From: Paraglaciecola sp. T6c
GTDB taxonomy: Bacteria > Pseudomonadota > Gammaproteobacteria > Enterobacterales > Alteromonadaceae
Length of the DNA stretch: 64,000 nt
Direction of reading: 5' to 3'
NCBI RefSeq assembly: GCF_000014225.1
Contig: NC_008228.1
Coordinates: forward strand, 4,588,001 to 4,652,000
Part shown: positions 1 through 64,000 of the stretch, piece by piece
Numbering within the stretch: the stretch's first letter is position 1
How the letters are laid out: each line of letters starts with the position of its first letter
Translations under genes and position numbers: made by a program
Notes under the pieces: model-generated
What the model was told of the DNA's origin: nothing
Databases searched by the model: none
What the model saw: the letters and a program-made list of their open reading frames with translations, nothing else

Positions 1-426
1 GTTGTAGCTGTTTTCTAAATCTGCACCACCATACATTCCATCATAGGCATAATTAACACCTAAACCGCGAATGGCAAGGTTATCGCCCACCCCATAGTTA
101 TTACCATCTTGAGATAAACCACTGACATTTCGCAGCGCTTCTTGCAAGGTAGTACCCGCTTGCTCGTTGATTAAGAGCTTATCAACCACTACGACTGCTG
201 CAGGTGTTTGCATCAAACTCATATTCGATTTAGTCGCTGTGCCTGAGTCCATTATCAACTGGTTATGTTTACCGTAAACAGTGATCTTTTCCACATCGCT
301 AACTGTCACTGCAGCCTTATTATCCGAAGCACTGGTTTCGTTCGCTAAGGTAGGAATAGAAGCGGCGGTCAATATGGTGGCAACAGCCGTTGATATTGGC
401 CAGTGGTGTGTGCTTTTGGAATACAT
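1..426 (-). CDS. TonB-dependent siderophore receptor, N-terminal part (cut by window start)
   Basis: Reading the minus strand from the ATG at 426 gives an open frame to the window edge, 142 residues. It starts with a signal-peptide-like stretch (hydrophobic segment ending near ALANE). A plug domain follows, with the motifs ITVYGK, TPAAVVVVDK, LQEALRNVSGL and NLAIRGLG. These are typical of the ferrisiderophore receptor branch of outer-membrane TonB-dependent receptors, which import iron chelates using TonB energy. The beta-barrel lies outside the window, so the ligand cannot be judged. A Fur-box-like palindrome sits 40-55 bases upstream, which fits iron control. Confidence 0.85.
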   Translation of the reverse strand, partial: MYSKSTHHWPISTAVATILTAASIPTLANETSASDNKAAVTVSDVEKITVYGKHNQLIMDSGTATKSNMSLMQTPAAVVVVDKLLINEQAGTTLQEALRNVSGLSQDGNNYGVGDNLAIRGLGVNYAYDGMYGGADLENSYN

Positions 427-467
427 GGTGGGCCCTAATAAATGATGACAACTTCAAAGGCCGCGAA

Positions 468-482
468 TGGTAATTAATATCA
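468..482 (-). promoter_or_regulatory. Putative Fur box upstream of the siderophore receptor
   Basis: On the minus strand these 15 bases read TGATATTAATTACCA. They match the 7-1-7 Fur consensus TGATAATNATTATCA at 12 of 14 defined positions. The site is about 42 bases upstream of the receptor start, where a repressor would block transcription. Seen directly; function inferred from the siderophore-receptor context. Confidence 0.6.
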
Positions 483-567
483 TTTAGATTAGCAATATTT
501 AGTTACTAATTAACGCTATTTTGATACTTTATGATTATTTAATTTACCCGTTATAGCGCATCAGTTG

Positions 568-1194
568 CTAAAGCCAACGCCTAACGTTGAGTAAATAGTC
601 GGTGTATGCCACAGGATAGGCTTGAGACAAATGCGCTTCTTCAACTCGGATTTGGCGGACCAATGAAAGTACACCAACGAGCAGGCAAATTAGCGAAAAA
701 ACACTGGGCAGAGCCAGAAAAAAGCCTAATTGAGCCACCGCAATAGCAGTAAACATAGGATTGCGCGAAAAGCGGAAGAACCCCCGTGTAAGGAGTGTTC
801 TAGGTCCTGTTGGGTCAACACCTGAGCGCCAATATTCGCCCATGCTCAAATGCACTATAATGGTTACAGTAAATCCAAGGGTCAGTAAAATATTGCCTGT
901 CAGTAACACGCAAGGGACAAGCAAAAATGAGAATATGCCTAAGTAGTAATCAAGTGCGGGAAAACCCCACCTGAATAAGCAAACCATCCAAATAATGACT
1001 CGAAATAAACGAAAAAGTGTGTGATTCCACCAAGAAGTGCAAAACCGCTCTCCCGCAAACACTTGCTCGTTACCGCTTTTGTACTTTGCTATGGTGATCT
1101 TTACGGCATAAAAAAGGGCGACAAAGGTAAAGAAAACGGCAAGATAACCTCGCGTAAACTCAATTAGTATCAACGCCTGTCCAGATATTTCCAT
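568..1194 (-). CDS. Isoprenylcysteine/phospholipid methyltransferase-like membrane protein
   Basis: 208 residues with about five hydrophobic segments. The C-terminal half carries the pattern of the ICMT/PEMT-type integral membrane methyltransferases: a G-F-F-R-F-S-R-N-P-M-F stretch near residue 140, then E-E-A-H-L-S-Q-A-Y-P-V-A-Y-T-D-Y near the end, where this family binds S-adenosylmethionine. The natural substrate of bacterial members is mostly unknown, and nothing here reveals it. It stands alone between the siderophore receptor and the DUF4105 gene, on the same strand but with gaps on both sides. The family call is reasonably firm; the substrate is not predicted. Confidence 0.7.
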   Translation of the reverse strand: MEISGQALILIEFTRGYLAVFFTFVALFYAVKITIAKYKSGNEQVFAGERFCTSWWNHTLFRLFRVIIWMVCLFRWGFPALDYYLGIFSFLLVPCVLLTGNILLTLGFTVTIIVHLSMGEYWRSGVDPTGPRTLLTRGFFRFSRNPMFTAIAVAQLGFFLALPSVFSLICLLVGVLSLVRQIRVEEAHLSQAYPVAYTDYLLNVRRWL

Positions 1195-1279
1195 ACATGC
1201 TTACACACTAAAAAATAGACTAAAGTGACAATGGTAAAGACCTATGCAGGAGGAAGCGAGCACTCATTTGTTGTCTAGC

Positions 1280-3106
1280 TTAGAAATACCAACTGCCGCT
1301 TAAGGAAAGCTCTGTATTGTTATGATGACTGATACCGAAACGAATATCGGTTGTCTTGGATGCAAACGTACTGACCTCACAGGTACTTTTTATTCTTTTG
1401 CGATAAGCATTGCTGTCTATGCGGATCGGAAACACGATTTTACACAAGCCTTTGTACGCATCCGTTTGCCATAGAACACCCAAGGTCGGTAATATCATAA
1501 AGCGTGTATCCAGTGAGTCAGGTGTTTGCATTCTGCCAACGGCCAATGCATAAAGCGTAGTATCCCCCATCGCAATTCCTTTACCGAAGCCACTTTCTAG
1601 GAAAAATTCATTGCTGACATCTGCTGGCCCTAAATAGTCACGTTCGTTACCCAAGCGCAGCTGCCACGCAATGCCTATATCACCACGTAAACCAGTCGCA
1701 CCGGTGTCGACCGTTTCTATATTTAGCAAATCGAGTTTACTCAGCGCCAAATTGTCATCCGTTAAACGTACTGACAGCGCCGCCATTGATAATGCTGAGT
1801 TTGGTAAAATACCACCGCCCCGGGCTAGCATGTCGTAGTAAGCAGGGCGAAACATAATCTCTGCGAAGCCTCCGAGGCCATTATTGTGCCCTAATGTAGT
1901 TCGCACCGTCGTGGGGTTCTGTCCTGTGTGCGGCAATACTTCAGTATGTGTGCTCCACTGCACTTTTTTGGCTGGTAAAACGATACGTGCCCGCTGAACA
2001 TTCCTTTTAAGTGACTGCAGTTTGATATCATCTTTATTTAATTCTAGGCTGAAATTGACATAGTCGAGCAAAACGTCGAGTAACATCAGCTGTTGTTTCA
2101 ATGACAAGGCTTCAAGATAATTTTGGACTTCCACCAGCGTGCCTGCGTTATTAACAATGTCGCTTAGTGTCTCCTGCATCGTCACATCTAATTCAGCAAA
2201 ATGTTGTCTGAACCGAGCTTGGCGAGAAAGAGCGTGCTCTACCTTTTGCACGGCGGGGTGACCTGAAATCGTTGTTGCTTGCTCAAGAGCCGAAAATACG
2301 CTGATGGGTAATACGAAAGGCCGCCTATTTGATATCAAGTCTTGCTCTAATACTAGCTCGAGCATTTTGGCAATATGATACGCGCAATTGCGGTGGGTAA
2401 AATAATATCGATACTCTGTGAAAAGCAACTCCCAAGCATGGGCAATCAATATTGTCTTTTCGTCAGACGTTAAGTTTAAGGTATATTGCCAAAGGTCACG
2501 CATTTCAACTTCGGCGTAGTTAATATTGTAGCGGTAATAGTGGTTGCTGCTGTACTTGGCGTCATATCCCCCCACTAACCCCTTTAAGATATAAGCTACT
2601 GGGTTTTCGTTATCAGGTACTTTCGCACCAAAATTCAAGCTATTGCTCAATAGATCTACTGAGAACGCTTCACTTTTCAATTTAAACAACAAGTGACCAT
2701 AAAATGAGGCTGGATTACCCAGGTAACCATCGGCGTAAACAATACTCACCTGCTGCTTCGAGAGATCTCCTTGCCACTGTTTAAAATTGTCACACAAAGT
2801 AGGTACATGAACTACATCATAGCCCAAGGAACGCAAGTAAAGTGCTCTGGCTGGATAGCGGCATACTCGCTCATCGAATATTCTGTTAGATGGCGTTAAT
2901 AGCGCTAAGCTGGCCACAAATTCGGCCTCGGGGTTATTTTTCCCCTGAGTACTTAGGAAAAAATCAGCGTTCTTTATTTCACTAATATGCCTGCTTGCAG
3001 AATAGTGAACGAGTTTCTGCCACGTACGCGATTGCCAAGGCTCTTGGGCGTTTACGCTAACGGTAAAAAAAAGGCAAAAAGTTAAAATAGATAAGGCAAG
3101 TTTCAT
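1280..3106 (-). CDS. DUF4105 (Lnb N-terminal periplasmic domain) protein
   Basis: Exported protein of about 608 residues. The ATG at 3106 is preferred over the upstream one at 3127 because it begins directly with a signal peptide (MKLALSILTFCLFF, cleavage near VNA-QE). The first half resembles DUF4105, also called the Lnb N-terminal periplasmic domain: note YGHLLFKL and the H-R-N-C-A-Y-H-I segment near residue 245, with a conserved His and Cys suggesting a papain-like fold. The second half is rich in alternating hydrophobic residues and ends in W-Y-F, like an outer-membrane-associated beta domain. It follows the DUF3015 gene on the same strand by about 50 bases, a likely operon. No enzymatic role is established. 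Confidence 0.8.
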   Translation of the reverse strand: MKLALSILTFCLFFTVSVNAQEPWQSRTWQKLVHYSASRHISEIKNADFFLSTQGKNNPEAEFVASLALLTPSNRIFDERVCRYPARALYLRSLGYDVVHVPTLCDNFKQWQGDLSKQQVSIVYADGYLGNPASFYGHLLFKLKSEAFSVDLLSNSLNFGAKVPDNENPVAYILKGLVGGYDAKYSSNHYYRYNINYAEVEMRDLWQYTLNLTSDEKTILIAHAWELLFTEYRYYFTHRNCAYHIAKMLELVLEQDLISNRRPFVLPISVFSALEQATTISGHPAVQKVEHALSRQARFRQHFAELDVTMQETLSDIVNNAGTLVEVQNYLEALSLKQQLMLLDVLLDYVNFSLELNKDDIKLQSLKRNVQRARIVLPAKKVQWSTHTEVLPHTGQNPTTVRTTLGHNNGLGGFAEIMFRPAYYDMLARGGGILPNSALSMAALSVRLTDDNLALSKLDLLNIETVDTGATGLRGDIGIAWQLRLGNERDYLGPADVSNEFFLESGFGKGIAMGDTTLYALAVGRMQTPDSLDTRFMILPTLGVLWQTDAYKGLCKIVFPIRIDSNAYRKRIKSTCEVSTFASKTTDIRFGISHHNNTELSLSGSWYF

Positions 3107-3159
3107 GGGGCACTTTGAAACGGGCATCTAGGATACCCGTTAACGAGGATGAATATGAT

Positions 3160-3609
3160 TTAGCTAGCTGAACAAGCCGTTTCTGCAATATTGAACAATT
3201 GTTCTGCTTTCGCTGAATCACTTGCCACACTTGATAATACGTTCGTCGCTACTTCTGAACGAATTTCGCTCGCAGCAGTAGCATCACAGCTCATCATTGT
3301 CATCATTGCGGTCAAATGAGCGCCTTCACCTTGAACAATTTCATCTTCAAGTTGGCTATACGTTTCATTTATGAACATAGCAGTCTTGGTGCGCGCACCA
3401 TCACAGCTGTCTTCTGATGCACTCGCAGACGTCACCGCGGTTGTCCCTAGATCCCAAATGATGTTTGAAATAGCGGCAGCTACACCGTTTTCGGGGAATA
3501 TCATCGCGCCAATACCACATTGTTGCCAAGGGTTAAGCTTCTCTTCATCGGCTTGAACTGATGTAGTAGTTAGTAATAAAAGTGCTGCGGCACCAATAAT
3601 TTTTTTCAT
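3160..3609 (-). CDS. DUF3015 family periplasmic protein
   Basis: 149 residues from the ATG at 3609. A longer frame reaches 3690, but this ATG starts a clean signal peptide (MKKIIGAAALLLLTTTSVQA) and has a GGAAA stretch just upstream. The mature part begins N-P-W-Q-Q-C-G-I-G-A-M-I-F, followed by a helical C-terminal half with paired cysteines (near residues 66, 107 and 146), the pattern of DUF3015. These proteins are exported and of unknown function. It sits directly upstream of the DUF4105 gene on the same strand, so joint expression is likely. Family call fairly confident; function unknown. Confidence 0.8.
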   Translation of the reverse strand: MKKIIGAAALLLLTTTSVQADEEKLNPWQQCGIGAMIFPENGVAAAISNIIWDLGTTAVTSASASEDSCDGARTKTAMFINETYSQLEDEIVQGEGAHLTAMMTMMSCDATAASEIRSEVATNVLSSVASDSAKAEQLFNIAETACSAS

Positions 3610-3866
3610 TTTACTGTTTCCATTTTTTATAGTTATTTTCCTCGCGCGAGCGATACTTACATGTTTGTTACAAGTGAGCAACGCTTTCATCGCACAAGGG
3701 CGAAAACAGTATATTTAATAAGCAATTCAGATAATTAGGTAACAAATAATAACTAAAAAAGAAAAGCGGTAACCTACCTAGCGCAAATATTACGCGACAG
3801 GGATTTGCGCAGGGGGCGGACATCATGCCAATCGTTATTGCTTTGCATAGCACTTAAATAGCATAT

Positions 3867-4925
3867 TCAAAAGTAGGGAAACATCGTATTTGCTTGCTCG
3901 ATATCCAATGATTTTCCGTGGCGATTGACTGTCCGGTATTTCCCTAACTCGGCTGGTTTGAGATAGCCAGCAAGTTGCTCTAAATCGTTTAATCGAACCC
4001 CTTGGCTGACCAAGTACGTTAAATAGGTATGTCTTAATACCTCACCAGAGAGCTGTTCTGGGTAAGGTAGCTCAGCATCATGCGCGGCGTTGATAATGAG
4101 TTGATTAAAATCTTCAATTGAAAGCGGGTTTAACCATAATAAATCATCTTCCTTTAGCCCTTCACAAAGCTGCTCAAGGACAGTGATTAATTGACCAGCG
4201 AGTGGTATTTGCCGCGCATATGCACCCGTTATATTCAGCTTCGTTTTACCTATCATACAATCAGCTTTGGTAATTTGGCGCAGTTCAGTGGCATTGACAC
4301 CGCTTAACATTAAACCGATAACGGCCTTAGCTTGCTTATTTGCAACCCCGTACAAGGCTTGACACTCGTCGGTGGTGAGTAAACGGATGTTTTCTTGCTG
4401 GGGTTGAATACCTTGTTGAGGTTGATGACCTTTTTGGGGTTGAAGACTCTTTTGAGGTTGATGACTCTGCTGCTCGCCTAGGCGCAACGCTTGTGCCTTG
4501 GCCTCTAACTGCGCCTGATGAGCCCCCTGCAATTCAGCATAAGACTGGCCGCGTTGCTCACCGGGCAAAACCACAAAATTGGTGCTGCCTAAATTGGGTG
4601 AACTCCTACGCACAATAAAGCTAAATAATAATAATGCCGCTATAGCACATACAATGGCGGCAATGATGCTGATTAAAGTGTCTTGCCAATAGTTAGGACC
4701 CACAGGAAACTCTGGAGTAAAGGGCGGTTCGAGTATGCTTATTTTGGCATCAAACGGCTTAGATACTTCTTGTTCAACCAACTGATTATTTACCGTTTTC
4801 GCCTGTAATTGTAAGTCTTTGAGGGCATCATCTAACCGTCGATACTCGGCTAATTTTTGATTAAATTGCTGCGCTTGATTTTGAAAGTCTGCTAATTGCG
4901 CTGGCAAACGCTTCACTTTGCCCAC
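3867..4925 (-). CDS. C-terminal part of a split GumC/Wzz-like protein, with tyrosine-recombinase-like domain
   Basis: The frame opens with GTG directly after the TAA that ends the upstream piece, in the same reading frame, so the two are most simply one gene cut by a nonsense codon. This part (352 residues) continues the coiled coil (residues 1-55). It then has the proline-rich pre-membrane motif (I-L-E-P-P-F-T-P-E-F-P-V-G-P) and second membrane helix (about 83-106) of chain-length proteins. Next come four repeats of x-Q-P-Q-K/Q-x. The last 170 residues resemble a tyrosine recombinase catalytic fold: G-V-N-A-T-E-L-R-Q-I-T, E-V-L-R-H-T-Y-L-T-Y-L, and a terminal G-K-Y. The first catalytic Arg is Asn and the box-II first His is Glu, so cutting activity is unlikely. 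Independent translation of this half is uncertain, as no Shine-Dalgarno is evident. Confidence 0.65.
   Translation of the reverse strand: MGKVKRLPAQLADFQNQAQQFNQKLAEYRRLDDALKDLQLQAKTVNNQLVEQEVSKPFDAKISILEPPFTPEFPVGPNYWQDTLISIIAAIVCAIAALLLFSFIVRRSSPNLGSTNFVVLPGEQRGQSYAELQGAHQAQLEAKAQALRLGEQQSHQPQKSLQPQKGHQPQQGIQPQQENIRLLTTDECQALYGVANKQAKAVIGLMLSGVNATELRQITKADCMIGKTKLNITGAYARQIPLAGQLITVLEQLCEGLKEDDLLWLNPLSIEDFNQLIINAAHDAELPYPEQLSGEVLRHTYLTYLVSQGVRLNDLEQLAGYLKPAELGKYRTVNRHGKSLDIEQANTMFPYF
4402..4473 (-). repeat. Four 18-bp tandem repeats inside the Wzz-like gene
   Basis: Four imperfect direct repeats of 18 bases start at 4402, 4420, 4438 and 4456, each beginning GGTTGA on the plus strand. On the coding strand each gives a six-residue Gln/Pro unit (pattern QPQ-K/Q). 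The period is a multiple of three, so gain or loss of a unit keeps the frame. They form a flexible linker between the second membrane helix and the recombinase-like domain. Confidence 0.85.
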
Positions 4926-5903
4926 TTAAGCGGCTAAATTTCGCTGAGAATCCTGCAAGTATAAAAGCTGGCTGTCGGCTATTTGGTTTGCTAGCTCTTC
5001 TTTCAAGGCTTTCGCCTTTTGTTGTTTGGCTACTACCTCAGGATCACGTTGCAGGTATTGCTGTGTGTATTGCTCTGACAGTGCTGACAGCTCTCCCTCT
5101 AGCGCTTGCAGTACAGCTCGGTTCGCATCGATACTTGGGCGATCCGTGGGGCGCTCAACTTGCTGACCACTTGCTAATGATGCATTTAGACTGTCTAGCT
5201 CTGCCAGCGCCTGCGCTTTTTGCGCTTCAGCCTCATCTAAAGAATTGCTCAATCCTTTTATTTTATTAGGAATAATATTTTCATTACGCTCTAAAGAGAT
5301 AATATTATTGGCCTCAGAAAACGCCTCTACTACGTGCTTCTGTTCAGTGATTTTTTGCTCTAATACCGCCAATTGCTGTTGGTACTGCCGCTCTTCGTCA
5401 GAGCCGTTACTCAGTTTTTCTCGCTCTAATAATGAGGTATACAACGACAACCATTGTTGTAAAACATCCTCAAGCAAATCAGGAGTCGGCCCTGTAGTTT
5501 GCAAGGTGATTATCTTGCCTGTTTCACTGGCCGTTGCGCTAAGCATATATCGTAACTGCTGAACATTAAGATCAATTAAATGGTCTTCTCGCAGCTTAGT
5601 TGATAACGCCTGTAAAGTGCTGTTGCTGGTTAAACGTTTCTGGTTAAGGCTAAGTTGCTGCTGGGCTATATAATCAAGCTCTTCAGCATTTTGCGAGGTG
5701 TAAGCAAAATGCATAATCGCCTGGCTTTGATACTCAAGCGCTCTGGTCCAAATAAAGAGATTGGCCAAGAGCATCACACAAAGAAACGTACCTACGAGTA
5801 CTTGCCATCGCTTGGTTTGGATTTTTTGTTGCTCTTGCGCAGCGATAGGGTCGTAACCACCGTTTGGCATATTGGGAATATAATCAACTTTGTTAAAGGG
5901 CAT
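4926..5903 (-). CDS. N-terminal part of a split GumC/Wzz-like polysaccharide chain-length protein
   Basis: 325 residues from the ATG at 5903. After a short cytoplasmic start (residues 1-30) there is a membrane helix (about 34-53, VLVGTFLCVMLLANLFIW). A long periplasmic region rich in coiled coil follows, with the Wzz/GumC hallmark Y-T-Q-Q-Y-L-Q-R-D-P-E-V near residue 285. Such inner-membrane proteins set polysaccharide chain length or help export. The frame stops at TAA 4926-4928, in the middle of the coiled coil and before the expected second membrane helix. That helix appears immediately downstream in the same frame. One base change (for example CAA to TAA) would explain it. No other polysaccharide genes are next to it, so it is an orphan. 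Probably inactive unless the stop is read through. Confidence 0.75.
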   Translation of the reverse strand: MPFNKVDYIPNMPNGGYDPIAAQEQQKIQTKRWQVLVGTFLCVMLLANLFIWTRALEYQSQAIMHFAYTSQNAEELDYIAQQQLSLNQKRLTSNSTLQALSTKLREDHLIDLNVQQLRYMLSATASETGKIITLQTTGPTPDLLEDVLQQWLSLYTSLLEREKLSNGSDEERQYQQQLAVLEQKITEQKHVVEAFSEANNIISLERNENIIPNKIKGLSNSLDEAEAQKAQALAELDSLNASLASGQQVERPTDRPSIDANRAVLQALEGELSALSEQYTQQYLQRDPEVVAKQQKAKALKEELANQIADSQLLYLQDSQRNLAA

Positions 5904-6255
5904 TGCACGATTCCATTTAGCGCTGATACGAAGAAGAAATAGAAAAAATAGCGGATCTTAGGATAAAACGTATCAACTTACTGCCTATCATATTGAGTCT
6001 AACTAGGTTTACCGCTGATTAAAACATGACGCAAGACTCAGCCACTACTAAAAAATTAATTCGCTTGAATTTTAATCGATATCATCGTGACTTATAAGAG
6101 ATCTGGTGCGGGCTTTAGGCAATGTGCAGCAGGTTTTGGGTGGTGAATCGTGCATTGTGGGTAACCTAATCTCAGCGTGCTATCACAACAACGGTCCGTC
6201 AGCGCGCAGTAAAAAAACCAACTTGGCGCGCTGACTTGTTCAGTGCTTTTCCCGC
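5904..6255. other. Intergenic stretch without recognised gene
   Basis: No convincing coding frame is seen between the Wzz-like gene start and the tandem repeats. Its first part should hold the promoter of the minus-strand Wzz-like gene, but no clear -35/-10 pair was found. It contains the inverted repeat listed separately at 6198-6235. Confidence 0.5.
6198..6235. repeat. 10-bp perfect inverted repeat
   Basis: GTCAGCGCGC and GCGCGCTGAC face each other across an 18-base loop containing a run of seven A. It lies downstream of the frameshifted oxidoreductase gene (minus strand). A hairpin there could slow or end transcription, but no T run follows on either strand. The GC-rich arms stand out from the AT-rich surroundings. 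Confidence 0.6.
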
Positions 6256-6315
6256 TATATTGAGTGAGTTAAGACTATATTGGGTGCGTTAAGACTTTAT
6301 TGAGTGCATTAAGAT
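6256..6315. repeat. Three 20-bp tandem repeats reaching into the end of the oxidoreductase gene
   Basis: Units at 6256-6275, 6276-6295 and 6296-6315 share the pattern TWTATTGRGTGMRTTAAGAY with few differences. The last unit contains the TAA stop (6309-6311) and final codons of the minus-strand oxidoreductase, so the array straddles the gene end. Confidence 0.85.
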
Positions 6316-7333
6316 TTAGACAACCCGGCAAAAAACGCTTGGCTCTCAGTTAAAATACGCTCTGTTTCTTGCGGCTCAGGTTGCGTGGACCAATCTCCTG
6401 GTTTGAAAGTACCGCCTAAGATCATGTAGTCATTTCGCGAAAACATATACAGCGGCCCTTTACCACTGCCACCGCCTACAGTAAGAAAGTCTACGGCTGG
6501 GTCTGGTGGGAGTAAAATCAACTGGCCTTTTGCAGGGGTAATCCCTTCATCACCAAACAAGGCACGTGAACCTAAACCAGTGCAATTGAATACAACGGGC
6601 TCTTGTAACCCATGTATTTCGTCTTGGTCTTTAAAGTCACGGATCACAAATACACCACCAGCAGCTCTGACGTCTTGAATCAAGCGACGTAAGAAAGTCC
6701 CAGTCTCCACCAGCATGGTTGCCGACACAGTACAGTAATTTGTAGTAAAGGGATGCTCACCAGGGCCATAGGTCTGTCGATAGGGGTAAAACTGACTAAA
6801 TGGACTATCCGCCGCCGGGAGGGTGTCGCTTGCAGTATATAACTCTGTCCATTTTATCGCGTAGTCGTCGCCGACCATACGAGCAAAGGTTTCATGGGAT
6901 ATTTGCGCTGCAAGTTGCAATTGCAATTTAAATGCAGCCGAAGATACCATCGGGTCATGCACGCTGAACGGGCCCCATTCACCTCCAGCGACTTGCGACG
7001 TGGTGTGCCGTGCCATTTCTCGGGTATAAATGGTTACGCTCCAGCCTGCTTCTTGCAATAATCTGGCTGTGGTGAGCCCCATAACACCGCCACCGATAAT
7101 GGCTGCTTTTTTACTCTTATCATTACCCACGTAAGTGTTTTTGACTTCACTGACCGCTAATGCAGAAGAGCCCCAAGATAGGGTAACGCCACCGCCACCA
7201 TGGGTTTTCGAGAGAATGGACGCTCAAAGCCTTTGTTTGCCGGTGTTTGCGTACAACCGGTTAGCGAAGCAGCGACCGCTCCGGCCCCCAGACCTTGTAA
7301 AAAATTTCTACGCTTAAGTGCTCGGTGCAACAT
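6309..7333 (-). pseudogene. Tat-exported DAO-family FAD oxidoreductase, frameshifted
   Basis: The long open part (6309-7130, 273 residues from a GTG) is a FAD-dependent oxidoreductase of the D-amino-acid-oxidase/glycine-oxidase fold. It has the dinucleotide-binding G-G-G-V-M-G-L at the N-terminus, V-F-N-C-T-G-L-G-S-R-A-L near residue 180 and a late substrate loop G-G-T-F-K-P-G. Upstream, an ATG at 7333 in another frame encodes a twin-arginine signal (K-R-R-N-F-L-Q-G) ending in L-T-G-C, a lipobox-like Cys. That frame ends at TAG 7157. The second frame is open from about 7223, continuing with a glycine run and A-L-A-V-S-E-V-K-N-T-Y-V-G into the oxidoreductase. A single indel between 7157 and 7223, near the GGT/GGC run, explains both. 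Either the gene is broken or the base count there is wrong. Confidence 0.7.
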
Positions 7334-7583
7334 GTATTCCTCTCAGTTTTTTGTCTTTTTCGCACCAGCGCCCACCGCAAATTAATGCATGGGATGGCAA
7401 GAAATACTGGCTTAAGCCACCCTAAGCAAAGTGCCTGCCAAAAACCAAAGACGATTGAAAGTTGTTCGTGGTAAAGCTAAGACGCAAACGAACTACTCAC
7501 TTTTAGCTCAAAGCAATCATTACCGCACGTTAGCGCTAAGAAGCAGGAAGCTAGGATTGAAAAGCGATGGAAGTATTAATGCG

Positions 7584-8564
7584 TTAGTTTAAGACGCTTT
7601 TTGCCCATTGAATAAAGTCGGCGGTGACTTGCTCGCGATTGATTTCGCTTAACAATTCGTGACGTCCGTCTTGGTAGAATTGATGTGTGACCTGGGTTAA
7701 CCCCTGTTTTTGATAGGCGTTTAGCAATCGCTGAACGCCTTTGCCCTTTTCACCGACGGGATCATCAGTGCCTGAAAACACATAAATCGGCAGGGTCTTA
7801 TCTATTTTTTTGAGGGCGTGCTCAGACGCTATCGTGCCTAATGCGGTAAACATGTCGTTCCAAGTTTGGGTAGAACATTCAAAACCACACAGAGGGTCAG
7901 CGATATATTTATCGACTTCAGCCTCATCTCTAGAGAGCCAGTCAAATTCAGTCCGATTGGGTTTGAACGCTCTATTGTATGCACCAAATACCATGCTCAA
8001 AATGACGGGGCTATGCCCAGTAGCCCCTAACCTGCGCCGCTCAAATCGCGCTAACATCTGGCCCACCTTAAGCAATGCGCCCACCGGCCCATTGGTTGCC
8101 GATAGGGCCGCGGCAGAAATCGTATCACCATAACGCGCCATATAATCTTGGGTCATAAATGAGCCCATGGAATGACCGAGTAAGATAATCGGAGTATTAG
8201 GTAGGCGCCGTTGAATGTGTTGATTAACCACGGCTAAATCATTCACCGCTTTATGCCAACCGTCTTCATCCGCCATATGCCCCAGTTCGCGATCCTTTAA
8301 AACTGAGCGGCCATGCCCTCGGTGATCGTTCGCTATCACAGCGAAACCTGCTTCATTCAGCGCCAACGCAAACCGCTCGTATCGCAGGGCATGTTCACTC
8401 ATACCGTGAGCAATGTGTATCACTGCACGCACGTTACTGACAGGCTCACTGTCTGCAGGCTCGTTTCCTGCAGGCTCAGCACTGGCAGCCGAAACGCCAG
8501 TGGGCAGCCACTGATAACAACTCAGTGGCAGACCATCACTACCAGTAACGCTAAATGTTTGCAT
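7584..8564 (-). CDS. Alpha/beta hydrolase, monoacylglycerol-lipase-like
   Basis: 326 residues, close to the serine aminopeptidase S33 / lysophospholipase (PldB-like) family. It has the oxyanion region I-A-H-G-M-S-E-H (51-58), nucleophile elbow G-H-S-M-G (130-134, Ser132), a late Asp in S-G-T-D-D-P-V-G and the catalytic His in D-G-R-H-E-L-L-S. It probably hydrolyses acyl glycerols or lysophospholipids in the cytoplasm, since no signal peptide is present. A short Glu/Pro/Ala-rich insertion (about 28-44), made of EPA/EPV near-repeats, interrupts the N-terminal strand region. It lies downstream of the acyl-CoA synthetase on the same strand, 110 bases apart, so a fatty-acid supply role is plausible. 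Substrate is inferred only. Confidence 0.85.
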   Translation of the reverse strand: MQTFSVTGSDGLPLSCYQWLPTGVSAASAEPAGNEPADSEPVSNVRAVIHIAHGMSEHALRYERFALALNEAGFAVIANDHRGHGRSVLKDRELGHMADEDGWHKAVNDLAVVNQHIQRRLPNTPIILLGHSMGSFMTQDYMARYGDTISAAALSATNGPVGALLKVGQMLARFERRRLGATGHSPVILSMVFGAYNRAFKPNRTEFDWLSRDEAEVDKYIADPLCGFECSTQTWNDMFTALGTIASEHALKKIDKTLPIYVFSGTDDPVGEKGKGVQRLLNAYQKQGLTQVTHQFYQDGRHELLSEINREQVTADFIQWAKSVLN

Positions 8565-8594
8565 TGTCTCTCCAGAAAAGCCTTACATTGCGAT

Positions 8595-8613
8595 GCCTTA
8601 AAGGTCTTAAGGC
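8595..8613 (-). terminator. Small inverted repeat between hydrolase and acyl-CoA synthetase
   Basis: GCCTTAA and TTAAGGC form a perfect 7-bp stem around a 5-base loop, 60-80 bases after the acyl-CoA synthetase stop. No T run follows on the minus strand, so termination would be weak; it could also be a regulator site. Confidence 0.3.
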
Positions 8614-8674
8614 GACGATACTTTGTAGGCCTAGTGGGCTAAGTCAAAAAACATAGTCCAACGTTCAACAGCCC

Positions 8675-10318
8675 CTAGTGCAAGTCTTCTTCCCATAGTA
8701 TGCCCTCACCACGGTCTTCATCAAATAACCAACTATAGTGGCGCTCTACATCACTGCGCTTAACCTTAGTGGTGGCTGTCAGTAAATCGTTCTCTACTGT
8801 CCAACCATGGCTACACACCATAATGAAATCGAGTTTTTGATGACTTTCTAACTGACTGTTCACTTTTGCTAGCGTGTCTTGCAGAGATTTAATCACTTCA
8901 CTTGATTTACGCTTGCACGACTGATTAAGCACCACCATGGCCACTGGTTGCTTTTGTCCTGCTCCAAGCACACACGCTTGCTCCACATTTAAGTTAGCAA
9001 AAAGCAGGCTTTCAATCGGCACTGGCATCACATACTTGCCTTTTGCTGTCTTAAACTGCTCTTTAATGCGCCCCGTGATTTTGTAGGCACCTGTCTCTGT
9101 AATGGTCGCCACATCGCCCGTTCTAAACCAACCGTCAACGAAGTTCTCTGCTGTGGCTTCTGGGTCGTTATAGTATTCGTTAAACACCAAATCACCGCGG
9201 ATCAGAATTTCACTGTCAGGAGAGAGGGTCATTTCAATATTGGGCATAGGTTTGCCAATTGTGCCCAAGTCTTCATGGCTAAAAGGCATATTGCCGCTGG
9301 CAAGACCTGTAGTTTCCGTCATACCCCACCCTTCGTTGATTGGAATACCCAGACGGTGATACCAGGCCAAAACAGATTCGGACATAGGCGCAGCACCTGA
9401 GCCAAAGGTGCGGGCCTTGTGTAACCCGAGTTTTTTGCGAATTTTACTGGCGACCAATTTGCCAATAATTGGCAATTTAAGCATTTTATCTAGCTTTTCA
9501 GCGCCTACTTGGCTGATGACCTGAGCCTGAAATACCGACCATAAGCGTGGCACCGACGAGAACCCTGTAGGGCTCGCGTGCTGAATATCAGCCACGAATG
9601 TTTGTAGGTTTTCAGTAAAATACACCTCGACTTTACAGCGCACAAATACCGCCACTAAGCTGCGCTCGGTAATATGCGCCAAAGGCAAATAACTGATTGA
9701 GCGATCACCGTCTCTAATCTCAAAGAGCTCGATGACGTTGTCCGCCGCAGAAGAGAAGTTTTTATGACTCAATACCACCCCTTTTGGCAAAGACGTGGTG
9801 CCCGACGTGTAAGAAATCGTCGCCAAATCGTCATGACTTGGCAGATATGGATCCTCAATAGGTTCAAATGCTGTTAGCCAATCATTCCACTTTTCATGGC
9901 ATTCAACCGTGGGGTAAGGAAAAGATATACTCAATAACGTACTAGGAATCGCCGCTTTGGCTGCATCGAGATTATCCAATTTCCCCACGAATATCGCTTT
10001 TGCGCCGCTGTGATTAATCACGTGCTCGATAATATTCACCCCTGCGGTGGCATAAATCGGCACACTGACCATCCCCGCCATAGCAATGGCGAAGTCAGCG
10101 ATGATCCACTCAGCACAGTTTTTCGACATAATGACAATACGATCGCCTTTTTCGAAACCTTGAGCGCGTAAGCCTTGAGCAATGCGCTTGGCCTGCTCAG
10201 TCACTTCGGCCCATGTGTAGGTATGCCATTGGCGGTCGATTGGTTGATGGAACATGGGCTTATCAGGGTGCGCTTCGTTACCTGCAAATAAGCTATGCAG
10301 TACCGTTGTATTGTCCAT
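8675..10318 (-). CDS. AMP-binding long-chain acyl-CoA synthetase
   Basis: 547 residues of the ANL adenylate-forming superfamily. The P-loop-like motif I-S-Y-T-S-G-T-T-S-L-P-K-G-V lies near residue 168, G-W-G-M-T-E-T near 333, and the hinge region R-T-G-D-V-A with G-R-I-K-E-Q-F-K-T-A-K-G-K-Y near 395-420. This architecture activates a carboxylic acid, probably a medium or long fatty acid, to its CoA thioester via an acyl-adenylate. It lies 78 bases downstream of the enoyl-CoA hydratase on the same strand, so both probably serve fatty or aromatic acid beta-oxidation. No export signal. Chain-length preference cannot be read from the sequence. Confidence 0.9.
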   Translation of the reverse strand: MDNTTVLHSLFAGNEAHPDKPMFHQPIDRQWHTYTWAEVTEQAKRIAQGLRAQGFEKGDRIVIMSKNCAEWIIADFAIAMAGMVSVPIYATAGVNIIEHVINHSGAKAIFVGKLDNLDAAKAAIPSTLLSISFPYPTVECHEKWNDWLTAFEPIEDPYLPSHDDLATISYTSGTTSLPKGVVLSHKNFSSAADNVIELFEIRDGDRSISYLPLAHITERSLVAVFVRCKVEVYFTENLQTFVADIQHASPTGFSSVPRLWSVFQAQVISQVGAEKLDKMLKLPIIGKLVASKIRKKLGLHKARTFGSGAAPMSESVLAWYHRLGIPINEGWGMTETTGLASGNMPFSHEDLGTIGKPMPNIEMTLSPDSEILIRGDLVFNEYYNDPEATAENFVDGWFRTGDVATITETGAYKITGRIKEQFKTAKGKYVMPVPIESLLFANLNVEQACVLGAGQKQPVAMVVLNQSCKRKSSEVIKSLQDTLAKVNSQLESHQKLDFIMVCSHGWTVENDLLTATTKVKRSDVERHYSWLFDEDRGEGILWEEDLH

Positions 10319-10396
10319 TAACTACTCCTATATCAATAATTTAGAACCTACGGCGCATTACCCAAAATATGCCGCCACGTCCTCATGTTAGTACGA

Positions 10397-11179
10397 CTAC
10401 CGACCGGTGAATTTCGCTTTACGCTTAGCTAAAAATGCACTACTGCCCTCTTTGGCATCTTCACTGTTGGCACATATTTTTTGTAATTTGGCTTCATGGT
10501 CAAACGTATCACTCAAGTTACTTTGCGTAGCAACATGTAACGCCTCTTTAGCGTAACGCAATGCTAATGGCGCTTTAGTACTGAGTTCGTTAGCCAGTGA
10601 CATAGCTTCATCCAGTAGTGCAGCGTTTGGTACAACACGATTACACAGCCCTAGCTGTAAGCACTCCGTTGCACTTAATTTAGTACCCAGCGCGATCAGC
10701 TCATAAGCGCGTTTGCGCCCCACCGTTTGCGCAAGATGCCAAGTAGCGCCACCATCAGGTATTAAACCAATAGCGCTAAAAGCTTGATAAATATAGGCAT
10801 TCTCGGCCATGATAGTTAAATCGCATGCCATTGCGAACGCGCTACCAATGCCTGCAGCTGCGCCATTGACGGCGCTAATCCAAGGTTTTGGTGCCTGCGT
10901 TATCGCCATCAAAGCGGGTTTATATTCTTGTATCAAGCCCTGCTCTACATCTAGCTCATCAGGCATGACTTCGTTTAAATCGGCGCCTGCACTGAAGGCT
11001 CTGCCTTCCCCCATCAGCACCACAGCTCGTATGCTATCGTCGGCATTGACCTTGTTCGCGGCTTCACGGAAGGATTTACGCTGACTATCATCAAAAGCAT
11101 TTAGTTTATCGGGGCGATTAAAGCAAATGACGGCAACGCTGCCGTGGATAGAAGTGGTGACAGATAAGGCTTCGGACAC
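10397..11179 (-). CDS. Enoyl-CoA hydratase/isomerase family protein
   Basis: 260 residues, the normal size for a crotonase-fold enzyme. The oxyanion-hole motifs are present: R-A-F-S-A-G-A-D-L near residue 60 and N-G-A-A-A-G-I-G near 105. The glutamate expected at the first catalytic position of classic hydratases is less clear; the segment Y-I-Y-Q-A-F-S-A-I-G-L-I-P-D-G-G-A lies at about 134-150. It hydrates or isomerises a 2-enoyl-CoA. It is followed on the same strand by an acyl-CoA synthetase and a lipase-like hydrolase, a likely fatty-acid catabolic unit. A strong hairpin lies 50-90 bases upstream of the start. Confidence 0.88.
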   Translation of the reverse strand: MSEALSVTTSIHGSVAVICFNRPDKLNAFDDSQRKSFREAANKVNADDSIRAVVLMGEGRAFSAGADLNEVMPDELDVEQGLIQEYKPALMAITQAPKPWISAVNGAAAGIGSAFAMACDLTIMAENAYIYQAFSAIGLIPDGGATWHLAQTVGRKRAYELIALGTKLSATECLQLGLCNRVVPNAALLDEAMSLANELSTKAPLALRYAKEALHVATQSNLSDTFDHEAKLQKICANSEDAKEGSSAFLAKRKAKFTGR

Positions 11180-11228
11180 AATATTTGCTCTCTACTCGAA
11201 ATGGCTGGTTTAGTATCTTCACAGCGCC

Positions 11229-11266
11229 TCCCTATCGTTACCGCGGAAGAACGCGGTGGATAGGGA
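11229..11266. repeat. Two-part hairpin upstream of the enoyl-CoA hydratase gene
   Basis: TCCCTATC pairs with GATAGGGA (8 bp) and, inside that, ACCGCG pairs with CGCGGT (6 bp), separated by a small internal bulge and closed by a six-base loop. It lies 50-87 bases upstream of the hydratase start, probably in its leader. It might be a leader structure or a scattered extragenic element. It has no terminator-type T run. Confidence 0.6.
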
Positions 11267-11381
11267 TGGCACGAATGACATGAACCATGCCACCAAGTTA
11301 GCAAAAAGGTAAATTGAATCTAGCTATGGAGGACCATATTCAGATGTTATAGAAGTGTTAATATGCTACCAAGAAAGAGTT

Positions 11382-11440
11382 TAACAGCATTTTTGAGCCG
11401 TCTTTCATCCTAAATACGGCTCAAACTATATATGCTGTTA
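11382..11440 (-). terminator. Nested hairpin at the end of the MarR-like gene
   Basis: Outer arms TAACAGCAT/ATGCTGTTA (9 bp) enclose inner arms TTGAGCCGT/ACGGCTCAA (9 bp) and a 14-base loop. The right outer arm includes the stop codon of the MarR-like gene. Placed at the 3' end, it probably stabilises or ends the transcript, although only a short T-rich stretch follows on the minus strand. Confidence 0.5.
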
Positions 11441-12034
11441 CAAAGATGCCGCTGCGCGCGATGCTTGGTCGTATAAACCTGACATTGAACGCAATGTGGA
11501 CGCCAGTTTAGCTAATTCTTGTTGGTCGATATCGAGCATACTTAGCCCATCAAGTAAACATCGCTCACGAACGCGACCATACTCCTCACAAGCCAGTTTC
11601 CCCTTGTCAGACGTGGCGTAAAAAATCTCTTTACCACGCTTAGTGCCGATGACTAATTCAAGCTTTAGCAACTTTTTAAGCGCGTAATTCACTGTGTGGG
11701 TATCAATAATATTCAGCATAAAGGCTATGTCGTTCAAGCGCTTTTCGCGCCCTCGATGATTGATATTGTGCAGTATCAAAATATCTAGCACCGCCAACTC
11801 ACCAATACCGGCTGCATTAGCGCAGCGCACCATCCACTGTGAAAACGCGTTGTACACCACCGTCATACCATATTCGACTTCTGATAATGGCCAATTTCCA
11901 TCACTGGCCAAATGCTCAGAGGAAACGATTTTTCTCTGGTTATCCGTGCTTTGGGTATCAGAGTGCTCGACGTCAGTTCGTTCGCGATCAGTGACTTCAG
12001 CTGTGCCCTTAGTCGTTTTATCCTTATCGCTCAT
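11438..12034 (-). CDS. MarR-like winged-helix transcriptional regulator
   Basis: 198 residues. The N-terminal 45 residues are polar and Asp/Thr/Ser-rich. A winged-helix DNA-binding domain follows (about 70-150), with the recognition part I-I-D-T-H-T-V-N-Y-A-L-K-K-L-L-K-L-E-L-V and wing G-T-K-R-G-K-E-I-F-Y-A-T. A helical C-terminal tail would dimerise. It begins two bases after the oxoprolinase stop codon on the same strand, so it is probably co-translated with it and controls the oxoprolinase/transporter pair. Repressor or activator, and the ligand, are unknown. A nested hairpin covers its stop codon. Confidence 0.75.
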   Translation of the reverse strand: MSDKDKTTKGTAEVTDRERTDVEHSDTQSTDNQRKIVSSEHLASDGNWPLSEVEYGMTVVYNAFSQWMVRCANAAGIGELAVLDILILHNINHRGREKRLNDIAFMLNIIDTHTVNYALKKLLKLELVIGTKRGKEIFYATSDKGKLACEEYGRVRERCLLDGLSMLDIDQQELAKLASTLRSMSGLYDQASRAAASL

Positions 12035-12036
12035 GG

Positions 12037-15000
12037 TTACTCTCCTTGCCCAGTGGTATCTGTCTTTTTACCTTGCGTCTTTTTGTCTGCTCTCTTTTTG
12101 TCTACTCTCTTTTTGTCTACCGTTTTTTTATCAGTCGCTTTATCAGTCGTTTTATCAAAAACACTGCCAAACCCGCCGCCAGTAGGTGTTTGAATAACCA
12201 CTACATCATTTACTTGTACTTGGGTTTCACCGTTGCCGGTCAAATCTAACCATTTCTGGCCGTTACGCTCAATCCAGTTATGCCCAAGTTCACCTGAATC
12301 CCCCCCATTAACACCGGCTAGCGGGACTTCCCGATGGCCAGACAATATTGCGCACTGCATCTGCGCTAAAAAGCGAATGCGTCTTTCGATACCGTCACCC
12401 GCATCCCATTGGCCTTTGCCGCCCGAACCTCTGCGTACGATAAACTTGTCCAACAATACGGGGTAACGAGACTCTAGAATCTCAGGATCCGTCAAGCGTG
12501 AGTTTGTCATGTGGGTATGCACTGCCGCTGCGCCATCAAAACCAGGAACTGCAGGGGCGCCAGAGCAAATGGTTTCATAATATTGGTACTTCGCATTACC
12601 GAACGTCAGGTTATTCATAGTGCCTTGGCTCATGCCGAGCGTACCCAACGCCCCGAACAATGCGTTAGTCGCCGCTTGGCTGACTTCTACGTTACCGGCA
12701 ACCACGGCCGCGGGGTAAACAGGGTTAAGCATTGACCCCTCTGGCACAAGAATGCTGAGTGGGCGCATGCAGCCTGCGTTTAACGGGATATCGCTATCGA
12801 CCAGGCAGCGAAAAACATAAAGCACAACGGCTTGCGTAATCGCCCCAGGCGCATTGAAATTATTCGGCTGCTGGGGGCTCGTGCCAGTAAAATCGATGCT
12901 GGCACTGCGATTAGCGTGATCCACTGCTACTTTCACGCAAATATGTAAGCCGCCATCCATCTCGTAGCGGTACTCGCCGCCTTGTAGAGTGTCTATGGTG
13001 CGCCTTACGCTTTCTTCAGCATTATCCATAATATGTTGGGTGTAGGTGTTCACTACACCCAAGGTGTGTTCATCGACTAATTTAAGTAACTCTTGATAAC
13101 CTCGGCGATTAGCGCCGATTTGAGCCTGTAAGTCGGCCACATTCTGGTTGAAATTACGTACCGGATAAGTCGCACCTTGCATCAATGCTTGCAGCTCGTC
13201 ATGCAGAAAGCGCCCCTTTGAGACCAACTTCATGCACGGGATCACCACGCCTTCTTCAATAATAGTTTTAGCCTTCGGTGACATAGAGCCTGGTGCAATA
13301 CCACCTATATCTGCGTGATGCGCGCGGCTGGCCACAAAGAACATTACGTTTTCTTTCTGCTGATCAAAGATAGGGGTGATCACCGTCACATCAGGTAAGT
13401 GAGAGCCGCCGTTAAAAGGATCGTTGTGAATAAACACATCACCTACTTCAATACTCAGGCCGCTCTGAATAAGCACTTTCACCGTGGCATCCATCGACCC
13501 CAAATGCACCGGAATATGTGGCGCATTAGCAATTAGCTGACCCTGCACGTCAAACACGGCGCAGGAAAAGTCCAATCGCTCCTTGATGTTGACCGAAGAT
13601 GACGTATTGCGCAGCACTATACCCATTTGCTCCGCTATCGACATAAACTGGTTATTGAAGATTTCCACCAGCACAGGATCGCTTTTCTCATGACTAACCG
13701 CTGGTGTATTTTGAGTGTCGCTGTTTTCCAAGGCGTCGACTGCTCTCTTTTTCAACACCAAATGCTTGTGCTCGGTCATGCTTGCAAGCCAATTTGGCTC
13801 CACAATAACGGTGCCATTGTCCTCTATAATAATCGCCGGGCCTTGAACTTGATGACCTGGCAGCAACTCAGCTAGCGAATAAATAGGCGTGTTGTGCCAC
13901 GCTCCTCCTGAAAATACTTGGGTCGTGTACTGGGCATCAGGCACGGCTGATTCAGCAAGAGGATAAACAGGCTCATCAATATATTGCCCCCCACCCGCAG
14001 ACTCCATAGAGATAGATTCAACGATGATGGCTTTATCAGGGGAGATGAAGCCATATTGAGCTGCGTGTTGAGCTTCGAAGTCTTGCTGCATTTGATCGAT
14101 AGTGGCTTGGCTTATTGGCAGAGTCGTATCGGTGCCCTGATAACGTAAAAATACCGTTGCGCTATGGCTTTGCTCGGCATCTTCAATTCCTTGATCTTTA
14201 AGCTCCTTACTGGTGTGCGCTTTTAAACGAGCAAAGGCAGCATTGAGCGCCTCAAGGCCACTGGGATCCATCACTTTTTGAAAGGTTTCCGTGCGTTGAC
14301 TGCGGATATCCGCCAGCCCCATACCATAAGCCGACAAAATACTGGCAAAAGGATGAATAAAGATAGTTTGCATGCCCAAGCGGTCTGCTACTAAACACGC
14401 ATGCTGGCCGCCTGCGCCGCCAAAACAGGTTAAGGCGTATTGCTGCACGTCGTACCCACGCTCAATGGAAATTTTCTTGATCGCCTGGGCCATATGTTCA
14501 ATGGCTATGGTCAAAAAGCCTTCAGCCACATGTTCTGGGCTGCTTTGCGTGCTTTGTTGTTGGGCAATCTCTGCAAAGGCAGCTTTAACGGCCTCATCAT
14601 CAATAGCTTGGTTGTGCTGGGGCCCAAATAATTTAGGGAAGAAGCGCGGGTCAACTTTGCCCAAGCACACGTTGGCATCGGTCACGGTTAACGGCCCGCC
14701 ATTTCGATAAGACATGGGGCCAGGAAATGCCCCCGCTGATTCCGGCCCTACGCGAAAGCGTTGCTCATCAACGTGTAATATTGAACCACCGCCTGCGGCT
14801 ACCGTATGCACGCTCATCATGGGTACACTCATGCGCACACCAGCCACTTGGGTTTCAAAGGCGCGTTCAAAATCCCCTGCATAATGAGAGACATCCGTAG
14901 AGGTGCCGCCCATATCAAAACCGATGATTTTATTAAAACCGGCTAATTCGCTAGTGCGCACGGCCCCGATAATGCCACCAGCAGGGCCAGATAAAATCGC

Positions 15001-15918
15001 GTCCCGGCCCTGAAATTTACTCGCTGCGGTTAAACCGCCGGATGAGCGCATAAACTGCAGGCGCTTGCTATCACTACTCACCGATTTTGCTTCAACCATA
15101 GCAGTGTTTTCATCGGTACCAGTACTTGTTTTTGAACTTGTGCCTCCGCCTGTCTCAGCGCCAATTGCTGCCCCAACTCGTTGCACATAACGACGTAAAA
15201 TAGGCGATAAATAGGCATCAACCACTGTGGTATCGCCTCTTGGTACAATACGCACCATGGGGCTTACATCGTGACTGGTACTGATTTGGCTAAAACCAAT
15301 TTCTTTGGCAATCGCCGCAATTCGTAATTCATGCTCGGGAAATTTATACGCATGCATTAATACTATGGCGACCGAACGAAACCCTGCCTCATAGCGCTGC
15401 TGAAGTTCTTGGCGCACAGTCTCCTCGCATAGTGCGACTAGCTCGTTTCCTTCATCGTCGAAACGCTCAGACACTTCGATAACGTCTTGATACAACACTT
15501 CAGGTTTTTCAATATTTAAGGCGAAGGTTTTTGGACGCACTTGATAGCCTATTTCGAGCACATCCCGTAAACCTGCAGTGATAATAAGCACGGTGGGCTC
15601 GCCCTTGCGCTCTAGCAACGCATTGGTAGCCACGGTTGTGCCCATTTTCACGCTGCTAATCAATTGGTTCGGGATAGGCGCAGTGGCCTCAACATTTAGA
15701 AAATCACGAATACCTTGCAAAGCAGCGTCTTCGTAAGCCGTTGGATTTTCAGACAGCAGCTTTCTCGTTAGAAACTGACCTTGGGGTGTTTTCGCTACGA
15801 TGTCAGTGAACGTACCGCCCCTGTCGATCCAAAAATCCCAGCGCTTGGCGTCTGAGCCATTTGTATCAGATGAAGAATGAAGGTTAGGTATCGATTGCTC
15901 ACTGGCAGTGCGCGTCAT
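12037..15918 (-). CDS. 5-oxoprolinase / hydantoinase (fused HyuA-HyuB)
   Basis: 1293 residues from the ATG at 15918, chosen because AAGGA precedes it and the open frame beyond shows no homology. The HyuA half (about 25-720) has the actin-like ATPase phosphate motifs D-R-G-G-T-F-T-D near residue 30 and F-D-M-G-G-T-S-T-D near 330. The HyuB half (about 760-1250) starts [15 protein letters not shown] and ends near T-G-G-G-F-G. Fusions like this hydrolyse 5-oxoproline to glutamate with ATP, or open related cyclic amides. The last 40 residues are odd: a Lys/Asp/Thr tail of repeated D-K-K-T/R-V/A units absent from the usual enzyme. It is followed by the MarR-like gene with no real gap and faces an Nramp-fold transporter. 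Confidence 0.88.
12070..12165. repeat. Short degenerate repeats encoding a lysine-rich tail
   Basis: On the plus strand CTCTTTTTGTCTAC-like units recur at about 15-base spacing, followed by TTTATCAGTCG units at 15-base spacing. On the minus strand they code for the repeated DKK/TDKA tail of the oxoprolinase. The period is a multiple of three, so unit changes keep the frame. Confidence 0.7.
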
Positions 15919-16004
15919 ATTTTTTAATTCCTTTGCGAAACGAAGTAGAAATGTACTTAACGTCAATCTAACCACACAATGATAATTTATCAATATTTTG
16001 TAGA

Positions 16005-16010
16005 TATAAT
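16005..16010 (+). promoter_or_regulatory. Possible -10 box in the oxoprolinase/transporter divergent region
   Basis: A perfect TATAAT lies in the AT-rich 217-base gap between the two divergent genes, about 125 bases before the transporter start. No good -35 box is found at the normal distance, so this is a weak call. Confidence 0.3.
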
Positions 16011-16135
16011 GTTGATATGCGTTTTTTATGTTGCTAAGTTGACACAGCAACAAAGCTAATGGGTAAGGTCGTCTACCATTGAAAATGCTTAACTTAATTA
16101 GATTCGCTGAAGCGAGCACATAGGAAATACCTGAT

Positions 16136-17362
16136 ATGCCGTCATTAAATTTTTTTAAGAATGTCGGGCCCGGCGCCTTAGTCGCCGCTGCCTTTATAGG
16201 CCCGGGCACGGTCACTGTGTGCACATTAGCCGGAGCGAATTTTGGATATACCTTGTTGTGGGCATTACTGTTCGCCACTGTCTCAACCATTATTTTCCAA
16301 GAAATGTCTGGGCGCTTGGGCACCATAGCGCAAAAGGGACTGGGTGAAGCGCTACGCGATAGCTTGCAACACTCGATGTGGAAATGGCCTCTGTTTGCCC
16401 TGATTGCCATGGCGCTTTACGGTGGCAATGCCGCATACGAAGCGGGCAATTTATCTGGGGCGGCGCTTGGAGTGAGTGCGATATTGGATGAGCCAAACGA
16501 CACTATGTTTACTTGGACCATCGTTCTTATCACGCTTGTCGCAGCGTTAGTACTTTGGCGAGGCAGCTACAAGCAGGTAGAGCGCTTGCTTATGGTGTTA
16601 GTGCTTTTTATGGGTGTGGCATTTGTCAGCACGTTTATTGTCAGCCAGCCTGATTTTGGCGCCTTTTTCCATGGTATGTTCACGCCGACCCTGCCGGATG
16701 ATAGTTTAATTACTGTGGTCGCTTTAATCGGCACGACTGTTGTGCCATATAACTTATTTTTACACGCCTCTGCAGCAAAGGCGCGCTGGCAAGGTGAAGC
16801 GGATTTGTCTGCTGCCCGCGCTGATTCAGTGGTCTCTATTGGTTTAGGTGGCTTGGTGGCAATGTTCATAGTATCTACGGCCGCTGCGAGTTTATTCTCT
16901 CGCGGTTTAGGGGCGAATAGTGCAGCGGATATGGCGATTCAGCTGGAGCCTTTGTTTGGCAGCTTTTCTAAGTATCTATTGGGTGCTGGATTATTAGCTG
17001 CGGGCCTGAGCAGTTCACTGACCGCCCCATTAGCAACAGCCTATGCCATCACTGAAATCGTTAACCCAAACGCCAAAATGAAAGAAAAAATATTTCGCGG
17101 TATCAGCTTAAGTGTGCTGGCAGTGGGAATGGTCTTTGCGCTAAGTGGCGCTAAACCAATCAATATTATTATTGGGGCTCAGTTTGCCAATGGTTTGTTG
17201 CTCCCCATCATTGCTGCCTTCTTACTTTACACCATGAATAACAAGGCACTTTTGGGCAAATACACCAATGGCATTGTGGCCAATAGTTTGGGCGTAATCG
17301 TATTTATAGTGTCGCTGGGGTTAGGCGTACGCTTGGTTCTAAAATCACTGTCTGTGATGTGA
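16136..17362 (+). CDS. Nramp-fold transporter lacking the usual metal motifs
   Basis: 408 residues with about eleven membrane helices and an Nramp-like arrangement. The first-helix motif, normally DPGN, is GPGT (residues 22-25). The sixth-helix motif, normally MPHN-LY-LHS, is VPYN-LF-LHA (203-211). The Asp and Met that bind transition metals are therefore missing. Proteins of this kind are usually labelled divalent-metal transporters by homology. Here another substrate seems more likely. It is transcribed away from the 5-oxoprolinase gene, 217 bases apart, so import of an oxoproline- or hydantoin-like compound is my inference. AGGAA precedes the start and a strong terminator follows. Confidence 0.75.
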   Translation: MPSLNFFKNVGPGALVAAAFIGPGTVTVCTLAGANFGYTLLWALLFATVSTIIFQEMSGRLGTIAQKGLGEALRDSLQHSMWKWPLFALIAMALYGGNAAYEAGNLSGAALGVSAILDEPNDTMFTWTIVLITLVAALVLWRGSYKQVERLLMVLVLFMGVAFVSTFIVSQPDFGAFFHGMFTPTLPDDSLITVVALIGTTVVPYNLFLHASAAKARWQGEADLSAARADSVVSIGLGGLVAMFIVSTAAASLFSRGLGANSAADMAIQLEPLFGSFSKYLLGAGLLAAGLSSSLTAPLATAYAITEIVNPNAKMKEKIFRGISLSVLAVGMVFALSGAKPINIIIGAQFANGLLLPIIAAFLLYTMNNKALLGKYTNGIVANSLGVIVFIVSLGLGVRLVLKSLSVM

Positions 17363-17398
17363 TAACGACATGCGTGTAGCGCGCTATCTTACGTGCAC

Positions 17399-17424
17399 AA
17401 AAAAAGGCGCTAAGCGCCTTTTTT
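17399..17424. terminator. Bidirectional rho-independent terminator
   Basis: Six A, then GGCGC-TAA-GCGCC, then six T. The stem is flanked by A and T runs, so it can end transcription from both the transporter (plus) and the DUF3010 gene (minus), which converge here. Confidence 0.9.
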
Positions 17425-17449
17425 AAAAACTAAATGATATAGCAACAAG

Positions 17450-17896
17450 TTACTCGTCTTTCGGGGCGTACTTGTCTTTCATCAAATAAGCAAACGCGGT
17501 ATTAAACGCAGTTTCTTGAAATACTTTTAGGCCAGTCTCAGCATACGGGATATGTACAGGGTTACGTCGTAAAGATTCTTTGATATCCGTGGGTGACATG
17601 ATCACCACGTCTAAATCAGGGATAAGTTCAATCGCCGCTTCCAGTTTGAAACCCACAGCACCACCAGCAAATTTGCCTTTCATGGGGCGCTGGCGAATAA
17701 CCACTTTGTCCACTTGGTAATCAGCCATTAGCTTGGCGAAGGTCTGCTGAAAATAGCGCAAATCACTGGCGCTATTAATGTTGGTTAATGTGAGTCGACG
17801 GCTACGAAAATCCGGCAGTTGGAACACCTCATCCGCCAAAGACAACAAACACACATTTACATCATTACTGTTTAATTCAACACCACAAACTTTCAT
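17450..17896 (-). CDS. DUF3010 family protein
   Basis: 148 residues matching my recollection of DUF3010: a start M-K-V-C-G-V-E-L-N-S-N-D, a central V-I-R-Q-R-P-M-K-G-K-F-A-G-G-A-V-G-F-K-L-E and the late phrase S-P-T-D-I-K-E-S-L-R-R. The alternation of strands and helices hints at an RNase-H-like fold, but that is speculation. No signal peptide or membrane segment. It lies 52 bases downstream of the halogenase-like gene on the same strand and may share its transcript, though the family also occurs elsewhere. Function unknown. Confidence 0.75.
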   Translation of the reverse strand: MKVCGVELNSNDVNVCLLSLADEVFQLPDFRSRRLTLTNINSASDLRYFQQTFAKLMADYQVDKVVIRQRPMKGKFAGGAVGFKLEAAIELIPDLDVVIMSPTDIKESLRRNPVHIPYAETGLKVFQETAFNTAFAYLMKDKYAPKDE

Positions 17897-17948
17897 ATAT
17901 CACCCAACTTATTAAGACCGGCGCAGTATAACGCAAAATTAAGGCTCG

Positions 17949-19442
17949 TTAACCCTGTTTGGTATAACGCGCTAAAAATTCATCATGAGATAACATTTGT
18001 CCTAAGGGCTGTTGTTTGGCTGTTTGTATTTTCTGCATGACTGCGAGTAATTCTTTTTTGCTAGGTACGTTAGCCGCGGGGTGATACCCCTGAGGCTCAA
18101 TGCCTTGACCTAGCATGACTTGTAACCAAGAAGCATCTCTAAATATATCGAGAGGCTCGTTAAAGATAGCCCCTGAACTTTTGAATAGAGCGATTTTTTG
18201 TTTTAACCGCTCTGGTATGGGCATTTCCCGCCTGTCTTTCCAAAAATCTGAATCATTTCGTTCATTTACATGATAATGCAAAATAATAAAGTCAGCGATA
18301 GTGGCAAATTCGGCCTTGGACTCTTCATTGTAGGCATCGATCACACTTTGCTCGATCGTCTCGTTCGGAAACATTTTTAATAATCGCACAATAGCAGATT
18401 GAATAAGGTGAATACTGGTAGATTCTAATGGCTCTAAAAAGCCACTTGAGAGACCAACTGAGACAACATTTTTGTGCCATTGCTGAGTTGTTCTTCCGGT
18501 TTGAAACTGTATTTTGCGTGCTTCATCCAAGGGTTTGCTGTCTAAATTACTCATCAAGGTTTGATGGGCATCTTCATCGGATAAATACGACGAACTGTAT
18601 ACAATGCCGTTGCCGTTTCTGTGCGTTAGCGGAATACGCCACTGCCAACCTGACGCATGGGCAATACTGCGGGTGTAAGGTAAGGTGCGCTCAAAGCGTT
18701 CGCTGGGTACAGCTAATGCCGTATCCGCTGGTAAATAGTCTTTCCAGCTTTCAAATTCGACCCCCATCGCTCCTTTGATTAGCAAGCCTCTTTGGCCGGT
18801 GCAATCAATGAATAAATCGCCCTCTATTTGTTGGCCGCTATGTAACTGCAAGCCGGTAATGAAACCCGACGGCTCGTCACGCTGCACATGCTCTATTTTC
18901 CCTTCTATTCGGGTTATCCCCGCCTTTTCGGATAGTTTGCGCAAGTACTGACCATACAAACCAGAGTCAAAATGATAGGCATATTGCATTTCGTATACTG
19001 GGTTTTGGGTATTGATTTTATTGAATTTTTGCTGTTCACAGCACAGATAATTTAAATCGAAATCCCACAGAGGTGTTGTCATGCCTGCTTGCTTGGCGCG
19101 CAGCCAATAATGTTGAAAACTGCAAAACCCCATGTTCGTACCTGGCGCACCAAACGTATGGTAATAGCTCTCATCTTTGACCCGCCAGTTTTCGAATTTT
19201 ATCGCCAGCTTGATTGTCGCTTTCGTTTCTCGTAAAAACTCTTTTTCGTCTAAACCTAGATAAGTGTTAAATGTGTGTATGGGAGGAATTGTCGCTTCGC
19301 CAACCCCTATGATGCCAATCTCTTCGGATTCAACTAATACAACCTCGACCTGCTCTTTTAAAACCTTACTGAGCATGGCAGCGGTCATCCAACCTGCCGT
19401 ACCACCACCTGCTATGACTACTTTGCGTATTGGCGCTGCCAT
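17949..19442 (-). CDS. Flavin-dependent tryptophan-halogenase family protein
   Basis: 497 residues from the ATG at 19442; a GTG nine bases upstream is possible. FAD binding is shown by G-G-G-T-A-G at about residues 12-17. The halogenase signature W-Q-W-R-I-P is near 266-271. The Lys in A-T-I-K-L-A-I-K (about 78) corresponds to the catalytic Lys79 of PrnA, and E-P-L-E-S-T (about 337-342) supplies the Glu/Ser pair near the substrate. All key residues are present, so it could be an active halogenase. Its natural substrate is unknown. This gene type often sits beside TonB receptors in sugar loci of Alteromonadales and Caulobacterales, as here, which makes tryptophan an unlikely target. Confidence 0.88.
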   Translation of the reverse strand: MAAPIRKVVIAGGGTAGWMTAAMLSKVLKEQVEVVLVESEEIGIIGVGEATIPPIHTFNTYLGLDEKEFLRETKATIKLAIKFENWRVKDESYYHTFGAPGTNMGFCSFQHYWLRAKQAGMTTPLWDFDLNYLCCEQQKFNKINTQNPVYEMQYAYHFDSGLYGQYLRKLSEKAGITRIEGKIEHVQRDEPSGFITGLQLHSGQQIEGDLFIDCTGQRGLLIKGAMGVEFESWKDYLPADTALAVPSERFERTLPYTRSIAHASGWQWRIPLTHRNGNGIVYSSSYLSDEDAHQTLMSNLDSKPLDEARKIQFQTGRTTQQWHKNVVSVGLSSGFLEPLESTSIHLIQSAIVRLLKMFPNETIEQSVIDAYNEESKAEFATIADFIILHYHVNERNDSDFWKDRREMPIPERLKQKIALFKSSGAIFNEPLDIFRDASWLQVMLGQGIEPQGYHPAANVPSKKELLAVMQKIQTAKQQPLGQMLSHDEFLARYTKQG

Positions 19443-19570
19443 ATTCCACACCCTATAAATTTACAGTGACTTATCATACCATTCCACGTTAATAAGTGAT
19501 CACTCAGCGAGAGTTTAAAAGGATTGGTATCATACTCATGTTTATGCATTAAATGCACAATCTGACGCAT

Positions 19571-19605
19571 AAAAAAGGCCCCAACAGTTAGCAAACTGAG
19601 GGGCC
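19571..19605 (-). terminator. Terminator of the TonB receptor gene
   Basis: On the minus strand GGCCCC and GGGGCC arms with partly paired inner bases are followed by six T. It begins about 18 bases after the receptor stop, so it ends that transcript before the halogenase-like gene, at least in part. Confidence 0.8.
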
Positions 19606-19622
19606 GAGTAGCAGTGTTTTAA

Positions 19623-22547
19623 TTAATAAAACGCGTAGTTAACGTTAACCATATAAGATGGGCCAAATTGACGACGAGCCGTTACGATACCGTTGGTATC
19701 CACTGTTTCCTCATCCACGTCAGTCAAGTTGGTGCCTTGCAATGAAACACGTAGCCCCTTGAGATAATCAATATCAGAGTTTTCGAAGTCGTAGCTAATT
19801 TGTGCATCGACTAGGGTTACGCCGTTACGCTGGGCCGTTTCAATTTTATTTGAGCCACCACGTTGATACGTAGAGTAATCAGAGCGATCGGTACCGGCGA
19901 CACGTATTTCAAAACCGTCCATGGCATAGTAAGCAGTCAATGAATACGTGCGATCAGATTGACCAACAAGCGGTGAACCATCATCTAGTTCTGCATCAAT
20001 GAAAATGGCCGATGCCGCAACACCAAAGCCATCTAAGCTGTCACTGAAAATGTTGAATGGTACGTTACCTGTCAATTCGATACCCTTCACTTCTCCTTTG
20101 AGGCCATCTTCAAAGAATGAATAGGTGCCGTAATCAGGCGGAGTGATTAAATCGCCTTCATTGTAGAAAACCCCTGCAGGATCATGCTCACCCGTGAACA
20201 CAGCTAATCTGTCGTGGAAACCCGGAATGTAGTAATCAGCACCGTCGTTTGTTTCGTCGTTTCTGAAGTTAATCAGTGAGCTATCACCACTGCTTTCTTG
20301 GGTTAGATTAACAAGATCTTTATAGAAAAGAACTGCTGATAAGTACCCTTCATCTTCGAAGTAATGCTCGAACGACAAATCAAAGTTGTTGGATTCTAGT
20401 GGGCGCAACTCAGGGTTACCAGCAAATTTAGACCAAGGTGAACCGTAGTCATTGACCGCCTCAATTGTGTTAGGAATAGCGATAAGCGTAATGTTTTGGT
20501 CAAACTTCACGAAGCTTGACGCTTTCATTTGATCTATACGCGCTCGGCTAATCGCTTTGTTCGCAGCAAAACGAACGAATTGATTGTCACCAACCTCCAC
20601 ACTGACGTTTAAGCTAGGCAGTACATGGCTGTATTCATCTCCCCCAGAAACAACGCATGATTCATCAATTTGTTGATCGTTATCGTCGTCACACACTGCA
20701 AAGTTAGCCCCAACAATACCGTTATAACCGGTAGAAGACTGATCCGTTTGTACGTATTGCAGACCCACGTTACCCATTACCGGGAAGTCAGCAATCTCGG
20801 TATTAAAATCGACTTTCGCGTAAATAGTGGTAACTTCTTCCTCTACTACATAGGTGTCGCCTAAACGGTCAGGTTCAAGTAAACCTGCATCATTATATTG
20901 ATACTCACCATCGTTGTATGGAGCAAAACCGTCGTATGCAACAACTTCACCTAAGCCAGCCCACGTTAAGTCGGCTAATCCGTTGTACACATATTGAGAA
21001 GGAATGGCATCAGAGAAAGGATATGAAGAGGCCGTTACGAAAAAGCCTTTGTTGTCTTTGCTCTTATAGCGGTCGCTGTAATTAATACCCGCGGTGACGG
21101 TATGGAAAATATCGCCGTCGAGTAAGCCAACCACTTCAAACTTGTAGGTGGTTAACTCTTCTTCGAAATCAGCATAATTTAAAAAGCCATCTTGGGCTTG
21201 AACGTAACTGTATGGGTCACCATTAGCCATCAATTCTGTTGTTGCAAAATTATCTGCAAGGTTTTTCAAACCGCCGCCCCAAGCTTGCGGCCCAGTTAAT
21301 TGAAGAGCGCTTGGGTCTGAGAATGCCTCTAAGCCCGTCGATCCGGTAAAGTAGATGCCGTCTTGGCTCATCTCGAATTCACGTGTACCAAATTGAGAAG
21401 GGTCAGTAGCGTCTAATGCACCATTACGAGCAAGGCCAGAATATGACTCCCCTTGTAGGTCGCGCTTAGTTGATTCACTTCTTGCTACATCAAGTTTAAC
21501 CGACCAGTTATCGTTTACGTGATATTCCACGTTTAAACCATAAACAGATAAATCCCCGTCTTTCTGCTTAGGATTGTTAATCAATACAGAGTTTGCGTTA
21601 ATCTGCGTACCTGTGGTGTTGAAGCCTGTACCTGTTACGTTTGTGGCTTCAAAAGGTTCGACAAAACCGCGAATAATACCTGAGTCAGAGAAGCTGATAT
21701 CCAACGCATCAATAACGATATTTAAGCTATCATTAGGTTGGAACTGCAACACGGCAGAAACAGTGTCACGGTCGAGCACTTGGCTTTGCACATTAGTATC
21801 CAAGCCTGATGGTAATATATGGCCATCTTCATTAGGTGGGTTGTATCCCCACACACCAAATTTACGCTGGTTATTAGGTGATTCAGTGGTCGCCAATGCC
21901 ACCGCCAAACCAATAGTATCGTCGGCAAATTTTTCAACGAATGATAGTGATAAACGATGGCCTTTATTATCAAATTCAGGGTTGTCTGAGTCACGGCCAG
22001 CAAGCTCATAAACACCATTAACCGTTAAGGTTTCTTGAGCTTGAAGAGGACGCACAGTTTGTAAATCAACTGTACCACCAATGCCTTGCACCATTAATGC
22101 CGCATCTGTTGTTTTATAAACGGTAGCACCTGTCATGATCTCTGACGGATACAAGTCGTATTCTACACCGCGGTTGTCGCCAATGCCGATTAACTCGCGG
22201 CCATTTAATGAGGTACCAGTGAAATCTTCTTTAAAACCACGGATAGAGATACCAGAGGTACGCCCACCTACTCTTTCACCAGACATACCTGGCAAACGCG
22301 CTAATGACTCTGCGATAGAGGAGTCTGGTAATTTACCAATGTCCTCAGCTGAAATGGCTTCTACGATTGAAGTATTCTCCATCTTTACCGCTTGAGCGCG
22401 GATAAGCGAACCTCGAATACCTGAGACTGAGATGACTTCTACATCCTCAGCTTGCGCAGCTTCCTGTGCAAAAGAGACGTTGGAATACATAGCCGTTGAG
22501 ACAGCGATAGACAACAAGGCTGGTTTAAAAAAGTGTGTGTTCTTCAT
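19623..22547 (-). CDS. TonB-dependent receptor of the sucrose locus
   Basis: 974 residues. Signal peptide (cleavage near V-S-F-A), then an acidic stretch with a TonB-box-like V-E-V-I-S-V-S-G. The plug domain has D-I-G-K-L-P-D-S-S-I-A-E-S-L-A-R-L-P-G and S-I-R-G-F, and a long 22-strand barrel ends in an aromatic residue (N-Y-A-F-Y). The plug wording is typical of the TonB-receptor group used by Xanthomonas, Caulobacter and Alteromonadales for carbohydrates. Its place beside an MFS carrier, amylosucrase and LacI regulator points to sucrose, as for SuxA of Xanthomonas. It imports substrate across the outer membrane with TonB energy. Substrate inferred from context. Confidence 0.88.
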   Translation of the reverse strand: MKNTHFFKPALLSIAVSTAMYSNVSFAQEAAQAEDVEVISVSGIRGSLIRAQAVKMENTSIVEAISAEDIGKLPDSSIAESLARLPGMSGERVGGRTSGISIRGFKEDFTGTSLNGRELIGIGDNRGVEYDLYPSEIMTGATVYKTTDAALMVQGIGGTVDLQTVRPLQAQETLTVNGVYELAGRDSDNPEFDNKGHRLSLSFVEKFADDTIGLAVALATTESPNNQRKFGVWGYNPPNEDGHILPSGLDTNVQSQVLDRDTVSAVLQFQPNDSLNIVIDALDISFSDSGIIRGFVEPFEATNVTGTGFNTTGTQINANSVLINNPKQKDGDLSVYGLNVEYHVNDNWSVKLDVARSESTKRDLQGESYSGLARNGALDATDPSQFGTREFEMSQDGIYFTGSTGLEAFSDPSALQLTGPQAWGGGLKNLADNFATTELMANGDPYSYVQAQDGFLNYADFEEELTTYKFEVVGLLDGDIFHTVTAGINYSDRYKSKDNKGFFVTASSYPFSDAIPSQYVYNGLADLTWAGLGEVVAYDGFAPYNDGEYQYNDAGLLEPDRLGDTYVVEEEVTTIYAKVDFNTEIADFPVMGNVGLQYVQTDQSSTGYNGIVGANFAVCDDDNDQQIDESCVVSGGDEYSHVLPSLNVSVEVGDNQFVRFAANKAISRARIDQMKASSFVKFDQNITLIAIPNTIEAVNDYGSPWSKFAGNPELRPLESNNFDLSFEHYFEDEGYLSAVLFYKDLVNLTQESSGDSSLINFRNDETNDGADYYIPGFHDRLAVFTGEHDPAGVFYNEGDLITPPDYGTYSFFEDGLKGEVKGIELTGNVPFNIFSDSLDGFGVAASAIFIDAELDDGSPLVGQSDRTYSLTAYYAMDGFEIRVAGTDRSDYSTYQRGGSNKIETAQRNGVTLVDAQISYDFENSDIDYLKGLRVSLQGTNLTDVDEETVDTNGIVTARRQFGPSYMVNVNYAFY

Positions 22548-22627
22548 GTGTTACCCCATTATTTTGTTTTACAACGCACTCAATCAAAGCATGGTTGAAT
22601 AGACGCTGTAATACGGTTAAAAGCCGA

Positions 22628-22640
22628 CCAGCTCGCTGGT
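22628..22640 (-). terminator. Weak hairpin after the MFS gene
   Basis: A CCAGC/GCTGG stem, extended by one pair at each side, is followed on the minus strand by CGGC and four T. It lies between the MFS stop and the receptor start and might partly end the MFS transcript. Confidence 0.3.
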
Positions 22641-22670
22641 TGCCTAATATTTGTTGAACTTTTAATACCA

Positions 22671-22685
22671 CATCGAAATTCGATG
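22671..22685. promoter_or_regulatory. 7-1-7 inverted repeat upstream of the TonB receptor
   Basis: CATCGAA-A-TTCGATG is a perfect inverted repeat with one central base, 124-138 bases before the receptor start. It does not resemble the CTTAAWCGTTTWAG sites elsewhere in the locus, so a different regulator, or a chance palindrome, is possible. Confidence 0.4.
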
Positions 22686-22752
22686 CTTATTCATTACCAA
22701 GCGATAAAGCGGCTTAGTTTTCTAAATAACGTTTCACTTAGCTGCAATATGG

Positions 22753-24030
22753 CTATGGCTTAGCGCCATATTCTGCTTCTTCGACCGTGGCTAAACGGCC
22801 TTCCGTTGGATTGAAAATGAAGTTGAGTAATAAGCCGATAAACAATATGCAGGAAAAACCTGTTGCAACGATAAACCCGTATTTTGCGTCCCCTCCGTTA
22901 GCATCACTGACCATGCCCATAATGAAAGGCCCAGCAGCTGCACCGGCAGCAGTAAAAAACAAGATGACGCCCGCAACGGTGCCATGTTCGTTTTTAGCAA
23001 AACAACAAATTCCTTTTGAATTGAAGGTTGGATAAATCACCGACATGAAAATACCGGTCAGAGGAAAAAGATACAAAGCGACGCTCTTACCACCCACCAA
23101 GCCGCCCATGAAGCACAGGGTGATTGCCAGGCTAAATAACATCAACACTAGGGCCCAGTTAAAGTGCTGCATCATCCAAATGCCCACAAACCGGCCGACG
23201 GCTCGCAGTGAAAAGAATACAGACACTGCATACACAGCAAGCATTTTTTCGGGACCGCTGGTATAGCAAGAAAATGAATCTGAGATATTGACCGCGTCAC
23301 ATACTAGGTAACTTGGCATCCAAACGTAGATGGCGCTCTCAGCGGCGACATACAAAAAGGCTCCGATAGAAAACCCCATAGCGTACGGGTTTTTAAGCAA
23401 TTTCAGACTACTCATGAAATTAACCGGCTTGTGGGTTTTAGCAGCAGGCACATGCTCCGGATAATCGACTTTCCACGCCATTAAAATAAGCAAAGTACAC
23501 AAGCCACCAGCAAGAACATAAAGTAATTTCCAGTCAACTCCTTCTCGGACCATCCAGGCAACAATCAGCGGCCCAATAATCGCCCCAACACCGAAAAACG
23601 CTTCAGCGCCGTTCATGGTGCCAGTGTGCTCTTTTGTAGAGCGAGAAATATCGCCAATAAGTGCCAAGGCTGCTGTTTTGAAAACACCAACCGCTAAGCC
23701 AGACAGAGTAATGAGACCTAAAATAAATTCGAAGCTATTACCGACTAGAAATAAGTAACACGATAAAGCAAATAAGGACAAACCCAATATGATGGTTCTC
23801 TTTCTGCCAAACTTGTCAGCCAAGAAACCCAAAAACAACCCCGAGAATGCGATACCAATCATGAACAACGAATGCATCAAACTCGCCTCTGTATTTGAGA
23901 CGTCAAATTCTCGTTTTACTTCTTTAATGATCTCTCCCACCGAGTCAGACGTCATAGCAAACATCATGAACATCAAGTAGGTGAGCCAGCGAATAAGCGA
24001 AGCATTGCTTGAATTTGAAACATTTTTCAC
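22753..24030 (-). CDS. MFS transporter of the sucrose locus
   Basis: 425 residues, twelve predicted membrane helices. The MFS loop signature between helices 2 and 3 is G-F-L-A-D-K-F-G-R-K-R-T (about 63-74). A Cys-containing loop (S-C-Y-T-S-G-P) follows helix 7. It belongs to the general MFS group rather than the sugar-porter branch. Placed between the receptor and the divergent amylosucrase gene, it matches the position of SuxC in Xanthomonas, so it probably carries sucrose across the inner membrane by proton symport. It and amylosucrase share a 286-base divergent control region with operator-like sites. Confidence 0.85.
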   Translation of the reverse strand: MKNVSNSSNASLIRWLTYLMFMMFAMTSDSVGEIIKEVKREFDVSNTEASLMHSLFMIGIAFSGLFLGFLADKFGRKRTIILGLSLFALSCYLFLVGNSFEFILGLITLSGLAVGVFKTAALALIGDISRSTKEHTGTMNGAEAFFGVGAIIGPLIVAWMVREGVDWKLLYVLAGGLCTLLILMAWKVDYPEHVPAAKTHKPVNFMSSLKLLKNPYAMGFSIGAFLYVAAESAIYVWMPSYLVCDAVNISDSFSCYTSGPEKMLAVYAVSVFFSLRAVGRFVGIWMMQHFNWALVLMLFSLAITLCFMGGLVGGKSVALYLFPLTGIFMSVIYPTFNSKGICCFAKNEHGTVAGVILFFTAAGAAAGPFIMGMVSDANGGDAKYGFIVATGFSCILFIGLLLNFIFNPTEGRLATVEEAEYGAKP

Positions 24031-24159
24031 TGCTTATTTCCTTTAAAGTAAAACGTTTGCCTCTAGAGACACGCTTGTGAATAAGTCGCCAATATGCTTT
24101 TACCTTAGCCCATTAACAATACATAACCGCAAATGTTAACGTTGATTAGCAAACAACAA

Positions 24160-24173
24160 CTTAATCGTTTAAG
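24160..24173. promoter_or_regulatory. LacI-type operator A
   Basis: CTTAATCGTTTAAG, palindromic except one pair, with the central CG typical of LacI-family sites. It lies 130 bases before the MFS start and 143 bases before the amylosucrase ATG, so it could serve both. It is near-identical to sites B and C. Confidence 0.75.
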
Positions 24174-24288
24174 ATAATGTAAAACGAAATTAACAAATAA
24201 ATTTAATTTTGTAAACACCCTGTAAAAAATAAAGCGAAAATCATTTACACTGGGTGACAAACGTACTATTAATCACATAACATTTTAA

Positions 24289-24302
24289 CTTAATCGTTTT
24301 AG
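24289..24302. promoter_or_regulatory. LacI-type operator B
   Basis: CTTAATCGTTTTAG lies 14 bases before the amylosucrase ATG, where a bound repressor would block initiation or early elongation. It is 129 bases from site A, so looping between the two is conceivable. Confidence 0.65.
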
Positions 24303-24316
24303 ACAGTTTGAGTACC

Positions 24317-26254
24317 ATGGATATAAAACTTGAAAGTAAACGCACCTTAACGCGTATTTTAGACGGCTTAGATTTAAGCGCTATGCCCAAACAAGACCAA
24401 GCTATATTTATCAGCCGAATGAATGAGCAGTTTCCTCGACTATTCTCGCTACTCATTGATATTTACGGTCACAGGTATGATTTTTTCTACTACCTGCAAC
24501 AGCTGACACAAACCTTGGCCAACGGCTTTAGTAAGCGCTCGAAGGCGCAAAAGGCAAAAGATCAAGCTAGATTGGCCGATCCTCATTGGTATCAAGATGA
24601 AAAGATGTTGGGTATGGCGTGTTATGTAGACTTGTTCGCGGGCGACCTTAAAGGACTCAAACAGAAGATCCCTTACTTAGTTGAGACCGGCATCACGTAT
24701 TTGCATTTAATGCCTCTATACGATTCTCCCGAGGGAGATAGTGATGGTGGCTATGCCGTATCAGATTATCGAAAGGTCAATAAGTCACTTGGCACAAATA
24801 ACGATCTTGAAGCATTATCGATAGCACTCGCTGATGCCGGCATCAGCCTCGTATTGGATTTTGTGTTTAATCACACCTCGGATGAACATAAATGGGCTGT
24901 CGCGGCCAAGTCAGGAGACGAACACTTCCAAGATTACTATTATATGTTTGATGACAAACGTATTCCTGACGAGTATGAGCAACATCTCAGAGAAATATTT
25001 CCTCAAGTTCGTCGAGGCAATTTCAGTTGGAATTCAGATGCCCATAAGTGGGTTTGGACGACATTCAACAATTTTCAATGGGATCTAAACTACACTAACC
25101 CCGCTGTATTTAATGCCATCACTGACGAGATGCTCTACCTAGCCAATCTTGGTTGCGAAGCGCTGCGCTTAGATGCGTTAGCATTTATCTGGAAAGAAAT
25201 GGGTACCAACTGTGAGAATCAAGATAAAGCGCACAGCTTGATCCAAGCATTCAACAGTTGTTTGCAAATCGCTGCTCCTGCAGTGGTCTTTAAGTCTGAA
25301 GCCATAGTACATCCTGATGAAGTCTTGAAGTACATCGACAAACAAGAATGCCAGCTGTCTTACAACCCCTTACTTATGGCACTTATCTGGAACACGCTAG
25401 CCACCAGAGACACGCATTTATTGACTGAATCTATGCAGAAAAGCTTTGAAATATCCCCTGACTGCGCCTGGGTGAATTATGTTCGTTGCCATGACGATAT
25501 TGGCTGGACATTTGACGATGCAGTAGCCCAACAACAAGGCGTAAACGGTTATGACCATCGTCGCTTCCTAAATCAATTCTACACCGGGCGCTTCGATGGC
25601 ACGTTTGCCACGGGCGTTGCCTTTGGCGAAAATCCCAGCAACGGTGACTGCCGTGTTTGCGGCTCTTTGGCTTCGCTTGCCGGGTTGGAGCAAGGCCTAC
25701 AAAAAAATAACGATACACTGATTAACCATGCTATCGCGAGAATACTATTGGTTCACAGCATTATCTTAAGCATCGGTGGCATTCCGCTTATTTATTCTGG
25801 GGATGAGTTGGCCTTACTGAATGATTACAGCTACGAACAAGACGAAAGCAAAAAACACGATGAGCGTTGGGTGCAAAGAATTGCCGTGACGGACGCGGAC
25901 ATTCAAGCCAGTAAGAAAAAAGACACACCGCAAAACCGGGTGACTAATGGTTTGCAAAACCTCATAGCGTTGCGTAAACGCCACAACGTATTTGGTCAAG
26001 CCGCCACGGGTATTATCGATACTCATCAAAGCGCACTATTCGCCTATCAACGCTCAGCAAAAGATGGCACCAGATTGTTAGCTATTTGCAATTTCAGCGA
26101 GCATAAGCAACAAATATCAAGTACTACTCTGGGTTTAGGTAGTGGTGATGTTTGGCACGATTTGCTTTCTGAGGTACGGGTTTCTCCGGCCCCCCAAGAG
26201 CTTGAACTTGCACCTTATCAGGTGATGTGGCTACTTAATGCTCAACCCGTTTAA
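24317..26254 (+). CDS. Amylosucrase (GH13 subfamily 4)
   Basis: 645 residues from the ATG at 24317; a TTG nine bases upstream also fits the frame. With this start the nucleophile falls at Asp286 (in A-L-R-L-D-A-L), the acid/base at Glu328 (K-S-E-A-I-V) and the stabilising pair at His392-Asp393 (C-H-D-D-I-G-W). These are the same numbers as in the well-studied Neisseria polysaccharea enzyme, strong support for both identity and start. An N-terminal helical domain (1-85) and the D-F-V-F-N-H-T region near 183 also fit. The enzyme uses sucrose to build alpha-1,4-glucan and free fructose in the cytoplasm, or hydrolyses it. It is the enzyme core of the locus and is preceded by two LacI-type operators. 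Confidence 0.93.
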   Translation: MDIKLESKRTLTRILDGLDLSAMPKQDQAIFISRMNEQFPRLFSLLIDIYGHRYDFFYYLQQLTQTLANGFSKRSKAQKAKDQARLADPHWYQDEKMLGMACYVDLFAGDLKGLKQKIPYLVETGITYLHLMPLYDSPEGDSDGGYAVSDYRKVNKSLGTNNDLEALSIALADAGISLVLDFVFNHTSDEHKWAVAAKSGDEHFQDYYYMFDDKRIPDEYEQHLREIFPQVRRGNFSWNSDAHKWVWTTFNNFQWDLNYTNPAVFNAITDEMLYLANLGCEALRLDALAFIWKEMGTNCENQDKAHSLIQAFNSCLQIAAPAVVFKSEAIVHPDEVLKYIDKQECQLSYNPLLMALIWNTLATRDTHLLTESMQKSFEISPDCAWVNYVRCHDDIGWTFDDAVAQQQGVNGYDHRRFLNQFYTGRFDGTFATGVAFGENPSNGDCRVCGSLASLAGLEQGLQKNNDTLINHAIARILLVHSIILSIGGIPLIYSGDELALLNDYSYEQDESKKHDERWVQRIAVTDADIQASKKKDTPQNRVTNGLQNLIALRKRHNVFGQAATGIIDTHQSALFAYQRSAKDGTRLLAICNFSEHKQQISSTTLGLGSGDVWHDLLSEVRVSPAPQELELAPYQVMWLLNAQPV

Positions 26255-26265
26255 TAGAACTGAGC

Positions 26266-26295
26266 AGCGAGTTGCTAACTTATGCGCAACTCGCT
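26266..26295. terminator. 10-bp hairpin between amylosucrase and lacI-type gene
   Basis: AGCGAGTTGC and GCAACTCGCT pair perfectly across a 10-base loop that contains the stop codon of the repressor gene. It separates two convergent genes. No T run follows on either strand, so it may act by pausing or RNA stabilisation. Confidence 0.5.
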
Positions 26296-27317
26296 CTAAT
26301 CACCAGTCGCGTTTCAAGTACGACGCTGTCATTGTGATCTTTGTCGAGGAGTAAACGAGTAGCGACCCTGCCCTTTTCTAAGCTTTGCTGACACACAGTG
26401 GTGAGACCAGGCTTACTTCGGTTCGCCTCAGGTATATCGTCAAAACCAGTCACTTGCACTTGTTCTGGTATTGCAATATTCAACTCATTAGCCACTCTTA
26501 GCACGCCGAGCGCAATAACATCACTCATGCATAAAATGACCTCAGGTAACGGGCTAAGGGTCAGCGCTTCCTTGGCAGCTATTTCTGCCATCTCTGGGGT
26601 ATTTAGAGGAATGTGCCAAATTTGGCTAGGGGAAATAGTGAGTTGCTTCTCATCAAATGCACGCAAATACCCCTTTAATCGACTGCGAGAGATTTCTTTT
26701 GATTTAACATGCATATCTTGGTCAGTGAGGCGACAGATACGTTGTGAATCCACCAAACGCAAACCTAATACAGCCACGTTTTTTGGTTCATTAATTAAAG
26801 CATGATTCGCCACGATGAACGCGCCATCTTCATTGTTAATATTGACAGATTCAGCTTCGTGGGTTTCAAAGTCTACAGCAATAATTGGCTTACCAGAGCG
26901 TTTCACTCGGGCAAAAATATCGCCACTGGGTGTGCCATAAAAAATGAAGCCATCAGGCAACGACTCAGCACTGCTGTGCTCTAGCCCGTCTGATTCACTG
27001 GAGAGCAATAAGAGTTGTTTTTTGTTTTCACCCAACACCTCCGCAACCCCCTGTAGCAACTGACTGGCGACCGGATCTGACAGGCTATAACTAATGGAAT
27101 CAGCAAGTACAACAGCAATGACATCTGACCGGCCTTTACGCAATGAGCGAGCAGCAAAGTTAGGGCCGTGATAACCCAGTTCCGCTGACTCGCGAAGGAT
27201 GCGCTCCCGCAATTTAGCGGATAACTGATCCGGGCGATTAAACGCGTTAGACACAGTCGCGGTAGATACCCCGAGTTGCTGTGATACTTGTTTCAGATTA
27301 AGTTTTTTTTTGATGAT
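26280..27317 (-). CDS. LacI-family repressor of the sucrose locus, start codon abnormal
   Basis: About 345 residues. The helix-turn-helix L-K-Q-V-S-Q-Q-L-G-V-S-T-A-T-V-S-N-A-F-N is complete, followed by the hinge and a periplasmic-binding-protein-like effector domain (S-D-V-I-A-V-V-L-A-D; late P-E-Q-V-Q-V-T-G-F-D-D-I-P). No ATG, GTG or TTG lies in frame before the helix-turn-helix. An AAGGG ribosome site (27322-27326) is correctly spaced from two ATC codons (27317 and 27314). The only upstream ATG (27334) is one frame off because of a run of nine A. So it may start at ATC, use slippage on the A run, or be damaged. By position it corresponds to SuxR and should bind the three operator-like sites. 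Confidence 0.8.
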   Translation of the reverse strand: MIKKKLNLKQVSQQLGVSTATVSNAFNRPDQLSAKLRERILRESAELGYHGPNFAARSLRKGRSDVIAVVLADSISYSLSDPVASQLLQGVAEVLGENKKQLLLLSSESDGLEHSSAESLPDGFIFYGTPSGDIFARVKRSGKPIIAVDFETHEAESVNINNEDGAFIVANHALINEPKNVAVLGLRLVDSQRICRLTDQDMHVKSKEISRSRLKGYLRAFDEKQLTISPSQIWHIPLNTPEMAEIAAKEALTLSPLPEVILCMSDVIALGVLRVANELNIAIPEQVQVTGFDDIPEANRSKPGLTTVCQQSLEKGRVATRLLLDKDHNDSVVLETRLVIRASCA

Positions 27318-27766
27318 TTTACCCTTAAGAGCATAGCGTTATTTCAGTTGATGCAGATGAATAAAAAGTCCAAACGAGGCAAAGGCGGTCTCTTCTTTCT
27401 AGTATTTACTTCAGGCTCCATGCCAATAAACCCATCCTGGAGCCTATGACGCGCTACAAAATAACCAATTTCAATCCATTAATGAACATATTTAATAAAC
27501 TCATTTAATGAACAAGGCTATGAAAATCACAACGACGAAGTCCAGACCATAGCGTGTTATTTAGTTGTTATAAAATATTTACAATAAAAAGACAGCGGGT
27601 TACTATAAATCAATCTTAAACGTTTAAGATGCTATTCTGGCTGACTTCAAATACTTGAGAAAGGGTTGTGTACCTTGGATGTCAGCGGCAGTGAGAGAGA
27701 ATTTTCAAATAGCATGATAAACGCAGTAAACGTTAGCTTAGGCAATCAAAGATAGAGGGACGTACA
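27318..27766. other. Divergent control region of repressor and sugar-porter genes
   Basis: 449 bases without a credible gene. It holds operator C, a ribosome site for the repressor gene at its left end and GAGGGA before the porter. Two copies of TTAATGAACA about 25 bases apart lie near 27479 and 27503. No clear promoter hexamers could be assigned. Confidence 0.5.
27613..27630. promoter_or_regulatory. LacI-type operator C (perfect palindrome)
   Basis: ATCTTAAACGTTTAAGAT is an 18-base perfect palindrome centred on CG, the strongest of the three copies in the locus. It lies 137 bases before the sugar-porter start and 296 bases before the repressor's own start, so it could control both directions. 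Confidence 0.85.
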
Positions 27767-29098
27767 GTGAATAAAATCACGTTTTGGGCAATGACGGTCG
27801 CCGTCGCAGGGTTTCTGTTTGGGTTCGACACCGCGGTAATTTCTGGTGCAGATAAGCCAATTCAAACCTTATGGAATACGTCACCACTCTTCCACGGTTT
27901 GTTTATCATGTCGGCAGCATTATGGGGGACAGTAATAGGCGCACTAGGCGGTAACTATCCCTGCGATAAATACGGGCGCAAACCCACCCTAGTAGCTATT
28001 GGTATATTGTATCTAGTCTCTGCCTTGGGTTCTGCTCTTGCTACAGACCCATACACCTTTGCGATATTACGCTTTATTGGCGGCATTGGGGTGGGCATTT
28101 CGTCTATTGCGGTACCCGCTTATATTTCTGAAATAGCACCGGCATCTCATCGAGGCCGCTTGGTCGCGATTTATCAATTTCAAATTGTGTTTGGTATTTT
28201 AATTGCCTTTCTTTCTAACTACGTTCTGTCTGGTCTATTAGACTTTGATTGGCGCATGATGCTTGGTGTGGAAGCCATACCCGCGTTGGCTTACTTGCTG
28301 TTGATATTGAAAGCCCCTGAAAGTCCTCGTTGGTTAATTTTGCATGGAAACGATTCGGTTAAAGCCCAGCAAGTCCTTATATCACTGGGTGAAACGAACA
28401 GTGAAAGCATTGTTAATGAGGTTATTAATGAGAATCAACATAAACGTTCAGGACGTTTATTTAGCACCTCATATCGTTTTCCTATTGTGTTGGCGTTCTT
28501 GCTTGCGGCGTTTAATCAATTATCAGGCATCAATTTTATTATTTACTACGCGCCCAGAGTTTTTGAGCTAGCCGGGCTAGACACAAGCGCCTCGCTGCTG
28601 TCGGGCACAGGGATTGGTGTGATAAACCTACTTTTTACCTTTGTTGGGATTTACTTGATTGATCGAGTAGGTCGAAAAACACTTATGTATGCAGGCTCGT
28701 TAGGTTACATCATGTCACTTGCAGTGGTGACGTGGGCGTTTTATTCAGAGCAAGGCGGGATGATGGTTGTGTTTTTCGTATTTACCTTTATTGCCTCCCA
28801 TGCAATTGGTCAGGGCGCCGTAATCTGGGTATTTATTGCTGAAATATTTCCCAACAAGGTACGCTCAAAAGGACAGTCACTTGGCAGTGGTACGCACTGG
28901 ATTTTTGCAGCCTTAATCACCCTGTTTATGCCATATTTTCTATCAGAATATGCTCCAAGTACTGTATTCGCGTTTTTCACTTTTATGATGGTTCTACAAC
29001 TCATATTTGTATTTATATTAATGCCTGAAACGAAGGGGAAATCCCTAGAAGCACTTTCAGCGATACTCACTAAGTCAACAAAGGAGAGTCAACAATGA
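27767..29098 (+). CDS. Sugar/H+ symporter (MFS sugar-porter family)
   Basis: 443 residues from a GTG, with GAGGGA upstream. The sugar-porter signatures are clear. An N-terminal F-G-F-D-T-A-V-I-S-G near residue 19 is followed by D-K-Y-G-R-K-P-T near 67 and P-E-S-P-R-W-L near 187. Q-L-S-G-I-N lies near 250, and P-E-T-K-G-K-S-L-E near the end. These match the XylE/GLUT-type proton-coupled monosaccharide carriers. Twelve helices are expected. The stop overlaps the next ATG (ATGA), coupling it to the GH32 gene. Together they suggest import of fructose or glucose released outside the inner membrane. The exact sugar is inferred. Confidence 0.9.
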   Translation: MNKITFWAMTVAVAGFLFGFDTAVISGADKPIQTLWNTSPLFHGLFIMSAALWGTVIGALGGNYPCDKYGRKPTLVAIGILYLVSALGSALATDPYTFAILRFIGGIGVGISSIAVPAYISEIAPASHRGRLVAIYQFQIVFGILIAFLSNYVLSGLLDFDWRMMLGVEAIPALAYLLLILKAPESPRWLILHGNDSVKAQQVLISLGETNSESIVNEVINENQHKRSGRLFSTSYRFPIVLAFLLAAFNQLSGINFIIYYAPRVFELAGLDTSASLLSGTGIGVINLLFTFVGIYLIDRVGRKTLMYAGSLGYIMSLAVVTWAFYSEQGGMMVVFFVFTFIASHAIGQGAVIWVFIAEIFPNKVRSKGQSLGSGTHWIFAALITLFMPYFLSEYAPSTVFAFFTFMMVLQLIFVFILMPETKGKSLEALSAILTKSTKESQQ

Positions 29099-30690
29099 AG
29101 ACGGTTATGTTAGGCCTAATGGCTAGCGTATTACTCGGATGTTCAGGCCAGTCATCCACAAATCCAGCATCTGAACGTGTCAATTCGGATAGCAGTATGC
29201 AAAGTAACGAAAAACACCGACCAAACTTTCATTTTTCGCCCCCCGCCAACTGGATGAACGACCCAAATGGCATGGTGTATTACGCGGGCGAATATCACTT
29301 ATTTTACCAGTACCACCCGGGGTCAACCATTTGGGGCCCCATGCACTGGGGACATGCGGTTAGCAAAGACATGCTGAATTGGCAGCACCTTCCAGTTGCA
29401 TTATATCCAGATGAATTAGGCACTATTTTTTCAGGTAGCGTAGTGGTTGACTGGGAAAACACATCCGGATTGGGCACAAAAGACAACCCTCCTATGGTTG
29501 CGCTATTCACCTACCATGATGTTGCAGGAGAACAAGCAGGAACGCTCGACTTTCAAACCCAAGGGCTAGCGTTTAGTTTGGACAAAGGCCGAACATGGAC
29601 TAAATATAGTCAAAATCCAGTGATGAAAAACCCTGGTTTAAAGGATTACCGTGACCCGAAAGTATCTTGGTACGCCCCACAGAAAAAATGGATTATGGCA
29701 TTGGCGCAAGGCGATAATATTGGCTTTCACTCATCGAAAAATCTGATCGACTGGCAAGCTGAAAGTACATTTGGCGAAAAAATAGGAGCCCATGGCGGCG
29801 TATGGGAATGCCCTGATTTGTTGGAGATGACAATTACCAGTACGGGTGAGACAAAGCACGTATTACTGGTGAGCTTAGTCCCAGGGGCACCCAACGGAGG
29901 TTCAGGTACCCAATATTTTGTGGGTGACTTTGACGGGAGTAAATTCACCGTTGATCCTGAATTCTCTGAGCGTTTAGAGCAAAAAGAAGCTATATGGCTT
30001 GATTACGGCACAGACAACTATGCCGGCGTCACATTCTCTAATGTGCCAGATACGGACGGGCGCACGTTATTTATGGGTTGGATGAACAACTGGCTTTACG
30101 CAAGAGACGTCCCTACCGATGCATGGCGTGGCAGTATGACAACTCCGCGTAACCTAGTGTTACAAGAGACGGCACTAGGCCCACTTCTTTTCTCTCAACC
30201 CATCACTGAACTTCACAATATAAGCCATCAAGTCGCACAGCTTAATAATGTTGAAGTAAGCAGCGACACTGATTTATCTGCATTACTCGGTCCAATAGAG
30301 GAATCGCACCGCGTCACTATGAAGGTGAAAAGGCAAGGCGCGAATACATTGTCGTTAGATTACAAAAATAACGACGAACTGCTTTCAATACGCCTTGATG
30401 TAAACGCCGGTACTGTAACGATCGATCGTGCAAAATCTGGTGAGACAGAATTTGAAGAACATTTTGCCAACCAACAAGTGGGTGTAATTCGTGCTGGATT
30501 AGACACCTACTCGTTCGATATCATTTATGACAAGGCATCAATCGAACTGTTCGTTAATGACGGAGAGTTGTCGATGACAGCGCTTGCTTTCCCGTCAACG
30601 CCGTACAATGAAATTACGTTTTCAGCCGATGGACAAGCCCTAATCGAGCACATCAGTCTGGACAACCTCACGGCGCAACAAGCCAAGTAG
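29095..30690 (+). CDS. GH32 fructosidase lipoprotein (sucrose/levan hydrolase)
   Basis: 531 residues. A lipoprotein signal (M-L-G-L-M-A-S-V-L-L-G-C, lipid-attached Cys16) places it in the periplasm or on the outer membrane. The five-bladed GH32 domain carries the three catalytic motifs: W-M-N-D-P-N-G with nucleophile Asp56, Y-R-D-P with Asp187, and E-C-P-D with acid/base Glu238. The C-terminal part (from about 370) is the beta-sandwich of the family. It cuts terminal beta-fructosyl bonds in sucrose, inulin or levan; which one cannot be told. Its start overlaps the stop of the sugar porter, so cleavage and hexose uptake are coupled. A terminator follows. Confidence 0.92.
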   Translation: MKTVMLGLMASVLLGCSGQSSTNPASERVNSDSSMQSNEKHRPNFHFSPPANWMNDPNGMVYYAGEYHLFYQYHPGSTIWGPMHWGHAVSKDMLNWQHLPVALYPDELGTIFSGSVVVDWENTSGLGTKDNPPMVALFTYHDVAGEQAGTLDFQTQGLAFSLDKGRTWTKYSQNPVMKNPGLKDYRDPKVSWYAPQKKWIMALAQGDNIGFHSSKNLIDWQAESTFGEKIGAHGGVWECPDLLEMTITSTGETKHVLLVSLVPGAPNGGSGTQYFVGDFDGSKFTVDPEFSERLEQKEAIWLDYGTDNYAGVTFSNVPDTDGRTLFMGWMNNWLYARDVPTDAWRGSMTTPRNLVLQETALGPLLFSQPITELHNISHQVAQLNNVEVSSDTDLSALLGPIEESHRVTMKVKRQGANTLSLDYKNNDELLSIRLDVNAGTVTIDRAKSGETEFEEHFANQQVGVIRAGLDTYSFDIIYDKASIELFVNDGELSMTALAFPSTPYNEITFSADGQALIEHISLDNLTAQQAK

Positions 30691-30706
30691 CCCTGAATAT
30701 TTGATC

Positions 30707-30745
30707 AAACCCACATACGTTGATACCTCACTATGTGGGTTTATT
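30707..30745 (+). terminator. Terminator of the porter-GH32 operon
   Basis: AAACCCACATA pairs with TATGTGGGTTT, an 11-bp stem that ends in TTTATT. It starts 16 bases after the GH32 stop. Confidence 0.85.
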
Positions 30746-30895
30746 CAGGTCTTTACTGACCATTGATTTCGACTTAGCAGCCGCTTCAACATTATCCCCC
30801 CTCCTTTACTTATACTCTTCTATAAAGAAAATAACATTGCTCCTTGCTAGGAGGTGAAGCAAGCTAGAGACTCATACGCAACAATGAGAATACGC

Positions 30896-31558
30896 ATGCT
30901 TAAATTATATGGATTCGACGTCAGTAACTACTTCAATATGATCAAATTGGCCCTTGCACACAAAGAATTAGATTACGAAGTGGTTACCGTTTACCCCAAC
31001 CAAGAGCCTGAATTTTTAGCCAAAAGCCCCATGGGCAAAGTCCCTGCGCTAGAAACTGAAGACGGCATCATTGTTGAAACCAATATCATTTTGGAATATC
31101 TCGATGCTAAGTATCCTGATAAACCGCTCTACCCAGCAGATCCTTTCGCTCAAGCCAGAGTAAAAGAGTTGGTCAAATTTATAGAGCTATATTTAGAGCT
31201 ACCTGCCCGCCGCTGTCACCCTGAAGCCTTTTTTGGTGGCAAAGTCAGCGATGAAACACGCAAAGAAGTGAAGCGCGCCCTTTTCAGAGGCATGACAGGT
31301 TTAAACAGACTTGCCTCTTTCTCGCCTTATGTGGCAGGTGATGAATTTAGCGCTGCGGATATTATGTTCTTATACAGCGTGGACTTAGCCTCTGGTGTCG
31401 CTTACAAATTGTTCGACATTGATTTATTGGATGGCTCACAAGGCGCTAAGAACCTAATGGCTAAACTGAACGAATTACCCGAAGTGCAGAAAATTGCGGC
31501 AGACCGCAAAGTCGCAAATAAAGCGTTTGTGGAATATGTAACAAGTTTTCAAAAATAA
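30896..31558 (+). CDS. Glutathione S-transferase family protein
   Basis: About 220 residues from the ATG at 30896 (M-L-K-L-Y-G); ATG at 30884 and GTG at 30854 are also in frame. The N-terminal thioredoxin-like domain has S-P-M-G-K-V-P-A-L, carrying the cis-Pro, and the glutathione-binding E-T-N-I-I-L-E-Y-L. The helical C-terminal domain shows the usual F-S-A-A-D-I-M. Such enzymes conjugate glutathione or act as peroxidases in the cytoplasm. It is a single gene. An AGGAGG lies at 30849 but is too far from the favoured starts to be its ribosome site. Confidence 0.85.
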   Translation: MLKLYGFDVSNYFNMIKLALAHKELDYEVVTVYPNQEPEFLAKSPMGKVPALETEDGIIVETNIILEYLDAKYPDKPLYPADPFAQARVKELVKFIELYLELPARRCHPEAFFGGKVSDETRKEVKRALFRGMTGLNRLASFSPYVAGDEFSAADIMFLYSVDLASGVAYKLFDIDLLDGSQGAKNLMAKLNELPEVQKIAADRKVANKAFVEYVTSFQK

Positions 31559-31573
31559 AGCGTGATAAACGGT

Positions 31574-31598
31574 AGGAAGATTACCCAATCTTCCTTTA
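31574..31598 (+). terminator. Likely terminator after the GST gene
   Basis: AGGAAGATT and AATCTTCCT form a 9-bp stem with a 4-base loop, 15 bases after the stop, followed by only two further T. Moderate support. Confidence 0.5.
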
Positions 31599-31627
31599 CC
31601 ATATAAGGCTCATATAGGAGTACAACG

Positions 31628-31822
31628 ATGAGCCTTACATCAAATGCCGAATTCAGCTGTCCATACTGCATGGAAATCAATGATATAGAAATTGATCAAG
31701 ACAACGATGTTAATCAACAGCAAATCGTAGATTGTCAGGTGTGTTGTAGTCCTATAGAAATCCTCATTACCCAAGACAGTGATAACGACTTCATTATTCA
31801 CGCCCGAACCGACAGCGAATAG
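31628..31822 (+). CDS. CPXCG-motif cysteine-rich protein
   Basis: 64 residues with two Cys pairs, C-P-Y-C near residue 11 and C-Q-V-C-C near 38, separated by an acidic stretch, then an Asp-rich end. This is the CPXCG family of small probable zinc-ribbon proteins common in gammaproteobacteria. The role is unknown. A GGAG ribosome site precedes the ATG. It may share a transcript with the next two genes. Confidence 0.88.
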   Translation: MSLTSNAEFSCPYCMEINDIEIDQDNDVNQQQIVDCQVCCSPIEILITQDSDNDFIIHARTDSE

Positions 31823-31848
31823 CCTGTTTTTTAATACGGAGTTCTACT

Positions 31849-32205
31849 TTGATTGATATTTTCCATGCGTCAGACTCTTTACGACGTAAATTACACACCA
31901 TAGACAATGAACGCGACTTGATGCAGCTCGTCATGAAAAATTTGAGTCAGTATCGATTCGCGACTCGTGTCGAGCATAGCGAATTGGATATCGCGTTTGC
32001 CGCCTCTGGCGGGCCTAGCCATTTTGCTAATGGTGACGCAACTGATATCTCTTGCACACCTGTTGTGAGCCGTCCGACACAATTCAATGACATTTTACTT
32101 GAGCGTCAAACAGGGTATATCAACCTCTCAACCCCAGCGGGTTTTATTCCTTTAGTTGACGCAGTAGAGCGTAATGGCTTCTTGCATAAAAAACTTCTTA
32201 GCTAG
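31849..32205 (+). CDS. Small protein of unknown family
   Basis: 118 residues from a TTG preceded by CGGAG. I do not recognise a domain. The N-terminal 50 residues look helical and charged, and the rest is mixed, with G-G-P-S-H-F-A-N-G-D in the middle and S-T-P-A-G-F-I-P-L-V-D later. No signal peptide or membrane helix. It lies 26 bases after the CPXCG gene and overlaps the start of the transglutaminase-like gene by 32 bases in another frame, which suggests translational coupling and supports it as a real gene. Confidence 0.55.
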   Translation: MIDIFHASDSLRRKLHTIDNERDLMQLVMKNLSQYRFATRVEHSELDIAFAASGGPSHFANGDATDISCTPVVSRPTQFNDILLERQTGYINLSTPAGFIPLVDAVERNGFLHKKLLS

Positions 32206-33217
32206 GAAGTTTACTGCGCGCGCACGTAAAAGCGGTTTAGCCAACCGCTTTGTGGCTAGGCATGTAAAATGTCTATTGGCCTTTTTCATGTCGATAACCG
32301 TTTTATCTGTCAGTCCTATTCACTTTGCCCACGGCGAGCAAATAAGCTTTAGTAAAAACACCCTCGAAAACGATATCCAGTTGAGCTACAAATGGCGCGA
32401 TAAGGACCAAGAGATACATCAGTTTTCGTTCACTTTGCCCCTAGACGACATCAACACTTCGCATCACAAACGCTTTGTACCTGAGCAGGTCACTCGCTAT
32501 CAGCAAATTGCCATGCTTAAAGAGCGCAACAAAATCGACGCCAAAGAAGCACGCATTGACATAAAGCGCATAGGGGAAACGCTGCAGATCAGTGTGAGAA
32601 GTCGCTCTGAAGAATCAGCAAAAAAGTATCAAAAACAATTGCTGCAAGTAAAGGATGACGCATTCGAGCAATATTTAACGGATCACTACTATGCGCGGTT
32701 CAGTGATTACCTTAGTCAGGAGGGCATCAAACCGGACCATTTGCGTTACATCAAGGAAAATCAGGAAGTACTAAAGCCATTTGCCGAAGCTATGTATGCT
32801 GAAGCGTCTGAACGCGGAGATACGCGGGCGTTTTTGAACTTACTGTTAGGTTGGTTACAGAGTATTCCTTACGATGATTTAGAAAGCCGCGTTTCTTCCA
32901 ATGGCGCTGGGTTTTCGCCCCCGTTAACGTTACTAAGTCATAATCGTGGCGACTGCGACAGCAAATCTGTGTTGATGGCGAGCGTGATACGCGCTCTGTT
33001 TCCAAAAATCGAGTTAGTGATGCTGTACTTACCCAACCATGCGTTATTAGGCATAGGAGTTCCCGCTAAAAAGGATGAAAGAAGCATGCAAATAAACGAT
33101 GAGGCATATTTATTAATGGAGCCAACAGGCCCAGCGCTATTTTCGTTAAATGAAACCGCCCCAAGTAGCCAGCGCTTTCTCGATACAGGTATGTATAGTT
33201 ATGAAGTCATTCCTTAG
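32174..33217 (+). CDS. Transglutaminase-like exported or membrane-anchored protein
   Basis: 347 residues. After a basic start there is a hydrophobic segment (about 32-51, C-L-L-A-F-F-M-S-I-T-V-L-S-V), a signal peptide or anchor. The C-terminal part holds a transglutaminase/cysteine-protease-like core: Cys in R-G-D-C-D-S-K-S, His in P-N-H-A-L-L-G and acidic residue in L-M-E-P-T-G-P. The whole triad order is as expected. It probably acts on proteins or peptides in the periplasm, but the substrate is unknown. The start lies inside the preceding small gene. Confidence 0.75.
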   Translation: MASCIKNFLARKFTARARKSGLANRFVARHVKCLLAFFMSITVLSVSPIHFAHGEQISFSKNTLENDIQLSYKWRDKDQEIHQFSFTLPLDDINTSHHKRFVPEQVTRYQQIAMLKERNKIDAKEARIDIKRIGETLQISVRSRSEESAKKYQKQLLQVKDDAFEQYLTDHYYARFSDYLSQEGIKPDHLRYIKENQEVLKPFAEAMYAEASERGDTRAFLNLLLGWLQSIPYDDLESRVSSNGAGFSPPLTLLSHNRGDCDSKSVLMASVIRALFPKIELVMLYLPNHALLGIGVPAKKDERSMQINDEAYLLMEPTGPALFSLNETAPSSQRFLDTGMYSYEVIP

Positions 33218-33352
33218 GCTTATGCTGACGCTAATACGATAAATCCCGATGTTTACATGAATAACCTAACATTTGATAATTGCCATGTGCTTAGCTGCAT
33301 CTGTGAGTTATATCTAACCTGCATCACTATGTTAATAAATGAGTAAGCCTTT

Positions 33353-34021
33353 ATGACCCCATACGATATCGCTCTTTTGATCCATATTTTACTTTTTTGC
33401 TACTGGCTGGGCGGTGACGTCGGGGTTTTTTACTCGAGTCAATTTGTCGTCGACAGCAAACTCAGCAGAGAAACGCGTCTGACTGCGGCCAAAATCATGC
33501 TTGGTTGCGATTTAATCCCTAAAATATGTATGAGTTTGATGCTCACGGTGGGGGGCATACTTGCTCATTACTTAGGCATCGAGCATGAACTTTGGCAGTT
33601 AATAGGAATCATATTGCTTGGTCCCTTATGGCTGAGCATGGTGTTAGTACTGCACTACAAGCACAACGCTAACTATATCCCCTTGCTAACCAAAGTGGAT
33701 TACTTATTTCGTTGGGCCATGATTGCGGCATTAGTGACCTCAAGCATATACACCTATAACACAGGGCGTTTAGCTGACAACCCTTGGATAATCATTAAGT
33801 TACTGGGCTTCGCGTTTTTAATTTTTTGCGGACTAATGATACGTATCAATCTAAAAGAGTTCTCAATTACCTACGCTAAAATGTTGCAAGACTCCCACGA
33901 TGATGCAGACAATCTGCAAATGGTTCGTAGCCTTAGAAGGGTTAAACCTTGGGTGGTCACAATATGGCTAGTGCTTATATTTGAGGCTTACGTAGGAATA
34001 GCAAAACCCTTTATGGGTTAA
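33353..34021 (+). CDS. Integral membrane protein of unknown function
   Basis: 222 residues, with six to seven hydrophobic segments (about 6-24, 52-73, 80-101, 120-137, 145-163 and 200-217). A His near the start of helix 1 (L-L-I-H-I-L-L-F) and another in H-Y-K-H-N recall the heme- or copper-associated CopD/DUF2269-type membrane proteins, but I cannot confirm a family. No partner gene is evident. It is followed by a strong terminator. Confidence 0.7.
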   Translation: MTPYDIALLIHILLFCYWLGGDVGVFYSSQFVVDSKLSRETRLTAAKIMLGCDLIPKICMSLMLTVGGILAHYLGIEHELWQLIGIILLGPLWLSMVLVLHYKHNANYIPLLTKVDYLFRWAMIAALVTSSIYTYNTGRLADNPWIIIKLLGFAFLIFCGLMIRINLKEFSITYAKMLQDSHDDADNLQMVRSLRRVKPWVVTIWLVLIFEAYVGIAKPFMG

Positions 34022-34046
34022 CACCAATCCTGCCAATCTCAAGCGT

Positions 34047-34079
34047 AAAAAAACCGCCGATTGACTGGCGGTTTTTTTT
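34047..34079. terminator. Bidirectional terminator
   Basis: Seven A, then CCGCC-(loop GATTGACT)-GGCGG, then eight T. It lies between two convergent genes, the membrane protein (plus) and the PhoH gene (minus), and works in both directions. Confidence 0.92.
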
Positions 34080-34098
34080 GTTCAGTGACTGGATTTTT

Positions 34099-35496
34099 CT
34101 AGAGCTGCTCTTCTGCGAACTCTGCTAAGCGACTACGTACTACTCCGTCTAAGTTAATCGTGGCACTACCTGAGAAGTTTTTAAACTTCTCAACTATGTA
34201 TGTCAAACCAGAGGTGACCGCGCTTAAATAGTTGCTGTCAATTTGCGCTAAGTTACCACTGCAAATGAGCTTAGTGCCCTCTCCGCAACGGGTGATAATG
34301 GTTTTAAGCTGTGAGGCTGTTAAGTTTTGCGATTCATCTAAAATAACAATGGCGTTTTGGATGCTTCGCCCACGCATAAAGTTAACCGATTTAAACTGAA
34401 TATTGGCTTTTTCCATGATGTAACTCATGGAGCCTTTGACGTTTTCATCGTTCTTGTGTAGCACTTCTAAAGAGTCCGTAATGGCCGCTAACCAGGGGGC
34501 CATTTTTTCCTCTTCCGTGCCTGGTAAAAAGCCTATAGATTCGGCTATCTCCGGTGTGCTGCGAGTAACAATGATCTTATCATACATGTTCTTCTCAACT
34601 ACCATTTCAAGGGCGGCGGCCAGTGCCAGCAAGGTTTTACCGCTACCTGCAGGCCCAGTTAAGATCACCAAATCTATATGTGGGTCCAGCAAAGAGTGAA
34701 ACGCCATGGCTTGGCCGATATTCTTTGGGGTAATTCCCCACGCTCTTCGGCCCATTAAGCGCTCGTAGCCCAAATCGAGTACGTCAATTTCTGTTTCTGA
34801 CACGGATTCAACCAAACCTGCGAAGTGTTCAGTATCATCCAGTAAATACTCGTTCACATAGGCCTCTGGCAAGACCTCTCGGGCGAGAGTGTGAATGGTA
34901 TCACGACCTTCTGAACGGCTATCTACTGCGGTAACTTCGTTCCAGAAATCCCCATTAAAACGATGAAAACCTTTAGATAAATATTTGATATCACTAACTA
35001 ATTGATCCGTTCGGTAGTCTTCAACATGAGCTAAACCTGCTCCTTTAGCTTTTAAGCGCATGTTGATATCTTTTGTCACCAAGGTAACAAGCCTAGGGCT
35101 ACATTGCCCCTGTAGATGCAGTGCAGTGTTAATAATACGATTGTCGTTTTCATCACTGGTGAACACGTGCTGATCCGCTGGCAATGCGTGGTCGACAAAG
35201 ATCGACAAACTGCCTGTTGGCGCATTATCACCTACGCCAATTCCTTGCATGCTAACGCCTGCCATTAACTGCTCTGGTGTGGCGTCGTGAAGTAAGTCTT
35301 CCATTGCGCGAATGGACACTCGAGCATCACGGGCGACATCTTTTTTACTGTCTTTGATGTAATCGAGCTCTTCGAGGACAGTCATTGGGACGACTACGTC
35401 ATGCTCTTTGAAAGATAGAAATGCGAGGGGTTCGTGTAGGAGGATATTGGTATCGAGTACGTAAATTCTTGTGTCTAACGCTTTTTTTTCTGGCAT
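34099..35496 (-). CDS. PhoH family protein with N-terminal PIN domain
   Basis: 465 residues, the usual length of the PIN-PhoH fusion (PhoH2). The PIN domain at residues 10-150 starts with V-L-D-T-N and has further acidic residues (E42, D117 region), matching a metal-dependent ribonuclease. The PhoH ATPase has Walker A G-P-A-G-S-G-K-T at 281-288, Walker B V-I-L-D-E-S-Q-N near 380 and sensor S-G-N-L-A-Q-I-D near 420. Known relatives unwind and cut RNA. It is a single gene, divergent from rapA. Confidence 0.9.
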   Translation of the reverse strand: MPEKKALDTRIYVLDTNILLHEPLAFLSFKEHDVVVPMTVLEELDYIKDSKKDVARDARVSIRAMEDLLHDATPEQLMAGVSMQGIGVGDNAPTGSLSIFVDHALPADQHVFTSDENDNRIINTALHLQGQCSPRLVTLVTKDINMRLKAKGAGLAHVEDYRTDQLVSDIKYLSKGFHRFNGDFWNEVTAVDSRSEGRDTIHTLAREVLPEAYVNEYLLDDTEHFAGLVESVSETEIDVLDLGYERLMGRRAWGITPKNIGQAMAFHSLLDPHIDLVILTGPAGSGKTLLALAAALEMVVEKNMYDKIIVTRSTPEIAESIGFLPGTEEEKMAPWLAAITDSLEVLHKNDENVKGSMSYIMEKANIQFKSVNFMRGRSIQNAIVILDESQNLTASQLKTIITRCGEGTKLICSGNLAQIDSNYLSAVTSGLTYIVEKFKNFSGSATINLDGVVRSRLAEFAEEQL

Positions 35497-35846
35497 TCGT
35501 CACTCCATTTGAATAAAAGGCACTGCAAAACAAATCACCTATAAACAGCCAATCAGGTATATCACTCAGCTGCTATTGGCCATCTGTTAGTGAAACAATA
35601 AACCACTTTTGTTCCTTATTCATCTACTTTTATTATATGGCGTTTATGCCATCACTTAGTTTAAAACCCGCCCGCAGGAACATAGATTATTAGGAATGGG
35701 CTTGGGTTAACGACTTTTATGCACAATATGTTTATATCAAGGTGGATTGACCTCCATCCCTAGGCACTATTGGTATACAATGCGCGCCGAAATTATTCCG
35801 CCCGCATCAAAAGTTCAGTTATGCATACACTGTTGGGAGACACTCT
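35497..35846. other. Divergent control region of phoH-type gene and rapA
   Basis: 350 bases with no credible gene; one frame of 62 codons crosses into rapA and is dismissed. An extended -10-like TGGTATACA at 35771-35779 lies about 68 bases before rapA. The TTGACC at 35747 is 21 bases from it, too far for a standard pair. Confidence 0.4.
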
Positions 35847-38678
35847 ATGGCGCAAAAACACTCATTCGCACTTGGTCAACGTTGGTTAAGCGATACCCAA
35901 ACAGAACTCGGCTTAGGGACTGTGGTATCCGTTGATAATCGCGCTGTCAGTTTGTTATTCCCTGCCACGGGAGACAGTCGAGTGTATGCCAAGCAAAGTG
36001 CTCCACTAACCCGCATTACATTTGGTGAGGGCGACAACATTACCAGCCACGAAGGTTGGGATATGAAGATCACTAACGTTAGTGAACATAACGAAATGTT
36101 GACCTATACCGGTATTCGCCATGACACCGAAGAAGAAGTGTTGTTGAAAGAAACTTTTATTGATCATCATTTTCAGCTAAACCAGCCAGAAAAACGCTTG
36201 TTTGCAGGGCAATTTGACCACCCCAAGTGGTTTGATTTACGCGAGCAATGTTTGAATCACCAATATAGCCACAGTACGTCATCATTATTGGGCTTTGTGG
36301 GAGCTCGGGTTGACTTGATCCCTCACCAATTGCACATAGCAGCAGAAGTGGGCCGTCGTTTTGCACCTCGAGTGTTACTTGCTGATGAAGTAGGTCTAGG
36401 TAAAACCATTGAAGCTGCGTTGATTATCCATCAGCAATTGCTAACTGCCCGTGCTGAACGCGTATTAATTGTAGTGCCTTCAAGCTTGGTGCATCAATGG
36501 TTGGTCGAGATGCTGCGCCGGGTGAACCTCGCGTTTTCCATTTTCGATGAAGAGCGCTGCAGCGCCATGGCTGGTGAAAGTGGTAACCCGTTCGAATCTG
36601 AGCAGCTGGTTATTTGTAGTTTAGACTTTTTAACCCACAACAGCAGCTATTACGAGTTAGCCATGCAAGCTCCATGGGATTTAATGGTGGTTGATGAAGC
36701 CCATCACCTGATTTGGAGTGAAGGCCAGCCGTCTCAAGAGTACCAAGTGGTGCAAGGTTTAGCCCAAGTCACCAAAGGGGTGTTACTGTTAACCGCCACG
36801 CCTGACCAACTTGGCCATGAAAGTCACTTTGCACGGCTGCGCTTGCTCGACCCAGCTCGCTTTCACGATTACCACAGCTTCGTAAAAGAAGAGCAGCAAT
36901 ACAGTACTTTGGCTCAAGCTATTTCTCCTTTGATGTCAGGTGATGCCTTAAGCGCGGATAACATTGCCGCTATTGAAGCCTTCGCTAAAGACGAAGATCT
37001 AGGTGACATCAATGCTATGTCTGCTAGGCAAAAAACGCAGTTACTACATAATTTACTCGACAGACACGGTACAGGCCGTTTGCTTTTCAGAAACAGCCGC
37101 GCTGGCGTCAGTGGCTTCCCTGATCGTAAATTGTATAGCTACAGCCTAGAACAGCCAGAAGAGTATATTGCCGCTCAAGATGAAGATCCAACCAACTTGT
37201 CGTTGCATTTAACACCAGAGCGCAACCCAGATATGGTCAACAGCTGGTTCAATATCGACCCAAGAGTGGACTGGTTTATTGATAAACTACAAGAGCTTAA
37301 AGGCGAGAAAGTTCTCACTATTTGTGCCAACGCAGGGACCGCATTGCAGTTAGCTGAGGTACTGCGGGTAAAAGCCGGTACTCGGGCAACAGTGTTCCAT
37401 GAAGGCATGGGCATAGTAGAGCGCGACAAAGCCGCAAACTACTTTGCACAAACCGAAGAAGGCGCGCAGGTGTTAATTTGCAGTGAAATCGGCAGTGAAG
37501 GGCGTAACTTTCAATTTGCTCACCACTTGGTGTTATTTGATTTACCCCAAGTACCAGATTTGCTTGAGCAGCGTATCGGTCGTCTTGATCGTATCGGTCA
37601 AACCCACGATGTGTGCATTCATGTGCCTTATTTTGATATGAGCGCCCAACAAGTACTACTTGACTGGTATCACCAGGGTCTGAATGCGTTTGAGCATACT
37701 TGCCCTACAGGCATGACTGTGTACGAGGAAACCCAAGAGTTACTGCATAGCTGCTTGATGTTCCCAACCGACTTTGCCGCGAGCGAGAACTTAATTAACC
37801 AAACCGCAAGTTTGCACAGACAACTCAAAGAGCGGTTAGAACAAGGGCGTGACAAACTGCTTGAGCTTAACTCGTCAGGTAAAGGCCGAGTGGAAAAGCT
37901 GCAAAAAGAAATACTCGCCGCAGAAGACTCACCCACCCTTGAGCTGTTCATGACACGCTTATTTGACACCCTTGGCCTTGCCCAAGAGGATAAAGACGAA
38001 AGTTGTTATATCCTTCGGCCCACTGAAACCATGGTAGCGACCTTACCCGGCCTAGATGAAGAAGGCATGACCATTACCTACGAACGCACCACCGCGACCC
38101 GTTTGGAGCATGTGAACTTCTTTAGCTGGGACCACCCCATGGTGCAACATGCCATGGAGACCGTCACTACAGAGATCACAGGTAAGAGCTCGGTAGCATT
38201 GGGAGAGGATAAATCCTTACCCGCTGGCGCATACTGGCTAGAGTGCTTGTTTGTGTTATCGGGTAAAGCTGAAAAATCATTGCAACTTGACCGCTTCTTG
38301 CCCCCCACGCCTATAAAAATTTGTGTTGATACCACTAACAGTGTGGTTGAAAAACAATTTACTAAGCTGGACAAAGTACGCGGTAAAATGGGTAATCAAT
38401 TGATTAAAGCGTTGACGCCTCAATTAACCAAAGCTTTAGCTGTAGCGCAAAGTCAAGGTGAAGCTGACGCGGAAAAAGTCCGCAAGCAGTGTCAAAAGCA
38501 AATGAAATCCTTGCTGGGCGGTGAGCTAAAACGTATGCAAAGCTTACAGAAAGTGAACCCGTCAATTCGCGATGAAGAAATTGCTCACCTGCAGCAACAA
38601 ATCGACGACTTGAAACTGGTTATTAGCGAAGCACGGGTGAATCTTGAAGCCATTAGACTGATAGTGAACAACCCCTAG
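35847..38678 (+). CDS. rapA: RNA polymerase-associated ATPase RapA
   Basis: 943 residues, close to the 968 of E. coli RapA. N-terminal Tudor-like regions (about 1-105) are followed by a Swi2/Snf2 ATPase with Walker A G-L-G-K-T at 183-187 and D-E-A-H at 283-286. The second lobe ends with Q-R-I-G-R-L-D-R-I-G-Q near 585. The C-terminal domain is rich in coiled helices. RapA binds RNA polymerase and recycles it from stalled or post-termination complexes. rluA follows after 14 bases, the same order as in E. coli, so an operon is likely. Confidence 0.96.
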   Translation: MAQKHSFALGQRWLSDTQTELGLGTVVSVDNRAVSLLFPATGDSRVYAKQSAPLTRITFGEGDNITSHEGWDMKITNVSEHNEMLTYTGIRHDTEEEVLLKETFIDHHFQLNQPEKRLFAGQFDHPKWFDLREQCLNHQYSHSTSSLLGFVGARVDLIPHQLHIAAEVGRRFAPRVLLADEVGLGKTIEAALIIHQQLLTARAERVLIVVPSSLVHQWLVEMLRRVNLAFSIFDEERCSAMAGESGNPFESEQLVICSLDFLTHNSSYYELAMQAPWDLMVVDEAHHLIWSEGQPSQEYQVVQGLAQVTKGVLLLTATPDQLGHESHFARLRLLDPARFHDYHSFVKEEQQYSTLAQAISPLMSGDALSADNIAAIEAFAKDEDLGDINAMSARQKTQLLHNLLDRHGTGRLLFRNSRAGVSGFPDRKLYSYSLEQPEEYIAAQDEDPTNLSLHLTPERNPDMVNSWFNIDPRVDWFIDKLQELKGEKVLTICANAGTALQLAEVLRVKAGTRATVFHEGMGIVERDKAANYFAQTEEGAQVLICSEIGSEGRNFQFAHHLVLFDLPQVPDLLEQRIGRLDRIGQTHDVCIHVPYFDMSAQQVLLDWYHQGLNAFEHTCPTGMTVYEETQELLHSCLMFPTDFAASENLINQTASLHRQLKERLEQGRDKLLELNSSGKGRVEKLQKEILAAEDSPTLELFMTRLFDTLGLAQEDKDESCYILRPTETMVATLPGLDEEGMTITYERTTATRLEHVNFFSWDHPMVQHAMETVTTEITGKSSVALGEDKSLPAGAYWLECLFVLSGKAEKSLQLDRFLPPTPIKICVDTTNSVVEKQFTKLDKVRGKMGNQLIKALTPQLTKALAVAQSQGEADAEKVRKQCQKQMKSLLGGELKRMQSLQKVNPSIRDEEIAHLQQQIDDLKLVISEARVNLEAIRLIVNNP

Positions 38679-38692
38679 GAAGAATCGAGTTT

Positions 38693-39349
38693 ATGGCCAT
38701 AGTCAATTATGCGCCGCCCACGCGGCCATATTTACAGATTGTGTTTAAGGATGAATATGTGTTGGTACTCAATAAACCAAGTGGCTTATTGACCGTACCA
38801 GGCAAGGCCCTAGAGCATAAAGACAGCTTAGAATTGCGGGTGCAGCGGGTTTATCCTACTGCCCGTATTGTGCATCGTTTAGACATGGCCACATCAGGTT
38901 TATTAGTCATGGCCCTTGATAAAGACACTCACCGTCAACTATCAAAGCAGTTTGAACTGCGTCAAACACGTAAAACCTATATCGCCAGAGTATTTGGTCA
39001 AGTCAATGGCGAACGGGGTAGTGTCGATTTGCCGCTAATGTGTGATTGGCCGAACAGGCCTAAACAAATGGTCTGTCAGCAAAGAGGCAAACCGTCATTA
39101 ACTCATTGGCGCATTTTAGAGCGAAATGACCACACGACGCGAATGGAATTAACGCCAGTAACAGGGCGCTCCCATCAACTAAGAGTACACATGTTGAGCT
39201 TAGGGCATCCTATTTTAGGGGATCGTCTGTATGCTCACTTTGACGCGTTGGCCATGGCTAACAGACTACAATTGCACGCTCAAACCTTGGGTTTTACCCA
39301 CCCTGCGACGAACGCGTCAGTGGATTTTCACGCCCCAGTTCCTTTTTAA
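38693..39349 (+). CDS. rluA: RNA pseudouridine synthase A (23S rRNA/tRNA)
   Basis: 218 residues, the normal size of RluA. The catalytic motif H-R-L-D-M-A-T-S-G-L-L near residue 62 carries the nucleophilic Asp. Later R-S-H-Q-L-R-V-H-M and the ending with H-P...F match the family. RluA modifies U746 in 23S rRNA and U32 in some tRNAs. The gene follows rapA directly, as in E. coli, which supports RluA over the RluC/D paralogues, and there is no S4 domain. Confidence 0.93.
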   Translation: MAIVNYAPPTRPYLQIVFKDEYVLVLNKPSGLLTVPGKALEHKDSLELRVQRVYPTARIVHRLDMATSGLLVMALDKDTHRQLSKQFELRQTRKTYIARVFGQVNGERGSVDLPLMCDWPNRPKQMVCQQRGKPSLTHWRILERNDHTTRMELTPVTGRSHQLRVHMLSLGHPILGDRLYAHFDALAMANRLQLHAQTLGFTHPATNASVDFHAPVPF

Positions 39350-39418
39350 TGTCGCCTTTACTAAAGTTCCTCTATTTCGCGCCCGATAACAGGCTATGGC
39401 GAGGGAAATTTGGTTTCT

Positions 39419-40399
39419 ATGAACATCTCATTTTTTAACAGATCCAAGATATTTTTGGATGACATCTTCATACCTGCCCTTCACGCTTTCATGCACAACG
39501 TTGCGTTGGGTTGCATGCTGCTTGTACCAAGCATGACAAGTGCCAGCACCCTGACAGATGTACAACGTCAATTGTTCCCCGACAAGGCTAAAATTCTACA
39601 AGCGAATAACAAGTCTACGGTAATCATTGAGTCACAAAACACCACATCCAACTTAAATGGCGTCGCCATATTAGTTGGCGAAACAGGCCGCCCTCCTTCG
39701 AGTCAGCAAAACTTAGCCATGCTTACCCAATATCTCAATGATTTAGGTTGGGTGACTATGCAAATAACGCCGCCAACAATTGGGTTTGAGCCCGATTTGA
39801 CCGATGAAAAAACGACCGCACCAGATTCTCAATCTCAAGCGTCGACGACTGACGAATCGCAAGATAATACAGCAAATGATGAAACCGAGGCCGCACAGGA
39901 AACGCCTACCCCAGCTAATAGCTCGCCTGCATCCCCTCAGTATCAGTTACACCAGATAAGCAATGGACACTTCTTGCAACATGAACAAGAGCTACGTGGA
40001 TTGATGCAGGCGGCAATGGCTAGGGCTCAGAGTTACTCTGGTTTTAGACTCATTATCGCCCAAGGCACTAGCGCCGCTTGGTTGATAAAGATATATGCTG
40101 AAAAACAAATTCCCAGCCCTGATGCCCTAGTGACAATTAGTCCTTTTTGGCCCCAGCGCAACTTGAATGCGCTCATTGCGAATTACACAGCAGTGACAGA
40201 AATGCCATTACTCGATATTTATAGTCCTCAAGATAATAATTGGAGTTTAATGAGTGCAACTCAACGCGGAATTGATGCCAGCAAAAATCTAAAACTGGAC
40301 TATCGACAGCGACAACTCACCAACACATTTAACACCTTTTCAGACAGCGCGTTTGTGAGTAAAGAAATATACGGCTGGTTGCATTATTTAGGCTGGTGA
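39419..40399 (+). CDS. DUF3530 family exported protein
   Basis: 326 residues from the ATG at 39419; a TTG at 39410 is also possible. A hydrophobic stretch near residues 25-45 is likely a signal peptide. The DUF3530 pattern shows in G-V-A-I-L-V-G-E-T-G-R-P-P-S near 80, L-G-W-V-T-M-Q-I near 108 and an alpha/beta-hydrolase-like Q-G-T-S-A-A-W near 215, where the expected nucleophile is a serine. A 45-residue Ser/Thr/Glu/Pro linker (about 135-180) interrupts the fold. Function unknown, though a lipase/esterase fold is likely. Confidence 0.75.
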   Translation: MNISFFNRSKIFLDDIFIPALHAFMHNVALGCMLLVPSMTSASTLTDVQRQLFPDKAKILQANNKSTVIIESQNTTSNLNGVAILVGETGRPPSSQQNLAMLTQYLNDLGWVTMQITPPTIGFEPDLTDEKTTAPDSQSQASTTDESQDNTANDETEAAQETPTPANSSPASPQYQLHQISNGHFLQHEQELRGLMQAAMARAQSYSGFRLIIAQGTSAAWLIKIYAEKQIPSPDALVTISPFWPQRNLNALIANYTAVTEMPLLDIYSPQDNNWSLMSATQRGIDASKNLKLDYRQRQLTNTFNTFSDSAFVSKEIYGWLHYLGW

Positions 40400-40553
40400 G
40401 GCGAGAAATACATTGTAGTACTCGGATAAAACATTCTTTATTTCAAAAAGATAGCTTAAATCTGCCGCATTTTTTGGGTAAAGACCAAACATAATCACTA
40501 TAAAACACTATACTTTTGTCTAGTTCGACTTATTGATACGAGGGTATTAGGCA

Positions 40554-40886
40554 GTGATAAGTGTACAAAAGTTTTTAAATGTTAAGTCTCAGCAACTCGC
40601 ATATTTTGTTCGAGCCTTCTGGAACAACCGCATAGTTTACAAAGAATTAGACTTGTATTTCTGGGATACGATGGAGGAATGGTCTCAAGTCAGCCATTTA
40701 GCGGATCAACCAAGTTCGCAGCAGGAGCGCGTGTTTTGGTATGTGCTTCACCAGTTACATTTTTGGCCAGAAAAAACCTTACGAGAAGACTCCAATTTAC
40801 GCAGTGATTTAGACTTATGCGTCAACTTCTTAGAAAGCGAAGATGAGTATCCATTTCCTTATGAATATTTAGGCTCACGACCTTAA
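40554..40886 (+). CDS. Small acidic hypothetical protein
   Basis: 110 residues from a GTG. Rich in aromatic residues (W-N-N, Y-F-W-D-T-M-E-E-W, F-W-Y-V-L-H-Q-L-H-F-W-P-E) and acidic near the end. No signal peptide or membrane helix. I do not recognise a family. It could be a conserved gammaproteobacterial small protein, since codon use and frame look coding, but this is unproven. It converges with the AmpG-like gene, only 10 bases apart. Confidence 0.6.
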   Translation: MISVQKFLNVKSQQLAYFVRAFWNNRIVYKELDLYFWDTMEEWSQVSHLADQPSSQQERVFWYVLHQLHFWPEKTLREDSNLRSDLDLCVNFLESEDEYPFPYEYLGSRP

Positions 40887-40896
40887 CGGATTATCG

Positions 40897-42150
40897 TTAT
40901 GGTTGTGTTTCCTCGCTTTTAATTGCATTCCATGGTGCTATTTTTAGCAGCATTAACATTCCTGGAATAGCGCACACAAAACAGATAATAAAAAACTGGG
41001 TGTAACCCACCGCTTCGATAACATAACCTGTCGTGGCGCTTACAAATGTGCGTGGCACCGCCGCAATACTCGAAAACAAAGCGAACTGTGTAGCAGTAAA
41101 ATGGCGATTAGTCGATTTAGCCATAAACGCGATAAGCGCTACGGAGCCCAGCCCAACGCCAAAATATTCAAAGCCACTAGCAATCGCCAACACAAGATGG
41201 TTATACCCCACCATGGATAACATGACGTAACCCAAAATAGATATCAATTGAAAGACGCCAAACACCCACAAGCTTCGATTAATACCCAGTTTGATCATGG
41301 CTACCCCGCCAAGAATTGTCCCCGCTGTTGCTCCAATAGTTTTGGCTATTTTCGCAATTGAGCCTATTTCTACCGTGGAAAAGCCCATATCTAGAAAGAA
41401 TGGTGTTTCTAGGGCGGTGGCCATACTGTCGCCTAGTTTATAAAACATGATAAACAGTAAGATAAGTACCGCTTGCTGCCAACCTTGACGCTGGAAGAAC
41501 TCCACAAAAGGCTCTACCACCGCTGAGCGCAGTGTCTGTGGTTCGTCCCCTGCTTTGGACGTTTCGTTAATCATTAGCGTGGTCACTAGACCGACCAACA
41601 TAAATACAGCAATGCTCATATGCGCCACTGACCAAGGATAGAAGCCCGCTAAAATCATCGCTAACGAACCGGGTACAAATGAAGAGATGCGATACGCCTG
41701 AGCATAAAAGCCGTTCCCAGCTCCCAATTCATCGTCCGGTAGTAATTCTCGGCGATAGGCATCAATAACAATATCTTGGCTGGCGCTGAAAAAAGCGATA
41801 GCCGCGACAATCACTATAATATGGCTGATGTCTGTTGCAGGGTCATAAAAAGACAACATACTCATCAACACAATCAGCGCCACTTGGGTAATGAACATCC
41901 AGCCTCGTCGCCTGCCGAGCATAGGTACCACGAAGCGGTCCATGACTGGGGACCAGATAAATTTCCATGTGTAAGGAAACAGGACGAGATTAATCAAGCC
42001 AATGGTAGACAAATCAATGTCAGCTGAGCGAAGCCAAGCTGGCACAAATTGAATCAATAAATAAAGGGGAAGACCGGAGGAAAAACCAGTGCAAATACAA
42101 ATAAGCATGCGCTTATTTAACAACGCCTGGCGTAACGTTTTATTATTCAT
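40897..42150 (-). CDS. AmpG-like MFS permease
   Basis: 417 residues, twelve predicted membrane helices. N-terminal G-F-S-S-G-L-P-L-Y-L near residue 21, F-I-W-S-P-V-M-D-R-F near 65 and S-A-S-Q-D-I-V-I-D-A-Y-R near 120 are typical of the AmpG/acetyl-CoA transporter group. AmpG imports anhydro-muropeptides during cell-wall recycling. E. coli AmpG is longer (491, with two extra helices), so this member may have the plain twelve-helix form or another substrate. A single gene. Confidence 0.85.
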   Translation of the reverse strand: MNNKTLRQALLNKRMLICICTGFSSGLPLYLLIQFVPAWLRSADIDLSTIGLINLVLFPYTWKFIWSPVMDRFVVPMLGRRRGWMFITQVALIVLMSMLSFYDPATDISHIIVIVAAIAFFSASQDIVIDAYRRELLPDDELGAGNGFYAQAYRISSFVPGSLAMILAGFYPWSVAHMSIAVFMLVGLVTTLMINETSKAGDEPQTLRSAVVEPFVEFFQRQGWQQAVLILLFIMFYKLGDSMATALETPFFLDMGFSTVEIGSIAKIAKTIGATAGTILGGVAMIKLGINRSLWVFGVFQLISILGYVMLSMVGYNHLVLAIASGFEYFGVGLGSVALIAFMAKSTNRHFTATQFALFSSIAAVPRTFVSATTGYVIEAVGYTQFFIICFVCAIPGMLMLLKIAPWNAIKSEETQP

Positions 42151-42196
42151 AACAACTAGATATTCTTTTAATTATACTCTGACTTAAGCGTTTACT

Positions 42197-43147
42197 TTAA
42201 GCAATAACCACCCGATTACGGCCGCTAATTTTCGCTTGATATAGGGCTTTATCAGCACTTTCTAACCATTGTATATGTTGTTCAAATACAGGGGAAAATT
42301 GCGCTATTCCTAAGCTGACTGTAAAGGAAATAGTCTGCTGTTCATACTCAATTTTGAGATTTTCCACAGTCTCTCTGATACGTTGAGCAAGAACCATGAC
42401 ATTTTGTGAGGCAGTATCGGGTAATAAAATTGTAAATTCTTCACCGCCATAACGGCCACAGATGTCTGTTTCTCTTGTAACATCCTCGATCAGCTTGGCG
42501 AGCTGGCGTATCACTTCATCGCCCGCAGGGTGACCGTAGTTATCATTGATTTTTTTAAAATTATCGATGTCTAACATGATGACTGACGACTGACTCGGCT
42601 TACGCAAATTTCGTTTAAATTCGCGACTAAATTGCTCTTCCCAATAGCGGCGGTTAAAAATGCCTGTTAGACCATCTATTCGGCTTAATCGCTGCAACTC
42701 ACTGTTGAGTTCATCAACTGCCTGCTTACTTACAGCCTGATCGGTTACGTCATACACCACGATACACACTTGTTCTACTTGCCCCGATAAAGAGGCCAAT
42801 GGAAATATGGTGATGTTTTGGTACATAAACTTAGAGGGTGAAGTAATAGGTCGATTAGCCCCAAACCGAAAAAGAAAAGGCCGCTGTTCCCAGATAACAA
42901 AAACCGGGCTTTTCATGGAAAAAACAGGTTCGACCTTGGCCCTTAGCCAAGTTTCGTCGATTTCAGGAAAATGCGTAAATAGAGATGTACCTCGGATCGT
43001 ACTCGGCGCGATATTGCTGTGGTTCTCCATAAACAAGTTCCACACCATTACCAGATATTCCCTGTCAACCACCACTATGCCTACTTCAATGGAGCCAAGT
43101 AAATCGTGCTTCCAATGCATTTCAGCTAACTCTTTCATATCTTGCAC
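42197..43147 (-). CDS. Diguanylate cyclase with PAS-like sensor
   Basis: 316 residues. The N-terminal 140 residues look like a PAS fold (G-S-I-E-V-G-I-V-V-V-D-R-E-Y near 18). A GGDEF domain follows with the signature G-G-E-E-F at 234-238. The inhibitory-site R-E-T-D at 225-228 is present, so product feedback is likely. It makes c-di-GMP from two GTP in the cytoplasm, probably favouring attached growth. It starts 11 bases after the stop of the receiver/CheC-like gene, so the two are most likely one operon and one signal path. Confidence 0.92.
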   Translation of the reverse strand: MQDMKELAEMHWKHDLLGSIEVGIVVVDREYLVMVWNLFMENHSNIAPSTIRGTSLFTHFPEIDETWLRAKVEPVFSMKSPVFVIWEQRPFLFRFGANRPITSPSKFMYQNITIFPLASLSGQVEQVCIVVYDVTDQAVSKQAVDELNSELQRLSRIDGLTGIFNRRYWEEQFSREFKRNLRKPSQSSVIMLDIDNFKKINDNYGHPAGDEVIRQLAKLIEDVTRETDICGRYGGEEFTILLPDTASQNVMVLAQRIRETVENLKIEYEQQTISFTVSLGIAQFSPVFEQHIQWLESADKALYQAKISGRNRVVIA

Positions 43148-43158
43148 TGATGCAACTC

Positions 43159-44175
43159 CTATTGGGTAACCGTAACAAGTTTTGCGTAAACCAATTCCAT
43201 TGCATTGCCAGGAAACAGCAACAACAAATCAAACTGAATATCGTGGGATTTAATCGCATAGGCTATTTCAATTGCGAGAATTTTATCCCAGCGCTGATGA
43301 TTGCTCTCAAGCACTTGGTCAATGTCACAATGGCGCCCTAAAATTATCGGATGATTGTGACTAAAGGTGACATGTAGTTGTTCTGACAATGCATTGATGC
43401 AGGCGCCCACAATAATATTGGAAATATCCATCAGCACTTCTAATTCGGATTCTTCTTCAGTGCTATTATGTTTGTAGTTCAACAACTTGCCCATATTTGC
43501 GATGTTGGCATCATTGAAAATCACCAATGCTTCACCGTTAATTCCAGCGCCGATAAAGCCATGGGAAACAGCAGATATACTGTCGCTAGTTTTCACGTCA
43601 GACATCGCCATGTGTAATTCGTTGTTAGTAATTAGATTTACATTAGGGATAGGCAGTTGAATAAACTCCCCAAGCAGCTTAGCAACGTTCTCGCCGGCTC
43701 TTCCCATAGCTACGTTTGCCATTTCACGGTAAGCGTCAAGCTCTGCGCCCTGGCTATGAGGCTCAACAATAGCAACTTTTTCAGAACGCCCCTTACAGGT
43801 CATGTCACCTGAATACACACCGTACTGGCGTAGTATTTCGCCCAACTTTTGATTATCGATAGGCTTGGGAATAAAAGCTATAGCACCAAGGCCCAGCATT
43901 TTTTTATGGGCTTCAGGTTGAACATCTCCCGAGACTACGATCACCAGAGTAGGCAGATCCTGCTCTTTTACGACCTGCATAGTCTGATAACCATCCATTA
44001 CCGGCATGTTCAAATCGAGAAACATGACGTCAGCTTGTCCTTGCTTGATGGCACTGAGCGCTTCTTTACCATTTTCGGCAAAGTAAATGTCCACATCCCA
44101 ACCATCTGGTATCGCACGAGCCATTTGACGGCGAGCAAAACCGGAGTCATCACAAATAAGGACTGACATTGTCAT
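43159..44175 (-). CDS. Response regulator with CheC/CheX-like phosphatase domain
   Basis: About 338 residues from the ATG at 44175 (44169 also possible). A receiver domain spans about 1-125: I-C-D-D-S-G-F-A near the start, phospho-acceptor Asp in F-L-D-L-N-M-P and Lys in I-P-K-P-I-D. The C-terminal part (150-338) shows two CheC-type helices, E-M-A-N-V-A-M-G-R-A-G-E-N and D-I-S-N-I-I-V-G-A-C-I-N-A-L. In chemotaxis phosphatases the Glu and Asn there remove phosphate from CheY; the second helix has Asp for Glu. Fusing a receiver to its phosphatase and pairing it with a cyclase suggests a self-limiting signal. Confidence 0.85.
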   Translation of the reverse strand: MTMSVLICDDSGFARRQMARAIPDGWDVDIYFAENGKEALSAIKQGQADVMFLDLNMPVMDGYQTMQVVKEQDLPTLVIVVSGDVQPEAHKKMLGLGAIAFIPKPIDNQKLGEILRQYGVYSGDMTCKGRSEKVAIVEPHSQGAELDAYREMANVAMGRAGENVAKLLGEFIQLPIPNVNLITNNELHMAMSDVKTSDSISAVSHGFIGAGINGEALVIFNDANIANMGKLLNYKHNSTEEESELEVLMDISNIIVGACINALSEQLHVTFSHNHPIILGRHCDIDQVLESNHQRWDKILAIEIAYAIKSHDIQFDLLLLFPGNAMELVYAKLVTVTQ

Positions 44176-44418
44176 ATAGATATTTATTCCATTGTTAGAA
44201 CGGGAATCGAGGAAAACGCATGAATCATCATCTTTTACGCCTTGGAGCACGACACTAAGATATGAATTTTAGAGTGAATAAACACAATCCACAAGGCGAC
44301 ATCAGTCGTATAAAGGCTCCCGAAAAACAGATACTGAGTTATTATATTTCGTTAAAAAAGTCCTCACATTTCTGATAATATCCCCCTAGCATTTCAAATA
44401 GAGTAGCCGTTAAATAAA

Positions 44419-45270
44419 ATGAAGCAATATCTCGATCTGTGCCAACGTATAGTTGACGATGGCAAATGGGTGAATAACGAAAGAACCGGTAAAAAATGCC
44501 TTACCGTTATCAACGCAGATCTCACCTACAACGTGGGTAACGGTGAATTCCCTTTAGTGACTACGCGCAAGAGTTTTTATAAATCAGCCATTGCGGAAAT
44601 GATTGGCTATATTCGTGGCTATGACAATGCCGCCGACTTCCGCAAAATAGGAACGTCAACCTGGGATGCAAATGCGAACCAGAACCAAGCTTGGTTAGAC
44701 AACCCTCACCGCAAAGGCGAAGACGATTGCGGATTAATTTACGGCAAAATTGGGCGTAATTTCCCCAAGCCTGATGGTGGAAGCATCGACCTACTCGCTA
44801 AAATTATTTATGACTTAAAAAATGGCATTGATGACAGAGGCGAAATATTCACTTTTTATCATCCCGGTGCATTTCACATGGGCTGCCTTCGCCCTTGCAT
44901 GTACAGTCATCACTTTTCCTTGCTTGATGACACTTTGTATTTAAACAGCACACAGCGCAGTTGTGATGTGCCCCTTGGGCTAAATTTCAATATGGTTCAG
45001 GTTTACTTCTTGCTGGCGATTGTGGCGCAGATCACCGGAAAAAAAGCGGGTATGGCGTACCACAAAATAGTCAACGCCCATATCTACGAAGACCAATTAG
45101 AGTTGATGCGTGACGTGCAGTTGAAGCGTGAACCTCTAGGTATGCCTAAATTGATCATCAACCCAGACATTAAGTCATTAGAAGACTTAGAAACGTGGGT
45201 CACTATGGATGACTTTAGCATTGAGGGTTATGCTCACCATCCAGCAATTAAATACCCGTTTTCAGTATAA
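44419..45270 (+). CDS. thyA: Thymidylate synthase
   Basis: 283 residues. Catalytic Cys160 lies in L-R-P-C-M-Y-S-H, with [12 protein letters not shown] following (nucleotide binding) and [10 protein letters not shown] later. It converts dUMP to dTMP using methylene-tetrahydrofolate. Slightly longer than E. coli ThyA (264), due to short insertions near residues 95-105. In enterics thyA follows lgt; here lgt is about 5 kb away and on the other strand, so the old block has been broken. Confidence 0.96.
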
Positions 45271-45397
45271 AGATATTAACCTACTCATGTGGCGCTAGCT
45301 CTTTTTGCTGGCGTCCTGTGCTTCGATTCATCCTCAATTGAGATGAGTTGATTACCGTGAACTCGGCATTGCCCGTGCAAAACTTAAAGGCGATAAC

Positions 45398-46276
45398 ATG
45401 AGTTTGTGGATCCCGTTTACCGTGATGGCTGCGTTCATGCAATCATGGCGAAATGCATTTCAAAAGCGCCTCAGTGCTGACGTAGACACGTTAGGTGTCA
45501 CCCTTGCTCGCTTTATTCTTGCCGTCCCCATGGCTGCCCTCTACGCATTTGTCCTTTTCTCTATTGAGGATAGCGCCGTCCCACAAATGAATCCCAAGTT
45601 CTATCTCGCCATAGTACTAGCTGCTATATCGCAAATTTTTGCTACCGCGTTAATGGTCAAACTTTTCCGCTTACGAAATTATGCAATGGGTGTGGGGTTA
45701 GCCAAGAGCGAGGCCGTCATTGCTGCCATTTTAGGTGCGCTGCTTTTTGCTGCCCCTTTGTCAGCAATGGCTTGGTGTGGCGTAATAATAGGCGGCATGG
45801 CCGTATGGTTAATGAGTGTGCCTAAAGGCATGCGGGATATCTCTTGGCCTACACTGCTTATCGGCTTAGCCAGCGGACTATGCTTTGCGTTGACCACCTT
45901 ATGGGTACGAGAAGCAAGCCTAATGACGCAGCTACCGTTTTTACAAAGCGCAGCATATGTCTTATTTTGGGTTTTGCTGATACAAACCCTCATTCTATTG
46001 CTTTGGCTACTCATTCGTAGCCCACAAACTTTGCGCGCCTTGTGCCTAAAGCCTAAATTGGTTTTTATCATCAGTTTTTGTAGCTTTGTCGGCTCAATTG
46101 GCTGGTTCACCGCTATGAGTTTAGAAACCGTAGCCTTGGTTAAAACCCTAGGCCAGATTGAGATATTCTTTACCTTACTGATATCTGCGAAATGGTTTAA
46201 GGAGCGATTACAGCGTTCTGACAAGTGGGGCCTTGGGTTAATTCTAGTTGGTGCAGTGCTGGTCATACTCGCCTAA
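45398..46276 (+). CDS. EamA/DMT-family transporter
   Basis: 292 residues with ten hydrophobic helices arranged as two five-helix EamA repeats. The first repeat ends near G-G-M-A-V-W-L-M, and the second ends near G-L-I-L-V-G-A-V-L-V-I-L-A. Members of this drug/metabolite transporter superfamily move small metabolites across the inner membrane; nothing indicates the substrate. Followed by a terminator. Confidence 0.85.
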   Translation: MSLWIPFTVMAAFMQSWRNAFQKRLSADVDTLGVTLARFILAVPMAALYAFVLFSIEDSAVPQMNPKFYLAIVLAAISQIFATALMVKLFRLRNYAMGVGLAKSEAVIAAILGALLFAAPLSAMAWCGVIIGGMAVWLMSVPKGMRDISWPTLLIGLASGLCFALTTLWVREASLMTQLPFLQSAAYVLFWVLLIQTLILLLWLLIRSPQTLRALCLKPKLVFIISFCSFVGSIGWFTAMSLETVALVKTLGQIEIFFTLLISAKWFKERLQRSDKWGLGLILVGAVLVILA

Positions 46277-46278
46277 CG

Positions 46279-46315
46279 AAAAAGCCGGTAGGGAATAAAT
46301 TCCAAACCGGCTTTT
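46279..46315. terminator. Bidirectional terminator
   Basis: AAAAGCCGGT and ACCGGCTTTT form a 10-bp stem with A and T ends between two convergent genes, EamA (plus) and FadL-like (minus). Confidence 0.88.
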
Positions 46316-46345
46316 ATCAACATTAGCGAATGCTAAAACAGCATA

Positions 46346-47638
46346 TTAGAATGCATAGTTATACTGGGCAGACACGATAAACGCATGCCCTTCACTATTG
46401 AATTCCCATTCACCACCAGCATCATCTTCTTCAGTGAAGGTCCGGTCCTGGCCGCGAATGATACTCACCCCCAAATCAATAGATGAGTTGTCATCAAGTA
46501 AATAGTTTGCGCCCGCACTTATCCATAGACGATTGGTGTCAGGAATAGAGATCGACAACAACTGAGAGTCAGTTGGGGTTTCATCGTAAGCAATACCAGC
46601 TCGTAACATCACTTTTGCGTTCAACTGGTAATCTGCACCAATGGCGTAACGGAAACTATTTGAAAAGTTCTCTTCCTTTTCAAAAACTGGCTCATCCTGG
46701 CTAGGGACATACGCCTCTAAACGCTCGAAGCTGCTCCAGTTTGTCCACAACACGCTGTAGTGCACACCCCATTTATCATCTAACTGGTGACTACCTGAAA
46801 ACTCCGCGATTGCTGGCAGTTCTAAATCCACGCTGCCAGGTTGAACAGCACCTGATTGGCCATTGTCAAACACCCCAGGAATAAGTGGTAAGTCGTTGCT
46901 ATAAGTCCCGTCAAAGGTAATGTCGACCTTACTGCGATAATGAAAACCAAAGCGCGAATTTTCATCAAAATCGTAAGCTACGCCTAGGTTATAGCCAAAA
47001 CCGTAGTCATCGCCTTCCAAATCAAGTCCCGTCGTGCTCGACGGAATAACTAATCCTTGGGCAGATAGAGCATTACTTAAATCGCCTAAATGACGAGTAA
47101 TAGTGGCATCGGCGTACACAACATTCAGCCCACCAGCAACAGTCAACTGTTCGTTTATCTTATATGACAAGCTTGTATTAAAATTAACCGTTAGGATTTC
47201 GGTCTTGCCCGCCAACTGGCCTGCGGCGTAATCTTCGGCGAAGTCAGTTGCTAAACCAAAGTTTGAGAACAAACCAAAGCCTAATGCAAACTTGTCATCA
47301 AGCGGCATGACGTAATAAGTTGCAGGTACAAATGCCTCGGGAGCAATGCTGTCGTCATTCAATGCATCAGCGCTGGAATAAGCTGGCGCACTCTCGCCCG
47401 TCAAGCTCACATCCGGAACAATATAAGTACCCACTACCGATAACTGGTTTTCGCTAAATTGCGACATTAAAGCGGGATTGCGCGCCACAACTGAAGCATT
47501 TTCGGCGATCGCTGCGTCACCCGCGAAAGCGCGCCCAAGTCCTGATGCGCTGTGCTCAGACAATTGAAAAGCCGCCGCCATGGTATTTAAAGATAAGGTG
47601 CTTAAACCCACCGCCAAAAGAATTTTATTTACGTTCAT
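46346..47638 (-). CDS. FadL-family outer-membrane transporter
   Basis: 430 residues. Signal peptide to about residue 22 (T-M-A-A), then the FadL start A-F-Q-L-S-E-H-S-A-S-G-L-G-R-A-F-A-G and the hatch motif R-N-P-A-L. A 14-stranded barrel follows, ending in N-Y-A-F. Proteins of this family carry long-chain fatty acids or other hydrophobic compounds through the outer membrane. Its natural partner could be the acyl-CoA synthetase at 8.7 kb, but nothing proves it. Confidence 0.92.
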   Translation of the reverse strand: MNVNKILLAVGLSTLSLNTMAAAFQLSEHSASGLGRAFAGDAAIAENASVVARNPALMSQFSENQLSVVGTYIVPDVSLTGESAPAYSSADALNDDSIAPEAFVPATYYVMPLDDKFALGFGLFSNFGLATDFAEDYAAGQLAGKTEILTVNFNTSLSYKINEQLTVAGGLNVVYADATITRHLGDLSNALSAQGLVIPSSTTGLDLEGDDYGFGYNLGVAYDFDENSRFGFHYRSKVDITFDGTYSNDLPLIPGVFDNGQSGAVQPGSVDLELPAIAEFSGSHQLDDKWGVHYSVLWTNWSSFERLEAYVPSQDEPVFEKEENFSNSFRYAIGADYQLNAKVMLRAGIAYDETPTDSQLLSISIPDTNRLWISAGANYLLDDNSSIDLGVSIIRGQDRTFTEEDDAGGEWEFNSEGHAFIVSAQYNYAF

Positions 47639-47913
47639 AGGATCTCATTACGAATCAACTCATCTCACTCTAAGTATTCGGTGAGAGAGGCAAAAAATTA
47701 GGATGCGGATGATATAGCGTTTGTTAAGAAAATGTCAGTATTAGTCGATAAAATACTTGTTCTTTGCGGTAAAATCGTACAAAAGCCATATACAGCATTT
47801 TAAAAAGCTTATTTATTAACGCGGAATAAGCATTTTACAAACAGATTATTAACAACGCGTAGTGATGGCGCAGCATGCACGGGTTTACCCTCATTGCTAT
47901 CAAGCCAGCAGAG

Positions 47914-48576
47914 TTAGATGTTTTGGGTAAGCAAAAAGACGCCAACGCCCAGCGTAAACAAATAAGATCCCCAAAGAGAATGTTCTATCACGACCACCAA
48001 AGTAGACCGGGACTGCATATAGCGATAACCGAATAATGCTCCGCCAATACAAGACAGGCCCACTGCAATCCAGTTCCCGTACACGACGTGAGCCAGTGAA
48101 AAGCTCGCGGTACTGAGCGCCCATCGGGTATTTTTTGACGGAATGATCCGTTTGTATCGATGAAAAAAGAAGGTTCTAAAAATGAGCTCTTGAGGGATCA
48201 CTGAAACGATAGGGTAAATCGCTAACGTAATAAGCCAAAACTGCATGTCTTCTCTGGGTAACTTGAACAAAATGTGCGGCGCAAAATAATAAACAACACA
48301 CGCCAAAACGATGGCTGCAGGTATGAATACCTTTAACGTAGCCCCTAGATGTCGCCAAAAATCATCGGTGTGCCACAAGCGGAAACGCTTAAAATTAACG
48401 TCTTTCCACAGTAAAAGTAAGCAATAACCGCCCATTAAAATGAGTAATGGCATTAACCAAGTATCGTAGTCAGAGACAAGAAACAGAATTAACAGTGGGG
48501 TACATAAAAACAAGACGGTCAGCTCAGACCAACGTAACAATTGCATATATAAGCTCCTAGATGGTTTATTATACAA
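47914..48576 (-). CDS. CPBP-family intramembrane metalloprotease-like protein
   Basis: 220 residues and six to eight membrane helices. The CPBP motifs are present: motif 1, usually EE-xx-xR, reads Q-E-L-I-F-R (residues about 138-143); S-L-A-H-V-V-Y-G-N gives the first His, and the late E-H-S-L-W-G-S the last His. The first Glu is replaced by Gln, so proteolytic activity is uncertain. Some members confer bacteriocin self-immunity, others process membrane proteins. A second overlapping frame at 47900 is dismissed. Confidence 0.8.
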   Translation of the reverse strand: MYNKPSRSLYMQLLRWSELTVLFLCTPLLILFLVSDYDTWLMPLLILMGGYCLLLLWKDVNFKRFRLWHTDDFWRHLGATLKVFIPAAIVLACVVYYFAPHILFKLPREDMQFWLITLAIYPIVSVIPQELIFRTFFFHRYKRIIPSKNTRWALSTASFSLAHVVYGNWIAVGLSCIGGALFGYRYMQSRSTLVVVIEHSLWGSYLFTLGVGVFLLTQNI

Positions 48577-48729
48577 TTAGTGACGATTATTTGTTCATGA
48601 AAATGTCATGTAAATCGGTTAACCATTGGTATAATTTATAACCTTTACACATGCTCCCTATATAAAGACCCATGCGGGCAGTTCACTTTTTAGCGCAATA
48701 TTTTTTGCGCTATTTTTCTGCATTGCCCC

Positions 48730-48760
48730 TTGTAAACAGGAGCTTAACGACGCATATAAT
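48730..48760 (+). promoter_or_regulatory. Possible promoter of the Dps gene
   Basis: TTGTAA (48730-48735) and TATAAT (48755-48760), spaced 19 bases. The start point would be about 55 bases before the gene. Spacing is slightly long, so moderate support. Confidence 0.4.
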
Positions 48761-48820
48761 TAGGGTATTCAGAATTTTTAAATTACCGTTCCTTTTATTT
48801 TTGAACCTAGGGAGTTAGGC

Positions 48821-49291
48821 ATGACAACGATCGATATTGGTATCAATGAAACAAACAGAGTAAAAATTGCTGATGGACTAAAGGCTTTATTAGCGGATTC
48901 TTACACTCTGTATCTACAAACTCATAATTTTCACTGGAACGTCACAGGCCCTCAGTTTCGCGAGCTACATTTGATGTTCGAAGAGCAATACACAGAATTA
49001 GCAACAGCTGTCGATGATATCGCCGAGCGTATTCGTACACTGGATGTCGCAGCCCCTGGCACATATAAAGAATTTGCCAAGCTAAGTTCTATTAAAGAAG
49101 TGGATGGTGTACCTGAAGCATCAGAGATGATTGATTTACTGACTAAAGGTCATGAGCAAGTCGTGAGAACGTCTCGTGAAGTATTGAAGCTGGCTCAAGA
49201 TGCTGAAGACGAATCAACAGCCGCCCTAGTGTCTGATCGCATGCGAATTCATGAGAAAACATCTTGGATGTTACGCGCGACTCGTAAGTAA
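48821..49291 (+). CDS. Dps-family ferritin-like protein
   Basis: 156 residues. The dinuclear-iron site of Dps is seen in [10 protein letters not shown] near residue 37, with a following [11 protein letters not shown] and D-D-I-A-E-R. Dps proteins form twelve-part shells that oxidise iron with peroxide and may protect DNA. The short N-terminus (about 10 residues before the first helix) has only one Lys, so DNA binding may be weak. A promoter candidate and a clear terminator flank this single gene. Confidence 0.92.
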
Positions 49292-49337
49292 TATTAGCAA
49301 AACGGAGTTGCATCTTTAGCAATCACGCATTTAATAG

Positions 49338-49364
49338 AAAGGGCTAGGTTACTAGCCCTTTTTA
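49338..49364 (+). terminator. Terminator after the Dps gene
   Basis: AAAGGGCTAG and CTAGCCCTTT form a stem around a 4-base loop and are followed by T; it also has A in front, so it may serve the minus-strand SDR gene. Confidence 0.88.
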
Positions 49365-49380
49365 TTGTCAGCTTGATTGG

Positions 49381-50166
49381 TTAATTGACTAACGTTGTGC
49401 CTCCGTCTACGGGCAGTATTTGTCCCGTCATGAAGCCACCCGCTTTGCTTGCTAACATCAAAGCGACACCAGCAATATCAGATGCTTCGCCCCAGCGACG
49501 CATAGGTATAGACTGGAGTTCTTCTTCAAACGCTTCTTTATCTTCACTCAGAAATTCGGTCATTTTTGAATAGAAACGACCAGGTGCGATGGCGTTTACT
49601 CGAATATGTTTATCAACTAATTCTTTGGCTAAAACCCGGGTTAGCTGATGAATTGCAGATTTAGAAACAGCATAGCTGTAATTATCAAGCCCGTTGCCTA
49701 CAATCCCCGCGATAGAGCCGATATTAATCACGGCAGACGTATTGTCCTTGCTCGCATTCTTTTCAAGCAATGGCGTTAACGCTTGGGTTAAAAAGAATGG
49801 GCTTTTCACGTTTAAATCCATCACCTTGTCCCAGCCCTTTTCAGGGAATTGGCCAAATGGTGCCCCCCAAGCCGTGCCTGCATTGTTCACCAACACATCA
49901 ATATGCTGCTCGCGGTCATTTAGCTGCTTGACCAAATCCATCACACCTTCGCTGGTTGCAACATCACCCACGAGTGCCACACAGTCGCCAAATTGTCTAA
50001 GCTCTTCGGCGGCATCTAAACACGCTTGTGCTTTACGCGCAGTAATATACACCCGTTTAGCACCTGCTTCTAAAAAGCCCTGCGCCATAAAAGCCCCTAA
50101 ACCCCGTGAGCCACCGGTGACAACGCATACCTTGCCTTGCATTGAAAATAAATTATCTAACATCAT
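49381..50166 (-). CDS. Short-chain dehydrogenase/reductase
   Basis: 261 residues. Cofactor motif T-G-G-S-R-G-L-G near residue 18, N-N-A-G near 92, catalytic Ser in I-G-S-I-A-G and Y-S-Y-A-V-S-K for the Tyr-Lys pair. Arg at the end of the second strand (I-T-A-R-K) suggests NADPH. It reduces a carbonyl; the wording is closest to 3-oxoacyl-ACP-reductase-like or gluconate-5-dehydrogenase-like members, not decidable here. Confidence 0.88.
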   Translation of the reverse strand: MMLDNLFSMQGKVCVVTGGSRGLGAFMAQGFLEAGAKRVYITARKAQACLDAAEELRQFGDCVALVGDVATSEGVMDLVKQLNDREQHIDVLVNNAGTAWGAPFGQFPEKGWDKVMDLNVKSPFFLTQALTPLLEKNASKDNTSAVINIGSIAGIVGNGLDNYSYAVSKSAIHQLTRVLAKELVDKHIRVNAIAPGRFYSKMTEFLSEDKEAFEEELQSIPMRRWGEASDIAGVALMLASKAGGFMTGQILPVDGGTTLVN

Positions 50167-50323
50167 TCTCTCCTGAACAGAAATCGACCATCGATGATTT
50201 AGACTAACAAGAAGCAGCTGGGCAGATTATTTTTTGAGGTGATAATTAAGTATAGGTTTAACGCGGTAGGCTCTGTGGCCAAAAGAACTGGCTCACAGAG
50301 AGCGAGCCAGTAAATAGAAATAA

Positions 50324-51166
50324 TTAAGCTTTAGCGGCTTTTGATGACTTAGGTACCCCAGTCTCTGCCATTTTATTACGGCGCACAGCCCACACCATCA
50401 GCGCAATTCCACCTATGATCATAGGTGCTGATAATATTTGCCCCTGTGAAATTCCCAGAGAGAATGCCCCTTCGTACAAACCTATGTGCTGGTCCGGCTC
50501 TCGGAAGAACTCCACAAAAAACCGAAAGCTGCCGTACCCTAATAAGAATAAACCACTTACCGCGCCAATAGGCCGAGGCTTGCGGGAATAAAGCCATAGT
50601 ATTAAGAACAAAACGACGCCTTCAAGAGCGAATTCGTACAATTGTGAAGGGTGGCGAGGTAAGGGCCCGGCTCCAGGGAAAATAACGCCCCAGGACACAT
50701 CCGTAGTACGCCCCCATAGCTCGGCATTTATGAAGTTACCGATACGCCCAGCCCCTAAACCAATGGGCACTAAGGGCGCGATAAAATCACCCACTTGTAA
50801 AAAAGTACATTTTGCTTTGCGCGAGAACCACCAAAGTGCAGCAATAACACCCAACAAGCCGCCATGGAAAGACATGCCCCCAGTCCAAATTTTAAATAAA
50901 TATAAGGGATCAGAGAGGAATAACTCGAATTGATAAAAGAGTACGTAGCCAATTCGCCCTCCTAAAATAACGCCTAAAAAGCCCCAGAATAATAAATCGC
51001 TTAGTTGCTCTTTCGTCCAATTAGTACGTGATAAACGCACGCCAGCCAACCAAAACGCAGCGGCAAATCCCACCAAATACATTAAGCCGTACCAGCGCAA
51101 GCTCAAGGGCCCAATGCTAAAGATGATTGGGTCTATTTGTGGAAATGTAAAATAACTACTTACCAT
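50324..51166 (-). CDS. lgt: Prolipoprotein diacylglyceryl transferase
   Basis: 280 residues, seven membrane helices. The catalytic motif region is intact: [10 protein letters not shown] with His101, and [14 protein letters not shown] with Arg141, matching His103 and Arg143 of E. coli. It moves diacylglycerol from phosphatidylglycerol to the lipobox Cys of prelipoproteins, the first step of their maturation. It starts 9 bases after the TauE-type gene stop and belongs to the rppH-ptsP-TauE-lgt operon. Confidence 0.96.
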
Positions 51167-51175
51167 GTTGAATTT

Positions 51176-51976
51176 TTATCCTAATAACATTCGTAGACTA
51201 ACAATGACTAAAAAGCCGGCAAAAATTTTCTTTAAAAGTTTCGTGTCCAAGGAGCGGCCTAATTTCGCCCCTATGTTGGCAGTAAACACTGACGTCAACA
51301 CTATCCCAAAGGTGGCAGGCAAATAAATGAAGCCCACAGACCACTGGGGTAAATGTTCGTTATTCCAGCCTGCAACGATAAAACTGGCGGAACCGAACAA
51401 CGCGATGACTAAGCCACTAAATGCAGCACAACCAATTGCTGCTCGCACATCAACCCGACACCACAATAACGCGGGCACCATGATAGCACCCCCACCGATT
51501 CCCATAACTGAGGAAATGCAACCAGTTATGACACCAATCAATAGCAACAGTTGTTTCGTCACGTCTCGTTTCGCATTTTTGTTGCCCAAGAACACCATTT
51601 GCACTGCAATAAGCAGCACCAAGGTGGCAAATAACGTTTTTAATGATTGTGCTGAAATGACGGTAGCAAACTGAGGGCCGATTATCGCTCCTACTGAAAT
51701 ACCCAAGCCTGTCCAAAGCAAATAGAACTGGCGCAAGTTACCTAACTTATAGTGTGCCCTTGATGAAGAAATAGCAGTTAACACGATAGTAGACAAGGAC
51801 GTAGCGATCGCCATTGGCATGGCAACTTTTAACGGTAGGTGTACGTATTCGGTAAGCAGATACAGTAAAGAAGGCACGATAATGAGCCCTCCGCCTATGC
51901 CCAACAGCCCAGCGAATAAGCCAACGAACGCACCTAATAAGGTACATACCAAGAATATAAGTAATGCAGGATCCAC
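51176..51976 (-). CDS. TauE/SafE-family membrane transporter
   Basis: 266 residues from a GTG preceded by GGGAG. Eight predicted membrane helices with the paired family motifs G-L-F-A-G-L-L-G-I-G-G-G near residue 20 and S-S-V-M-G-I-G-G-G near 160. These proteins export sulfite, sulfoacetate or similar anions; the substrate here is open. The gene sits between ptsP and lgt, 10-15 bases from each. This insertion is common in Alteromonadales and Vibrio-like relatives, an impression I could not check. Confidence 0.88.
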   Translation of the reverse strand: MDPALLIFLVCTLLGAFVGLFAGLLGIGGGLIIVPSLLYLLTEYVHLPLKVAMPMAIATSLSTIVLTAISSSRAHYKLGNLRQFYLLWTGLGISVGAIIGPQFATVISAQSLKTLFATLVLLIAVQMVFLGNKNAKRDVTKQLLLLIGVITGCISSVMGIGGGAIMVPALLWCRVDVRAAIGCAAFSGLVIALFGSASFIVAGWNNEHLPQWSVGFIYLPATFGIVLTSVFTANIGAKLGRSLDTKLLKKIFAGFLVIVSLRMLLG

Positions 51977-51990
51977 TTTTATTACTCCCG

Positions 51991-54279
51991 CTAAATACCC
52001 GCGCGGATCAAGCCGCCAAGACCAATCGATTCAAGATAAAGGTTTACCCGTTCGCGCACGTCTTTCGGGTCGCTCATGGTTAACACTTCATTAAGTAATG
52101 CTTTCGCATCATTCAAATTAGCGCTGCGGGCAACCCATTTTATTTTGAGTAAGCTATGACTGTTCATACTTAGTTTTCGGTATCCCATCGCCATTAATAG
52201 GATTGTTCCGCCAGGCTCCCCGGCTAATTCACCACATAAAGTAATGGGTACGTTTAAGTCGTTGGCTTGCTGCGCAATATTGTACAGCGCTGCTAACACA
52301 GCCGGATGATAGCTATCATACAGCTCAGAAACCCGCGCGTTATTTCTATCGACTGCCAGCAAATACTGGGTTAAATCATTGCTGCCCACTGAAAAGAAGT
52401 CGACAATTTTTGCTAACTGAGGCAGTTGATAAATAACCGCCGGCACTTCAAGCATCACACCGATTTTAGGATGATACAGCGTACCATCTTGAACTTTCGC
52501 CTCTTCTTGCACTTCGAAAAAGGCCTGACTTATTAACCTCTTGGCTTCTAGCACTTCACTTACCGATGTGATCATAGGCAACATAATTTGCAAGTTTTGC
52601 AACCCGATACTGGCGCGTAACATGGCGCGAATTTGCACCAAAAACACCTCTGGATGGTCAAGTGTTAAGCGGATACCTCGCCAGCCTAGAAAAGGGTTTT
52701 CCTCAGTCATAGGGAAATACGGCAAAGGCTTGTCACCGCCTACATCTAACGTACGCATGGTGAAAGGTTTGTCTGGCTCAGCGCTTAACATTGCTCTATA
52801 GAGTTCAACTTGCTCTTTTTCGGTAGGGAAACGCTGACGCATCATAAACGGAATTTCAGTACGAAATAGCCCCACACCATCAGCGTAACTAGAGTAGGTA
52901 TTTTCGATATCGGCCGACAGCCCTGCATTTACCAATAGGCTAAGCAAGCAATTATCTTTCGTTACGGCTGGCAGGTCGTCTTGTGCAAGAATTTTATCAC
53001 TTAACAGCTTTTCTTCATGTATAAGCTGCTGGAATTCTCGTTCAATGGTCTGATTAGGCGAAACAATAATCCCGCCGGTGTAACCATCCAGTAAAATGTC
53101 TTTGTTATCGAGTAGGGATAGTGGAACACCTGTCACCCCCATAACCGCGGGAACACCCAATGCTCTAGCCATTATTGCTGCATGAGAGTTACTAGAGCCA
53201 CGAATCGAAATCAGGCCGCAGAGCTTACCTTTAGGGAATTCAGCAAGCATGGTCGCCGTCAGCTCTTCTGCTACCAAAATACATTTTTCTGGCAGCTCTT
53301 CACGCGTTAAACGGCTGGTATCAAGATTAAGGAGATTCGCTAAAATGCGATTGGAAAGATCTTCTACATCCACTGCGCGTTCACGCATATAGGCATCGCT
53401 CATGCCTTGGAACTGAGTGATATAGTTTTCAACCACCATTTTTAAAGACGTTGCAGCATCCCATCCAAGTGTTATTTTCTGCTCTACTTCACGGCCTAAG
53501 CTGTTCGCATCCAGTAGATGGTGGTAAAGGGTGAAAATAGCTTGCACGTCATCGGGCACCTCTCCTTGAATTCGCTGAGATAAGACCTCAACTTGCTCCC
53601 GAGTTTGCATAACCGCAGAGCGATAATTCTGTATTTGGGTTTCCCGATCGCCACTGCGTTTTGGTACGTGGTTGCGTAGATTAACCAGTAAATTTTGTAC
53701 CACGCCAACCCCGGCCGCTAAACCCGAAGAGCCCGGCACACCCTTGACACTTTTTATCTCATTTTGTTCGGGGTGGTCATCGCTCAAGCTAAATCGGCCA
53801 CGGGCTTCAGCATTAACAATTTCAACGGCCAACTGCATTGCGAGTGTCACTAGGAACGCTTCTTCATCTTGGCTAAAAAGACGCTTTCGTTGCTGTTGTA
53901 GTGTCAGCACGCCCAATACTTTTCGTTGATGAATAATAGGCGCACCTAAAAAGGCGTGATATTGCTCTTCTTGTACTTCAGGATAATGTTTAAATCTGGG
54001 GTGGGTTTGCGCATTACTTATGTTGATTGGCTCTTCGCGCTGGCCAATTAAGCCGATCAGCCCTTCAGAAAACCCTATCGATACATTTCCAATAGCAGAT
54101 TTCGCCAGGCCTTCTGTGGCTCGCAGCGTAAAGTGCTGCTTTTCGTAGTTGGCTAAATATATGCTGACAGAGTCGACCTTGATGGCCTCTTTAAGACTCT
54201 TTGCCACACCGCTAAGCGCATCATCTAGGACGGGAGTTTGATTGACCTCTTTAACGATGCGTTTTAGCTTGGTTAACAT
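51991..54279 (-). CDS. ptsP: Phosphoenolpyruvate-protein phosphotransferase PtsP (EI-Ntr)
   Basis: 762 residues. GAF domain (about 15-160), then the enzyme I layout: phospho-His366 in S-N-S-H-A-A-I-M-A-R, the PEP-binding barrel with L-F-R-T-E near 460 and the late G-E-L-A-G-E-P. It starts the nitrogen-related PTS relay (PtsP to NPr to EIIA-Ntr), which senses nitrogen and potassium balance. It follows rppH by 9 bases, as in E. coli (rppH-ptsP-lgt). Full length and no odd residues. Confidence 0.96.
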   Translation of the reverse strand: MLTKLKRIVKEVNQTPVLDDALSGVAKSLKEAIKVDSVSIYLANYEKQHFTLRATEGLAKSAIGNVSIGFSEGLIGLIGQREEPINISNAQTHPRFKHYPEVQEEQYHAFLGAPIIHQRKVLGVLTLQQQRKRLFSQDEEAFLVTLAMQLAVEIVNAEARGRFSLSDDHPEQNEIKSVKGVPGSSGLAAGVGVVQNLLVNLRNHVPKRSGDRETQIQNYRSAVMQTREQVEVLSQRIQGEVPDDVQAIFTLYHHLLDANSLGREVEQKITLGWDAATSLKMVVENYITQFQGMSDAYMRERAVDVEDLSNRILANLLNLDTSRLTREELPEKCILVAEELTATMLAEFPKGKLCGLISIRGSSNSHAAIMARALGVPAVMGVTGVPLSLLDNKDILLDGYTGGIIVSPNQTIEREFQQLIHEEKLLSDKILAQDDLPAVTKDNCLLSLLVNAGLSADIENTYSSYADGVGLFRTEIPFMMRQRFPTEKEQVELYRAMLSAEPDKPFTMRTLDVGGDKPLPYFPMTEENPFLGWRGIRLTLDHPEVFLVQIRAMLRASIGLQNLQIMLPMITSVSEVLEAKRLISQAFFEVQEEAKVQDGTLYHPKIGVMLEVPAVIYQLPQLAKIVDFFSVGSNDLTQYLLAVDRNNARVSELYDSYHPAVLAALYNIAQQANDLNVPITLCGELAGEPGGTILLMAMGYRKLSMNSHSLLKIKWVARSANLNDAKALLNEVLTMSDPKDVRERVNLYLESIGLGGLIRAGI

Positions 54280-54288
54280 ATTAACCCT

Positions 54289-54813
54289 TTAGTTTTTGCG
54301 TCTACGTTTACTTCTTTGGCCTTGGGCCGGTTTACTGCTCAGTGCCATTGCCGTAGGCGCAAACTCTTTCATTGCTCTGCGGTACACTTCACGTTTGAAA
54401 GACACCACATTACGTACTGGATACCAAAAACTAACCCAGCGCCAGTCATCAAATTCAGGATGACCAGATTGCAGCAAATCAACGTCTTGCTCTTTGCAGG
54501 TCAGTTGTAACAAAAACCATTTTTGCTTTTGCCCAATACAAACAGGTGCGCTGCCCTGACGGATCAAGCGCTTTGGTAATTTGTATCGCAACCAATTTTT
54601 GGTTACCGCTAAAATTTTTACGTGTTCTGGTTTTAGTCCAACTTCCTCATAAAGTTCGCGGTACATGGTTTGTTCAGCAGTTTCACCTTCATCGATTCCG
54701 CCTTGCGGAAACTGCCAAGAATGTTGACCATAGCGGCGGGCCCAAAAGACCTGACCTAAGCTATTGCAAATCACTATGCCAACGTTGGCGCGGAATCCTT
54801 CGGCATCAATCAC
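54289..54813 (-). CDS. rppH: RNA 5'-pyrophosphohydrolase
   Basis: 174 residues from a GTG. Nudix box starting G-G-I-D-E-G-E-T at about 38 and ending R-E-L-Y-E-E-V-G-L, plus the family start [13 protein letters not shown]. RppH removes pyrophosphate from mRNA 5' ends and triggers RNase E decay. The C-terminal end has a basic tail (R-S-K-R-R-R-K-N), useful for RNA binding. First gene of the ptsP operon, divergent from the lysoplasmalogenase gene. Confidence 0.95.
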
Positions 54814-54872
54814 TTAGACTCCCGAGAATTCAATTCTTTTATTGATTGGCATTCTTCCATAAACTACTGACT

Positions 54873-55523
54873 ATGCATAGAATAATCACAACAATTTACT
54901 GGCTCTTAGCCCTAAGCTACATAACAAGTACGCTGACAACGACCTATTCGTGGAGCTTTCTACATAAAGCGGCCCCGATATTACTGCTAGGCGTCATCGC
55001 GGGAAAACAAACAGATTTGCCAGCAAGATGGTGGTTAATAGCGGGCATATTGTCCAGCGCCGCGGGCGATATGCTACTTGCCTTGCCTCTCAAGCACAGT
55101 TTCATACTGGGCCTTAGTGCATTTGCCTTAGCACACATTTTATACTCGATATTCTTGTTTCGTTGGCGAAATCTTGACCGTTTAAATTTACTCACCGTCA
55201 GTTTATTTTCGGCGTATTTAGTGGCCATGCTGTTTCTGCTGCTACCTGCAGTCGGCTCGCTTCAACTGCCGGTAATAGGCTATTTTGTTGCCATAAGTGT
55301 AATGTTTATCAGTGCGCTTGCAGCGAATACGCAGGGATATGCATTACGCTTAGGCGCATTGTTGTTTGTGGTATCTGATAGTTTATTGGCCATTAATGCC
55401 TTTATCACGCCGTTACCTTTGCAAAGCGTACTTGTCATGAGTACCTATTACGCGGCGCAATTTTTTATCGTGAAGGGCTGCATTCAATTAGTAAAAGTGC
55501 CAAGGGGGAACGAGTTTGTCTAA
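54873..55523 (+). CDS. YhhN/TMEM86-family lysoplasmalogenase-like protein
   Basis: 216 residues from the ATG at 54873; a TTG at 54846 is also in frame. Eight hydrophobic helices. The family pattern includes K-A-A-P-I-L-L-L-G near residue 32, S-A-A-G-D-M-L-L-A near 65 and V-S-D-S-L-L-A near 165, with the conserved Asp residues. Relatives in animals cleave vinyl-ether lysolipids; the bacterial role is unclear. Its stop overlaps the mutH start, so the two are coupled. Confidence 0.85.
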   Translation: MHRIITTIYWLLALSYITSTLTTTYSWSFLHKAAPILLLGVIAGKQTDLPARWWLIAGILSSAAGDMLLALPLKHSFILGLSAFALAHILYSIFLFRWRNLDRLNLLTVSLFSAYLVAMLFLLLPAVGSLQLPVIGYFVAISVMFISALAANTQGYALRLGALLFVVSDSLLAINAFITPLPLQSVLVMSTYYAAQFFIVKGCIQLVKVPRGNEFV

Positions 55524-56202
55524 TAATCCATCACAAATTAAAGCCCCACCAAACAGTATTGACGAATTGCTTGAACGCGCTGGATCACTGGCAGGGCTGA
55601 CCTTAGGCGAGTTAGCACAAAGCAAGAATATTCGTGTTCCCAACGATTTTAAGCGTGAAAAAGGCTGGAGTGGTCAGCTACTTGAGCTGGCTCTAGGTGC
55701 CGAAGCGGGCTCAAAAGCGCAGCAAGATTTTGCCAGTATAGGCGTTGAACTCAAAACCATCCCCATTGACGTAAACGGGTATCCTCTTGAAACGACTTAT
55801 GTTTGTTATGCGCATTTAGTTGATGTGGCAGGTATTCACTGGGCCACCAGTAGCGTGCGCAATAAGCTAAATAAAGTCTTGTGGGTTCCCATAGATGGCA
55901 GGCGCGACATCCCCCCAAGCGAGCGCGTTATAGGCACACCATTTTTATGGTCCCTACAAGGTCAACAAGAAGCGTATTTGCGCCAAGATTGGGAGGAAAT
56001 AATGGACATGATTGCCATGGGGGACATTGAAAAGGTAACCGCGCGCTATGGTGAGTATATGCAGTTACGCCCTAAAGCTGCGAACGGCAGCGTCTTAACC
56101 GATGCTATAGGGAAAAATGGCCAAATCATTCAAACTCGCCCTAGAGGATTCTATTTAAGAAAAGAATTCACCCGTAAAATTTTACATGACTACTTCTCGT
56201 GA
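55516..56202 (+). CDS. mutH: DNA mismatch repair endonuclease MutH
   Basis: 228 residues, equal to the E. coli protein, from a TTG preceded by AAGGGGGA. The nuclease core shows G-V-E-L-K-T-I-P (Glu and Lys of the D-ExK centre) near residue 77, with the Asp in the preceding helix-strand region. MutH nicks the unmethylated strand at hemimethylated GATC when activated by MutS/MutL. Its presence implies Dam-directed repair, limiting the organism to gammaproteobacteria with Dam. Overlaps the lysoplasmalogenase gene by 8 bases. Confidence 0.95.
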   Translation: MSNNPSQIKAPPNSIDELLERAGSLAGLTLGELAQSKNIRVPNDFKREKGWSGQLLELALGAEAGSKAQQDFASIGVELKTIPIDVNGYPLETTYVCYAHLVDVAGIHWATSSVRNKLNKVLWVPIDGRRDIPPSERVIGTPFLWSLQGQQEAYLRQDWEEIMDMIAMGDIEKVTARYGEYMQLRPKAANGSVLTDAIGKNGQIIQTRPRGFYLRKEFTRKILHDYFS

Positions 56203-56232
56203 CAATCCCCTAAATGTAAAGCGTTCAGGTAC

Positions 56233-56259
56233 GAAAAAGGCGTCGAAAGACGCCTTTAT
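56233..56259. terminator. Bidirectional terminator after mutH
   Basis: AAAGGCGTC and GACGCCTTT form a 9-bp stem with a GAAA-like tetraloop between mutH (plus) and the aldehyde dehydrogenase gene (minus), flanked by A and T. Confidence 0.88.
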
Positions 56260-56274
56260 AATTCGTAATCCGTG

Positions 56275-57705
56275 CTACTGAGGGGTTCTGAGTACCATCA
56301 AACGTATTTCAGTCATGTCGTCCATGGCATAGGTAATACCTTCACGTCCTAGCCCTGACTCCTTCACACCGCCATAGGGCATGTTATCCACACGCCAGCT
56401 TGGCACATCCCCAATCACCACGCCGCCAACGTCTAACTCATCCCACGCTTTGTGCGCCTTGTAAATGTCACGTGTGAAAATACCGGCTTGTAAACCAAAC
56501 TGGCTGTTGTTCACTTCTTTTAATGCTTCATCAAAATCACTGAACGAACTGATGATAGATACAGGACCAAATGCTTCCTCTGAATTAACCGTTGCATCGT
56601 GCGCCACGCCTTCGAGCAAAGTAGCTTGCAACATAGCACCATCGCGTTCACCGCCGGCCAATACGGTCGCGCCACTTTTCACCGCTTCTTGGATCCAATC
56701 ATCTAAACGCTCAGCTTCAGATTCAGAAATCATAGGCCCGATGAAGGTATCTTCATCAAGGGGATCGCCGTGAACCAAATTAGCCACTTTTTCCGTATAG
56801 CGCTGCTTAAACTCGCTATACAGTTTTTCATGCACCAATATACGTTGCACGCTGATACAGCTTTGTCCTGACTGATAATAGGCACCAAAAATAATGCGTT
56901 CGATGGCATCATCAAGGTCTGTGTCTTCATCGACCACGCAAGCAGCATTACCGCCTAGTTCCAAAATGACGGGCTTTTTACCGGCTTTGGCTTTTAGCTC
57001 CCACCCCACTTGAGGTGAACCGGTAAAGCTAAGCAATTTAAAGCGCTCGTCGGTAGTAAATAAGTCAGCGCCGTCACGGCTGCACGGTAGTATCGAAAAC
57101 GCCCCTTCTGGTAAATCCGTTTCCGCTAAAATTTCACCTATGATAATGGCCCCAAGAGGTGTACGGCTCGCAGGTTTCATCACAAAAGCACACCCTACTG
57201 CTAGCGCAGGGGCTATTTTATGTGCCGCCAAATTCAACGGAAAGTTAAACGGCGAGATAAACGAGCATGGCCCAATCGGCACATGTTTATACTGCCCTTG
57301 GTAACCTTTCGCTCGAGGGGTGATTTCTAGATTAAGCACTTCACCTTTCATACGCACTGATTCTTCGGCGGCAATTCTAAAGGTATCGATTAACCGAGTC
57401 ACTTCACCTCTCGCATCTTTAATTGGCTTACCCGCTTCAATACACAAGGCATGCGCCAGTTCATCAAAGCGCTCTTCAAAACGTTTAACGCAGTGATTTA
57501 AAATAGCCTGACGCTCATAAGGTGCCATTTTGTTTAGCAGGGGTTGAGCTTTCTCGGCGGCATCTATTGCTTTATCAATCACCTCGGCATCAGCCAATGC
57601 AGCATACGTGGCTACCTCGCCCGTGTACTTATTGGTGATTTTCAGATCGCGATTGGCATACACCGCTTTGCTCGCAAGATAATAGGGATATTCTTTCGCT
57701 AACAT
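56275..57705 (-). CDS. NAD(P)-dependent aldehyde dehydrogenase
   Basis: 476 residues from the ATG at 57705, chosen because AAGGA precedes it and the upstream start lies inside the previous gene. Catalytic Cys in G-Q-S-C-I-S near residue 285 and catalytic Glu in L-E-L-G-G-N near 252, with F-T-G-S-P-Q-V-G near 230. The sequence resembles lactaldehyde/glyceraldehyde-type members. It lies 10 bases after the acetolactate-synthase-like gene, so it probably oxidises the aldehyde that enzyme makes or consumes. Substrate not known. Confidence 0.9.
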   Translation of the reverse strand: MLAKEYPYYLASKAVYANRDLKITNKYTGEVATYAALADAEVIDKAIDAAEKAQPLLNKMAPYERQAILNHCVKRFEERFDELAHALCIEAGKPIKDARGEVTRLIDTFRIAAEESVRMKGEVLNLEITPRAKGYQGQYKHVPIGPCSFISPFNFPLNLAAHKIAPALAVGCAFVMKPASRTPLGAIIIGEILAETDLPEGAFSILPCSRDGADLFTTDERFKLLSFTGSPQVGWELKAKAGKKPVILELGGNAACVVDEDTDLDDAIERIIFGAYYQSGQSCISVQRILVHEKLYSEFKQRYTEKVANLVHGDPLDEDTFIGPMISESEAERLDDWIQEAVKSGATVLAGGERDGAMLQATLLEGVAHDATVNSEEAFGPVSIISSFSDFDEALKEVNNSQFGLQAGIFTRDIYKAHKAWDELDVGGVVIGDVPSWRVDNMPYGGVKESGLGREGITYAMDDMTEIRLMVLRTPQ

Positions 57706-57715
57706 TCTGTATTCC

Positions 57716-59356
57716 TTATAGTTGTTGACTACGTTCACGGAGAGTTTCGTTCAACGTTTGGTCATTAAGGCTATAATCAACGGGCACATCAATGACATGC
57801 ACGCCAGGCTCAGATAAACATGATTTCACCAGCGGTAATATTTGATCCGCCGCTTCTACTCTCCAGCCTTTCGCACCGTAGCTTTCTGCATATTTCACAA
57901 AATCAGGGTTGCCATAATCCAAACCGTAGTTAGCAAACTGCATGTTGGCTTGCTTCCACTTGATCATGCCATAAGCGTCATCTCTTAGAATGATGACGAC
58001 TATGTGCAAATTCAACCTTACGGCCGTTTCTAACTCTTGGCTGTTCATCATAAATCCGCCGTCACCACACACTGTCAGCACAGGTTTATCAGGATGAACC
58101 ATTTTCGCTGCCATCGCTGAGGGCAGCCCTGCGCCCATTGTGGCCAAGGCGTTATCAAGCAGTAAGGTGTTGGTCAGTGCCGCGGGGTAGTTGCGCGCAA
58201 ACCAGATTTTGTACACGCCGTTATCCAGAGTGACGATGCCATCACGTGGCATGGCTTCGCGGATGTCTTTAACAAACCGTTCAGGTAAAACAGGGAAACG
58301 ATCGTCATTTTCGCTTTCCGCTTTATGATCGAGATACGCCTGATGCACTTTTTTGAAGAAACTAAACTCCCAATTACTTTGCTGCTGAATTTGCTCTTTT
58401 ATTTGCCAGATACTGTTCGCAATATCACCCACTACTTCTAACTGCGGGAAATACACAGGGTCAACCGCAGCGGGCTCAAAGTTAATATGAATCACCTCAC
58501 GGCCACCGTGCTGCATAAAAAACGGCGGTTTTTCAACGACATCGTGGCCAACGTTGATGATTAAGTCTGAACTATCGATCACTCGGTGTACAAAATCGCC
58601 AGAGGAAAGCGCAGTGTTACCCATAAACAATTCATGTGATTCATCTAATACGCCTTTACCCATTTGGGTAGTGACATAAGGAATACCGGTTTTTTCAACG
58701 AATTCTTTGAGCATTTTGGAGGTGAGTTTGCGGTTTGCTGCCGCGCCAATAAGCAATAATGGAGAGCGTGCGCCCTCTATCATTTCAATTGCCTTATTAA
58801 TCGCTTTGTATTCAGCGATGGGGCGGCGAGAAATGCTAGGTTTAAGTAACTGAGCTTGGGTGGTTTCTGCCGCAATATCTTCTGGTAATTCGATATGCGT
58901 TGCACCAGGGCGTTCTTCATGAGCAAGACGAAATGCTTCACGCACCACAGATGGAATGCGATCACCACTGACCACCTGTGTGGTGTACTTAGTAATCGAA
59001 CGCATCATGTCCACAACATCAATGACCTGAAAGCGCCCCTGCTTGCTGGTTTTCACCGGTTTTTGGCCAGTGATCATCAACATGGGCATTGCACCTAATT
59101 GAGCGTATGCACCGGGAGTCACCAAGTTAGTTGCGCCGGGGCCAAGTGTCGATAAACACACACCCACTTTTCCGGTTAATCGACCATAGGTGGCCGCCAT
59201 AAAACCTGCGCCTTGCTCATGGCGGGTTAAGATTAATTTGATGTCTGAGTCTCGTAACGATTCAAGCAAATCTAAGTTTTCTTCACCTGGGATACCAAAA
59301 ATATACTCAACACCTTCTGCCTCTAGGGCTTTAACAAATAAATCTGACGCTTTCAT
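57716..59356 (-). CDS. Acetolactate-synthase-like thiamine-diphosphate enzyme
   Basis: 546 residues. The catalytic Glu lies in T-R-H-E-Q-G-A-G-F near residue 47, and the thiamine-diphosphate motif G-D-G-G-F-M-M-N-S-Q-E-L-E near 440 precedes Y-G-M-I-K-W-K. It resembles the large subunit of acetolactate synthase, particularly the catabolic single-subunit type, since no small subunit gene is near. Its partner is an aldehyde dehydrogenase, which is not part of branched-chain amino-acid synthesis. A different 2-oxo-acid reaction is therefore possible. Confidence 0.88.
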   Translation of the reverse strand: MKASDLFVKALEAEGVEYIFGIPGEENLDLLESLRDSDIKLILTRHEQGAGFMAATYGRLTGKVGVCLSTLGPGATNLVTPGAYAQLGAMPMLMITGQKPVKTSKQGRFQVIDVVDMMRSITKYTTQVVSGDRIPSVVREAFRLAHEERPGATHIELPEDIAAETTQAQLLKPSISRRPIAEYKAINKAIEMIEGARSPLLLIGAAANRKLTSKMLKEFVEKTGIPYVTTQMGKGVLDESHELFMGNTALSSGDFVHRVIDSSDLIINVGHDVVEKPPFFMQHGGREVIHINFEPAAVDPVYFPQLEVVGDIANSIWQIKEQIQQQSNWEFSFFKKVHQAYLDHKAESENDDRFPVLPERFVKDIREAMPRDGIVTLDNGVYKIWFARNYPAALTNTLLLDNALATMGAGLPSAMAAKMVHPDKPVLTVCGDGGFMMNSQELETAVRLNLHIVVIILRDDAYGMIKWKQANMQFANYGLDYGNPDFVKYAESYGAKGWRVEAADQILPLVKSCLSEPGVHVIDVPVDYSLNDQTLNETLRERSQQL

Positions 59357-59516
59357 TTCATCTCCGCTTTGCTATTGAACGCACTCAGTACGTAGGTAAT
59401 CATCTTAATCAATCACATCTTGCTAGTGCACGTGACACACACGAACGCCTTTAAAACACCTAGCATGACAGTGTTCAAAAAAGATTAAAGTTCTAAAAAC
59501 CGATTACTTAAATCGA

Positions 59517-61004
59517 TTAATTATTAGCGCACCATGCCGTTAATTCTGCTTTCACATTAGGCTCAACTGATAACAGGTGACGCTCGAGTAAAATATTCAG
59601 CGCATCGCGCATGCTTTTATCGTCTTCACCGCGTAGCACGCCCCAAGGATTGCTGCTCCCCTGGTGTGCGTCATACGCATTTATTGCATCTAAGGCACCC
59701 CATATGACCTTGCATGCTGCAAGTTTATTGCGCTTGGATGGTAATCCTATGTCCTTCGCGCTCATTGTGTCGTGAATAAGTTGCGGCATTGTCACTTTTT
59801 TGGCTGCATCATCCTGACGTGCAGGTGAGTCTTTTCGTATTGCATTCTCACTCGTTGCAGTCAAACACAGCGCTCCTAGCGACAATTGCACGTGCATACT
59901 ATGTGGTTTAGCTAACACAGAACGTAATCTAGTTAGCACGTTAGCAGTTTTATTGAATTCGGCCAGTTTACAATTAACCTGTCCGTGATAAGGGGCCTTA
60001 TGCTGAGTCAGAAAATCGCTGGTGTGCAAATGCATAGCATCAAGCATCAAATCTGCTTCTTGGTATTGCACAGATAAAGTATCAAGCTTGACCTGCAATG
60101 TTTGAACGACTGATGATGCCAATAAGCCAGCAGAGCCACTGTCAGCAATTATCGCCTGTGACTCAAACGCGTGCTGGTATATAGCTAAAATCTCCTGCAC
60201 TAGAATGATTCCTGCGCGCATGTTACGCCAATCATTCACGCGTTGGCTTTGATAAAACGCAGCTTCTCCTTGCTGCCATACCTCAAGTGCTTGCTCAAGC
60301 ATTGATACCCCATGTTGGATGGGGGAGCATTCTAATGAAACACTAAAATAAGGCGCTGGCGTATAAGTTGGCTCTGCAAGGTTGTCTGCTAGGCGATAGC
60401 CTCTAGCCGCTTTAGAGTGCAGGCCTACACGTAAGGGGGTTATATCAACAAGCTGCTGGGCCAGTTCAAAAAGCTCACTGGGTTCGCCTTGTTTAAGCTC
60501 GAGCTCGATTTCACAGATATCGACAGTCCTGCCATTCGCTGAAATAGCTCCTTGGTCAAACACTAATTCCACTTGTGTGCCGCTACCAAGCGTAATGAGA
60601 TACGTGTGGCGCATAAAATCCGTTGAGAACATCAAGTAAAGGTCATCTTCCAAGACTCTCAGATCAATAGATTGTGGCCATATATCCTCATCAAACAAGG
60701 CTAATTGCAGAACAGGACTGGGCAGCGAGACATTATATTCAGGGCGTTGATGCATACCCGCGATAACACGCCCTTTGGTTTTCACCGTTTGCTCATACTC
60801 GCCGTTATGCCCCCGAATCCGAAGACCGACATCATGCTTGCGCAAAGTGCGCTGCGGGGTTTCGAAGTAGTCATTACGCAGTTGCTTCTGAGCTAAAACC
60901 GTGTAATTTAGTTGGCTTTGCGTCAACCAAGATAAAATATCTTGCTGTGCGCTTGGTGTTGCAAGCAACTTTAATTCAATTTCTAGGTCCATAGTGACTG
61001 TCAT
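59517..61004 (-). CDS. CYTH-CHAD inorganic triphosphatase (YgiF type)
   Basis: 495 residues; a second start at 60992 would put the signature at residues 3-8. The CYTH domain (1-205) begins with E-I-E-L-K-L, the metal- and phosphate-binding ExExK. The CHAD domain (about 225-495) is helical with regularly spaced His/Arg residues. Known relatives hydrolyse tripolyphosphate, and CHAD binds polyphosphate. It is divergent from the SH3-domain gene, the same neighbour pair as ygiF/ygiM in enterics. Confidence 0.9.
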   Translation of the reverse strand: MTVTMDLEIELKLLATPSAQQDILSWLTQSQLNYTVLAQKQLRNDYFETPQRTLRKHDVGLRIRGHNGEYEQTVKTKGRVIAGMHQRPEYNVSLPSPVLQLALFDEDIWPQSIDLRVLEDDLYLMFSTDFMRHTYLITLGSGTQVELVFDQGAISANGRTVDICEIELELKQGEPSELFELAQQLVDITPLRVGLHSKAARGYRLADNLAEPTYTPAPYFSVSLECSPIQHGVSMLEQALEVWQQGEAAFYQSQRVNDWRNMRAGIILVQEILAIYQHAFESQAIIADSGSAGLLASSVVQTLQVKLDTLSVQYQEADLMLDAMHLHTSDFLTQHKAPYHGQVNCKLAEFNKTANVLTRLRSVLAKPHSMHVQLSLGALCLTATSENAIRKDSPARQDDAAKKVTMPQLIHDTMSAKDIGLPSKRNKLAACKVIWGALDAINAYDAHQGSSNPWGVLRGEDDKSMRDALNILLERHLLSVEPNVKAELTAWCANN

Positions 61005-61148
61005 TTAATTTTAAAAAAGTACCTTACCTTTCCCTTTTATGCAGTACAACGGTGAACGGGAGGTATAAGACTAATCAGGTTCACCTATTGCCTTTCCTAT
61101 AGCTAGGCCATAAGATCGAGCCAGACATTCAGAGACTATATATTTATT

Positions 61149-61748
61149 ATGCTAAAGCGATTTTTGTTCAGTGTTACCTGCGCCTTATTTTTGTTGCCTT
61201 CCATACAGGCAAGTGCTCAACAATCTCAGGGCGAAACCCAGTATATTTCAGACGATTTATTCACTTTTTTACATTCAGGCCCAGGTAGAAACTACCGTAT
61301 TCTAGGCTCAGTTGTGGCGGGCTCTGAAGTCACAGTGTTACAAACAGACAGTGACAGTAATTATGTAGAGATCGTCGATGATAAAGACCGGACAGGTTGG
61401 GTCGACGGTGAATTTGTTAGTCCTCAAAAAAGTTTGCGTGAACTCGTCCCTGGCTTGCAGCAACAACTTGCCGATGCCACACAGAGCAATAACGCTCAAC
61501 AAGATGAGAACGACAGTTTACGACAGCAATTTTCTGAGTTGCAGTCGCAAAATGACAGACTGACGAAACAACTTAAAACCTTGGAACAGCAAAACGCTGA
61601 TTTTAGTCAGAAATTGGATGCGGCCGACCAAACTGAAAAAATGCAGTGGTTTACCCGTGGCGGTATCGTGGCGCTTATCAGCTTAATTCTAGGGGTTATA
61701 GTCGCTTATTTGCCCAAGAAACGACGCAAAAGTGATACTTGGATGTAG
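61149..61748 (+). CDS. SH3-domain protein, TIGR04211/YgiM type
   Basis: 199 residues. Signal peptide to about residue 24, bacterial SH3 domain (28-90; F-L-H-S-G-P-G-R-N-Y-R-I-L-G), long coiled coil (100-160) and one C-terminal membrane helix (168-190) with a basic cytoplasmic tail. This is the YgiM layout, an inner-membrane protein facing the periplasm. The role is not settled. It lies next to the CYTH/CHAD gene as in E. coli. Confidence 0.88.
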   Translation: MLKRFLFSVTCALFLLPSIQASAQQSQGETQYISDDLFTFLHSGPGRNYRILGSVVAGSEVTVLQTDSDSNYVEIVDDKDRTGWVDGEFVSPQKSLRELVPGLQQQLADATQSNNAQQDENDSLRQQFSELQSQNDRLTKQLKTLEQQNADFSQKLDAADQTEKMQWFTRGGIVALISLILGVIVAYLPKKRRKSDTWM

Positions 61749-61767
61749 TTTATAATCAGCTAATGGA

Positions 61768-61790
61768 AGCCGCCAATGGGCGGCTTTTTT
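61768..61790 (+). terminator. Terminator after the SH3-domain gene
   Basis: AGCCGCC-AAT-GGGCGGCT stem followed by six T, 20 bases after the stop. Confidence 0.88.
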
Positions 61791-61829
61791 GCGTTATACC
61801 GAATAGAGTACCCACTTAAGGAATTCGTC

Positions 61830-62471
61830 ATGCCCTCCGCGGACATATTGCTCTCTTTTGCCCTTGCTGCATTGTTACTCAGCCTTTCTCCTGGGCCGTC
61901 TAATTTGTACATAATGGCGCGCAGCATTAGCCAAGGGCATGTTGCGGGTATCGCGGCTGCAGGCGGAATGGCGGTTGGCTCGCTGGTGTATGTGTTAGCA
62001 ACGGCTTTTGGCCTAGCGGCAATCTTTATCTATTTTCCTCTGGCATTTATGCTATTGAAACTAGCTGGAGCTGCCTACTTGCTTTACCTAGGGTGGGTTT
62101 ATTTGTTCAGCACTAAGCACAGTGATGAAAGCAAACCTAGAGTAACCATCATGACTATTCCACGCATTTTTATGCAAAGCATCATCGTCGAATTGACTAA
62201 TCCTAAAACCGCATTATTTTTCATCGCGTTTTTACCACAATTTATTCAACACGATGCTGGCTCAGTCATTTTGCAGTTTGCCATATTAGGTGGCATGTAC
62301 GCACTTATCGCTTTTATGTGTGACATTTGCGTGGCAATGCTAGCTGGCAAATTGGGTTCGTGGCTTAACCAGCATCCCGCATTCGAGGTATGGCAGAACC
62401 GGCTTAGTGGTGGGCTCCTTTTATCGTTAGGAAGTTATATTGCGATAGATGAACTACTAATACGGGACTAA
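61830..62471 (+). CDS. LysE/RhtB-family amino-acid exporter
   Basis: 213 residues from the ATG at 61830 with AAGGA upstream. The family signature S-P-G-P-S-N-L-Y-I-M-A near residue 19 and A-G-A-A-Y-L-L-Y-L-G-W near 75 are present, along with N-P-K-T-A-L-F-F. Six membrane helices. It exports amino acids or derivatives. Substrate unknown. Confidence 0.9.
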   Translation: MPSADILLSFALAALLLSLSPGPSNLYIMARSISQGHVAGIAAAGGMAVGSLVYVLATAFGLAAIFIYFPLAFMLLKLAGAAYLLYLGWVYLFSTKHSDESKPRVTIMTIPRIFMQSIIVELTNPKTALFFIAFLPQFIQHDAGSVILQFAILGGMYALIAFMCDICVAMLAGKLGSWLNQHPAFEVWQNRLSGGLLLSLGSYIAIDELLIRD

Positions 62472-62511
62472 CTTCATGACTACACTGAATTTTTAATATA
62501 AGGACTTACTA

Positions 62512-63015
62512 ATGCAACTTTTAGCAAAATTACTGAAAGCCCTAAACTCGGACGATAGTCCTTGGCAGTTGGCTTTTGGCGTCATGTTAGGGATGATAAT
62601 GGGGCTCACTCCATTCTTAGGCCTACACAGCATCATTATTTTATTCATTGTACTTTTTCTAAGAGTTAACCTTAGTACTTTCTTACTCGCTTATGCGCTG
62701 TTTTCCGGGCTTACATTAATGCTTAACCCTATGATGGCAAGTATCGGCGAATCCCTACTGACCTCAGCTAATTTAACCTCTATGTGGACCAGCTTATATA
62801 ACTCCACATTTGGTCAACTTACCCAGTTTTACCACACACTTACCTTGGGAAGCTTATTGTTCAGTCTAATTTTAGCGCCGTTCATTTTGGTTATCAGTAA
62901 GATGTTAGTCGTGCAATATCGCGTGCGTTTTATGCAATGGGTGAACAAACTAAAACTGGTGCAGTTCCTCAAAAGCAGTCGTATATACCAAATTTATCAG
63001 ACGCTAGGAGAATAA
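62512..63015 (+). CDS. TIGR03546 family membrane protein
   Basis: 167 residues, three to four membrane helices; a DUF2062-like G-V-M-L-G-M-I-M-G-L-T-P-F-L-G-L-H near residue 25. It is followed after one base by a long TIGR03545-type gene. The two families occur as a pair in gammaproteobacteria and probably form an envelope complex of unknown purpose. AAGGA-like ribosome site upstream. Confidence 0.85.
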   Translation: MQLLAKLLKALNSDDSPWQLAFGVMLGMIMGLTPFLGLHSIIILFIVLFLRVNLSTFLLAYALFSGLTLMLNPMMASIGESLLTSANLTSMWTSLYNSTFGQLTQFYHTLTLGSLLFSLILAPFILVISKMLVVQYRVRFMQWVNKLKLVQFLKSSRIYQIYQTLGE

Positions 63016-63016
63016 C

Positions 63017-64000
63017 ATGCAGAAACTTATTCGTTGGCCTGGGCTTATCGCTTTTTTTGTTGTCACCGGCCTTTTTGCTGCCATTCTCATCGTATTCCTC
63101 GATTTGTGGATAAAACTTGCAGCCATCAAGAGCTTGGAATCAACCACCGGGGCGGAAGTTAATATAGCTCAAGTGAGTCATACCTTCTCACCATTTGGCG
63201 TGAGCCTCACGGGGGTTCAATTAACGGATCCGGCTACGCCTACCCAGAATCAAGTCCAGGCAGATGAAATCACCGCACAAATCGAGCTAGCACCTCTACT
63301 TCTGCGCAAGGTTATCATCGATGATTTAACGGTCAGTGGGGTGCAGTTTGCTCAACCTAGGGACTCAGAAGGGGCCGTGTATCGCACCGCCAAGGCGGCG
63401 ATTAAGGAAGAGTTACAAGAAGCATTCGATCCTAAAAATTTACCCAGTGTCGATGAAATACTGGCCAAGTCGCCTTTGAAAACCACGAAAGCAGTGGAAG
63501 AAACTCAAGCCGCTTATAAAAAGCATAGCGAAATATTGAAACAAAAGTATGCACAACTTCCAAGCAAAGACGCGTTAGAAAACTACAAAAAGCGCGTTGA
63601 AGCCATTACCGATACGGACTATAAAAACCCCCTTGAATTAGCGAAAGCCAAAGAAGAGTTTGATGCTTTGCGAGCAGAGATTAAAGCGGACAAAGCTAAG
63701 ATCACCGAGTTTAAAGATGCTGTAAGTGATGCAAAAAACGATATGGCTCCACGCCTTGCTGAACTCAAGGCAGCCCCAGGTGACGATTACGCTCAGTTGC
63801 AAGGGTTAATTGCCGGCGATGAGGGCGCAATTAAAGACGTTACCACTATGGTGTTTGGCGAAAAGGCTGGTGAATTCAGTCAATATGTATTGAGCGCCTA
63901 TGATTTAGCGGCTCCAATGTTAGCAAAAAGCAAAGAAGAACAAGCCGAAGAAGAAGCCTACAATGGTCGCTGGGTGGCATTCGATGATACCGCTGCATTA
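63017..64000 (+). CDS. TIGR03545 family protein, N-terminal part (cut by window end)
   Basis: ATG at 63017, one base after the previous stop; 328 residues are visible and the frame is still open at the window end. One membrane helix (about 9-32) is followed by an AsmA-like stretch (V-N-I-A-Q-V-S-H-T-F-S-P-F-G-V-S-L-T-G-V near 55) and a long charged coiled coil. This matches TIGR03545, an inner-membrane-anchored periplasmic protein of unknown function paired with TIGR03546. Confidence 0.85.
   Translation, partial: MQKLIRWPGLIAFFVVTGLFAAILIVFLDLWIKLAAIKSLESTTGAEVNIAQVSHTFSPFGVSLTGVQLTDPATPTQNQVQADEITAQIELAPLLLRKVIIDDLTVSGVQFAQPRDSEGAVYRTAKAAIKEELQEAFDPKNLPSVDEILAKSPLKTTKAVEETQAAYKKHSEILKQKYAQLPSKDALENYKKRVEAITDTDYKNPLELAKAKEEFDALRAEIKADKAKITEFKDAVSDAKNDMAPRLAELKAAPGDDYAQLQGLIAGDEGAIKDVTTMVFGEKAGEFSQYVLSAYDLAAPMLAKSKEEQAEEEAYNGRWVAFDDTAAL

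What the first reader, a model, noticed from the sequence alone, without database searches (positions are those of the whole stretch)
3867..5903. Chain-length (GumC/Wzz-like) protein fused to a degenerate tyrosine-recombinase domain
Read as one frame, the product has two membrane helices around a long coiled coil, as in polysaccharide co-polymerases. The cytoplasmic end carries an integrase-like fold where a tyrosine kinase is sometimes found. Catalytic positions look lost (first Arg is Asn, first box-II His is Glu) while L-R-H and the final Tyr remain. A recombinase fold re-used as a cytoplasmic interaction or DNA-binding module on a membrane polysaccharide regulator would be unusual.
Basis: partly seen in the sequence, partly recalled or inferred. 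Interest (0 to 1): 0.75.

Follow-up and report, generated by a model that had tools for sequence, protein, structure and literature searches.

The report
Polysaccharide-length protein with dead recombinase domain
A bacterial membrane protein of the kind that sets the length of exported sugar chains carries, on its inner end, a DNA-recombinase fold that has lost its active site and its positive charge; unbroken versions occur in eight bacterial families, while the copy in this genome is interrupted by a stop codon.

Summary
Window 3867-5903 (minus strand) reads as one chain-length (PCP, GumC/Wzz-like) protein ending in a tyrosine-recombinase-like domain, but here it is split by an in-frame TAA (4926-4928). 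The join is not chance: 35 relatives from 8 families have it, none with an internal stop (one is cut by a contig edge). The last ~170 residues are homologous to recombinase catalytic domains (Phage_integrase over Pfam's cut-off; profile-profile P 6e-15). None of 36 members keeps the full catalytic set: first Arg in 1, box-II His in 1, third His in 1; second Arg in 32, Tyr in 30. No core-binding domain was found, and the charge is inverted (net -12 to 0; +1 to +18 in 105 real recombinases). The domain is under purifying selection (omega about 0.1). In a draw of 369 Gammaproteobacteria all 6 fusion genomes have an exosortase (127 of 369 do), which hints at a link with exosortase-type polysaccharide systems; kinship is not corrected for. 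Best reading: a co-polymerase in which a dead Xer-like module stands where Wzc has its kinase and serves assembly without phosphorylation. DNA binding is unlikely. The mechanism is inferred.

The parts
3867..5903 (-). Fused reading frame: chain-length (PCP) protein + tyrosine-recombinase-like domain, interrupted by one in-frame stop
   Evidence: whole-frame profile match with 1 TAA; 35 relatives without an internal stop
4926..5903 (-). First piece (325 aa): membrane segment 1 and most of the periplasmic coiled coil
   Evidence: NCBIfam TIGR03007 XrtA chain-length determinant, E 2.1e-10, 39.5 bits, far below the equivalog cut-off of 278.85
5745..5801 (-). Membrane segment 1 (residues 35-53)
   Evidence: hydropathy of the orthologue L033, which has the same numbering there
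4926..4928 (-). In-frame TAA that splits the gene in this genome; the next codon is GTG
   Evidence: no internal stop in the 35 relatives
3867..4925 (-). Second piece (352 aa): rest of the coiled coil, membrane segment 2, Gln-rich linker, recombinase-like domain
   Evidence: PF00589 E 3.8e-7 at residues 183-334; TIGR03007 E 6.7e-4 at residues 39-106
4611..4667 (-). Membrane segment 2 (residues 413-431), preceded by the Pro-rich stretch P-E-F-P-V-G-P
   Evidence: hydropathy of L033; sequence
4386..4610 (-). Cytoplasmic Gln/Pro-rich linker, variable in length between species
   Evidence: alignment; dN higher than in the PCP regions in nearly all pairs compared
3867..4385 (-). Recombinase-like catalytic domain without the catalytic set (Arg I = Asn, Lys = Thr, His II = Glu, Arg II kept, His III = Tyr, Tyr kept); acidic, pI 5.4
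   Evidence: modelled fold

Best explanation
It is a nonsense-interrupted copy of a conserved inner-membrane polysaccharide co-polymerase (PCP, chain-length determinant) whose cytoplasmic C-terminus is a pseudo-recombinase: a Xer-type catalytic domain without a recognisable core-binding domain, without its catalytic set and without its positive charge. In species with an unbroken gene I think the periplasmic coiled coil oligomerises and governs polymerisation and export of an exopolysaccharide, in genomes that have an exosortase-type polysaccharide system. The pseudo-recombinase sits where Wzc has its tyrosine-kinase domain and would act as a protein-protein assembly module, holding or switching the ring of subunits without phosphorylation; the tail-in-neighbour contacts by which recombinases form cyclic tetramers would be a ready-made means. 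Shown: the architecture and its conservation, the lost catalytic set, the charge inversion, the purifying selection, the co-occurrence with exosortase. Inferred: PCP activity, oligomerisation by the domain, independence of phosphorylation. In this strain the gene is probably inactive or recently broken, unless the stop is a sequencing error.
For: Architecture: 35 relatives, 8 families, no internal stop. PCP half: TIGR03007 E 2.1e-10, Wzc in the PDB E 8.1e-4, PF02706 Wzz in 5 of 29 members at E<=0.01. Domain: PF00589 in 19 of 29 members at E<=0.01, XerA E 2.4e-9, hhalign probability 98.4%, P 6.3e-15, against controls of P 0.59 (PCP half) and 0.14 (reversed domain). Catalytic set incomplete in 36 of 36. 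Net charge -12..0 (36 members) against +2..+18 (30 host recombinases) and +1..+18 (75 phage recombinases). Omega in the domain 0.09-0.12 in five pairs of unbroken relatives. 23 of the 36 fusion domains and 30 host recombinases put in one tree fall on two sides of a branch with support 100/100. Exosortase in 6 of 6 fusion genomes in a draw of 369, where 127 have one (hypergeometric P 0.0015); 35 of 36 fusion genomes overall. In L104 the fusion lies among polysaccharide genes. Precedents: EcpK, a pseudokinase proposed as scaffold of a PCP (PMC12004946, abstract and section 9); Wzc octamer held by tail-in-neighbour contacts (PMC8285477, passages); cyclic C-terminal donation in Cre and lambda Int (PMC5052618, passages).
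Against: No experiment. No oligomer was modelled; the fold model rests mostly on 64 phage recombinases in its alignment, and with 2 close sequences the prediction failed (pLDDT 43). No polysaccharide cluster was recognised by eye around the fusion in the window or in the relatives inspected, apart from L104/L107 and single sugar-enzyme-like genes near L073 and L076. The window genome already has an XrtA locus with its own chain-length determinant and its own tyrosine kinase, both over NCBIfam cut-offs. 5 of 22 genomes of the genus lack the fusion, so it is dispensable. The exosortase co-occurrence is not corrected for kinship, one fusion genome (G017, 92% complete) shows none, and nearly all members of the window's own family have one with or without the fusion (30 of 32 controls).
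Confidence: 0.5

Rival explanations
1. Membrane-anchored DNA-binding regulator: the periplasmic part senses polysaccharide and the recombinase-like domain binds DNA, as MrpR does, so that the protein acts as a one-component transcription factor.
For: Inactive recombinase folds are known as DNA-binding repressors (MrpR, PMC10516654, passages; MrpR/YopR and SroF structures are among the weaker fold matches, E 1e-3 and above). Arg II is kept in 32 of 36.
Against: Net charge 0 or negative in 36 of 36 members, positive in 30 of 30 host and 75 of 75 phage recombinases. No core-binding domain among the Pfam matches. The segment that carries the catalytic Lys is shortened. MrpR keeps a core-binding domain.
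Confidence: 0.1
2. Docking module for another cytoplasmic protein, such as the stand-alone XrtA-locus kinase, a glycosyltransferase or a positively charged partner, rather than a self-assembling ring.
For: The window genome encodes a separate XrtA-associated tyrosine autokinase beside its canonical chain-length determinant (L140:11091-11990). Strong conservation of the L-R-H-T-Y-L-T-Y-L...R-L-N-D-L-E-Q stretch and of the acidic character fits a fixed partner surface.
Against: No partner gene conserved next to the fusion across families was recognised.
Confidence: 0.25
3. Functionless relic: a recombinase fragment that became fused and is carried along.
For: Active-site residues are lost; 5 of 22 genomes of the genus lack the gene; the window copy is broken.
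Against: Omega 0.09-0.12 in the domain in five pairs, ten invariant columns among 24 members, persistence in 8 families.
Confidence: 0.05
4. Active site-specific recombinase tethered to the membrane.
For: Arg II and Tyr remain in most members (32 and 30 of 36); L048 keeps Arg I, L038 His II and L103 His III.
Against: No member of 36 has the full set; no core-binding domain found; the domain is acidic.
Confidence: 0.01
5. The two pieces in the window are two working genes, a natural split that reassembles in the membrane.
For: The second ORF begins with GTG directly after the stop; its domain shows no sign of long decay (4 amino-acid against 5 synonymous changes on the window branch).
Against: None of the 35 relatives is split; no clear ribosome-binding site was seen by eye before the GTG (sequence printed, no calculation); the second piece would begin inside the periplasmic coiled coil; the neighbouring oxidoreductase gene is broken too.
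Confidence: 0.05

Closest known systems
Wzc and other PCP-2a tyrosine-autokinase co-polymerases
   Same: Membrane segment, periplasmic helical region, membrane segment, cytoplasmic C-terminal domain; profile match of the PCP part to Wzc in the PDB, E 8.1e-4
   Different: The cytoplasmic domain is recombinase-like, not a P-loop kinase
XrtA/PEP-CTERM chain-length determinant (TIGR03007)
   Same: Best curated match of the PCP half (E 2.1e-10); the fusion occurs in exosortase genomes
   Different: 39.5 bits, far below the equivalog cut-off of 278.85; the true one (523.9 bits) is a separate 527-aa gene in this genome, matched over nearly its whole length (L140:11987-13570)
EcpK/EpsV and HfsB/HfsA (PCP with BY pseudokinase)
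   Same: A catalytically dead cytoplasmic module proposed to serve a PCP by direct contact rather than phosphorylation (PMC12004946, abstract and section 9)
   Different: Their dead module is a kinase fold on a separate protein; here it is a recombinase fold fused to the PCP
MrpR/YopR and SroF (inactive recombinase-fold repressors)
   Same: A tyrosine-recombinase fold without recombinase activity (MrpR: PMC10516654, passages; SroF known to me here only from PDB titles)
   Different: DNA-binding phage or prophage repressors; MrpR has core-binding and catalytic domains; not described as fused to a membrane protein in the passages read
XerA / XerC / XerD recombinases
   Same: Catalytic-domain fold and sequence profile; an aromatic/His-Pro pair near the C-terminus in 30 of 36 (loose pattern) resembles the HPR(A/G) end of XerC/D (by eye)
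   Different: Active recombinases keep Arg-Lys-His-Arg-His-Tyr, a core-binding domain (recalled) and a positive charge

Membership tests
PCP (Wzz/GumC/Wzc) co-polymerases | Two membrane segments flanking a long periplasmic helical region | tested here: met
   33 of 35 relatives by hydropathy; L051 segment 1 below cut-off, L107 cut by a contig edge; 11 of 35 have a further weaker stretch after segment 2
PCP (Wzz/GumC/Wzc) co-polymerases | Sequence homology to curated PCP families | tested here: met
   TIGR03007 E 2.1e-10, below cut-off; Wzc 8.1e-4; PF02706 in only 5 of 29 members
PCP (Wzz/GumC/Wzc) co-polymerases | Function in chain-length control or export | not testable with these tools
   needs a mutant
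PCP-2a (Wzc type) | Cytoplasmic P-loop tyrosine kinase with Tyr-rich tail | tested here: not met
   the C-terminus matches recombinase models and no kinase model
TIGR03007 XrtA chain-length determinant (equivalog) | Score over the curated cut-off (278.85 bits) | tested here: not met
   39.5 bits for piece 1; the separate L140 gene scores 523.9
Tyrosine recombinase | Catalytic-domain fold | tested here: met
   by sequence; modelled fold, XerA TM 0.76 (alignment mostly phage recombinases)
Tyrosine recombinase | Arg-Lys-His-Arg-His/Trp-Tyr catalytic set | tested here: not met
   0 of 36 members complete
Tyrosine recombinase | N-terminal core-binding domain | tested here: not met
   the domain follows directly on the linker after membrane segment 2; no core-binding family among the Pfam matches
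Tyrosine recombinase | Positively charged catalytic domain | tested here: not met
   net charge <=0 in 36 of 36; >0 in 30 of 30 host and 75 of 75 phage recombinases
MrpR/SroF-type repressors | Binds operator DNA | not testable with these tools
   charge and missing core-binding domain argue against it
BY-pseudokinase PCP systems (EcpK/EpsV) | Kinase-fold module | tested here: not met
   the module is recombinase-like

The most novel reading that the evidence does not exclude
A further, phosphorylation-independent class of polysaccharide co-polymerase in which a recombinase-derived domain has replaced the kinase ring: the cyclic tail-donation that builds recombinase tetramers is re-used, without DNA, to assemble and release the co-polymerase ring.
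Probability: 0.3. Interest if true: 0.82.

Novelty: new variant of a known kind. Interest (0 to 1): 0.66.

Why it matters
How polysaccharide co-polymerases switch between assembled and disassembled states is explained for Wzc by phosphorylation of a tail that docks in the neighbouring kinase (PMC8285477, passages). Co-polymerases without a kinase need another device. A conserved dead recombinase domain at the kinase position offers a specific, testable candidate. It would also be a case of a DNA recombinase fold turned into a protein-only module by reversing its charge; the inactive recombinases met in these searches (MrpR, SroF) are DNA-binding repressors.

Tried and rejected
(1) HD-GYP/c-di-GMP link. 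In the 23 relatives the fusion is followed by an alkyltransferase-like gene in 16 and by an HD-domain gene in 15, with a DTW-domain gene divergent upstream in 14 (Pfam names: PF01035, PF13487, PF03942). I took this at first for a functional operon. Of 20 genomes in which no fusion was found, 18 have the alkyltransferase-like gene; 6 of these 18 have the whole DTW / alkyltransferase / HD block with no room for the fusion, and 2 more have DTW next to the alkyltransferase gene. The block exists without the fusion, so this neighbourhood is no evidence of function.

(2) Structure prediction from the window domain plus one 88% identical relative failed (pLDDT 43.3). A second run with 64 phage recombinases in the alignment gave pLDDT 87.5, pTM 0.85 and XerA as best match. 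This shows compatibility with the fold, not independent proof, since most of the alignment was recombinases.

(3) A viral-contig scan with the domain profile found no relative (9 pattern hits, none confirmed; only one peptide pattern was used). The named scan of genome contigs with one protein as query found only Paraglaciecola mesophila KMM 241, because a single protein finds close relatives only.

(4) Decay test of the window copy: in the domain 4 amino-acid and 5 synonymous changes on the window branch (10 and 8 on the L033 branch); in the PCP part 10 and 18 (2 and 11 on the L033 branch). The excess of amino-acid changes in the PCP part of the window branch is small and was not tested. A recent nonsense change and a sequencing error both remain open.

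(5) Literature: four searches that combined chain-length or polysaccharide terms with integrase or recombinase terms (5, 4, 6 and 0 papers listed) gave no title or abstract start that describes such a fusion. I saw listings only, in a library of openly licensed PMC papers.

(6) The naming of genes as polysaccharide-related was by eye, except those scanned.
Full report
What is in the sequence. On the minus strand, 5903-4926 (325 aa) and 4925-3867 (352 aa) are two ORFs in one frame, separated only by a TAA. The window lies in a single-contig genome of 5.19 Mb, and the locus gives one match there. The only named relative found is Paraglaciecola mesophila KMM 241, 88% identical over the second piece.

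Is the join real? Yes. Of 196 genomes searched with the second piece, 24 match, the window's own included. All 23 others carry one ORF of 655-687 aa that covers both pieces. Profile searches gave 8 of 394 genomes in the order (one new), 6 full-length fusions of 369 in the class (5 other genomes matched only in the PCP part), 2 full-length of 299 in the phylum, both already known (2 others only in the PCP part), and 7 of 150 in the order of G802 (6 new). These searches score only the best few candidates per genome, so absences are less certain than presences. In total I examined 36 members: the window copy and 35 others, from 8 families (f1, f20, f82, f118, f194, f201, f216, f263; handles, not names). 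None of the 35 has an internal stop; L107 lacks its N-terminus at a contig edge. The window copy is the only interrupted one.

The N-terminal half. NCBIfam's XrtA-system chain-length determinant matches piece 1 at E 2.1e-10 and piece 2 at 6.7e-4, far below its equivalog cut-off. A profile of 23 members reaches Wzc in the PDB at E 8.1e-4. Pfam's Wzz model matches 5 of 29 members at E<=0.01. Two hydrophobic segments, near residues 35-53 and 413-431 of L033, enclose the coiled coil in 33 of 35 relatives; 11 of 35 show a further, weaker stretch after segment 2. This is a PCP-like protein; the function itself is untested.

The C-terminal domain. Pfam Phage_integrase matches the window copy over its cut-off (30.5 against 27.1 bits) and 19 of 29 members at E<=0.01. 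A 24-member profile reaches XerA at E 2.4e-9, XerD at 1.1e-3 and MrpR only at 0.38. Profile-profile comparison of 36 domains with 30 recombinases from 12 fusion-bearing genomes (32 loci taken; one gave no usable ORF and one lacked the box-I motif) gives probability 98.4% and P 6.3e-15 over 159 columns. The PCP half (P 0.59) and the reversed domain (P 0.14) give nothing. A model of the window domain made with 64 phage recombinases in the alignment has pLDDT 87.5 and matches XerA best (E 6.1e-8, TM 0.76). That run leans on recombinase sequences; the run with only two close sequences failed.

It has lost the chemistry. Against XerD as reference, Arg I is kept in 1 of 36 (L048), Lys in 5 (an unsure column beside a gap), His II in 1 (L038), Arg II in 32, His III in 1 (L103), Tyr in 30; none has the full set. 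Three members (L104, L106, L107) have lost Arg II and Tyr as well. No core-binding domain is among the Pfam matches. The charge is inverted. The 36 fusion domains have net -12 to 0 and pI 4.5-7.3 (median 5.0). The 30 host recombinases have net +2 to +18 and pI 6.5-10.7 (median 9.9), so the pI ranges touch while the net charges do not. The 75 phage recombinases (of 80 loci, after trimming) have net +1 to +18 and pI 7.9-11.2. Slice ends were not identical between the sets. This is the strongest evidence against DNA binding. In a tree of 23 of the 36 fusion domains and the 30 host recombinases the two groups are separated with support 100/100 (unrooted in effect), so one origin is likely.

It is kept by selection. 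Of 11 pairs computed, the five between unbroken relatives with dS up to 1.2 give dN/dS 0.09-0.12 in the domain; the window-L033 pair gives 0.19, and the remaining pairs are close to saturation. On the window branch since P. mesophila the domain shows 4 amino-acid and 5 synonymous changes, no sign of long decay; the PCP part shows 10 and 18, against 2 and 11 on the other branch, a small excess not tested. The break is therefore recent, or a sequencing error. The neighbouring oxidoreductase gene also lacks about 40 codons and changes frame, which hints at local decay.

Where it belongs. In the window, and in the relatives I inspected, no polysaccharide cluster was recognised around the gene, with exceptions (largely by eye). 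In L104 it lies near a match to a TIGR03097 exosortase-system ligase (below that model's cut-off), a VanZ-family protein, a nucleotide-sugar dehydrogenase and a WecE-like transaminase; L107 has the same kind of dehydrogenase. Exosortase (PF09721) occurs in 35 of 36 fusion genomes, the exception being G017 (92% complete), against 34 of 44 chosen controls; 30 of the 32 controls of the window's own family have one, so that family is uninformative. The fairer test is the even draw of 369 Gammaproteobacteria: 127 have exosortase, and 6 of 6 fusion genomes do (hypergeometric P 0.0015, or 0.0045 without the window genome). Kinship is not corrected for; two of the six share a genus. A trypsin-like protease that lies next to the fusion in L104, L106 and L107, and next to an exosortase gene in G729 (52-54% identical), occurs in 35 of 36 fusion genomes and in 18 of 36 exosortase-positive controls without a detected fusion; 25 of the 36 fusion genomes belong to two families, and both controls from the window's family have the protease too, so this is weak. 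The exosortase beside it in G729 is below the XrtA cut-off (147.5 against 208 bits), so the link is to exosortase systems in general rather than to XrtA alone. The window genome holds a separate XrtA locus with chain-length determinant TIGR03007 (523.9 bits), tyrosine autokinase TIGR03018, glycosyltransferase TIGR03013 and exosortase A, all over their cut-offs. The fusion is thus an extra co-polymerase-like protein there.

How it may work. Passages read say that the Wzc octamer is held by a C-terminal tail docked in the neighbouring kinase and released by phosphorylation (PMC8285477). Cre and lambda Int synapses are held by C-termini donated cyclically to the neighbour (PMC5052618). EcpK, a dead kinase, is proposed to act as a scaffold for a PCP without phosphorylation (PMC12004946, abstract and section 9). 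A dead Xer-like domain at the kinase position, with an aromatic/His-Pro pair near its end in 30 of 36 members (loose pattern), fits a phosphorylation-independent assembly module. This step is inference.

A correction made on the way. The HD-domain and alkyltransferase-like genes behind the fusion in 15 and 16 of 23 relatives looked like a functional operon, but 6 of 18 loci from genomes without a detected fusion have the same block with an empty site. I do not use it as evidence.

Verdict. Real, conserved, and not described in the papers that my four searches listed. New variant of a known kind: a PCP with a recombinase-derived module. The architecture is close to certain; the mechanism is about even.

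Noticed in passing
window 6309-7333 (minus strand): The neighbouring FAD-dependent oxidoreductase gene (PF01266 in its 384-aa relative L053:5507-6661) is broken: about 40 codons (residues 48-87) are missing and the frame changes.
   Followed up: partly
L224, L225, L226, L230, L240, L241: Empty sites: the DTW / alkyltransferase-like / HD-domain block occurs without the fusion gene between, also within the genus, so the fusion is present or absent at a fixed place.
   Followed up: yes
L142:10811-11656; L104:10763-11650; L106:565-1392; L107:2549-3382: A trypsin-like protease (PF13365) lies beside the fusion in three genomes and beside an exosortase in another fusion genome; present in 35 of 36 fusion genomes and 18 of 36 exosortase-positive controls. 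It may belong to an extended exosortase polysaccharide system.
   Followed up: partly
L140:9481-18184 (own genome, about 1.407-1.416 Mb): XrtA-type polysaccharide locus of the window genome: TIGR03007, TIGR03018, TIGR03013 and exosortase A all over their cut-offs.
   Followed up: yes
L053:9060-10394 against window 1280-3690: In P. mesophila the region downstream of the fusion is rearranged: the 615-aa Lnb_N-domain protein of the window (1280-3127) is only 444 aa there, and no counterpart of the DUF3015 gene (3160-3690) is in its list of ORFs of 150 aa or more.
   Followed up: no
L048, L038, L103, L104/L106/L107: Uneven loss of the catalytic set: L048 keeps Arg I, L038 His II, L103 His III; L104/L106/L107 have lost Arg II and Tyr as well.
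   Followed up: no
L033, L034, L035, L041, L043 against the other relatives: In the window's own subgroup of the genus the fusion sits at another place, beside an oxidoreductase or genes that cluster with an ABC transporter ATPase, so it has moved within the genus.
   Followed up: no
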